Assembly (NCBI GenBank): GCA_028687545.1
Contig: JAQTZZ010000040.1
Span: 1 to 34,601 of the forward strand
DNA: 34,601 nucleotides
Source of the DNA: Candidatus Wallbacteria bacterium
GTDB lineage: Bacteria; Muiribacteriota; JAQTZZ01
Reading direction: 5' to 3'
Every line of letters begins with the position of its first letter. The stretch's first letter is position 1. The translations under genes were made by a program, and so were the position numbers. Below the pieces are notes generated by a model. The model made no database searches, was not told where the DNA came from, and saw only the letters and a program-made list of their open reading frames with translations. Below, one piece after another: positions 1 through 34,601 of this stretch.

Positions 1-1
1 A

Positions 2-3000
2 TGGTCTCAGGAAGTAGCAATTGCAGATTTCGGTCCCAGACGGGACGCCACATGTCTAGTTTTTGACAACAAGATATGGATAATCGGTGGTTATCACACC
101 ACACGCATGCACGATGTCTGGTATTCGGCTGACGGTGTCAAGTGGTTCCAGGCTACAGGAGCTGCCGCCTTCCCCATCAGATCACAACATTCCAGCCTGG
201 TTTTCAATAACCGGATGTGGGTGATTGCAGGAGCCAACGGTCCAAAATTGCGCGACGTCTGGAGCTCGGCAGATGGTGCTGCCTGGGTCAAGGCAACAGA
301 TACCGCCGCTTTTACCGCACGCTATAACCCCACTTCCGTGGTTTTAAATGGAAGGATGTGGGTGATCGCAGGATATGACACAGGTTATAAAAAGGATGTC
401 TGGTATTCCGCCGCAACAGCTGCTAATACCCTTGTTGACCTCAATCTGCCTACTACAGAAGTCACCATGGAAACCACTGCTTACACTCTCCCGGCCACCG
501 GTGAAGCCCAATACAACGACAGTACATTCTATGCAAAACCCCTTACCTGGAGCATCATATCCGGTGACGGAAGTCTAAGCGGGAATTTATATACGAGAGG
601 TACCTCAAACGGTACTGTCGAACTTCTGGCAAGCTGTTCCGAACATTCCAAGACAGTCAGCCGCAAGTTGATAATCCATGTGGCGGACTGGACTCAAGCC
701 TCTGCAAGTGCTGGTTTTACAGCGAGAAAACTTCATGCCAACCTGATTTTTAAAGACAAAATGTGGGTAATCGGAGGGCAATGCAACGGTTCGGATAAAA
801 ACGATGTCTGGTCGTCCAGTAACGGGATCACCTGGAGCCAGGAAACTCCAGGTGCTGATTTTTCAGCACGTTATGGTCATACCTGCCTGACCTTCGACGA
901 CAAGATGTGGGTGATTGGTGGATATACAACAGGACAAGGATTCAAAAATGATGTCTGGTTTTCAAGCAACGGGATCACCTGGTTCCAGGCTACGCTTAAT
1001 GCGGCTTTTGACGCGCGTATGTATCATTCAAGCCTGGTTTTTGACAACAAAATGTGGGTGCTAGGCGGCTTTTCCAATGTTGGATCCTATCATAGATTTA
1101 GCGAAGCCTGGTGTTCGACGGATGGAGTGACATGGACCCGGGCCACCGGAACTGCCTCTTTCTCCGCCAGAGATTATCATTCCAGTTTGACATTCGACAA
1201 TAAAATGTGGGTGATCGGAGGCAGCACAGGCAGCGATAAAAACGATGTATGGTATTCCAGCGACGGGATCTCCTGGTTTCAGGCTACTGCAGGAGCAGCT
1301 TTTACCCCGCGAACCAGGCACACGAGTCTTGTTTTTGACAATAAAATGTGGGTGATAGGGGGCGGAGCTCCTAGTTATGCAAATGATGTGTGGTATTCCA
1401 GTGACGGGATCTCCTGGTTACAGGCTACCGTAAAAGCGGAGTTTAGCGCACGTACGCTTCATACCAGCCTGGTCTATGAGGACAGAATGTGGGTGATTGG
1501 AGGGAGCGACTCAACTGGCTGGAAAAACGACGTCTGGTGCTCATTGGACACTGCTGAGGTAACACCTGTTGACATCAATCTTCCCACTACGGAAGTCACC
1601 ATGGAAACCAGCGCCACCTTTGCTTTGCCTTTGACTGCTGAAATCCAGTACAACAACGGCACATTCACAGCAAATAACCTGACCTGGACAATTTCTACAG
1701 GCTCAGGCGAGATCGTCGATCATTCTTACAGCCCAGGCGGCTCGAACGGCACAGTCGAACTCTCAGCCGGCTATTCTGAACATTCAGTCACAGTCAGCCG
1801 GAAAATAATAATCCATGTGGCGGACTGGATTCAGGCCACAGCAAGCGCGGCTTTCGACGCCAGAAGGGCGCAGAGCAGCATAGTCTTTAATAACAAAATG
1901 TGGGTGATCGGCGGGGATGATGCCAGCGCCAATAAGAGAAACGATGTCTGGTATTCAAGTGATGGGGTAACCTGGACCCAGGCCACTGCGAGTGCGGGTT
2001 TCTCCATCAGATCTGAACACTCCTGCCAGGTTTTTGACGGCAAGCTGTGGGTGATCGGCGGACATGATGGGACTTATAAAAACGATGTCTGGTATTCTAC
2101 GGATGGTGCCGGCTGGACACAGGCCACTGCCGGCGCTGCTTTCTCGGCCCGTGAAAAACTTACCAGCCTGGCTTTTGACAACCGGATCTGGGTAATCGGT
2201 GGAATTGCCACAGGCGGGTTGTTTAAAAAAGATGTCTGGTATTCCACGGATGGCGCAGGCTGGACTCAGGCAAGTACAGACGCCGGTTTTTCAAACTTAT
2301 CAGATCATTCAAGCATAGTATTTAACAATCAGATGTGGGTAATAGGGGGCGGCAATAACTCTGCCTGGTATTCCAGTGATGGAGTAACCTGGACTCAAGC
2401 CACAGCAGCCGCTGCTTTCTCCTCCAGAGACAGGCATACCAGCCTGGTTTTTAACGACAGGATGTGGGTGATCGGCGGAATAGCTTCTGCTTACATGAAC
2501 GATGTCTGGTCTTCGATCGATGGAATCACCTGGACCAGGGCTGCATTAAATGCGGAATTTTCACCGCGCTATAATCATTCAAGCATAGTCTTCAACAACA
2601 GGATGTGGGTGATCAGCGGCTACAGCAGCATTTCTCCTTTATACAGAAAAGATGTCTGGTATTCAGCTGCGACTGCAGAGGTCATGCCCCTTTATCTGGA
2701 AACCTATCCCAAAACCCTGGAAGTGGCTACAGGCGGAACCCTTGAACTTTCCACAATTTCCAAGAAAGTCTTTCATAATGACGGTTCCTCACATGAAGCG
2801 AACAGCGTGACCTATCAGGCAATCGGCGGAGGCTCGATCAACGGTTCTCTATACACTGCTCCTGGAACCTCCTGCGAAGCCACGATAGAAGTGGACTATA
2901 CTGAAAACGGACATTCCATCAGCACGCATATCCGGGTGACTTGCGCGAACTGGATCCTATCCACAGCAAGCGCGGCATTCCCAGCCAGGAATAATCATTC

Positions 3001-3805
3001 CAGCTTGATCTATGACAACAAAATGTGGGTGATCGGCGGAGACATCAATGATTCTCCCTATTACGCAAACGATGTCTGGTATTCGAGCGATGGGATCACC
3101 TGGACTCAGGCCACTGCCCATGCGGCTTTTACAGTGAGGGAGCAGCATACCAGCCTGGCCTATGACCATAAGATGTGGGTGATCGGCGGAAATAACGGCA
3201 GCTCCAGATTCAATGATGTCTATTATTCGACTGATGGTGCGGATTGGACCCCTGCGACTGCTGATGCGGATTTCTCTGCCAGGAAATATCATACCAGTCT
3301 GGTCTTTGACAATAAGATGTGGGTGATCGGAGGCCAGGACAGCACAGGTTATGTTCATGATGTCTGGTACTCTATAGACGGCTCTCAGTGGACACTGGCA
3401 ACCTCTGAAGCTGCATTTCCGGCACGCACAGATTTTACCAGCGCAGTCTATGACGGTAAAATGTGGTTGATCGGCGGATACGGCACTGGTGCTCAAAAAG
3501 ACATCTGGTATTCAAGTGATGGAATCACCTGGACTCAGACTGCGGATATGCCTTCAAACCGGCAAGGCCATACCAGCATTGTCTTTGACAACAAGCTGTG
3601 GGTGATCGCAGGCAGCGACGGCGGGAACTACTATAATGATATCACTTATTATTCAATCTCAGGCGGAAACTGGAACATCGCTGCAGCAGGAGGATTCTCA
3701 GTCCGCAAAGAGCATACCAGCCTGGTCTTCAACAACAAAATCTGGGTGATCGGTGGTTTCAACTGGCCAAGTTCATTGTACAATGATGTCTGGCATTCAG
3801 TTGCC
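2..3805 (+). repeat. Kelch-repeat coding array in six-repeat blocks
   Basis: The DNA repeats with a period of ~150 bp. Near-constant pieces are the MWVIGG codons (aatgtgggtgatcggcgg-like) and gatgtctggtattc. Blocks lie at ~2-415 (three repeats visible), ~690-1550 (six), ~1827-2675 (six) and ~2949-3800 (six). Six repeats per block fits one closed six-bladed beta-propeller each. Such DNA is prone to recombination and to short-read misassembly. Confidence 0.85.
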
Positions 3806-5770
3806 ACTGTTTCCAGCACTCCTGTAGATATCGGCCTGTCTTTCACCACAGTGGAAATCGGGGTCAACCAAGCTTACAATCTGCTTCCAACCGCTGAAAT
3901 CGAATATAATGACGGCACTTTTATCTCGCATGATCTGAACTGGGTCAAATCCGGCAATGGCACTCTTGCAGGTAATGTCTTTACTGCACCGGGCACGGCA
4001 GGTACGACTGAGCTCACGGCATCATATGCTGAAAACGGAGTGACACTCAGCAAGACCCTGGAAGTGGTTTATTTGGACAATTCAAAAACCAAGGTGGTTG
4101 ACCTGGGTGGTGGTGTAAACATGGAATTCGTCTGGATTCCTTCAGGCAGCTTCACAATGGGCGGCCCGGCCAGCGAGGGAGGCGAGAGCAATGAACGCCC
4201 GACACACGAGGTGAACATTACCAAAGGCTTCTGGCTGGCTAAAACTGAAGTCACTCAGGCGCAATGGAAGCAGATCATGGGCAATAATCCCAGTTATTTT
4301 ACAGCAGGCTATCCCAATTGCCCGGTGGAGCAGGTATCCTGGACCGATTGCCAGTCCTTCATCACCAGTCTGGAAGTGCACGGTTACGGCACCTTCCGGC
4401 TGCCTACTGAAGCTGAGTGGGAATATGCCTGCAGGGCCGGGGTTGCCACCGCATATTACTGGGGAGCTGCAATGAACGATAGCTACTGCTGGTATTCCAC
4501 TAACAGCGGCAGTGCAACGCATGATGTAGGCGGAACCACGGCCAATGCCTGGGGTTTGTATGACATGAGCGGGAATGTCTGGGAATGGTGCAATGACTGG
4601 TATGACCCATCCTATTACACTAGTTCTCCAACCGTAGATCCCTCAGGTCCTGCAGTTGGAACTAACAGTGTGGTACGCGGTGGTTCCTGGGATAATGACG
4701 CGTGGTATGCTCGCTCCTCAAGCCGTAACTATGCAGACCCCGGCAGCGGCAGCCGAGCCCAAGGCCTGCGCCTCCTCGCAGTCCCGGCTGGCACGAAAAT
4801 GCCTGTGGAGATCGAACTGTCTGCCACAACAGCGGAAATCGGGACTAATCAGACTTACAATCTTCCAGCAACTGCCGAAATTCAATACAATGACGGCACT
4901 TTTACCTCGCACAATCTGACCTGGAGTATAACCTCAGGCGGCGGAGCTGTTGGCAGTAATATCTTCACTGCTCCAGGTACAGCTGGTACAACTGAGATCA
5001 CAGCTTCGTATGCTGAAAACGGGGTGCCAGTCAGCAGGGTCCTGAAAGTGCATTCTAATGCGCCACTGATAGTTGACCTGGGCAGCGGCGTAAACATGGA
5101 ATTCGTCTATATTCAGTCAGGCAGCTTCACAATGGGTGGTCCAGCCAGTGAGGGAGGCGGCAGTAATGAACGCCCGACACACGAAGTACACATTACCAAA
5201 GGTTTCTGGCTGGGTAAAACTGAAGTCACACAGGCACAGTGGCTGCAAATCATGGGCAACACTCCCAGTTATTTTCCAGCTGGCTACCCCAATTGTCCGG
5301 TAGAGCAGGTTTCCTGGACAGATTGCCAGTCTTTCATCACCAGTCTGGAAGTGCACGGTTATGGAACCTTCAGATTGCCTACAGAAGCCGAATGGGAATA
5401 TGCCTGCAGGGCAGGGACTGCTACTGCATATTATTGGGGAGCAGCCATGAACGGAGCTTACTGCTGGTATACTGTTAACAGCAGCTCCAAAACACATGAT
5501 GCGGGCGGAACCACACCCAATTTCTGGGGCTTGTATGACATGGCCGGAAATGTCTGGGAATGGTGTAATGACTGGTATTTATCGAATTATTACAGCACAT
5601 CGCCTGCTGATGACCCGCAAGGGCCTGTTTCAGGCTCGTATCGGGTGATGCGTGGCGGCTCGTGGTACAGCACCGACCACGATTGCCGCTCCGCGATTCG
5701 CCCCTTTAACAGCCCTGACTATAAGTACAGCGACATCGGGTTGCGTCTGGCCATCCCCCCGCAGGATTAG
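2..5770 (+). CDS. Giant kelch-repeat / Ig-like / tandem FGE-sulfatase-fold protein, 5'-truncated by the window edge
   Basis: The frame is open from base 2 to the TAG at 5768-5770 (1922 codons). The first in-frame ATG (107) lies inside a repeat: the kelch motif IWIIGG is already encoded before it, so the true start and any signal peptide are left of the window. Each ~50-residue repeat reads roughly NDVWYSSDGITWTQAT, then H(T/S)SLVFDNKMWVIGG, combining a kelch GG strand with an Asp-box-like SxDGxTW turn. Visible repeats fall in blocks of 3 (cut by the edge), 6, 6 and 6. Blocks are separated by ~90-residue Ig/Big-like domains (nt ~428-690, 1557-1830, 2680-2950, 3815-4085); a fifth lies at ~4800-5060 between two FGE-sulfatase domains (nt ~4092-4794 and 5072-5767). 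The FGE copies carry the family signatures GLYDM(S/A)GNVWEW and RGGSW. Copy 1 lacks both catalytic cysteines and copy 2 keeps at most one, so a binding rather than enzymatic role is likely. Probably an extracellular adhesin or ligand binder; function inferred. Confidence 0.9.
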   Translation, partial: WSQEVAIADFGPRRDATCLVFDNKIWIIGGYHTTRMHDVWYSADGVKWFQATGAAAFPIRSQHSSLVFNNRMWVIAGANGPKLRDVWSSADGAAWVKATDTAAFTARYNPTSVVLNGRMWVIAGYDTGYKKDVWYSAATAANTLVDLNLPTTEVTMETTAYTLPATGEAQYNDSTFYAKPLTWSIISGDGSLSGNLYTRGTSNGTVELLASCSEHSKTVSRKLIIHVADWTQASASAGFTARKLHANLIFKDKMWVIGGQCNGSDKNDVWSSSNGITWSQETPGADFSARYGHTCLTFDDKMWVIGGYTTGQGFKNDVWFSSNGITWFQATLNAAFDARMYHSSLVFDNKMWVLGGFSNVGSYHRFSEAWCSTDGVTWTRATGTASFSARDYHSSLTFDNKMWVIGGSTGSDKNDVWYSSDGISWFQATAGAAFTPRTRHTSLVFDNKMWVIGGGAPSYANDVWYSSDGISWLQATVKAEFSARTLHTSLVYEDRMWVIGGSDSTGWKNDVWCSLDTAEVTPVDINLPTTEVTMETSATFALPLTAEIQYNNGTFTANNLTWTISTGSGEIVDHSYSPGGSNGTVELSAGYSEHSVTVSRKIIIHVADWIQATASAAFDARRAQSSIVFNNKMWVIGGDDASANKRNDVWYSSDGVTWTQATASAGFSIRSEHSCQVFDGKLWVIGGHDGTYKNDVWYSTDGAGWTQATAGAAFSAREKLTSLAFDNRIWVIGGIATGGLFKKDVWYSTDGAGWTQASTDAGFSNLSDHSSIVFNNQMWVIGGGNNSAWYSSDGVTWTQATAAAAFSSRDRHTSLVFNDRMWVIGGIASAYMNDVWSSIDGITWTRAALNAEFSPRYNHSSIVFNNRMWVISGYSSISPLYRKDVWYSAATAEVMPLYLETYPKTLEVATGGTLELSTISKKVFHNDGSSHEANSVTYQAIGGGSINGSLYTAPGTSCEATIEVDYTENGHSISTHIRVTCANWILSTASAAFPARNNHSSLIYDNKMWVIGGDINDSPYYANDVWYSSDGITWTQATAHAAFTVREQHTSLAYDHKMWVIGGNNGSSRFNDVYYSTDGADWTPATADADFSARKYHTSLVFDNKMWVIGGQDSTGYVHDVWYSIDGSQWTLATSEAAFPARTDFTSAVYDGKMWLIGGYGTGAQKDIWYSSDGITWTQTADMPSNRQGHTSIVFDNKLWVIAGSDGGNYYNDITYYSISGGNWNIAAAGGFSVRKEHTSLVFNNKIWVIGGFNWPSSLYNDVWHSVATVSSTPVDIGLSFTTVEIGVNQAYNLLPTAEIEYNDGTFISHDLNWVKSGNGTLAGNVFTAPGTAGTTELTASYAENGVTLSKTLEVVYLDNSKTKVVDLGGGVNMEFVWIPSGSFTMGGPASEGGESNERPTHEVNITKGFWLAKTEVTQAQWKQIMGNNPSYFTAGYPNCPVEQVSWTDCQSFITSLEVHGYGTFRLPTEAEWEYACRAGVATAYYWGAAMNDSYCWYSTNSGSATHDVGGTTANAWGLYDMSGNVWEWCNDWYDPSYYTSSPTVDPSGPAVGTNSVVRGGSWDNDAWYARSSSRNYADPGSGSRAQGLRLLAVPAGTKMPVEIELSATTAEIGTNQTYNLPATAEIQYNDGTFTSHNLTWSITSGGGAVGSNIFTAPGTAGTTEITASYAENGVPVSRVLKVHSNAPLIVDLGSGVNMEFVYIQSGSFTMGGPASEGGGSNERPTHEVHITKGFWLGKTEVTQAQWLQIMGNTPSYFPAGYPNCPVEQVSWTDCQSFITSLEVHGYGTFRLPTEAEWEYACRAGTATAYYWGAAMNGAYCWYTVNSSSKTHDAGGTTPNFWGLYDMAGNVWEWCNDWYLSNYYSTSPADDPQGPVSGSYRVMRGGSWYSTDHDCRSAIRPFNSPDYKYSDIGLRLAIPPQD
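4080..5767 (+). repeat. Tandem duplication of Ig-like + FGE-fold module
   Basis: Two FGE modules of ~700 bp (from ~4080 and ~5066) are joined by an Ig-like linker that is itself similar to the one before copy 1. Over about the first 175 residues the copies are nearly identical (TFRLPTEAEWEYACRAG and CPVEQVSWTDCQSF are shared exactly). Similarity weakens after the shared CNDWY and is poorest after RGGSW. This suggests a fairly recent duplication followed by selective or targeted change at the C-terminal end. Confidence 0.8.
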
Positions 5771-5905
5771 AATACCGTCATGCGTGTCCTCACAGTCTCG
5801 GCGGGGCAGTAAAAGGTGGGCACATTGTCCGATTAATGGGGACGATTAATGGGACGGTGCTTTACAATTTTACTTTTCATTTGTCAGATTTAAATTTTCA
5901 GATTA
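5771..5905. other. Intergenic gap with a 13-bp tandem duplication
   Basis: This is the convergent gap between the kelch gene and the ATPase. It holds a 13-bp tandem duplication at 5830-5855 (cgattaatgggga followed by cgattaatgggac), then AT-rich sequence. I see no clear intrinsic terminator. A related 13-bp tandem duplication lies on the far side of the ATPase gene at 7175-7200. Confidence 0.5.
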
Positions 5906-7105
5906 CTATTTCGAAATAGTTTTGAATACGAAATCCGAAAAATGCAACGATACTGTTCTGAGACCGAGTTTCAGGCTCTCACGCGAGAGACTGACCAGAA
6001 AGGCACGCTCCACTTCATCCTGGAACAGTTCGCAGAATTGATTCAGTCCTTTCGCCATTCCACTGTTGACTGAGGAACTCAGCTTCACTTCCACCGGGAT
6101 TATTCTCCCCCTGTCTTCCACGATGAAATCCACCTCGTCCCCATGCGATGTTCTCCACCAGTATACTCTCGGGATCTTTCCCGTGTTATGGAAATTTTTA
6201 ACGATCTCCTCCAGGACAACCGTCTCCAGCACCTGTCCGGATAATGGCCCCTTGAAAATCTGTTTTTCGGAAGTGATGCCGTTGAGATGACAGAGAAGCC
6301 CTGTATCCAGAAAATACAGCTTAGGGCTTTTGATGATCCGCTTGCCTTTGTTCCGATAAAATGGCTTGACCAGAATAATCTGTCCGCTCGCTTCCAGTAT
6401 CGTCACCCAGGCTTTGACGGTGTTTACCGCCACACCCAGGTCCCTGGACAGGTTTGAAAGATGAAGCACCTGCCCGTTCTGCGCTGCAGTCAGCTGCAGG
6501 AATCTCTGGAAATCCCCGAGATCCCCGATTTGTCTCAATTGCCTGACATCCCGCTCCAGGTATGTCTGCAGATAGCCTGTGAACCAGGTTTCGAGATTCA
6601 AGTCCTTTCTGAGGGCAACGTCAGGGAATCCTCCTTTTAAAATCTTCTTCTGTAAAAGCTGCAGATCCATTGATTCAACTTCACAGCCCTGCTCTCTGAG
6701 AGAAAATGGCAGCAGCGTAAAAACGGCAATCCTGCCTGCAAGAGACTCGCCCACATGTGCCATCAGCGGAAATATCTGCGAACCTGTGAAGATGAATCTG
6801 CCCCGCATTTCGCGCTGATTGTCGATCATAATTTTAATCTGCTGAAAAAGCTGCGGCACATACTGGATTTCATCGATAATCAATGGAGGGGGAAATGATT
6901 CAAAAAAAAGGGCCGGTTCTTTCGCAGCCAGCAGCCGGATATCCGGATTATCAAGCGAAACATACCGGTATTTCCCTGAAAACAAATGCTTGAGCAAAGT
7001 CGTTTTGCCTGATTGCCGGGGGCCTGTCACTATGACGGATGGGAATTGCCTGGCTGCAGCCAGAAGTGGCTTTTCCATCTCTCTGTGAATGTACTTCACT
7101 GCCAT
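5906..7105 (-). CDS. AAA-family ATPase with C-terminal DUF4143 (AAA_14/DUF4143)
   Basis: This 399-aa protein has a P-loop GPRQSGKTT near residue 28, a Walker B LIIDEIQ near residue 75, and FIFTGSQ as the sensor-like strand. A winged-helix-like middle follows. The C-terminal DUF4143 nuclease-fold half contains DEVDFIV and IPVEVK, the spaced acidic and E-x-K residues of the PD-(D/E)XK superfamily. The family is widespread and often duplicated; its role is unknown, though it is often suspected of mobile or defence-type functions. ATG 7105 has AAAGG directly abutting it, so Met10 (7078) is an alternative start. A near-consensus promoter lies at 7135-7163. The gene stands alone, bracketed by the related 13-bp duplications at 5830 and 7175, which hints at insertion as a cassette. 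Confidence 0.9.
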   Translation of the reverse strand: MAVKYIHREMEKPLLAAARQFPSVIVTGPRQSGKTTLLKHLFSGKYRYVSLDNPDIRLLAAKEPALFFESFPPPLIIDEIQYVPQLFQQIKIMIDNQREMRGRFIFTGSQIFPLMAHVGESLAGRIAVFTLLPFSLREQGCEVESMDLQLLQKKILKGGFPDVALRKDLNLETWFTGYLQTYLERDVRQLRQIGDLGDFQRFLQLTAAQNGQVLHLSNLSRDLGVAVNTVKAWVTILEASGQIILVKPFYRNKGKRIIKSPKLYFLDTGLLCHLNGITSEKQIFKGPLSGQVLETVVLEEIVKNFHNTGKIPRVYWWRTSHGDEVDFIVEDRGRIIPVEVKLSSSVNSGMAKGLNQFCELFQDEVERAFLVSLSRESLKLGLRTVSLHFSDFVFKTISK

Positions 7106-7134
7106 CCTTTGTGCATATTTTCAGTCTTACTGCA

Positions 7135-7163
7135 AATATACACAGCATTGGAGTGGTTGTCAA
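7135..7163 (-). promoter_or_regulatory. Sigma70-type promoter of the AAA/DUF4143 gene
   Basis: On the minus strand TTGACA (7163-7158), a 17-bp spacer, then TATATT (7140-7135). This is a full-consensus -35 and a good -10. Predicted transcription start is ~7128, about 22 nt before ATG 7105. Confidence 0.7.
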
Positions 7164-7174
7164 GATATAATTAG

Positions 7175-7200
7175 GGAGCAGAATGGGGGAGCAGAATGGG
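7175..7200. repeat. 13-bp perfect tandem duplication
   Basis: ggagcagaatggg occurs twice head to tail (7175-7187 and 7188-7200) and is followed by gacg. The AATGGGGA core and the 13-bp period match the duplication at 5830-5855, in the same orientation, on the other side of the ATPase gene. Confidence 0.75.
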
Positions 7201-7257
7201 GACGCGCCTCAATAATCAACAAACCGAATATTTTTTCTGGTCTTGAGGGAACAACCT

Positions 7258-8319
7258 CTAATCTTCAAGCAGTTTCTCGAATACCCCCAGCAGCGTCTTC
7301 AGATGCCTGTCCCAGGAAAACCTGGTCAGGTTTTCCAGGCCTTTGCGGATCAGTTCTGCCCTGCATTCCTCGTTTTTGACTTTTCCCATGGCATGGATCA
7401 GCTCTTCCCTGCTCCTGGGATTCACGAGAATCGCGCCGGCTCCTGCCACTTCAGGTAGCGATGACAGATTCGAAGTGATCACAGGGCAGCCAAGAAACTG
7501 GGCTTCAAGCACGAAAATCCCGAATCCCTCATAAAGCGTAGGAACTGCCAGGGCCAGGCTGTTGCGATACAGGCTGTTCAATTCAGAGTCGCTGATGAAA
7601 TCCGTGAAAATCAGGCGTGGATCAGAAGCTGTACAATCCGCATTTTTCCGTCCGACTATCACCAGTTTGTCGGTTAGATTGGATTTCAGGAAAGACTCGA
7701 TCAGGAAGGGGTGATTTTTGTGGGATTTCAGGGAAGAAACAAACAGGTAATATCCGTTTTTTATCAGATCCAGACTGCTTAAAATGCCGTTATCGATCAT
7801 TTCGAGCTTTTCAGGCGAATGAGCGTAATGATTGACTATCACAGGCTGCTCCGGTTTAAAGAGCTTAATCAGGTCTTTTCTGGTGTTTTCGGAATTCACG
7901 AGTAACACGTCTGATCTTTTTACTGCCAGCCTGTTCATGTACAGGTAGTAAAATTCTTTAAGCCTGGAATAATAACCTGGAAACAGCAGGGGAATGAAGT
8001 CATGCAGATAGGTCACTATCCTGCATGTTTTTAAAAACGGGACTATGAACTGATGCTCATACAGCAGATCGATTTTATGCTTTTTCAGAAGCAGGGGAAG
8101 CAGGATCTGCTCTTTGGCCGAAAAGATTTCGGCGTCAAAGCGATTCAACCGGAAGTAATCGCTCCCTGCAAACTCAGATTGCTCAGGCTGCCTGCAGAGA
8201 AGGTGAAAGCAGTAATCCGGCCTGAGGCGATCGAGCTGCAGCAGAATCGCTTTCAAACCCACTGCAATGCCTGTGCGGTCTTTTTCCAGATATCTGATGT
8301 CTATCGCGATGTTCTTCAT
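7258..8319 (-). CDS. Glycosyltransferase, GT4-type (family 1 Pfam)
   Basis: The 353-aa protein starts MKNIAIDIRYLEKDRTG, the usual beta1/glycine-rich loop of GT-B enzymes. The C-terminal donor-binding half shows YYLFVSSLKSHKN, then YEGFGIFVLEAQFLGCPVI and NLSSLPEVAGAGAILVNP, the EX7E-like region that contacts the nucleotide sugar in GT4 retaining enzymes. It probably transfers a sugar to a surface glycan or lipid at the inner face of the membrane; donor and acceptor cannot be read from the sequence. No Shine-Dalgarno sequence precedes ATG 8319. It is divergent from the rpsF operon and stands alone upstream of the ATPase, with a 152-bp gap. Confidence 0.88.
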   Translation of the reverse strand: MKNIAIDIRYLEKDRTGIAVGLKAILLQLDRLRPDYCFHLLCRQPEQSEFAGSDYFRLNRFDAEIFSAKEQILLPLLLKKHKIDLLYEHQFIVPFLKTCRIVTYLHDFIPLLFPGYYSRLKEFYYLYMNRLAVKRSDVLLVNSENTRKDLIKLFKPEQPVIVNHYAHSPEKLEMIDNGILSSLDLIKNGYYLFVSSLKSHKNHPFLIESFLKSNLTDKLVIVGRKNADCTASDPRLIFTDFISDSELNSLYRNSLALAVPTLYEGFGIFVLEAQFLGCPVITSNLSSLPEVAGAGAILVNPRSREELIHAMGKVKNEECRAELIRKGLENLTRFSWDRHLKTLLGVFEKLLED

Positions 8320-8559
8320 ATCTAATTACCCAGCCCTTGTGGGGTGGCCAGGTATCCGAAGCTGTAACAAAACCCGGAGGGTTTTTCAACAGCTTTATAC
8401 ACCAGGACAGGACCCGCCACAAATCAAAGTTTTTGTAAAATATATGGCTGCACACCACAAAAATTTGCCAAGCAAAATCAGCATATCAGAAATTGCGTTT
8501 TATTTCGATGCGGTTTCAGAGACGGCTTCCGGTCAAACCTGGTGGTCCGCCACTAACTG
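8320..8559. other. Divergent intergenic region GT4 / rpsF
   Basis: About 350 bp separate the two divergent genes. Apart from the inverted repeat at 8360-8394 and the rpsF promoter and leader (8560-8670), I see no gene. The frame open from 8560 into rpsF has no ribosome site at its start and overlaps the promoter, so it is not a longer rpsF. Confidence 0.5.
8360..8394. promoter_or_regulatory. Two-tier inverted repeat (operator or RNA hairpin)
   Basis: Outer arms AGCTGT (8360-8365) and ACAGCT (8389-8394) enclose inner arms AAAACCC (8369-8375) and GGGTTTT (8379-8385) with a 3-nt loop. The two stems are separated by 3-nt bulges on each side. No T-tract follows on either strand, so a terminator is less likely than an operator or a folded 5' region of the GT4 transcript. 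Confidence 0.5.
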
Positions 8560-8588
8560 TTGACATCAATTCTTTCTTTCCTTATACT
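8560..8588 (+). promoter_or_regulatory. Sigma70-type promoter of the rpsF operon
   Basis: TTGACA (8560-8565), a 17-bp spacer, then TATACT (8583-8588). The match is close to ideal, as expected for ribosomal protein genes. Predicted transcription start is ~8595, giving a ~75-nt leader. Confidence 0.8.
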
Positions 8589-8594
8589 TACACC

Positions 8595-8670
8595 ACCCTG
8601 TACCAGCCTGGTCATTGGGACTGGTACTGTCACCGAGTCAGACTCGGAATTTAAACCGGAGGGATACTTA
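8595..8670 (+). promoter_or_regulatory. Structured rpsF leader, candidate S6:S18 autoregulatory RNA
   Basis: The leader starts with a stem GTACCAG (8600-8606) / CTGGTAC (8621-8627), followed by CACCGAG and a second hairpin CCGAG/CTCGG (8633-8645), then the ribosome site GGAGGG (8658-8663), 7 nt before ATG 8671. Many bacteria carry an rpsF leader element with a conserved CCG that binds the S6:S18 complex. The ACCGA here and the position fit that idea, but I did not match a full consensus. Confidence 0.4.
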
Positions 8671-9042
8671 ATGACAAAGTATCACAATTATTACGAATCT
8701 CTGATCATGATGAACCCCACCATGGAAGCCGAAGGCTACCAGAAGCTGCTCGACAAGGTCGAGACCATCATCCACGAAGAAGAAGGCGAAGTCTGCAAGA
8801 AAGACGTCTGGGGCGTGCGCAGGCTCTCCTACCAGGTCAAAAAACAGGACAACGGCTATTATGTTCTGATTTACTTCAAGGCTCTGCCCACTGTCCAGGG
8901 GAAGCTCTCCCATTTCTACACAGTCACTCCCGACATCTGGAGGCACATGACCCTCAAACTGAACGAACAGATGGTGGCAGACTATATCCCCAATCTGCCG
9001 AAAATCCCCACAGAGCATAAAAAGGTCGAGGAGAAGATCTGA
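8671..9042 (+). CDS. rpsF: 30S ribosomal protein S6
   Basis: S6 binds 16S rRNA in the small-subunit platform together with S18. The 123-aa product starts MTKYHNYYESLIMMNP, with the family's first strand, and has the GVRRLSYQVKKQDNGYYVL core and a basic/acidic tail. The start is fixed by GGAGGG 7 nt upstream; earlier in-frame codons overlap the promoter. It is the first gene of the operon, and its TGA overlaps the ATG of ssb by one base (TGATG). Regulation is probably by the leader at 8595-8670. Confidence 0.97.
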   Translation: MTKYHNYYESLIMMNPTMEAEGYQKLLDKVETIIHEEEGEVCKKDVWGVRRLSYQVKKQDNGYYVLIYFKALPTVQGKLSHFYTVTPDIWRHMTLKLNEQMVADYIPNLPKIPTEHKKVEEKI

Positions 9043-9491
9043 TGGCGACTCTGAACAAGATTCTGCTGATCGGACGCCTGACCAGAGACCCTGAGCTGCG
9101 CTATGTCCCGAACGGCGGGCCTGCAGTCGCGAACTTCACCCTGGCTGTGAACCGGCCGTTCAAGAATCAGAACAATGAACGCGAGACAGATTTCATCGAC
9201 ATCGTGGTCTGGCGCAAGCTGGCTGAAAACTGCAAGCAATATCTCAGCAAGGGGAAGCTGGCGCTGGTCGAGGGAAGGCTCCAGATCAGGAGCTTTGAAG
9301 CTCAGGACGGCACCAAGAAAAAGGTCTCTGAAGTGATCGCTGACAACATCCAGTTCCTGGACCGCTTCGCCCAGCGCGAAGAGAACGGCGCAGCGGATGT
9401 TCCTCCACCCCCGGCTGCTTCTGAAATGCCTCCGATCGAACAGATCGACGGCACAGGCAGCGAAGATCACGGCGAAGACATACCTTTCTAA
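9042..9491 (+). CDS. ssb: Single-stranded DNA-binding protein
   Basis: The 149-aa protein has an N-terminal OB fold (NKILLIGRLTRDPELRY, FIDIVVWRKLAENC, LVEGRLQIRSFE). A Pro/Glu-rich linker and the acidic tip EDIPF follow; that tip recruits replication and repair partners. Located between rpsF and rpsR as in many bacteria, with GAGGAG 8 nt before the start inside the rpsF end. The one-base overlap suggests translational coupling with rpsF. It protects single-stranded DNA at the fork unwound by the DnaB encoded downstream. Confidence 0.97.
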   Translation: MATLNKILLIGRLTRDPELRYVPNGGPAVANFTLAVNRPFKNQNNERETDFIDIVVWRKLAENCKQYLSKGKLALVEGRLQIRSFEAQDGTKKKVSEVIADNIQFLDRFAQREENGAADVPPPPAASEMPPIEQIDGTGSEDHGEDIPF

Positions 9492-9534
9492 GACTTTAAC
9501 CACTGAACACTAAGAATACCAAGGAGAACCCAGA

Positions 9535-9777
9535 ATGAATCCGAACAATAAAATGAGAGCCCCGCGCAAGAAAATCTGCATCTTCTGCAAAGACAACCTC
9601 ACATACGTGGATTTCAAGAAAACCGAGCTGCTGCGCCGCTATATCACGGAAAAGGGCAAGATCCTGCCGCGCCGCGTCACCGGCTGCTGCGCCAAACATC
9701 AGCGCTGCGTCGGCGAAGCCATCAAACGGGCCAGGGAAATCGCTCTGCTCCCGGTTGTCGGGACTGATAACCACTGA
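9535..9777 (+). CDS. rpsR: 30S ribosomal protein S18, cysteine-containing type
   Basis: S18 partners S6 on the platform. The 80-aa product has the RAPRKK start and the core [27 protein letters not shown]-type region. It keeps four cysteines in a Zn-ribbon-like pattern (CIFC near residue 15, then CCAKHQRC near residue 50), i.e. the C+ form of S18, usually lost in zinc-sparing paralogues. AAGGAGAA precedes ATG 9535. Its TGA overlaps the next ATG (TGATG at 9775-9779). Confidence 0.97.
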
Positions 9778-10910
9778 TGCCGTCCGAAAAAAATGAAATG
9801 CTGGAAGGAGCGCTTTACTGCGCTCTTTCTTTTATCCTGTTCGGCTCTTTACTGATCTTTCAGACAGCCGGGCAGGTGATTTCGATCTTCTCCTCGCTGC
9901 CCATGCTGCTTGCCGCCTACCGCACTCCGTTCAAAACTGCAGTCATGAGCCTGTTGGCCTCCACATTCCTCGTCTGCCTGGCCTCTCCAGCCAATTCAAT
10001 CACCTATTTCACTTTTTATGGACTCAGCGGTTTCCTGATCGGCCTGTTCGCCAGGAAAAAATTCAACCCTGCAGGTACGATCTTTTTTGCCACATTTTCC
10101 TGCCTGGCCATTTTCCTGATTGTCATCCTGTTCCTGGGAGGATTCACAGGCAGCCTGCCTGACGGTAAATTCAGGCAGGAAGCTCTGCAGGTGATAGACA
10201 AGCTGGAACTCGACCTGCTGCGGGACCTGGAAAAAAGCGGCAAGAGTGTTGATGAGCAGAAAGTGGCTTTGGAACGATTCGTCCAGGTGCTCAAAATCAT
10301 GTTCCAGATTTTTTATCCCTCGATCTTCGTTTTCTCAGCCTCCTGCTTTGCGCTCATCTATTATCTGCTCGGCCAGTATCTGCTGCTCAGCTATTTCCGG
10401 TCGGAAATCGTGCCTTTCAGCCTTTACTCCCTTCCCTGGAAATACATCTTCGTCTTCATTTTCTCGCTGGGGTTTTACGAAGCCTATACCTATCTGAATC
10501 ATACCAATCTGATGGACATGCCTGATTCGACCGGCGGGAATCTGCTGCGTTATTCACTGAACATCCTGATTTCCAGCCTGATTTTTTACTATTTCCAGGG
10601 CCTCGCCATAGTGAACAACTATTTCGAGCGGATCAAAGTCTTCGGCCTGCTGGCCCTGATGGTTTTCCTGTTCCTGTCCCTGATCCTGACCTTTATCCTG
10701 CATAACCCGCTGCTGGCATTGCCGCTCGCTTTCCTGTTCTCCGAGCTGATCCGCCGCTCCAGGAGCACCTCAATGGCCATAGTAGTGGTGTTCGTATATT
10801 CAGTGCTGATCCCGCCTTTTCTTTTGTTTCTGACACTGCTGGGAATCTTTGATTCCTGGTTCGATTTTAGAAAATTAGAAGGAGTAACACATGAAAGTAA
10901 TCCTGCTTGA
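9777..10910 (+). CDS. DUF2232 (YybS-like) polytopic membrane protein
   Basis: A 377-aa very hydrophobic protein with about eight predicted membrane segments. Examples are the N-terminal ALYCALSFILFGSLLIFQ, the region around residues 90-125 (FFATFSCLAIFLIVILFLGG), and the C-terminal VVVFVYSVLIPPFLLFLTLL. A cytoplasmic-type helix rich in Lys/Glu (EKSGKSVDEQKVALERF) sits near residue 155. DUF2232 proteins recur between rpsR and rplI in many bacterial phyla. The molecular role is unknown, and resemblance to ECF-transporter S components has been proposed for the group. Coupled to rpsR by one base; its last 20 bases overlap rplI, so the rplI ribosome site lies inside it. Confidence 0.85.
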   Translation: MPSEKNEMLEGALYCALSFILFGSLLIFQTAGQVISIFSSLPMLLAAYRTPFKTAVMSLLASTFLVCLASPANSITYFTFYGLSGFLIGLFARKKFNPAGTIFFATFSCLAIFLIVILFLGGFTGSLPDGKFRQEALQVIDKLELDLLRDLEKSGKSVDEQKVALERFVQVLKIMFQIFYPSIFVFSASCFALIYYLLGQYLLLSYFRSEIVPFSLYSLPWKYIFVFIFSLGFYEAYTYLNHTNLMDMPDSTGGNLLRYSLNILISSLIFYYFQGLAIVNNYFERIKVFGLLALMVFLFLSLILTFILHNPLLALPLAFLFSELIRRSRSTSMAIVVVFVYSVLIPPFLLFLTLLGIFDSWFDFRKLEGVTHESNPA

Positions 10911-11343
10911 AGACATCAAGAATCTCGGAAAAAAAGGTGCTTTGCTCGAAACAAGGGACGGTTATGCCCAGAATTTCCTGATTCCCAAGAAACTGGCTGT
11001 GATGGCTACGGACGGCAACCGGAAAATGCTGGATCATTTGAAAAAGGAAAAGACGATCAAGGATTCGCGCGAGCTGATCGAAGCCAGGGAAATGGCAGAA
11101 AAACTAGCAGAAAGCAAGCTCGTGATCGCGGCGAAAAGCGGGGAAAAGGGCAAACTGTATGGATCGATCACTTCGCCAGACATAGCGGAACAGATCAGAA
11201 TTCAGCTTAAAATGGAGATCGACAAGCGCAAGATCGAGCTGGAAGCACCCCTGAAAGAGATCGGAAAATTCAAGATAAAAATCAAGCTGTACCATGATGT
11301 GCATGCCAGCCTGGCCCTGGAAATCAAGGCCCTGGAAGAATAG
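10891..11343 (+). CDS. rplI: 50S ribosomal protein L9
   Basis: The 150-aa product begins MKVILLEDIKNLGKKG, the family signature. GYAQNFLIPKKLA follows, then the long central helix (residues ~40-75) and the C-terminal domain with GKLYGSIT. Length is typical. AGAAGGAG lies just upstream, within the DUF2232 end, and the two genes overlap by 20 nt. dnaB starts 1 nt after the stop, preserving the common rplI-dnaB pair. Confidence 0.97.
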   Translation: MKVILLEDIKNLGKKGALLETRDGYAQNFLIPKKLAVMATDGNRKMLDHLKKEKTIKDSRELIEAREMAEKLAESKLVIAAKSGEKGKLYGSITSPDIAEQIRIQLKMEIDKRKIELEAPLKEIGKFKIKIKLYHDVHASLALEIKALEE

Positions 11344-11344
11344 C

Positions 11345-12691
11345 ATGACCGACAGGAAGCTTCCCCCTCAGGATCTGGAAGCCGAAGAGGCTGTACTTGG
11401 AGCAATGATGCTCTCCAAGGATGCGGTGTCCGCAAGCCTGGAGCTGCTGAGCGAGACCGATTTCTACCAGCCGAAATTTCAGGTGATTTTCTGTGCAGTC
11501 AGGTCCCTGGAACGATCCGGCTCTCCGGTAGACCTGCGCACTGTCACTGATTACCTCCAGAACAACAAAATGCTGGAGGGGGCCGGAGGGGCGGCCTTCA
11601 TCACTGACCTGATTTCAAGAGTCCCTAATTATTCCAACATCGAAGCCTATGCCAAAATCGTGAAGGCCAAGTCCATCCTGAGGCAGCTGATCCAGACAGG
11701 CCAGGAAATCACGAATCTGGCTTTTGAAGGCGGAGGAGGAGCGGAATTCAACCTCGACCAGCTGATTGATCAGGCCGAACAGAAACTGTACCTTGTATCC
11801 CACAACAGGAACATCAAGGATTTCCAGCCGATCGATGATCTGGTCACCAAGGCCTTTGACATGCTGGAGAAAGTCTATAAGAACAAGGACCACATTACAG
11901 GTCTTCCTTCCGGCTTCTATGACCTGGACAGCCTTACAGCCGGCTTTCAGCCCGCAGACCTGATCATAGTAGCGGGCCGGCCCTCAATGGGAAAGACCGC
12001 CCTCACCCTCAATATAGCAGCCCACGTGGCTTTCGAGCACAAGAAACCAGTAGCTGTCTTTAATCTGGAAATGCCCGCCACCCAGCTTGTGCAGCGCATA
12101 CTATCCCAGGAAGCTGAGATCGACCAGAGCCTGCTCAGGAAAGGCATGATCAAGCAGAGCGACTGGGGCAAGCTGCATCTGGCCGCGAGCAGGATCGCCA
12201 AGGGAAAGATTTTCATCGACGACACGGCCAACATCACTGTACTGGAAATCAGAGCCAAGAGCCGGAAACTCAAATCACAGAATCCTGATCTGTCCCTGAT
12301 AATCGTGGACTATCTGCAGCTGATCAGCTCGTCTTCCTCAGTGGAAAGCAGGCAGCAGCAGATCACTGAAATCTCCAGAGGAATGAAACTCCTCTCACGC
12401 GAGCTGAACGTCCCGATCATAGTGCTTTCCCAGCTCAACCGCGCCGTGGAATCCAGAACAGACAGACGCCCCATGCTTTCCGATCTCCGGGAATCCGGTT
12501 CGATCGAGCAGGACGCAGACCTGGTCATGCTGCTGTACAGGGACGAGTACTACAAAAAGGATAAGACGGCAGAACCTGGGATCGCTGAAATCAGCATTGC
12601 CAAGCACAGGAACGGCCCGATCGGGGTGGTGAAGCTTGAATTCAAGGATAAATACACAAGATTCTATAACACCACACGGCGTTCGGAATAG
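11345..12691 (+). CDS. dnaB: Replicative DNA helicase DnaB
   Basis: A 448-aa hexameric 5'-3' helicase of the replication fork. The start MTDRKLPPQDLEAEEAVLGAMM is the classic DnaB N-terminus; an in-frame ATG at 11294 would only add residues read from rplI DNA. The N-terminal primase-interaction domain spans ~10-150. The RecA-like domain shows Walker A GRPSMGKTA, NLEMPATQLVQR, Walker B LIIVDYLQLI, SQLNRAVE and DLRESGSIEQDAD. No intein is present. GGAAG precedes the start. It ends 3 nt before the stop of the convergent HEAT/TPR gene, in a shared palindrome. Confidence 0.97.
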   Translation: MTDRKLPPQDLEAEEAVLGAMMLSKDAVSASLELLSETDFYQPKFQVIFCAVRSLERSGSPVDLRTVTDYLQNNKMLEGAGGAAFITDLISRVPNYSNIEAYAKIVKAKSILRQLIQTGQEITNLAFEGGGGAEFNLDQLIDQAEQKLYLVSHNRNIKDFQPIDDLVTKAFDMLEKVYKNKDHITGLPSGFYDLDSLTAGFQPADLIIVAGRPSMGKTALTLNIAAHVAFEHKKPVAVFNLEMPATQLVQRILSQEAEIDQSLLRKGMIKQSDWGKLHLAASRIAKGKIFIDDTANITVLEIRAKSRKLKSQNPDLSLIIVDYLQLISSSSSVESRQQQITEISRGMKLLSRELNVPIIVLSQLNRAVESRTDRRPMLSDLRESGSIEQDADLVMLLYRDEYYKKDKTAEPGIAEISIAKHRNGPIGVVKLEFKDKYTRFYNTTRRSE

Positions 12692-12701
12692 AACCTATTC
12701 C
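12685..12701. repeat. Perfect palindrome carrying both stop codons of convergent genes
   Basis: GGAATAG (12685-12691), AAC, then CTATTCC (12695-12701). Both the dnaB end and the opposing gene's end read GGAATAG on their own strand, so the two TAG stops sit symmetrically 3 nt apart. The 7-bp stem is short and has no T-tract. It may weakly terminate both ways or be coincidence. Confidence 0.6.
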
Positions 12702-15700
12702 AGCTCGCTCCGCGCCTTGTATGCATAATCACTGTAAGGCTCAAGCGTAATGCACTGCCTGAAATAGGACTGGGACAGTTCCCTGCTGCCCTTGGCTTTG
12801 AAGGCAATTCCCAGGAAGTAATAAACCGCGTTGGCCTGATAGACCGGTGAAATGTCGTACTTGTCCACCTGATAGCTTCCGCCGTTCTGGAACTTCTTGT
12901 CAGAGTTGATATACAGCAGCGCATCTTTGAGGTATTTCACCATTGAATCATAGTCTTCAAGAGCTTTCAGGCTTTCAGCCAGGCAGATCTTGACGAACAC
13001 GGAATTCTTGTACAGCTTGTCAGCCTCTTCCAGGGCATAGTATGCTTTCTGATAGTCTGAAGCGTTCATGTAATAAATTCCCATTGCCAGGTACGCCTCT
13101 CCCAGAGAAGGATCACTGATCATGGCGTTCTGCAGTTCTTTGAAAGCCTGGTTCTTGTTCCCCTCGTGGAATTTCTGATAGGCAAGGTCCAGATGCGCCC
13201 TGGACATCAGGTCCCCTGACTGCAGCCCCTTGATCTTGGAGATCTTTTCCAGTTCAAGGTCTGACCCTGTCTTGTCTCCGAGGTTCTTCCTGTAAAACGC
13301 CACCTGGTAGCGGACCCGGATATTGGAGGGATCGAGCTGGGAAGCCTTGTTGGCGTCTGTCAGCGCCTTTACCAGGTTGTTCTTGCGGGCATAGACCAGG
13401 GAGCGGTAATAGTAAGCATCTGAATAGTCGCTGTCCATTTTCAGTGATTGTTCGATCAGGGTCAGGGCATCGTCGGATTTGTTCTCACTGATCCTGTCTC
13501 CGACATTGAAATCCATCGTGTCAATGGCCTTGTAAAGCCTCAAAAAAGCCTCCAGACTTTCCGTGAATCCGGTGAACAGGCTGTTGGAGGAAAAAGAAAG
13601 GTAGTTCATCTGCATCTTATCGTAGATAGCCTGAAATGCGGTTTTCAGGATATCATGGAAATAATAGATTTCCTTGTTAAAGGTATTCTCCCAGATCACC
13701 TTGCGGTTGTCACAATCCAGGATTCTCAAAGTATGCCCCATGGTCACGCTCTTTTTAAGCTGGTCCCGGTCGCGGGTGCTCACTTTGCGGATGTTGCTTT
13801 CAGCAAGCTGCATATATTCCGTCAAGTCCTCGTATGGTAAACGCTGATCCTTCAGGACCCGCTTCGTGATGGTGAATCGTTTGTATGCATCAACGTAGTC
13901 CTTGCGTTCGAAGTACATCTTTCCTTCCCGGTAATTCCGGTTTGCGATCTCATTTTTCTCTTCCATGGTCATGTTGGCCATGGCTGCATCATTGTAAATG
14001 TCGCTGTCCAGATTCCCCTGCAGAAAATTCTTGGTCGCCTCGTCGTTCTGGGGAGCGGAATCGACGAATTCCTTGTAATATGTGTCATAATTATTGCCGA
14101 TCTCCCTGATCGAGCCGAATATCACGTAATCCACGCTGAACATCTCACCCAGTTTCTGGGCAACTTCCGTCCGGTCAAGGTCCTGGACCGAGAGTCCGAG
14201 TTCCACGAGCTTCTGGTGCATCTCTTCACGGCTGACAACATCCAATCCAGGCAGCTTGCTGAAATTGCTGATCAGAAAATCCGTAAATCCTTTGACATAG
14301 ACACGTTCGCTGCGGGAGTTGGAAGCCTGGGGATAGATTATCAGAAATTTTTTATTAAGCTGCTTGCGCTCTTTTTCGATGCTCTGCTGAATCTTATCCC
14401 TGGTAGGCTGATCGACTCCGAAAAGCTGCAGCTTCTGGTCGAGGTTAATCTGCTTGTTCGCAGAAACAGGAGTCTGCACGGCGGCAGTTTCCCTGGTGAT
14501 CTTGGTCCTGGCCCAGTCAATGATCGTTGAGAGGGACTCCCCGGTCGACGACACAGGCGCGGTCTTTACATTATTAAGAGGAACAGTGCTGCTCTTGACG
14601 ACTTCTTCAGTTTCAACCGGGAGTGTGGTGGATGCCGGTTCAACAGGCTCGACCGGCGTGACTGGCTCAACAGGCTCGACTGGAGCAACCGCAACTTCAC
14701 TCGATGCCTCCGGATTTTCCACAGGTTCCGGGGGAACGATCTTTACAGGTACAGCCGCGGTTTCCACGGTTTTCTTAATCACAGGAGCTTTGACAGCCGA
14801 AGTTTCAACGGTTTTTCTGGGGATGACCGGGTTTTTTTTCACCGCAGCTGTCTCAATCGCTTTAGCTGCCGCAGTCTCCACAGTTTTCAAAACCGGGATT
14901 TCCTCGGTTTTCAGGATCGGATTGACCGGCCTCTGGATCGTTTCGTCTGTGATTATCTTCAGTGCCGTTTCCACGGTCTTCGTAATAATGGCTTCAGTCG
15001 TGGGCGTCACAGGCGGCTTGACGGCAACCGGCAGCACAACCTGGTTCTGACTGGTCTTTAGAAAGTAAACGGCTGCGATGATCAGAATTGCAGCTGCCGC
15101 AACTGCCATCAAATAGACAGGCTTCTTTTTTTTCGCTGCGCTGTCAGGGCCCTGTACCTGCTTTCCCCCGGCTTTCAGAAGATGGGAAAGCAGCATGCCT
15201 TCAGGGCAATTTTTATCAGAAAGTGCGTTATAAATGCCCTTGAGAAAATTTGTGACATCCTGACTGGGCAGATACTTGGCGATTGACTTCAGGATCGAGA
15301 TCCGAACCTCTTCGCGCTGGACAGTGTCATGCTTTTTTTTCAGAAGTTCCAGACCTTCGCGGCTGCCGATTTCGCCGAGTGCATAGATCGCGCTCTCGTT
15401 AAGCCACAAGGCCGGCGAGGAAAGCATCTTTTCCAGAACTTCCAGTACGTCCTGTTTGCCGAATTTTACCAGTACTTTGGCGGCATTGGCGCGGACGCGG
15501 TGTTCAGGGTCCTGGAGCATGGGGACCAGAAACTCAACCACCTTCGGATCAGGGATCTGCTCCAGCCCCTCGATCGCATTGGCGCGGATCCTGTGGTCAG
15601 GGTCCTTCAGGTATTCCGCTATCACAGGGATTACCTTGGAGTCGCGGAACCCGCCCAGCACTTTGACGAGCGTAGCCTTGACAAAAGGATGACGCTCTTC

Positions 15701-16129
15701 AGACAGCAGATTGATCAGATAGGGAATTGCATTGGGGTCAGCCATCTGTCCGGCGCCCTGGACCACCTTGATTCTCTTCTTGTAATCAGGGTCTTTGAGA
15801 TATTTGATCAGAGCGTCGATGTTGATGGATTTGAAAGACTTGTCTTCATCGAACAGGCCGTGTGAACTCTCTCCCAGGCTTTTCAGGATTGTCCCCACAT
15901 CGTATTCATCGTCGACCGATGTGCCTGATTTCTCCTGTTTCAAGTCGTCCAGGATTTTCTTGGCATAATAACGGACTGATACTTCTTCGTAGTTCGCGAG
16001 AAAATTCAACAATTCTGCGGCCTGGGAATCACCCGCCTTGACCCGCTGCTTCAGATCGTTGAATTTTGATTCGCGGTGATCGTCACCAGCAGAAAGAATG
16101 CTGTCGATGAATTCTTTTTTAAAATCCAT
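12695..16129 (-). CDS. HEAT-repeat / TM / CsgG-like / TPR envelope protein
   Basis: The protein has 1144 residues. Residues ~30-310 are HEAT repeats (e.g. LKDPDHRIRANAIEGLEQI, LQDPEHRVRANAAKVLVKF). A single membrane segment follows basic KKKK at ~333-357 (YLMAVAAAAILIIAAVYF). Residues ~370-530 are low-complexity, with repeated KTVETAAVK and PVEPVEPV units. Residues ~580-720 resemble the CsgG/TolB-N type domain (FTDFLISNFSKLPGLDVVSREE, VDYVIFGSIREI). Residues ~880-1144 are TPR repeats (YYRSLVYARKNNLVKALTDANKA). The predicted topology is HEAT inside and TPR in the periplasm. The specific function is unknown; a scaffold linking a cytoplasmic signal to outer-envelope assembly is a guess. GAGGG precedes ATG 16129, and the promoter lies at 16217-16245. 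Confidence 0.8.
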   Translation of the reverse strand: MDFKKEFIDSILSAGDDHRESKFNDLKQRVKAGDSQAAELLNFLANYEEVSVRYYAKKILDDLKQEKSGTSVDDEYDVGTILKSLGESSHGLFDEDKSFKSINIDALIKYLKDPDYKKRIKVVQGAGQMADPNAIPYLINLLSEERHPFVKATLVKVLGGFRDSKVIPVIAEYLKDPDHRIRANAIEGLEQIPDPKVVEFLVPMLQDPEHRVRANAAKVLVKFGKQDVLEVLEKMLSSPALWLNESAIYALGEIGSREGLELLKKKHDTVQREEVRISILKSIAKYLPSQDVTNFLKGIYNALSDKNCPEGMLLSHLLKAGGKQVQGPDSAAKKKKPVYLMAVAAAAILIIAAVYFLKTSQNQVVLPVAVKPPVTPTTEAIITKTVETALKIITDETIQRPVNPILKTEEIPVLKTVETAAAKAIETAAVKKNPVIPRKTVETSAVKAPVIKKTVETAAVPVKIVPPEPVENPEASSEVAVAPVEPVEPVTPVEPVEPASTTLPVETEEVVKSSTVPLNNVKTAPVSSTGESLSTIIDWARTKITRETAAVQTPVSANKQINLDQKLQLFGVDQPTRDKIQQSIEKERKQLNKKFLIIYPQASNSRSERVYVKGFTDFLISNFSKLPGLDVVSREEMHQKLVELGLSVQDLDRTEVAQKLGEMFSVDYVIFGSIREIGNNYDTYYKEFVDSAPQNDEATKNFLQGNLDSDIYNDAAMANMTMEEKNEIANRNYREGKMYFERKDYVDAYKRFTITKRVLKDQRLPYEDLTEYMQLAESNIRKVSTRDRDQLKKSVTMGHTLRILDCDNRKVIWENTFNKEIYYFHDILKTAFQAIYDKMQMNYLSFSSNSLFTGFTESLEAFLRLYKAIDTMDFNVGDRISENKSDDALTLIEQSLKMDSDYSDAYYYRSLVYARKNNLVKALTDANKASQLDPSNIRVRYQVAFYRKNLGDKTGSDLELEKISKIKGLQSGDLMSRAHLDLAYQKFHEGNKNQAFKELQNAMISDPSLGEAYLAMGIYYMNASDYQKAYYALEEADKLYKNSVFVKICLAESLKALEDYDSMVKYLKDALLYINSDKKFQNGGSYQVDKYDISPVYQANAVYYFLGIAFKAKGSRELSQSYFRQCITLEPYSDYAYKARSELE

Positions 16130-16216
16130 TTACCTGACCCTCTGACAGAACAATTCATTCAACATTTCATCATCCAAGCCCTATCGGTTTTTCTTTTCAG
16201 TCTCTCAGTTTAAACA

Positions 16217-16245
16217 ATTATAATATCTTTTCTGCTCCGGCACAA
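16217..16245 (-). promoter_or_regulatory. Promoter of the HEAT/TPR gene
   Basis: Minus strand TTGTGC (16245-16240), a 17-bp spacer, then TATAAT (16222-16217). The -10 is perfect. Predicted start is ~16210, about 80 nt before ATG 16129. Confidence 0.5.
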
Positions 16246-16316
16246 GCAAAGAACGATTCAGCCGGGCTTCCAGATATTAATCGGCAGATTCAAGAAATTC
16301 TCAAGCTGTGATTGTC

Positions 16317-16345
16317 TTGCCAACCAGGCCCGGATATGGTATAAA
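16317..16345 (+). promoter_or_regulatory. Promoter of pseudopilin pair, suggests leaderless mRNA
   Basis: TTGCCA (16317-16322), a 17-bp spacer, then TATAAA (16340-16345). The expected start falls at 16351-16353, i.e. on the ATG itself, and no Shine-Dalgarno sequence is present. Confidence 0.45.
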
Positions 16346-16352
16346 TTTAATG

Positions 16353-16997
16353 ATGAAACAATCCGGTTTTTCGATGATTGAACTGGCTGCCGCAGTCACG
16401 ATCATTTCATTCATGGCTTACCTGGTGCTTCCCTATGGCCATGATCTTTACCTGACACAGAAAAAAGCCGTGACCTATAAAACCATTAAAATGATGCGTT
16501 CAGCTCTGGAACAGTATGCCAGGGATCACAACGGGGCCTATCCCAGGAAATTGAAGGGCCTGATTGAACAGGATTACATGCGGGAAATCCCTTTCAACAT
16601 TTATGCCGACACCAGCGACTGGCAGATTGCCAGGAGAACATATGAGCCATATACCGAAATACGGGATCCGAGCATTACGCAGTATTTCGAATGGAACATC
16701 ACGAAAGGCTGGAAAAAAAAGGAGCAATGGGTGATGTACAAGCCTACAAGTGAGGATCAGGCTCCTGTCTGGGCTACTACGGATGTAATTCTGCCCAGAA
16801 ATCCCAAAGATGATGATGGAGTGACACCCTTGCTAGGACCCCATCAGGATAAGGATTCCGGAGATCTGGAATACAGCTACTGGGGCATTTGCAATGTCAG
16901 AAGCACTGCTCCACTTGGAATAGATCCTGAAGAGGACCTGTATGACTCAATTGAAATTCTGATCTATGCAGATTCGAACAGAACTTATTCAAATTGA
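16353..16997 (+). CDS. Type IV pilin-like / pseudopilin protein
   Basis: MKQSGFSMIELAAAVTII carries a class III signal. A short basic leader ends in Gly, with cleavage before Phe and Glu at +5, then a hydrophobic helix that packs in the fibre core. The 214-aa protein then shows ALEQYARDHNGAYPRKLKGL, the GspG/PilE-like region linking the helix to the globular domain. The frame is open back to GTG 16308, but pilin leaders are short, so ATG 16353 (or the adjacent ATG 16350) is preferred. No assembly ATPase or secretin gene is nearby, so it must use machinery encoded elsewhere. It shares the motif GICNVR with the next gene, so the two are paralogues. Confidence 0.85.
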   Translation: MKQSGFSMIELAAAVTIISFMAYLVLPYGHDLYLTQKKAVTYKTIKMMRSALEQYARDHNGAYPRKLKGLIEQDYMREIPFNIYADTSDWQIARRTYEPYTEIRDPSITQYFEWNITKGWKKKEQWVMYKPTSEDQAPVWATTDVILPRNPKDDDGVTPLLGPHQDKDSGDLEYSYWGICNVRSTAPLGIDPEEDLYDSIEILIYADSNRTYSN

Positions 16998-17007
16998 AAG
17001 GCTGCCA

Positions 17008-17646
17008 ATGAAAAAAGCTTTTTCCCTGATCGAACTGGTGATCTCAATCACAATTATCGGCGTGCTGTCAGCCCTGATCGTGCCCAAAGTGATCCAGTAC
17101 ATCGATGACAGCAAGAAAAACGTGCTGCTATACAACCTGGCTACCATCCGCAGGGCACTGGTGGCTTACGCCAAAGATCATGACGGCTGCTATCCCCGCA
17201 GCCTCAGGGAACTGGTGGAGCGCGGCTACATAAATGCGATCCCGACCGACCCCCTGACTGACGGCTGCACCTGGGAGATCGCAGTCTGGTCGCCTGATCA
17301 TAAAACCGGCAGCAACATCCCGCATCCCACTTATCTCTGGGCAGGAACTTCCGAAGACGTTCCCACCTCGGAAAAGGTGGTACCTCTCACGATGTATACA
17401 GATGAGCAGTTGACGATACTTGGAAAGCAGGCGGCAGATTACAAGTGGGATACACGCGGCATCTGCAATGTACGCATTGGAAATCGGGGCAATAAGTATT
17501 ACAAAGACAGCAGTTTCGACAAATTAAGCGCTGATTCGACAACCACACCGGCCGATAATCTGTATCTGGGTGATTTGTCGGGAAAGCTCAAAGATTATCC
17601 GGATTATTCAGAAATCAAAAAGCCGGACGAAGATCCGGTTTATTAA
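17008..17646 (+). CDS. Type IV pilin-like / pseudopilin protein (GspG-like)
   Basis: A 212-aa paralogue of the preceding gene. MKKAFSLIELVISITIIGVL is a prepilin leader with Ala instead of the usual Gly before the cut; Glu+5 is kept. The region ALVAYAKDHDGCYPRSLREL and AIPTDPLTDG resembles GspG major pseudopilins of type II secretion. ATG 17008 is chosen over the in-frame upstream ATG 16966 because GAAAGG lies 6 nt before it and because of the prepilin motif. It follows the first pseudopilin by 10 nt, so the two are likely co-transcribed. It ends 20 nt before the convergent hutI stop. Confidence 0.87.
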   Translation: MKKAFSLIELVISITIIGVLSALIVPKVIQYIDDSKKNVLLYNLATIRRALVAYAKDHDGCYPRSLRELVERGYINAIPTDPLTDGCTWEIAVWSPDHKTGSNIPHPTYLWAGTSEDVPTSEKVVPLTMYTDEQLTILGKQAADYKWDTRGICNVRIGNRGNKYYKDSSFDKLSADSTTTPADNLYLGDLSGKLKDYPDYSEIKKPDEDPVY

Positions 17647-17666
17647 AACCAGTTTCTAAGATCAAA

Positions 17667-18905
17667 TCAATGACTGTCTTCAAAAACCAGCGCACCGCGC
17701 TTGAATACGGCTTTGACCTGATTCACTCCGATGTGATGGGCAAAGTGCAGATAATTATCGGCATTGATCACTAAAAGATCCGAAAGTTTCCCTATGCTGA
17801 TCTCTCCTCTATCAGTAAGCTCCAGAGCCTGTGCACCGCCTCTGGTTGAAGCGAACAGGGCTTCTTCGGGCGTCAGCTTCATCTGCAGAAGGGAAAGCGT
17901 GATCGCAGTCTGCATCGATTCGCAGAAAGATGATCCAGGGTTGAAATCAGTGGCGATCGCCACAGGCACTCCTGCATCCAGAATTTTCCTGGCAGGTGCA
18001 TACGCTTTGCTCATCAGATAAAATAGAGTCACAGGCAGCAGCACAGCTACGGTCCCGCTTGAACAGAGAGCTGCGATTCCATCGTCACTGACTGCTCCCA
18101 GATGGTCTGCAGAAACCGCTCCCAGTTCAGCCGCCAGCCTGGCCCCGCCTATGTCGTGGATCTCGTCAGCATGCATTTTAAGCTTGAACCCCATTTTTTG
18201 GGCCTGAGTCAGATAAGCCCTTGTCTCTTCAATTTCGAACACCCCTTTTTCGCAGAAAATATCGCAATAATCAGCCAGGCTTTCAGATTTTACGGCAGGG
18301 AGAACTTCAGACAGGAGGTAACTGAGAAACTTGTCTTTATTCCCTGAATATTCCCTGGGAAGGGCATGCGCACCCAGAAAAGTGGAAATCAGATCAACAG
18401 GCTGGTACCTGGAGAGTTTTTTTGCGACTCTCAGCATCTTCAGTTCAGTTTCAAGATCCAAGCCATAGCCGCTTTTTGCTTCTACAGTGGTCGTTCCATA
18501 GTGCAACATGATGCGGAGCCGGTTTTTGGCGAGTTCCAGCAGCAGATCTTCCGGGGCTTTCCGGGTAGCCTCCACTGAAGACAGGATCCCGCCACCGGCT
18601 GAGAGAATTTCCAGGTAGGTTTTACCGGTCAGCCGCATTCTGAATTCGTGTTCCCTGCTGCCTGCGAAAACAAGATGGGTGTGGGAATCGATAAAACCCG
18701 GCATTACAATGCAGCCGGCAGCATCGTAAACAGTGACCGGCTGATCCCTGTATTTTTCATAAATCAGGCGTTCAATAACAGAGTCCTGGTCAAGCGCGAT
18801 GATTGTATCTGAACACAGCAGTGAAACACCGGATCTGACTCCGAGGGTCAGGTCAGACATGGTCAGGATCTGGTTCGCATTGCGGATTAGATACACATCA
18901 TTCAC
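17667..18905 (-). CDS. hutI: Imidazolonepropionase
   Basis: Hydrolyses 4-imidazolone-5-propionate to formiminoglutamate in histidine breakdown. The 412-aa amidohydrolase shows the metal ligands HTH in PGFIDSHTHLVFAGSREHEF, EAKSGYGLD, LGAHALP, KMHADEIHDIGGA and ATDFNPGS, all in order and apparently intact. The start is GTG 18905, which overlaps the aroK stop by 8 nt (GTGAATGA); homology begins right there, and residues from an upstream in-frame start would read through aroK DNA. No hutH, hutU or hutG gene is nearby, so the rest of the pathway must be elsewhere or the enzyme acts alone. Confidence 0.93.
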   Translation of the reverse strand: MNDVYLIRNANQILTMSDLTLGVRSGVSLLCSDTIIALDQDSVIERLIYEKYRDQPVTVYDAAGCIVMPGFIDSHTHLVFAGSREHEFRMRLTGKTYLEILSAGGGILSSVEATRKAPEDLLLELAKNRLRIMLHYGTTTVEAKSGYGLDLETELKMLRVAKKLSRYQPVDLISTFLGAHALPREYSGNKDKFLSYLLSEVLPAVKSESLADYCDIFCEKGVFEIEETRAYLTQAQKMGFKLKMHADEIHDIGGARLAAELGAVSADHLGAVSDDGIAALCSSGTVAVLLPVTLFYLMSKAYAPARKILDAGVPVAIATDFNPGSSFCESMQTAITLSLLQMKLTPEEALFASTRGGAQALELTDRGEISIGKLSDLLVINADNYLHFAHHIGVNQVKAVFKRGALVFEDSH

Positions 18906-19395
18906 CGATGACTTTGATGATTTCTTCCACGATTTCCAGCGGGGAACGATCGTCGATGCGCACTGAAAAATCGGTTTTTTCGTAATCCTGAATTCTCTGG
19001 TCGAAAAGAGAGTGCAATTCTTCGAGATTCTGTGCCAGAGGACGGTCATTATCCTTCAGGATGCGCTCAAGCAATGTCTCAAACTCGGCCTCGAGATAAA
19101 CGGTAGTACAGTTTTTCTTAATGATTTCCCGATTCTGCGGCCTGCAGAAGCAGCCTCCGCCACCGGAAACAACTGCTTTTTTTCCTTTACAGACGGATTT
19201 GATCCACTCGGTTTCCAGGGACCTGAAATGTTCCTCCCCGGATTCCGCGAAAATCTCGGAGACCTTCTTGCCTTCATTCTGTTCGACTTCACGGTCCACA
19301 TCAAAAAAAGGCCTGCCCATCTTCTTGGCCAGCAGTTTACCGACCGTGGTTTTCCCACAGCCCATGAAACCAACTAGGAACACCTTGTCTTTCAT
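18898..19395 (-). CDS. aroK: Shikimate kinase
   Basis: Phosphorylates shikimate with ATP in aromatic amino acid and chorismate synthesis. The 165-aa P-loop protein shows Walker A GFMGCGKTT, the shikimate-binding FFDVD and FRSLE, VVSGGGG, lid motif DRPL, and RIQDYEKTDF with the adenine-site Arg. Length is typical. It heads a two-gene unit with hutI, driven by the extended -10 promoter at 19428-19436. The pairing with hutI is not a known functional pairing. Confidence 0.95.
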   Translation of the reverse strand: MKDKVFLVGFMGCGKTTVGKLLAKKMGRPFFDVDREVEQNEGKKVSEIFAESGEEHFRSLETEWIKSVCKGKKAVVSGGGGCFCRPQNREIIKKNCTTVYLEAEFETLLERILKDNDRPLAQNLEELHSLFDQRIQDYEKTDFSVRIDDRSPLEIVEEIIKVIGE

Positions 19396-19427
19396 TATAA
19401 TTCCGTCAGAAAAAATCGATCCCTTTC

Positions 19428-19436
19428 ATTATATCA
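19428..19436 (-). promoter_or_regulatory. Extended -10 promoter of aroK-hutI
   Basis: Minus strand TGATATAAT: a TGn extension plus perfect TATAAT (19433-19428). No good -35 lies at 17 bp, which is common for extended -10 promoters. Predicted start is ~19421, about 25 nt before ATG 19395. Confidence 0.55.
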
Positions 19437-19456
19437 GAAAAAAGAGTTTTCAACAG

Positions 19457-20323
19457 TCAGGATTCCGCAGTCATCAGTCTGAGGATTTCACGATATTTCT
19501 CACCGGTCTTAGCCACCACTTGCTCTGGAATTCCATCGTACTGGAAGTGATTGGCGCTAAGATAGTCTCGTAAATACTGCTTGTCAAAGCTCAAAGGAGA
19601 GCTGCCGGGTCTGTATCCATCCAGCGGCCAGAATCGCGATGAATCAGGGGTCAGGACTTCGTCCACCAGCACAAGTTCCGAACCGATCATCCCGAATTCC
19701 AGCTTGGTGTCGGCAATGATGATGCCACGTTCCAGAGCGTATTCCGATGCCCTGCGGTAGATTTCCAGGCTGCTCTCCCTGATTTTTTTTCCTAATCCGG
19801 CTCCCACTATTTTCTCGAATTCCGGAATTGAAATCGGGAGGTCGTGCCCGGACTCAGCTTTGGTGGTGGGGGTAAAAATCGGATCTGGAAGCTTCTCTGA
19901 CTCCCGCAGGCCTGAAGGAATTTCTATCCCGCAGATGCTTCCGGATCCGGCATATTCCTGCCAGCCGGAACCGGCCAGATAACCCCTGACAACGCATTCC
20001 ACAGGCAGCACTCTGGATCTGGCTACAACCATGGAGCGTTTTCTGAGTTTTTTTTCCGTTTCCGGATCGAGCTTCAGTGATCCCACACCGCTCAGATAAT
20101 GGTTTTTTATTACTCCAGCAAGCAGTCCGAACCAGAACAGGGAAATCTCGTTCAGCACCTCCCCTTTTCCCGGTACCAGGACAGGCAGCACCACATCAAA
20201 GGCTGAGATCCTGTCCGAAGTCACGAACAGCAGCCTTTCACTGTCGATTTCATAAATATCCCTGACTTTACCCTGCTTGATCAGTGTCAGACCCTTGATG
20301 ATTTCATTGAATCCTTTCTTCAT
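19457..20323 (-). CDS. purC: Phosphoribosylaminoimidazole-succinocarboxamide (SAICAR) synthase
   Basis: Joins CAIR and aspartate using ATP in de novo purine synthesis. The 288-aa product begins with the family motif GKVRDIYEIDSERLLFVTSDRISAFDVVLP. It continues with VVRGYLAGSGWQEY, DTKLEFGMI, LVDEVLTPDSSRFWP and a C-terminal DYL region. The length matches the longer, ~290-aa bacterial/yeast-like subtype. AAGGA precedes ATG 20323, which overlaps the purE TGA by one base, so translation is coupled. Substrate CAIR is the product of PurE just upstream. Confidence 0.96.
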   Translation of the reverse strand: MKKGFNEIIKGLTLIKQGKVRDIYEIDSERLLFVTSDRISAFDVVLPVLVPGKGEVLNEISLFWFGLLAGVIKNHYLSGVGSLKLDPETEKKLRKRSMVVARSRVLPVECVVRGYLAGSGWQEYAGSGSICGIEIPSGLRESEKLPDPIFTPTTKAESGHDLPISIPEFEKIVGAGLGKKIRESSLEIYRRASEYALERGIIIADTKLEFGMIGSELVLVDEVLTPDSSRFWPLDGYRPGSSPLSFDKQYLRDYLSANHFQYDGIPEQVVAKTGEKYREILRLMTAES

Positions 20324-20808
20324 CAGCTTTCCTTTAGATCCCTGTTGTCCTGAGCTATTTTCTGCTTCCCTTCCTCTCTCCCGTGTTCGAGTTTAGTAAC
20401 CAATGCCGGATCTGACAAAGCCAGTATCTGCACGGCTAGGATTGCCGCGTTGGCGGCAGCGTCGATCCCCACACAGGCCACTGGAATTCCTGACGGCATC
20501 TGCACAGTAGAAAGAAGCGCATCAATCCCCAGCAGGCTTCCGGAACTGACCGGAATTCCGATCACTGGAAGAGTGCATCTGGCTGCCACAGCTCCAGCCA
20601 GATGAGCGGCCATTCCAGCTGCGCAGATGATCACGCCGAATTCTTTGGAACGGGCCTGTCCGGAAAATTCAGCCACCTGTTCCGGTACCCTGTGAGCTGA
20701 CATCACCACCAGTTCAAACGGCACATCGAAATCAACCAGGGTTTCCAGACCTTTCTGGATCCTGGGAAGATCACTTTTGCTGCCGATCAAAAATGCGACT
20801 TTTTTCAT
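20323..20808 (-). CDS. purE: N5-carboxyaminoimidazole ribonucleotide mutase
   Basis: Class I PurE converts N5-CAIR to CAIR. The 161-aa protein shows GSKSDLP, VMSAHRVPE (the catalytic-site His), AAGMAAHLAGAVAA, and LLSTVQMPSGIPVACVGI. In the loop the usual HLPG reads HLAG, a small departure. A GTG six bases earlier (20814) is in frame, but ATG 20808 has GAGG 5 nt upstream and is preferred. Class I PurE needs PurK, which is not in this window. The upstream gap carries a REP-like palindrome at 20829-20856. Confidence 0.95.
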   Translation of the reverse strand: MKKVAFLIGSKSDLPRIQKGLETLVDFDVPFELVVMSAHRVPEQVAEFSGQARSKEFGVIICAAGMAAHLAGAVAARCTLPVIGIPVSSGSLLGIDALLSTVQMPSGIPVACVGIDAAANAAILAVQILALSDPALVTKLEHGREEGKQKIAQDNRDLKES

Positions 20809-20828
20809 ATGCACCTCATATCCTGTTC

Positions 20829-20856
20829 GTACAGACTCGCCATGGCGCGTCTCTAC
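20829..20856. repeat. 28-bp imperfect palindrome (REP-like)
   Basis: Left arm GTACAGACTCGCC (20829-20841), AT, right arm GGCGCGTCTCTAC (20844-20856). Eleven of 13 positions pair and the centre CGCCATGGCG is perfect. I recall similar GAGACGCGCCATGGCG-type palindromes dispersed in other bacterial genomes. No T-tract, so probably not a terminator. Confidence 0.65.
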
Positions 20857-20872
20857 ATTAACGGATGTTTAT

Positions 20873-21652
20873 TCATTGCAGCTTCAACGTTATTTCCTTC
20901 AATACACCAGGTGTGCCTTTGGCTTCAAATGTCACTGCCGGAGTGGCGGCAGCGGGAAGGCCGTTGATAGTGAAGGAAACCGGTTCACCCAGGTTCCCGC
21001 CTTCATCGGCAGTGGTGGCTGAGTCGTCGAAATAACAGATCAGATCTCTGAAATTTCCATCTGCGGTCCCTGAGAGAGGAATCTCGACCCTGCCGCAGAA
21101 AGTGCCTGACTGATCAAAAGCGCAGATCCTGTCGCCTGCAGTTACATCTGACTGTCCGCTTTCGCAGTAAAAAGTTACATACTGGCTGGTTCCAGCTGGA
21201 AAACCCTGCGTTTTCAGGTTGCAGCCTGCAGATGGGATTTCATTGATTAAGCCGACTGAATTATAGGAAAAGGCGTTGTAATAATATGTTACTCCTGCAG
21301 CAGCTGTGAGATCCTGGAACATATACCATCCTGACGATATCTCAGGCCGATGCCTGTCAAAAATCAGAGTCCCGTCATGGGATGAGGCTGGTACGGCTCC
21401 AGTTTTTCTGAGAAGTTTCACACCATACAGATTAGTGTCCGCAGGGATATCCAGGAAAACATCCACTTCCCCGGAACCCCAGGGAGAAGCTTTCAGAGAG
21501 CTTACAGCGAGGGGCGGATTATTTCCGCTGAACGGGAAAGGTGTGCTGAGCGTGGACCCGCCTCCACTCCTGCCTCCGCTTCCGCCGCAACCGGTAAGAT
21601 AAACAGTGAGCGTCAGTATCAGAAGAAAAAAACTGATCAGGATTAATCTCAT
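20873..21652 (-). CDS. Predicted lipoprotein with FN3-like domain
   Basis: The 259-aa product begins MRLILISFFLLILTLTVYLTGCGGSGG: a short basic start, a hydrophobic stretch and a lipobox LTGC at residues 19-22, so it is predicted to be lipid-anchored. A Gly/Ser linker follows. A beta-rich domain with LYGVKLLRKTG and GVTYYYNAFSYNSVG looks like fibronectin type III, then an uncharacterised Cys-containing C-terminus. Function unknown. Lies 64 nt upstream of purE on the same strand. ATG 21652 lacks a Shine-Dalgarno sequence, and the promoter at 21663-21691 sits almost on top of it. Confidence 0.8.
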   Translation of the reverse strand: MRLILISFFLLILTLTVYLTGCGGSGGRSGGGSTLSTPFPFSGNNPPLAVSSLKASPWGSGEVDVFLDIPADTNLYGVKLLRKTGAVPASSHDGTLIFDRHRPEISSGWYMFQDLTAAAGVTYYYNAFSYNSVGLINEIPSAGCNLKTQGFPAGTSQYVTFYCESGQSDVTAGDRICAFDQSGTFCGRVEIPLSGTADGNFRDLICYFDDSATTADEGGNLGEPVSFTINGLPAAATPAVTFEAKGTPGVLKEITLKLQ

Positions 21653-21662
21653 TTGTTAATAT

Positions 21663-21691
21663 ATTATCACATGCTCAGGCTGAAGGTTAAA
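21663..21691 (-). promoter_or_regulatory. Promoter of the lipoprotein gene
   Basis: Minus strand TTTAAC (21691-21686), a 17-bp spacer, then GATAAT (21668-21663) preceded by TGT (extended -10). The predicted start is within ~4 nt of ATG 21652, and there is no ribosome site. Confidence 0.45.
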
Positions 21692-21762
21692 GGAACAAAC
21701 ATAAGTCTTTTTTAACTTTCATCTTTTACCAATTACCATTTACCTGTTATCTATTACTTTCT

Positions 21763-22740
21763 TCATTTCCCCCCTGCCGCCCGCCTCAGCCGGTCATTGA
21801 TCGCCAGACCAAGACCATGTTCAGGCACTTTCTGTGCGAACAGGCAGACTTTGCCTTTGAAATGGCGGAGCGCCGGAAACAGGCCCGCTGCTGCTTCGCT
21901 GAGATCTCCCGCATGACTCAGGATCAAGAATTTATCGATCTCAGGGATCAGCGCTTCGCGGAAATAAATCGCTGCCGCATCCTGAGGACTGATCCCAGTC
22001 AGTCTGATGAGCCTCTTAAGGTCAGCTGCGTCGGAAAAAAGTATTAAAGGTATTTCAGGTGCATAGTGCCGGGTCGAATGACCCGGGGAATACTTCTGCT
22101 GGAATTCATCGGCAAGCAGAGTATCAGGAAATTCCGATTTCAGCTCCTCCACAGTGATCCCGCCAGGCCTTAAAACCAGCAGACGATTCTCCACAAAACG
22201 TACTACCGTCGATTCCAGCCCGATTTTAGTCTCTCCTTCGACAATCGCAGCGATTCTGCCTGAGAGCTCATCCCTGACATGTTCGGATCTGGTCGGGCTG
22301 ACATGGCCAAATCTGTTGGCGCTGGGTGCTGCCACCGGAAAACCGGCGAATCCGATCAATCTGCGGGCGACCTGATGATCCGGAAATCTGACTGCCACTG
22401 TGTCGAGACCGGCAGTCACCAGGTCAGGGACAACGTCTTTCTTTCCAGCCACTATAGTCAGCGGTCCGGGCCAGAAACGCTCCATCAGGCGGAGCATGTT
22501 CCCATTGATTTCAGTCCAAAGTTCCAGTGCCATTTCCAGGGTTGAAATATGCACAATCAGGGGATCGAAAAGAGGTCTCTCCTTGGCTTCGAAAATTCTG
22601 GCTACTGCCTGTTCATTGTAACAGCAGGCTCCGAGGCCGAACACAGTTTCAGTTGGGAATGCCACAAGTTGTCCAAGTCTTAAGAGCTCGGCCGCAGCCC
22701 TGAGATCGGAATCGCTTTGTGTCAGATATTTTGTTTTCAT
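21763..22740 (-). CDS. L-threonylcarbamoyladenylate synthase, Sua5 type
   Basis: Makes threonylcarbamoyl-AMP from threonine, bicarbonate and ATP for the t6A37 tRNA modification. The N-terminal YrdC domain shows LVAFPTETVFGLGA (usual Tyr is Phe), KERPLFDPLIVHI, APSANRFGHVSPT and STVV. The linker motif SPGHSTRHYAPE and the C-terminal ~110 residues mark the two-domain Sua5 form rather than TsaC. The protein has 325 aa from ATG 22740; ATG 22749 is an equally possible start (328 aa), because the promoter predicts transcription beginning there. An in-frame TTG at 22785 overlaps the -35 and is rejected. Confidence 0.92.
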   Translation of the reverse strand: MKTKYLTQSDSDLRAAAELLRLGQLVAFPTETVFGLGACCYNEQAVARIFEAKERPLFDPLIVHISTLEMALELWTEINGNMLRLMERFWPGPLTIVAGKKDVVPDLVTAGLDTVAVRFPDHQVARRLIGFAGFPVAAPSANRFGHVSPTRSEHVRDELSGRIAAIVEGETKIGLESTVVRFVENRLLVLRPGGITVEELKSEFPDTLLADEFQQKYSPGHSTRHYAPEIPLILFSDAADLKRLIRLTGISPQDAAAIYFREALIPEIDKFLILSHAGDLSEAAAGLFPALRHFKGKVCLFAQKVPEHGLGLAINDRLRRAAGGK

Positions 22741-22756
22741 GGGCCTCATTTGCGAA

Positions 22757-22785
22757 AATATATCAGCAGAAACATGGAAATTCAA
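22757..22785 (-). promoter_or_regulatory. Promoter of the Sua5 gene
   Basis: Minus strand TTGAAT (22785-22780), a 17-bp spacer, then TATATT (22762-22757) with TGA before it. Predicted start ~22750, next to ATG 22749 and 10 nt before ATG 22740. Confidence 0.55.
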
Positions 22786-22810
22786 TTGTATCCTGAGAAA
22801 ACAAGACGCC

Positions 22811-22885
22811 GAATCATTAGAAATTCCATGAATTGGACGCGATAAATCGTCTCTCTACTTGCATTATTTTGCTGAATCATTAGAA
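22811..22885 (+). repeat. 12-bp direct repeat in the pheT / sua5 divergent region
   Basis: GAATCATTAGAA occurs at 22811-22822 and again at 22874-22885, 63 bp apart (about six helical turns). The second copy runs into the palindrome TAGAATTCTA (22881-22890) and overlaps a possible pheT -10 (TAGAAT 22881-22886 with TTGCAT 22859-22864, 16-bp spacer). It could be a regulator's paired site. No T-box signature (AGGGTGG-type) is visible. Confidence 0.55.
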
Positions 22886-22951
22886 TTCTAGTGAACTGTT
22901 GCATTTGTTTTCAAATGTTACAGTCCACAGTATTCCCCAGTAGGAGCGCAT

Positions 22952-25297
22952 ATGAAAATTTCCTGGAACTGGCTTAAATCCCTGGCAGAATTTGACGATC
23001 TGACTCCGCGGGAGGTTCATGATAAATTTACAGAGCATTCAGCAGAGATGGAAGGGATGGAATCAGAAGGCGAATATCTCTCCCGCGTGATCATGGCCAG
23101 AATCGTCGGAATCCGCCCGCATCCAGACGCAGATAAACTGCATTTGGTTACTGTAGACACAGGATCAGAAAAATTCGAAATAGTCTGCGGAGCTCCAAAT
23201 GTGGAAATTAACAAGGTGGCAGTGCTGGCGAAGCTCGGGACTGAGCTGCCGGGTGGTTTCAAGCTGATCCCTAAAAAAATCCGGGGCGTGCTTTCAGAAG
23301 GCATGCTCTGTTCCGAACGGGAACTCGGATTATCGGACTCCCACGAAGGCATAATCCTGCTCCCTGAAAACACTGAACCTGGAAAAACCTATGCGGAAAT
23401 CCTGAAAAAAGATGACTCCATTTTCGAGATTGACAATAAATCCCTCACGCACAGGCCTGACTGCTGGGGGCATTTCGGAATCGCCAGGGAAATCTGCGCC
23501 ATATTCGGGAAAAAGCTGAAAAATCCGTATCGAGTTAATGAATTTCAGCATGGCAGTCAGAAAGTCCTGATCGACAACAGGATACCAGAAAAGTGCTTCC
23601 GCTATTGCGGGATCGTCATCTCCGGCCTGCGGGTGGCTGAGTCCCCGGAATGGATGAAAAAAAGGCTGGCTGCAGTTGGCAGCAGGCCGATCAACAATAT
23701 AGTGGATGCCACGAACTATGTGATGCTGGAACTCGGACAGCCGCTGCACTCATTTGACAGGAAGAAAATCTCAGGCAGCACAATCGTAATCCGTCTGTCG
23801 GAAAATGGCGAAAAAGCCACGACTCTTGACAGGCAGGAAATAACCTGCACAGGAGCGGAAATCCTGATCGCTGACGAAAGAAACGCCCTGGCCCTCGGTG
23901 GGGTAATGGGTCTCGGAAACTCGGAAGTCGATGCTTCCACCACTGAGATCATACTGGAATCCGCCACTTTCGATGCAGCCACAATCAGGCGCACTGCCAA
24001 TAGATTCAATCTCAGGACAGATGCAGCCCAGAGATTCGAAAAATCCCAGGACCCTGAAAACGCTTCCAGGGCAATCTTCAGGTTCTTCGATCTGATCAGG
24101 GAAACCTGCCCTGATGCAGCTTTCTCTTCCCCTCTGGCAGACAGCTATCCTGGAAAAAGGCCAACACTAACCATCAGCAGTTCGTTCGATTACATCCGCA
24201 GCGCACTGGGCACAGAGATTACTGACGACAGAATCAGCGCGATTTTAGGATCGCTTGAATTCAAGCTGCAGAAGGACGGTACGAAATTCACTGCTTCTGT
24301 GCCGAGCTTCAGAGCCACCAAGGATATTTCGCAGCCGATCGACCTGGTGGAGGAAGTGGGGCGGATCCATGGATATGGTAACATTGCTCCGCTCGCCCCG
24401 CTGGTTTCAATGGAAGTACCCTACAAGGACAGCTTCAATTCCAGTCTGAGAAAAATCCGGGAATTTCTCAGCTTCAACCTTGGTCTGGCTGAGATCTATA
24501 ATTATTCTTTTTTCAATCAGGAGAAAGCGGTTCTGGCCGGGTCACCTGAAAATGCCCTGAAAATGAGAAATCCCCTTTCCCAGGAAGCTGACAGGCTGGT
24601 CACAGACCTGCTCCCGAACATGCTGGAATCAATCAGGAACAATGCCCGTTTCTTCGATGAATTCAGCTTCTATGAAATCGGCCATGTCTTTACCACTGAT
24701 TCAGAATCCGAAGTCCTGATCATTTCTCTGTATAGGAAAAAGGATGATGGAAACCTTGCTCTGGAACTGAAATTCCTGCTCGAACAGCTGTTCACGGAAT
24801 TGAAAGTTGCTGGCAGGATTTCTGTGGCTGAAAAAGCCGGATTCCATCCTCTGCGCTGTGGTACTGTCAGATGCGGAAAGCGGGAATTTGATTTCGGGGA
24901 AATTCATCCTGACAGACTCGCGAAGTTCGGGATCAAGGGGCGGGTGGCTGCAGTCCAGCTGACGCTCAGGGAGATGCTGGAACTATGCAAAACCACCGGT
25001 AAATTCAAAGACATCCCGAAATATCCGGGCGTGCCGTTTGATCTGACCCTTCTGATCCCCATGCAGCAGCATCTGGACCGTGTGATCAGTGAAATCAGGA
25101 AAACCAGTCCTGAACTGATCGAATCAATCGAATTCGGGGGATTTTATCAGGACGACAAGTTCCCGCCTGACAAGAAAAGCGCGACTTTCCATCTGACCTT
25201 CCGCTCCCTGGAACGGACTCTGTCTGGAGAGGAGATCACCAAACTGCAGCAGGACATCATGAACAAGATGAATGGCCTGGGATTTGCCATAAAGTAA
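22952..25297 (+). CDS. pheT: Phenylalanyl-tRNA synthetase beta subunit
   Basis: The 781-aa product shows the standard bacterial order. MKISWNWLKSLAEFD is followed by a tRNA-binding EMAP/OB domain (RIVGIRPHPDADKLHLVTVDTG), then the B3/4 editing domain (RPINNIVDATNYVMLELGQPLHSFD). The B5 domain follows, then the catalytic-like core (DLVEEVGRIHGY), and the C-terminal anticodon-binding domain (DIPKYPGVPFDLTLLI). AGGAG lies 5 nt before ATG 22952. The usual partner pheS is not upstream; the divergent neighbour is sua5. It is followed after 29 nt by the DUF362 gene. Confidence 0.97.
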   Translation: MKISWNWLKSLAEFDDLTPREVHDKFTEHSAEMEGMESEGEYLSRVIMARIVGIRPHPDADKLHLVTVDTGSEKFEIVCGAPNVEINKVAVLAKLGTELPGGFKLIPKKIRGVLSEGMLCSERELGLSDSHEGIILLPENTEPGKTYAEILKKDDSIFEIDNKSLTHRPDCWGHFGIAREICAIFGKKLKNPYRVNEFQHGSQKVLIDNRIPEKCFRYCGIVISGLRVAESPEWMKKRLAAVGSRPINNIVDATNYVMLELGQPLHSFDRKKISGSTIVIRLSENGEKATTLDRQEITCTGAEILIADERNALALGGVMGLGNSEVDASTTEIILESATFDAATIRRTANRFNLRTDAAQRFEKSQDPENASRAIFRFFDLIRETCPDAAFSSPLADSYPGKRPTLTISSSFDYIRSALGTEITDDRISAILGSLEFKLQKDGTKFTASVPSFRATKDISQPIDLVEEVGRIHGYGNIAPLAPLVSMEVPYKDSFNSSLRKIREFLSFNLGLAEIYNYSFFNQEKAVLAGSPENALKMRNPLSQEADRLVTDLLPNMLESIRNNARFFDEFSFYEIGHVFTTDSESEVLIISLYRKKDDGNLALELKFLLEQLFTELKVAGRISVAEKAGFHPLRCGTVRCGKREFDFGEIHPDRLAKFGIKGRVAAVQLTLREMLELCKTTGKFKDIPKYPGVPFDLTLLIPMQQHLDRVISEIRKTSPELIESIEFGGFYQDDKFPPDKKSATFHLTFRSLERTLSGEEITKLQQDIMNKMNGLGFAIK

Positions 25298-25326
25298 CAA
25301 TGTTTGCTGATTTTAAAGGAGACTTC

Positions 25327-26424
25327 ATGAAATTTCTCACCGGTTTTCTATCAATACTTATTCTCTATGCCTGTACTGCTTATGCCGGCACGACTGCTGA
25401 AACAATTTCTCCCACAGCAGAAGTCTTTTTCACAAAAAACATCACTCCTGCAGGAATCGAAGCCTGCTTTGACAGAATCAAAGGCGACAGGATCAAAGGG
25501 ACAGTCGCCTTTAAAGTACATTTCGGTGAAGAAGGCAATGAGAACTGGCTGAAACCAGCATTGATCCAGACACTTGTGGAAAAACTCAAGGCCACTTTCA
25601 TTGAAACCAATGTCCTTTATGGCGGAGAACGCGGTTCAACGGATTCGCACATTGCTCTCGCTAAAAAGCATGGTTTCGGTTTCGCTCCCATCGAAATAGT
25701 GGACAGTGAAAAGACCCTGGAGATAAAAGTGGAAGGTCTGAGGCATTTCGCGAAGTTCGCGACTGGCGCCGGGATCGCGAAATATGACACGATCATTGTC
25801 TACAGCCATTTCAAGGGCCACAGCTCAGCAGGTTTCGGCGGGGCAGTCAAAAATATAGCCATGGGACTGGCAGGACGCGAAGGCAAGTATGCCATGCACA
25901 GCCTGAACATACCTGCCATCAATCAATCCAGGTGTGTCAAATGCGGGCTTTGCGCTGCAGCCTGTCCTGGAGGCGCAATCACCATCACCCCTGAGATCAG
26001 GATTGATCCCAAAAAATGCCTGGGCTGCGGCAAGTGCATCGGCATCTGCACATCTGAAGTTTACAGCCCTCTGCCTGACTCGGAAAAACAGAACGCTTTC
26101 CTGGAAAAACTTGCTGAATACGCATATGCCATCTCCAGGGGACGAAACATGCTCTACATCAATGTGCTGGCCAACATCTCGCCGCAATGCGACTGCCTGT
26201 CCAGGGCCAAGAAGCCTTTCACAGGAGACATAGGCGTGCTCGCCTCCACAGATCCGATCGCCCTTGACCAGGCTTCCCTCGATCTTGTGGATAAAGCCTG
26301 CCACAGCCCAGATGCCTTCAAGGAGCACTCAGGCGCGAGCGGGACTCACATGCTGGAATACGCTGAGTCGATCGGGATGGGGATGCGGAAATACCACTTG
26401 GTTAATCTGGACACGGAAAAATAG
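25327..26424 (+). CDS. Exported DUF362 protein with two 4Fe-4S motifs
   Basis: The 365-aa product starts MKFLTGFLSILILYACTAYAG, a Sec-type signal likely cut after AYA (an LYAC lipobox is a poorer fit). The DUF362 body (VAFKVHFGEEGNENW, IIVYSHFKGHSSAGFGGAVKNIAMG) is interrupted by a ferredoxin-like insert with CVKCGLCAAACPGG and CLGCGKCIGIC. DUF362 proteins are of uncertain function. ATG 25327 is chosen because AAAGGAG lies just upstream and the signal peptide begins there. An earlier in-frame ATG (25300) would bury the signal. No twin-arginine motif is seen although Fe-S proteins are usually folded before export. Probably co-transcribed with pheT. Confidence 0.83.
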   Translation: MKFLTGFLSILILYACTAYAGTTAETISPTAEVFFTKNITPAGIEACFDRIKGDRIKGTVAFKVHFGEEGNENWLKPALIQTLVEKLKATFIETNVLYGGERGSTDSHIALAKKHGFGFAPIEIVDSEKTLEIKVEGLRHFAKFATGAGIAKYDTIIVYSHFKGHSSAGFGGAVKNIAMGLAGREGKYAMHSLNIPAINQSRCVKCGLCAAACPGGAITITPEIRIDPKKCLGCGKCIGICTSEVYSPLPDSEKQNAFLEKLAEYAYAISRGRNMLYINVLANISPQCDCLSRAKKPFTGDIGVLASTDPIALDQASLDLVDKACHSPDAFKEHSGASGTHMLEYAESIGMGMRKYHLVNLDTEK

Positions 26425-26439
26425 TTGATTTTACACAAT

Positions 26440-26520
26440 ATTGAATTTTGAAAGTTGAATTTAAATTACAGGTTTCATCTGTCAATTTACTTTTTTTTCA
26501 TTCAACATTCAGCATTCAAC
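26440..26520. repeat. Imperfect inverted repeat between convergent genes
   Basis: Arms of ~21 nt at 26440-26460 (ending AAAGTTGAAT) and 26500-26520 (starting ATTCAACATTC) pair at about 17 of 21 positions around a 39-nt loop. The right arm is itself built of repeated CATTCAAC units (26499, 26513). AT-rich, with a T8 run at 26491-26498 before the right arm. It could terminate either gene or be a relic of a small element. Confidence 0.5.
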
Positions 26521-26545
26521 ATTTAAAATTTTCTGTTACTATCAG

Positions 26546-27949
26546 CTAGTTGTTGATAAACGCCTTGTACGCCAGATAGCAGCAGTATAAATCGGCTTTG
26601 GAGATCACTTCATAGGGCGAGTGCATGGAAACCACGCCTGGTCCGATGTCGATGATGTCCATGTTGTACTGGGCGATGAATCTGGCGACAGTGCCGCCAC
26701 CGGCTAAATCCACCTTGCCGAAGCCGCCGATCTGCCAGGGAATTCCTTCCTTGTCCAGCAGCCTGGTGATGCGGCCAGTGAATGCAGAACCTGCTTCATG
26801 GCTGCCGGATTTCCCGCCGCCGCCCACGAACTTGTTGACTACTATGCCGAAACCGAGCTTGGGGTCGCCCTTGGTGTCAAAGGCATCCGGGAATGTGGGA
26901 GTGATCGCTGCGCCTACGTCTGCGGACAGGCCTGAGCTCTTTTCCATCAGTTCCACCCTGTCCAGTGAAGGCTTGGGACTGCCTGTCAGGGCCAGCAGAC
27001 GGACCACGCAGTTTTCCACAAACCTGGACTGGGCACCTGTGGCTCCGATGCTGCCGACTTCTTCCTTGTCCATGAAATAGAGGCCGAACGATTTCCTGCA
27101 TTTAGGGGAATCAAGCAGAGCTTTCAGAGAAGTATAGGCGCAGATCCTGTCGTCATGTCCGTAACCTGCCAGCAGCCCTTTGTCGAAGCCCATGTCGCGC
27201 ACCTTCAGGGCAGGGACAAACTGCAGATCAGCAGTGAACAGGTCCTGCTCCATGATCCCGTATTTTTCATGCAGCAGCTCCAGCACCTTGGCCTTGACCT
27301 TCTCCTTGACCTTGTCGTCCTTTGCTGAAGAAGGAATCGAGCCTGAGACCACGTCCAGTTCCTCGCCCTTGAAGACATCTTTCATGGTGCGGTCGTTCTG
27401 CGAACTCCTGATATGCGGGAGCAGGTCGCAGATCATGAAAATCGGATCTTTTTCGTCTTCCCCGATGTTCACCTTGACGGTTTTACCGGCTCTTGTGGAA
27501 ATGCGGCCATGCAGTGCGAGCGGAATATTGGCCCACTGGTATCGTTTGAGCCCTCCGTAATAGACTGTCTTGAAAAAAGCCAGGCTGAATTCTTCACGCA
27601 GAGAGTTCTGCCGCACGTCGATCCTAGGGGAATCGATATGGGAAAGAATCAGGTTCAGGCCGGTTTTCAGATAATCTTTCTGCAGGTTGAAAGCTGCCAG
27701 GCAGGCTCCCCGGTTGTTGAAATAGACTTTCAAAGGGTAATTCTTCGCTTCCTTCAGCTTCTCGATATTCTTGTAACCCTGAGCTTCCAGGATCTTTACC
27801 ATGGATTCCACAGACTCCTGCTCAGTCTTGTTTTCAGTCAGAAACTGCTTGTATTCTTCCGCAAAAGCGAAGGCAGCTTTGCGCTCCTTGTCGTTCCATT
27901 TTTCCCATGCGCTCTTGTTTTCCAGAAACAATTTTTCTTTCTTGGCCAT
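26546..27949 (-). CDS. M18-family aminopeptidase
   Basis: A zinc aminopeptidase of the aminopeptidase I family (467 aa), expected to clip N-terminal residues from peptides in the cytosol. Metal and catalytic motifs are in place: LSHIDSPRIDVR (His and Asp), DKEEVGSIGATGAQSRF (Glu pair), HEAGSAF, and VSMHSPYEVISKAD (C-terminal His). An acidic substrate preference is common in the family, but specificity cannot be read here. GGGGGA precedes ATG 27949. The promoter lies at 27985-28013, overlapping the divergent gmhA region. Confidence 0.92.
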   Translation of the reverse strand: MAKKEKLFLENKSAWEKWNDKERKAAFAFAEEYKQFLTENKTEQESVESMVKILEAQGYKNIEKLKEAKNYPLKVYFNNRGACLAAFNLQKDYLKTGLNLILSHIDSPRIDVRQNSLREEFSLAFFKTVYYGGLKRYQWANIPLALHGRISTRAGKTVKVNIGEDEKDPIFMICDLLPHIRSSQNDRTMKDVFKGEELDVVSGSIPSSAKDDKVKEKVKAKVLELLHEKYGIMEQDLFTADLQFVPALKVRDMGFDKGLLAGYGHDDRICAYTSLKALLDSPKCRKSFGLYFMDKEEVGSIGATGAQSRFVENCVVRLLALTGSPKPSLDRVELMEKSSGLSADVGAAITPTFPDAFDTKGDPKLGFGIVVNKFVGGGGKSGSHEAGSAFTGRITRLLDKEGIPWQIGGFGKVDLAGGGTVARFIAQYNMDIIDIGPGVVSMHSPYEVISKADLYCCYLAYKAFINN

Positions 27950-27984
27950 TTGTCCCCCAGTTGAATTTATTCCCGATTAAAAGG

Positions 27985-28013
27985 ATTTTAAAATAAAACC
28001 ATGCAATTGGCAA
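27985..28013 (-). promoter_or_regulatory. Promoter of the M18 aminopeptidase
   Basis: Minus strand TTGCCA (28013-28008), a 17-bp spacer, then TAAAAT (27990-27985). Five of six bases match consensus in each box. Predicted start ~27978. GCAATT recurs at 28003, 28010 and 28020. Confidence 0.55.
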
Positions 28014-28052
28014 TTGTTTGCAATTTTCCACCCCATAGGTTAATTTAAATTT

Positions 28053-28628
28053 ATGGACAAAATCACCCAGTCCCTGCAAAACACCTGCTCGCTTCTCCAG
28101 AAGATTATCGCTGATGCCGGATTTATTTCCAGCATTTCTAAAGCTGCCGACGAAATCGTCAAGGTCTATCGCAGCGGCAGACGGGTTTATTTCTGCGGAA
28201 ACGGCGGAAGCGCGGCAGACGCCCAGCACCTTGCAGCAGAGCTGACAGGCAGATTTTATTACGACCGGGAACCGCTGGACGCAGAGGCACTTCACACCAA
28301 TACATCCCACCTCACCGCAGTAGCCAATGATTACTCCTTTGACGAAGTATTCGCAAGACTATTGCATGCCAAAGGAAAAAAAGGAGACCTGCTGGTCGGA
28401 ATCTCAACCTCAGGAAACTCGAAAAATATTCTGAGGGCGTTTGAGGAAGCTCGAAAATCAGGGCTGTTCATCATCGGGCTGACCGGAGAGGGAGGCGGAA
28501 AGATGAAAGATCTTTGCGATCTGCTCCTTGCTGTGCCTTCCCGCGACACACCCCGCATCCAGGAAGCCCACATCACCATCGGCCACATCATCTGCGAACT
28601 GGTAGAATCCACTCTCTTTCCAAAGTAA
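28053..28628 (+). CDS. gmhA: Phosphoheptose (sedoheptulose 7-phosphate) isomerase
   Basis: Converts sedoheptulose 7-phosphate to D-glycero-D-manno-heptose 7-phosphate, the first step of heptose supply for LPS core or S-layer glycans. The 191-aa SIS-domain protein has the length of E. coli GmhA. It shows FCGNGGSAADAQHLAAEL, GISTSGNSKNI, and EAHITIGHIICELVE with the active-site His near the C-terminus, ending ESTLFPK. No good ribosome site precedes ATG 28053, and a weak TTGCAA-17-TAATTT promoter (28018-28046) lies very close to the start. No other hep genes are adjacent. Confidence 0.93.
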   Translation: MDKITQSLQNTCSLLQKIIADAGFISSISKAADEIVKVYRSGRRVYFCGNGGSAADAQHLAAELTGRFYYDREPLDAEALHTNTSHLTAVANDYSFDEVFARLLHAKGKKGDLLVGISTSGNSKNILRAFEEARKSGLFIIGLTGEGGGKMKDLCDLLLAVPSRDTPRIQEAHITIGHIICELVESTLFPK

Positions 28629-28638
28629 ACAGTTGAAT

Positions 28639-28893
28639 TCATGCAGGCTGTACAAAAATGATCATATGCGCGGCATCAAAAGCCGTAAAAGAATTTGGGG
28701 CGGACTGATGCCGCCCCACGATTCTCACGGTATCGATATTCTGGCTGGTTGCTATGGCTTGTTGTGCGGCTGATTCAGTAACTTTCAGTAGATTTCCCGC
28801 TATAGCTTGTGCAGTGTCCAGTGACGTTTCCAGTATCAGATGTCCTACGCCAGAAATCCGTTTCTTCGCAAACTTTCTATCGGCCGAATCAAT
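28639..28893 (-). CDS. Candidate 84-aa frame after mnmG, YjfB-like segment, no standard start
   Basis: An open minus-strand frame fills the gap between mnmG and gmhA and ends with TGA 28641-28639. It has no ATG, GTG or TTG before its core. The codon at the mnmG stop is ATT (28893), overlapping the stop as ATTGA. Residues ~16-33 read [18 protein letters not shown], followed by NLLKV and NID, resembling the small YjfB motility-family pattern (VLKKxLDxAxxxAxxLL). The last ~25 codons cover a palindrome and look less protein-like. It may be a decayed gene, a gene with a rare ATT start, or a gene with a sequencing error. Function not assigned. Confidence 0.35.
28697..28717. repeat. Strong GC palindrome inside a nested hairpin (REP-like)
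   Basis: GGGGCGG (28697-28703), 7-nt loop, CCGCCCC (28711-28717). Weaker outer pairs GAAT/ATTC (28691/28721) and CCGT/ACGG (28683/28727) could extend it. No T-tract follows on the plus strand; on the minus strand AAATTCTTTT follows, so weak termination of mnmG is possible. Otherwise a dispersed REP-type palindrome. Confidence 0.6.
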
Positions 28894-30706
28894 CTTTCTC
28901 TTTAGCAGTTTTTTTGAGCTTATCCAGAAACTTCTTCAGGGTCAGGATTTCATACAGGGTGATGCCGGGGCCAGTCACAATTTCCCCGATTGCATGCGGC
29001 TTTCCGGATTTCAGCCTGGACCGGGCTTCCAGAGAAAGTCCCGGGACTTTTTCAAAGTCGAAATTCTCAGGGATCGGGTAATCTGCAATTTTTCCGAGCA
29101 GCTGCCGCTCCTCGTCCTGTTTTTCGAGATACCCTTCATATTTGATCATGGTTTCAAGACAAAGACAGTGTTCTGCCGGGACCTCTCCGCAGTCGATCAG
29201 TCCGGCCACAGAGATGCCCGGGGTTTTCAGGTACTGGAGCGCGGAAACCCGATTCCTGCTGACCAGCATGCTCTTTTTTTCGAGTTCCTGTGTCTTCCGC
29301 TTGATCCAGTCCATTTTAATCTGATAATGTTCATATTTTTCGTCATCCACAAGCCCCAGCTTACGCCCGATCTCTAAAAGCCTGGAATCCGCGTTGTCCT
29401 GCCTGGTGGAAAGCATATACTCGGAAGATGAAGGAAAGAGCCGGTAGGGCTCACTGGTACCCCTGGAAGTCAGATCATCGATCAGCACGCCGATCAGGGA
29501 CTGGGAACGGCTGAGCGTGAAAGCAGGCAGTCCCCGGACATTGCGGGCTGCGTTGATCCCTGCGACCAGTCCCTGGGCTGCGGCTTCCTCATAACCGGAA
29601 GTTCCGTTCACCTGGCCTGCGAAATAGAGTCCTGGGAATCTCACATGTTCAAGGGTGGGTTTCAGCTCAGTGGAATTTACGCAATCATATTCTACGGCAT
29701 AGCCGGGTTTGAAGATCCGCAGATTTTCCAGTCCAGGGATGGTGGTCAGGAATTCCAGCTGAACTTCCTCAGGCAGTGAAGTTGAAAGCCCCTGGAGATA
29801 AACCTCGTCTGATTGAAGGCCCACAGGTTCGATGAATGTGATGTGCGAATCCCGGTGCGGGAATTTCATCACCTTATCCTCAATCGAAGGGCAGTACCTG
29901 GGGCCAATGCCGACTATCTTTCCCTGGTAGAGCGGGGAGCGGTGGATATTGCTCCTGATCACGGCATGGGTTTTTTCACAGGTGCGGGTGATGAAGCAGG
30001 AGCGGGTGATCTGCGGAAGGGAATAATCGTAATGAGTGAATTTATAGGGTACAGCTTCAGAAGCCTGCTCTTCCATTTTGGAGAAATCAATGCTTTTTCT
30101 GTCAGCTCTGGCCGGAGTTCCTGTCTTCAGGCGGCGGGTCGGAATTCCAAGTTTTCCGAACTCAGCATAAAGCCTGACCGAAGGCGGCTCCCCTGCCCTG
30201 CCTGACGGAAGAGTGAAATCGCCGATAAATATTTTGCCCCGCAGAAATGTGCCTGTCGCAATGATCACTTTTTCCGATAGACAGGTAAAGCCGTTTTTCA
30301 GCTCCAGCCTGTAACAGTCAGCGTCTTTCTCAAGTCCTGTCACTTCTCCCTGGATGACTGTGAGATTCTTCTCTCCGAACAGGACCTTCCTCATGCAGGA
30401 CTTGTACTGCCAGAGATCGGCCTGGGCACGCAAAGCCTGGGCTGCGGCACCTTTTTTGGTGTTCAGGATGCGATACTGGAGAGCAGCCCGGTCCGTGTTT
30501 CTCCCGATCTCTCCGCCCAGCGCGTCGATGTCGCGGATCACCTGGGATTTTCCGGGTCCGCCCATGGAAGGATTGCAGGGCATCAGGGCGATGTTGTCCA
30601 GATTCAGGGTAATCAGAAGCGTGTTCACGCCCAGCCTGGCTGCAGCCAGCGCAGCCTCGCACCCGGCGTGCCCTGCCCCGATCACTGTGACTTCGTATTT
30701 ATCCAT
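28889..30706 (-). CDS. mnmG: tRNA uridine-5-carboxymethylaminomethyl modification enzyme MnmG (GidA)
   Basis: An FAD-dependent partner of MnmE that modifies U34 of several tRNAs. The 605-aa protein starts [19 protein letters not shown], an FAD-binding Rossmann motif. [25 protein letters not shown] follows, with an active-site Cys region, then [17 protein letters not shown] and [19 protein letters not shown]. The C-terminal helical domain ends around [14 protein letters not shown]. Slightly shorter than the common ~620-630 aa. GAGGG lies 6 nt before ATG 30706. A possible promoter TTGAAG-18-TACAAT lies at 30784-30755 on the minus strand. mnmE is not adjacent. Confidence 0.96.
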
Positions 30707-30798
30707 ATACGGCCCTCGAACAATTCAAAATAGTGCCTCCGGTAATTGTAACAAATTGTAAATTGCTTTGCCCACCGGCTTCAATCCCGAAATGCAAC

Positions 30799-30827
30799 TT
30801 GATATTTTTGCCCTTTCCACCTATAAT
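30799..30827 (+). promoter_or_regulatory. Promoter of the S41-type protease gene
   Basis: TTGATA (30799-30804), a 17-bp spacer, then TATAAT (30822-30827). Strong match. Predicted start ~30834, followed by ribosome site GGGGAG (30842-30847), 9 nt before ATG 30857. Confidence 0.7.
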
Positions 30828-30856
30828 TAATAATAGTATTTGGGGAGTATCTGAGT

Positions 30857-32356
30857 ATGAGAAAAAGTATTGTCATTGTCATTTTCATTGCTTTCATAGG
30901 CATTGTCTCATACGCGGACAACATTCCCCAACCATTCAAACCATACATTGACGCTCTTACTCAAAAAACCGAATACATGGAACTTCCGGTGATACCTAAT
31001 CTGTCGGACATCGGAAGCGCTAGTGCAACTGTACCTGAATTCATCACAAAAGATCAGGCATCCGAGGATCTGTTGCAGATAATTTATCTCTGGAAAAATG
31101 CCTATTCAGGAAGATTTTATTTTGAAAATAACGGGGTCAGTCTCAACAAACTTCAAAGTGATTTCATCAGATTAATCGAAAATTCAACTGAAAACGTATC
31201 GGTCTGCGAATTTGAAAGATTACTTGTGGACAGTCTGATTGATGTTAATGATGCTCATTTTACTGTGATCGGATCAGATGTTCATCGCTTTGTAAAATGT
31301 TACTTTGCTTATTTCACTGATTTGCTTATCGAGCAGAAAGGGGGAAAATTAATTGTCATCAAGTCCGGTAATTCTTCAGTCCCGGAAAATTCCGAATACC
31401 TCGGAGCAAAAAAGAATCTTTTTTCCACCCTTTCTCCGAAAAACCGCAATGATTTCCTGCTGGGAGAATTATCAAAAGATACCTTGGGGGAATTAAAATC
31501 GAGTTTTCTGATCAATAATGAAGAAAAAGAGATTTCCCTGCCGCTTCATCGATGTCATGCCTCAGAATATACGATGAATATAGATTCTTTTTTCAACTGT
31601 CAGCAAGAGAAGAATTATAGTCTGATCAATATTAAAACATTTTCGCCTGATTACCATAATGAGCTGTTAAAACTCGGCGAACTTGGAAAAAAACTGAAAA
31701 ATGAAGAGCGGATAATTATTAATGTGGCTGACAATGGAGGCGGCGATTATGCCTATTTTGTCGATTTCCTGAAAAATCTGAATGACAATGCCAATGTCAT
31801 GTACACTACCGCATCATTATTTTCCCCGCCATTTGTCCGGGCAATTGCCAACCAGGACTGTTCTAATCTTCCGGAAGATTTCATTCAGTCTGTCGAAAAG
31901 TTCAAAAAAATGGACCAAGATATGAAAAAAGATCCTGTCAAATACTGGGAAATCAACGAACCTGGAGAACCAAAACCAGGAACCTTTAAAGGAACTGTTA
32001 TTTGTATCATGAATAAAAATACGGCATCTGCCGGTGAAAGTGTTCCTATTTTATCTGAAGATTCCCTGCCTGAGGTGATTAAAGTTGGAGAAAATACATG
32101 CGGAGCCATGCATTTCGGTAACAATGAACCGTATCTACTGAAAAATTCTAAAATCTTCATGGATTTACCTGAGGATGTCTTCATTTCCGATCAGGAGGAA
32201 GGAAAAGGCTGTATACCTGATTTTTGGGTGGATTCGTCTGATCCGGTTAAAGAAGTAATTTCCTGGCTTACAGATCCTGATAATTATCGATTTTATCCTA
32301 TTTCAATTCCCCCCAGGTCCTGCCGATCGAGTGATCTACCAATAGAGGCACCTTGA
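30857..32356 (+). CDS. Exported S41-family peptidase-like protein
   Basis: The 499-aa product begins MRKSIVIVIFIAFIGIVSYAD, a Sec signal likely cut after SYA. The C-terminal half has the S41 (tail-protease/IRBP) fold signatures: IIINVADNGGGDYAYF, the nucleophile motif NKNTASAGE, and GKGCIPDFWV. The Ctp-type lysine motif GxxTFGKG reads GENTCGAMHF here, so the Ser-Lys dyad is not obvious; it fits the IRBP/tricorn-like S41 branch or a weakened enzyme. Composition is visibly richer in A+T than neighbouring genes (by eye), suggesting transfer or different constraint. The final 59 nt overlap the polA 3' end in antisense, and the terminal residues SIPPRSCRSSDLPIEAP come from that overlap. Confidence 0.82.
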   Translation: MRKSIVIVIFIAFIGIVSYADNIPQPFKPYIDALTQKTEYMELPVIPNLSDIGSASATVPEFITKDQASEDLLQIIYLWKNAYSGRFYFENNGVSLNKLQSDFIRLIENSTENVSVCEFERLLVDSLIDVNDAHFTVIGSDVHRFVKCYFAYFTDLLIEQKGGKLIVIKSGNSSVPENSEYLGAKKNLFSTLSPKNRNDFLLGELSKDTLGELKSSFLINNEEKEISLPLHRCHASEYTMNIDSFFNCQQEKNYSLINIKTFSPDYHNELLKLGELGKKLKNEERIIINVADNGGGDYAYFVDFLKNLNDNANVMYTTASLFSPPFVRAIANQDCSNLPEDFIQSVEKFKKMDQDMKKDPVKYWEINEPGEPKPGTFKGTVICIMNKNTASAGESVPILSEDSLPEVIKVGENTCGAMHFGNNEPYLLKNSKIFMDLPEDVFISDQEEGKGCIPDFWVDSSDPVKEVISWLTDPDNYRFYPISIPPRSCRSSDLPIEAP

Positions 32357-34601
32357 GAGTATAGATCCCTTCCATGATCTGCCTGATTCTGGGAATCGCA
32401 GCTTCAATTTCTTCTTTTTTAACTTCGAAAATCAGTTCATCATGCACCTGGAGCAGCATCCTGTAAGGCAGTTCACGGCTGATGCGGATCATGGCGATCT
32501 TGATCAGGTCTGCGGCAGTTCCCTGGATCGGTGCGTTCACAGCCACATTCTCTCCGTGTTTCATCAGATTCCCATTCCTGGCGAGGAAGCGTTCCACCCA
32601 TCTTTTGCGGCCGAACAGAGTGGTCACGAATCCATCAGTTTTTGCTTTCTCAATTGTAGCGTCGAGATATTTCCTGATCCCGGGGTAAGCCGCAAAAAAA
32701 CGCGCCAGATATTCCTTGGCTTCCGGATTCGTGATCTCTAACCGCTCGGATAAGCCATATGCATTCAGCCCGTAAACAACCCCGAAATTGATCTCTTTGG
32801 CCTTGCGCCGCATTTCCTTACTGACTTCTGAAAGCTGTACTCCGAAAATACTGGCTGCAGTATTGGAGTGGATATCCTGATTCTGTAAAAATGCGCTGAT
32901 CAGATTGGCGTCTTCAGAGAGATGGGCCAGCACCCGCAACTCGATCTGTGAATAGTCAAATGAGAGCAGGGAAAATCCCTCGGGCGCGATGAAGGCATGC
33001 CTGATCTTCCTGCCCTGTTCGTCCCGCACAGGGATGTTCTGCAGATTGGGATTGCTGGAGCTGAGCCTGCCTGTGGCAGCTACGGTCTGGTTGAAAGAAG
33101 TATGGATGCGGCCTGTAGTATTGTCCCGCAGTTCAGGCAGGGCATCGACATAGGTGGATTTGAGCTTGCTGACAGTCCGGTATCCAAGCATGAGTTCTGC
33201 TACAGGATGATCCTTCCTGAGTTTTTCCAGTACCGAAACATCGGTGGAAAATCCTGTCCCCTTGGTTGTCTTCCCATATGTAGGCAGCTTAAGGCGGTTG
33301 AAGAGCACATCCTCCAGCTGTTTAGGTGAATTGAGATTGAATTCGCCTCCGCAGAGTTCATAGATCCTGGTGACAAGTCCGGACAGTTCAATTCCCAGCT
33401 CCAGGGACAGGCTGGACAGGTATGCAGTGTCGATCGAGATTCCGCGTCCTTCCATTTCCGAGAGCACCTGGACCAGGGGCAGTTCGATTTCCTGGAATAC
33501 TTTTTCCAGTTCCTGCTCCCTGAGCCTGACTGAAAAAATCTCAAAGAGCCTGAGCGTGAAGTCAGAGTCGGCTCCTGAATATTCAGTGGCTCTGCTGATT
33601 TCCACTCCTGCAAACTCTTTGGGCTCTCCCTTCCCGAACAAACCATCGAAACTCTGCATGCTGAAATTGAAGTTTTTCAAAGCCAGCTGGTCCAGGCTGT
33701 GCCTGTGCTCTTCCGGATCGAGCAGGTAAGACGCCAGCATTGTGTCGAAGAAATTCTTAAGTTCGATCCCGTAATTTAAAAACACCGTATATTCATACTT
33801 GGCATTGTGGCAGATTTTAAGGATCTGGGAATTTTCCAGCAGTTCTTTCAGCTGGCCAAGGATCAGGTCCGGCGGAAGCTGTTCCTGAACGCCGAGATAG
33901 AAATGCCGGAGCGGCAGATAATATGCGCTGCATTCTTCAAAGGCCAGGGATATCCCGACAATGGATGCCTTGCGGCCGACTTCACTGTCTGTTTCCAGGT
34001 CCACTGCGAAACGCCTGCACATCTTCAGCCTGGCGAGCAGGTCTTCCCATTGTTCCATTGTTGTAATACTCTGGTACTTGCCGGCACTTCCTGTTGCAGC
34101 CAGTTTTTCAGATCCGACTGCCAGCGAGAGCTTTTTAATCAGGGACGACAGCTCAAGTTCCTGTAAAACTGCAGTCAGCTTTTCCCTCTCCAGGGTCCGC
34201 TCTGAAAGAATCGCCGGAAGATCGAGCGGCACAGTGGTGATAATAGTACTCAACTGCCTGCTCAGATCGGCAAGCGCACGATTCTCGGATAGTTTCCTGG
34301 CACAGGAAGGCGTGAGTTCGGCCAGATGGTCATAGATGCAATCGAGTGAATGATATTTTTGAATCAGCGTGAGGGCGGTTTTCTCGCCGATTCCAGGTAC
34401 ACCCGGAATATTATCGGACTGATCTCCCATCAGGGATTTGAGATCAATGAATTCAGAAGGTGTGATTCCATATTCCCTGGTGAAATCTGACAGCCCGTAT
34501 TGAAGTGTTTCCGCCCCTTTGTAAGTGAGCACAATTTTCAGTTTGTCATCCAGAAGCTGAAAAATATCCCTGTCCCCGGTCAGAACATAGGTCTCGTGCG
34601 A
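32298..34601 (-). CDS. polA: DNA polymerase I, 5' end cut by the window edge
   Basis: The frame stays open to the right edge; residues before the track-style GTG at 34532 include TGDRDIFQLLDDK, the conserved 5'-nuclease segment, so the true start lies outside (at least 767 codons here). The 5'-nuclease end holds SLMGDQSDNIPGVPGIGEKTA (H3TH). The 3'-5' exonuclease shows motif I FAVDLETDS and motif III YSGADSDFTL, but motif II reads HNAKYEY, with Glu at the usual Asp. Polymerase motifs are complete: A SFDYSQIELR, B RRKAKEINFGVVYG, C QVHDELIFE. Acts in Okazaki-fragment processing and repair. Its 3' end overlaps the convergent S41 gene by 59 nt. Confidence 0.97.
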   Translation of the reverse strand, partial: SHETYVLTGDRDIFQLLDDKLKIVLTYKGAETLQYGLSDFTREYGITPSEFIDLKSLMGDQSDNIPGVPGIGEKTALTLIQKYHSLDCIYDHLAELTPSCARKLSENRALADLSRQLSTIITTVPLDLPAILSERTLEREKLTAVLQELELSSLIKKLSLAVGSEKLAATGSAGKYQSITTMEQWEDLLARLKMCRRFAVDLETDSEVGRKASIVGISLAFEECSAYYLPLRHFYLGVQEQLPPDLILGQLKELLENSQILKICHNAKYEYTVFLNYGIELKNFFDTMLASYLLDPEEHRHSLDQLALKNFNFSMQSFDGLFGKGEPKEFAGVEISRATEYSGADSDFTLRLFEIFSVRLREQELEKVFQEIELPLVQVLSEMEGRGISIDTAYLSSLSLELGIELSGLVTRIYELCGGEFNLNSPKQLEDVLFNRLKLPTYGKTTKGTGFSTDVSVLEKLRKDHPVAELMLGYRTVSKLKSTYVDALPELRDNTTGRIHTSFNQTVAATGRLSSSNPNLQNIPVRDEQGRKIRHAFIAPEGFSLLSFDYSQIELRVLAHLSEDANLISAFLQNQDIHSNTAASIFGVQLSEVSKEMRRKAKEINFGVVYGLNAYGLSERLEITNPEAKEYLARFFAAYPGIRKYLDATIEKAKTDGFVTTLFGRKRWVERFLARNGNLMKHGENVAVNAPIQGTAADLIKIAMIRISRELPYRMLLQVHDELIFEVKKEEIEAAIPRIRQIMEGIYTLKVPLLVDHSIGRTWGELK

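Follow-up and report, generated by a model that had tools for sequence, protein, structure and literature searches.

A codon-biased variable-region equivalent in a giant kelch/FGE protein of Candidatus Wallbacteria bacterium: a putative relic of a diversity-generating retroelement

Introduction

Diversity-generating retroelements (DGRs) are marked by a reverse transcriptase (RT) carrying the motifs (I/L/V)GNxxSQ and YxDD, by a template repeat (TR) that differs from the variable region (VR) of the target gene only at adenines, and by AAY-derived (NNY) codons at the variable columns. Further marks are an accessory protein (Avd or HRDC) and, at the 3' end of the VR, an IMH, which lacks a fixed sequence, or a hairpin. 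Among the described systems, the closest to the locus considered here is that of TvpA (PDB 2y3c), a DGR variable protein of Treponema denticola with an FGE-type C-type-lectin fold, and which belongs to a described DGR with an RT and a template. The same fold and the same Pfam family (PF03781) are found in the formylglycine-generating enzyme (6muj, 2q17), in which the loop cysteine pair following GGS(Y/W) is the catalytic pair.

Targets that lie away from their diversification machinery have also been described. The protein all3226 of Nostoc sp. PCC 7120 is a dispersed DGR-target paralogue without a nearby RT (PMC7517822), and trans-acting and degenerate DGR loci have been documented (PMC10907252). 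A literature search for DGRs in Riflebacteria returned nothing.

The window analysed here is a stretch of 34,601 nucleotides, which is contig C40 (JAQTZZ010000040.1) of the draft genome of Candidatus Wallbacteria bacterium (GCA_028687545.1; G000 in the following; 4.54 Mb, 108 contigs, 97.4% complete, 1.8% contamination). A first-pass annotation had proposed that the giant kelch protein at its start is, or was, a DGR target, arguing mainly from the contrast between two tandem FGE domains.

Results

The first gene of the window (2..5770, plus strand), delimited from the ORF list, the repeats and the Pfam Kelch, Big_4 and FGE-sulfatase matches, has lost its 5' end at the contig start. Its product, of which at least 1922 residues are present, consists of about 20 kelch-type repeats joined by Ig-like linkers and of two C-terminal units, each composed of an Ig-like and an FGE part. 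The internal FGE-fold domain, copy 1, occupies 4097–4789 on the plus strand (PF03781, G000:C40:4124-4777, E=1.3e-45); a Big_4 Ig-like domain lies between the copies at 4829–4933 on the same strand (PF07532, frame residues 1610-1644); and the C-terminal copy 2 occupies 5072–5767, also on the plus strand (PF03781, E=3.7e-47), and runs up to the stop codon at 5768–5770, both copies being in one open frame. An AAA_14/DUF4143 ATPase gene at 5906–7105 on the minus strand adjoins the FGE gene, and no DGR parts were found by Pfam among ten proteins of the neighbouring window genes, including this ATPase.

The genome contains 35 FGE matches, many of them in tandem inside giant frames (1631–3310 aa): five in a 3310-aa frame on C27 (45122–53125), three on C12 (62817–65930) and three on C6 (7676–10372). 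Such a repertoire is unusually large for a 4.5-Mb genome. Contig C34 codes for another giant kelch/Ig-like protein (L148, about 34294–37311), whose retrieved frame, 852 aa or longer, has no FGE domain at its end.

The structural model of copy 2 has a mean pLDDT of 95, and its best match among solved structures is TvpA, both by fold (TMq 0.87) and by sequence (2.7e-36). The variable loop of TvpA is aligned to copy 2 without a gap and lies, as in copy 2, at the C-terminal position. The window protein differs from TvpA in the kelch and Ig-like domains placed in front and in the second FGE copy. Copy 2 thus shares with DGR targets a C-type-lectin (FGE) fold with the variable-region equivalent at the 3' end, and it has a loop of TvpA length; this length is not specific to DGRs, because it is common to the control FGE domains. 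The enzymes of the FGE family score below TvpA against copy 2, and the loop of the formylglycine-generating enzyme is three residues shorter. Where 6muj and 2q17 read LCHDSYC, copy 2 reads YSTDHDC, so that the first cysteine is replaced by serine and only the second is kept, and copy 1 reads DNDAWYA, with both cysteines absent; the loop cysteine pair of the enzyme is accordingly found in neither copy. From the modelled fold and loop, it is plausible that copy 2 works like a DGR variable protein.

The variable-region equivalent of copy 2 extends from RGGSW to GLR at 5651–5746 on the plus strand and ends 21 bp short of the stop codon. As the first-pass annotation had noticed, the codons after RGGSW nearly all end in C or T (NNY): 22 of the 24 codons in 5666–5737 do so, including all 11 at the columns occupied by Asn in known templates of the FGE type. 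The corresponding segment of copy 1 (4676–4771, plus strand) is not template-like, and its value of 9/11 at the template-Asn columns is unremarkable. None of 50 control FGE blocks, taken from genomes without a detected RT, has 22 or more NNY codons. The probability of 22/24 at the control rate of 0.65 is 0.003. The codon pattern of copy 2 is real, yet not decisive alone, because the corresponding chance for the best of 24 paralogues is about 0.07. A codon log-ratio classifier, too weak at the level of single domains, did not set copy 2 apart from the controls (log-ratio 0.1).

The NNY measure was extended to the whole family by comparing the degenerate residues, whose third base is free, at the template-Asn columns with those further upstream in these domains. 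In the FGE family of G000, 80 of 104 such residues (77%) are C/T-ending versus 53% upstream (p=1.5e-6), with columns that were picked from control DGRs and not from G000, and with a choice of test that was post hoc, the data having already been seen. The same measure reaches 0.86 at DGR loci and 0.85 in the closest relatives outside G000, against 0.60–0.67 in three control groups; the G000 rate is higher than the controls (p=0.003–0.005) and lower than the DGR loci. RT-less relatives also show a weak excess (0.65 vs 0.56, p=0.015), and the FGE domains of the G044 family show none (119/199=0.60 vs 0.56). The other FGE domains of G001, a same-family genome with a live DGR, carry little of this signal (8/13).

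The two window copies were compared by codon alignment. The two tandem domains are confirmed as PF03781 matches, although the description of them as nearly identical over ~175 residues is too strong: the DNA identity is 83% up to ~5580–5583 (5072–5582 of copy 2 on the plus strand against 4097–4607 of copy 1), and the protein identity upstream of the break is ~82%. Beyond the break, the DNA identity falls to 53% over 5580–5662 and 49% over 5663–5749. The strong difference after RGGSW is therefore present, but it starts already ~69 bp upstream of this motif (5651–5665). Among codons for the same residue, 108/149 are identical between the copies before the break and 7/25 after it. The whole 3' ~185 bp differs, silent and scaffold sites included, and the differences are not confined to adenine-derived positions. 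The elements RSA-R, SPD and IGLR, which had been described as fixed, are not so between the copies, copy 1 having RSSSR....DPGSGSRAQGLR; their conservation holds only in comparison with other members of the family.

The nearest paralogues on either side of the break also differ. The N-parts of copies 1 and 2 are each other's nearest relatives (0.84). The stretch before RGGSW (5583–5650 on the plus strand in copy 2) is divergent between the copies, and over the interval between WCNDWY and RGGSW the closest paralogue is C12:62817 for copy 2 (0.65) and C12:64293 for copy 1 (0.67). Such a sharp break would need no DGR: it would follow if the upstream unit had recently been duplicated, or overwritten by gene conversion, up to a boundary in the highly conserved WEWCNDWY codons, which lie at about 5560–5583; the exchange may have gone in either direction. 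The copy-to-copy contrast, which had been the main argument for a DGR, was rejected as evidence and is no DGR footprint, since the copies also differ at silent sites and in the scaffold.

The genome-wide check for a DGR-type RT and a template repeat that the first-pass annotation had proposed returned neither from the 97.4%-complete, 108-contig assembly. No RVT_1 match is present in the draft, and a profile of nine DGR RTs gave no match at E<=10, although this profile does detect the RT of G001 (3e-150) as well as DGR-type RTs in G038, G025 and G019. Searches of the assembly for a template repeat of copy 1 or copy 2 with base-or-A patterns (90 nt, <=3 mismatches) returned only self-matches, and a pattern for any template starting with GGSWNN found no RGGSWNN-type template in the assembly. 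The sole RGGSWNN-like match, on C34, is a kelch repeat (GGFGGSWNNDVW) and not a template. The adenine-only logic recovered seven TR/VR pairs in other genomes with 0–6 non-A mismatches, whereas no G000 block, compared within its own locus, had fewer than 27. With these positive controls working, the proposal of a present-day DGR target finds no support, and a working DGR, with its RT and TR, is absent from the assembly; it may sit in the few percent of the genome that the assembly lacks. A recent diversification of the G000 paralogues by one shared template was also considered and rejected: synonymous codon choice in their scaffolds is random (0.80 for the best pair, a value that shuffles attain with p=0.12), and therefore a shared template is not reconstructable.

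An intact DGR is present in G001, the one other genome of this family covered by the search, at locus L056 (G001:C466). Its RT (5304–6317), TR (5189–5316) and VR (6924–7051) all lie on the minus strand; the RT carries the motifs IGNLTSQ and YMDD, and the 128-nt TR and VR differ by 20 A-only mismatches. The target is an FGE domain, reading RGGSWFFSGPNCRSAYRDYYAPDFRGDGIGLR. The template, RGGSWNNSGTNCRSAYRNYNTPDNRNNNIGLR, aligns gap-free to copy 2, RGGSWYSTDHDCRSAIRPFNSPDYKYSDIGLR, with 19 non-A mismatches in 96 positions, which is the fewest of 24 G000 blocks and below all 50 controls; the count for copy 1 is 32. This DGR resembles copy 2 in taxonomic family, FGE target, template length and scaffold. 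However, with 19 non-A mismatches of 96, the G001 template cannot now be serving copy 2.

Other DGR-like loci were seen in further genomes. L064 (G035:C40) and L065 (G026:C170) each have an RT with the motif IGSQISQ and a TR/VR pair of their own with 15–16 A-only mismatches; the variable region is not of the RGGSW/FGE type. At L199 (G038:C165) and L200 (G025:C77), a template-like RGGxWNNN stands beside DGR RT frames broken by in-frame stops; these are apparently decaying DGRs in the same phylum.

The FGE copies of locus L089 are 91–94% identical upstream, 0–18% at the variable columns and 77–92% at other columns, a textbook footprint of a multi-target DGR. The fetched stretch of this locus (Bacteroidia bacterium MS495-74, BNTS01000009.1) contains no DGR RT motif. 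For single examples, the identities of the N-part, the variable (V) columns and the non-V columns are 0.94, 0.00 and 0.92 at L089, and 0.89, 0.09 and 0.92 at L068. Real multi-target DGRs thus keep a near-identical scaffold, whereas the non-V columns of the window pair are only 31% identical (0.31). For G000 paralogue pairs with N-parts 65–82% identical, the identity at template-Asn columns is 0–0.36, and for control pairs at 65 to 90% N-part identity it is 0.45–1.0. This contrast is no more than suggestive of hypervariability, because orthologues make up most of the control pairs, and the small number of paralogue pairs among them at an N-part identity near 0.6 range from 0 to 0.64.

Discussion

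The DGR link of copy 2 is more than a shared fold. Three observations carry it: the intact DGR with an FGE target in G001, TvpA as the nearest solved structure, and the NNY excess of the G000 family. Through them, the part of the first-pass proposal that the protein was once a DGR target is upheld indirectly. We hold with moderate confidence that 5651–5746 is a relic or orphan variable region of an FGE family founded by a DGR that is now gone, with the contrast between the copies arising from mosaic evolution. We infer the past DGR action, since no RT or TR is present in G000, and likewise the loss of the DGR and a ligand-binding role.

According to this relic reading, the C-terminal FGE domain would be a module of the ligand-binding type, like the TvpA-type variable proteins, and 5651–5746 would be the equivalent of their variable region. 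An ancestral DGR resembling that of G001 may have diversified members of the family by adenine mutagenesis during the copying of a template RNA into the 3' ends of the targets. The RT and template would since have been lost from G000, or would at least be missing from its assembly. Duplications, point mutations and recombination would now shape the family, which counts about 35 FGE matches. In the window gene, the upstream Ig-like and FGE parts were probably duplicated or homogenised recently, while the last ~185 bp may have kept, or received, a different ancestry; the copy contrast would then reflect mostly mosaic evolution and not recent adenine mutagenesis. A codon bias that outlives saturated silent sites is a point against the relic reading and needs explaining.

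The main rival is that the genome carries an ordinary FGE-fold family that was never a DGR target, in which the loop after RGGSW is a naturally variable ligand-facing surface that diverged by point mutation, recombination at WEWCNDWY and selection for different ligands, its C/T-ending codons following from its high content of N, D, S, Y, H and G. We regard this as possible, though less likely than the relic reading. It accords with RGGSW...RSA.R....P....GLR being the general family consensus in G000, with the assembly lacking an RT and a TR, with the silent and scaffold differences between the window copies, with control paralogue pairs whose V identity can be 0 near 0.6 N-part identity, and with the modest codon score of copy 2 once corrected for the choice among 24 blocks. 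Against it, the NNY excess is residue-conditional and above the controls, being absent from the G044 family; the nearest relatives in other genomes have a strong DGR-type signature; and the same-family G001 has a DGR with the same type of target.

That a live DGR acts on copy 2, with its RT and template in an unassembled or unbinned part of the genome, is improbable. The draft state of the assembly, the known trans-acting and degenerate loci and the 11/11 NNY codons at the V columns leave it some room, but the near-identical scaffold kept by active multi-target DGRs (L089, L068) is missing from the window pair, whose scaffold codons differ, and no FGE-type template occurs anywhere in the G000 assembly. 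A bolder version of the relic reading, that the ~35 FGE matches, spread over giant kelch/Ig-like proteins and others, form a large DGR-founded recognition repertoire kept diverse after the loss of the DGR by recombination of loop cassettes at WEWCNDWY, is considered unlikely.

The situation in G000 is similar to that of all3226 in Nostoc sp. PCC 7120 in that C-terminal lectin-fold paralogues are scattered in the genome with the diversification parts missing at the locus. In Nostoc, however, remnant TR-VR homology is detectable and DGRs are present in the genome, and neither was found in G000. As dispersed RT-less targets and degenerate or trans-acting loci have already been published, the G000 case at most adds one more example to these known types.

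Conclusions

Similarity upstream combined with dissimilarity downstream in two tandem copies is, taken alone, no evidence of a DGR. Where a genome is fragmented and no RT has been assembled, the NNY codon test could reveal targets of past or trans-acting DGRs. If the segment in copy 2 is a relic, the fold, the loop and the third-base codon bias outlast the mutator, while the identity to the template is erased; and if the FGE family is in addition a recognition repertoire still diversified by loop exchange, a repertoire made by a retroelement would have been handed over to ordinary recombination.
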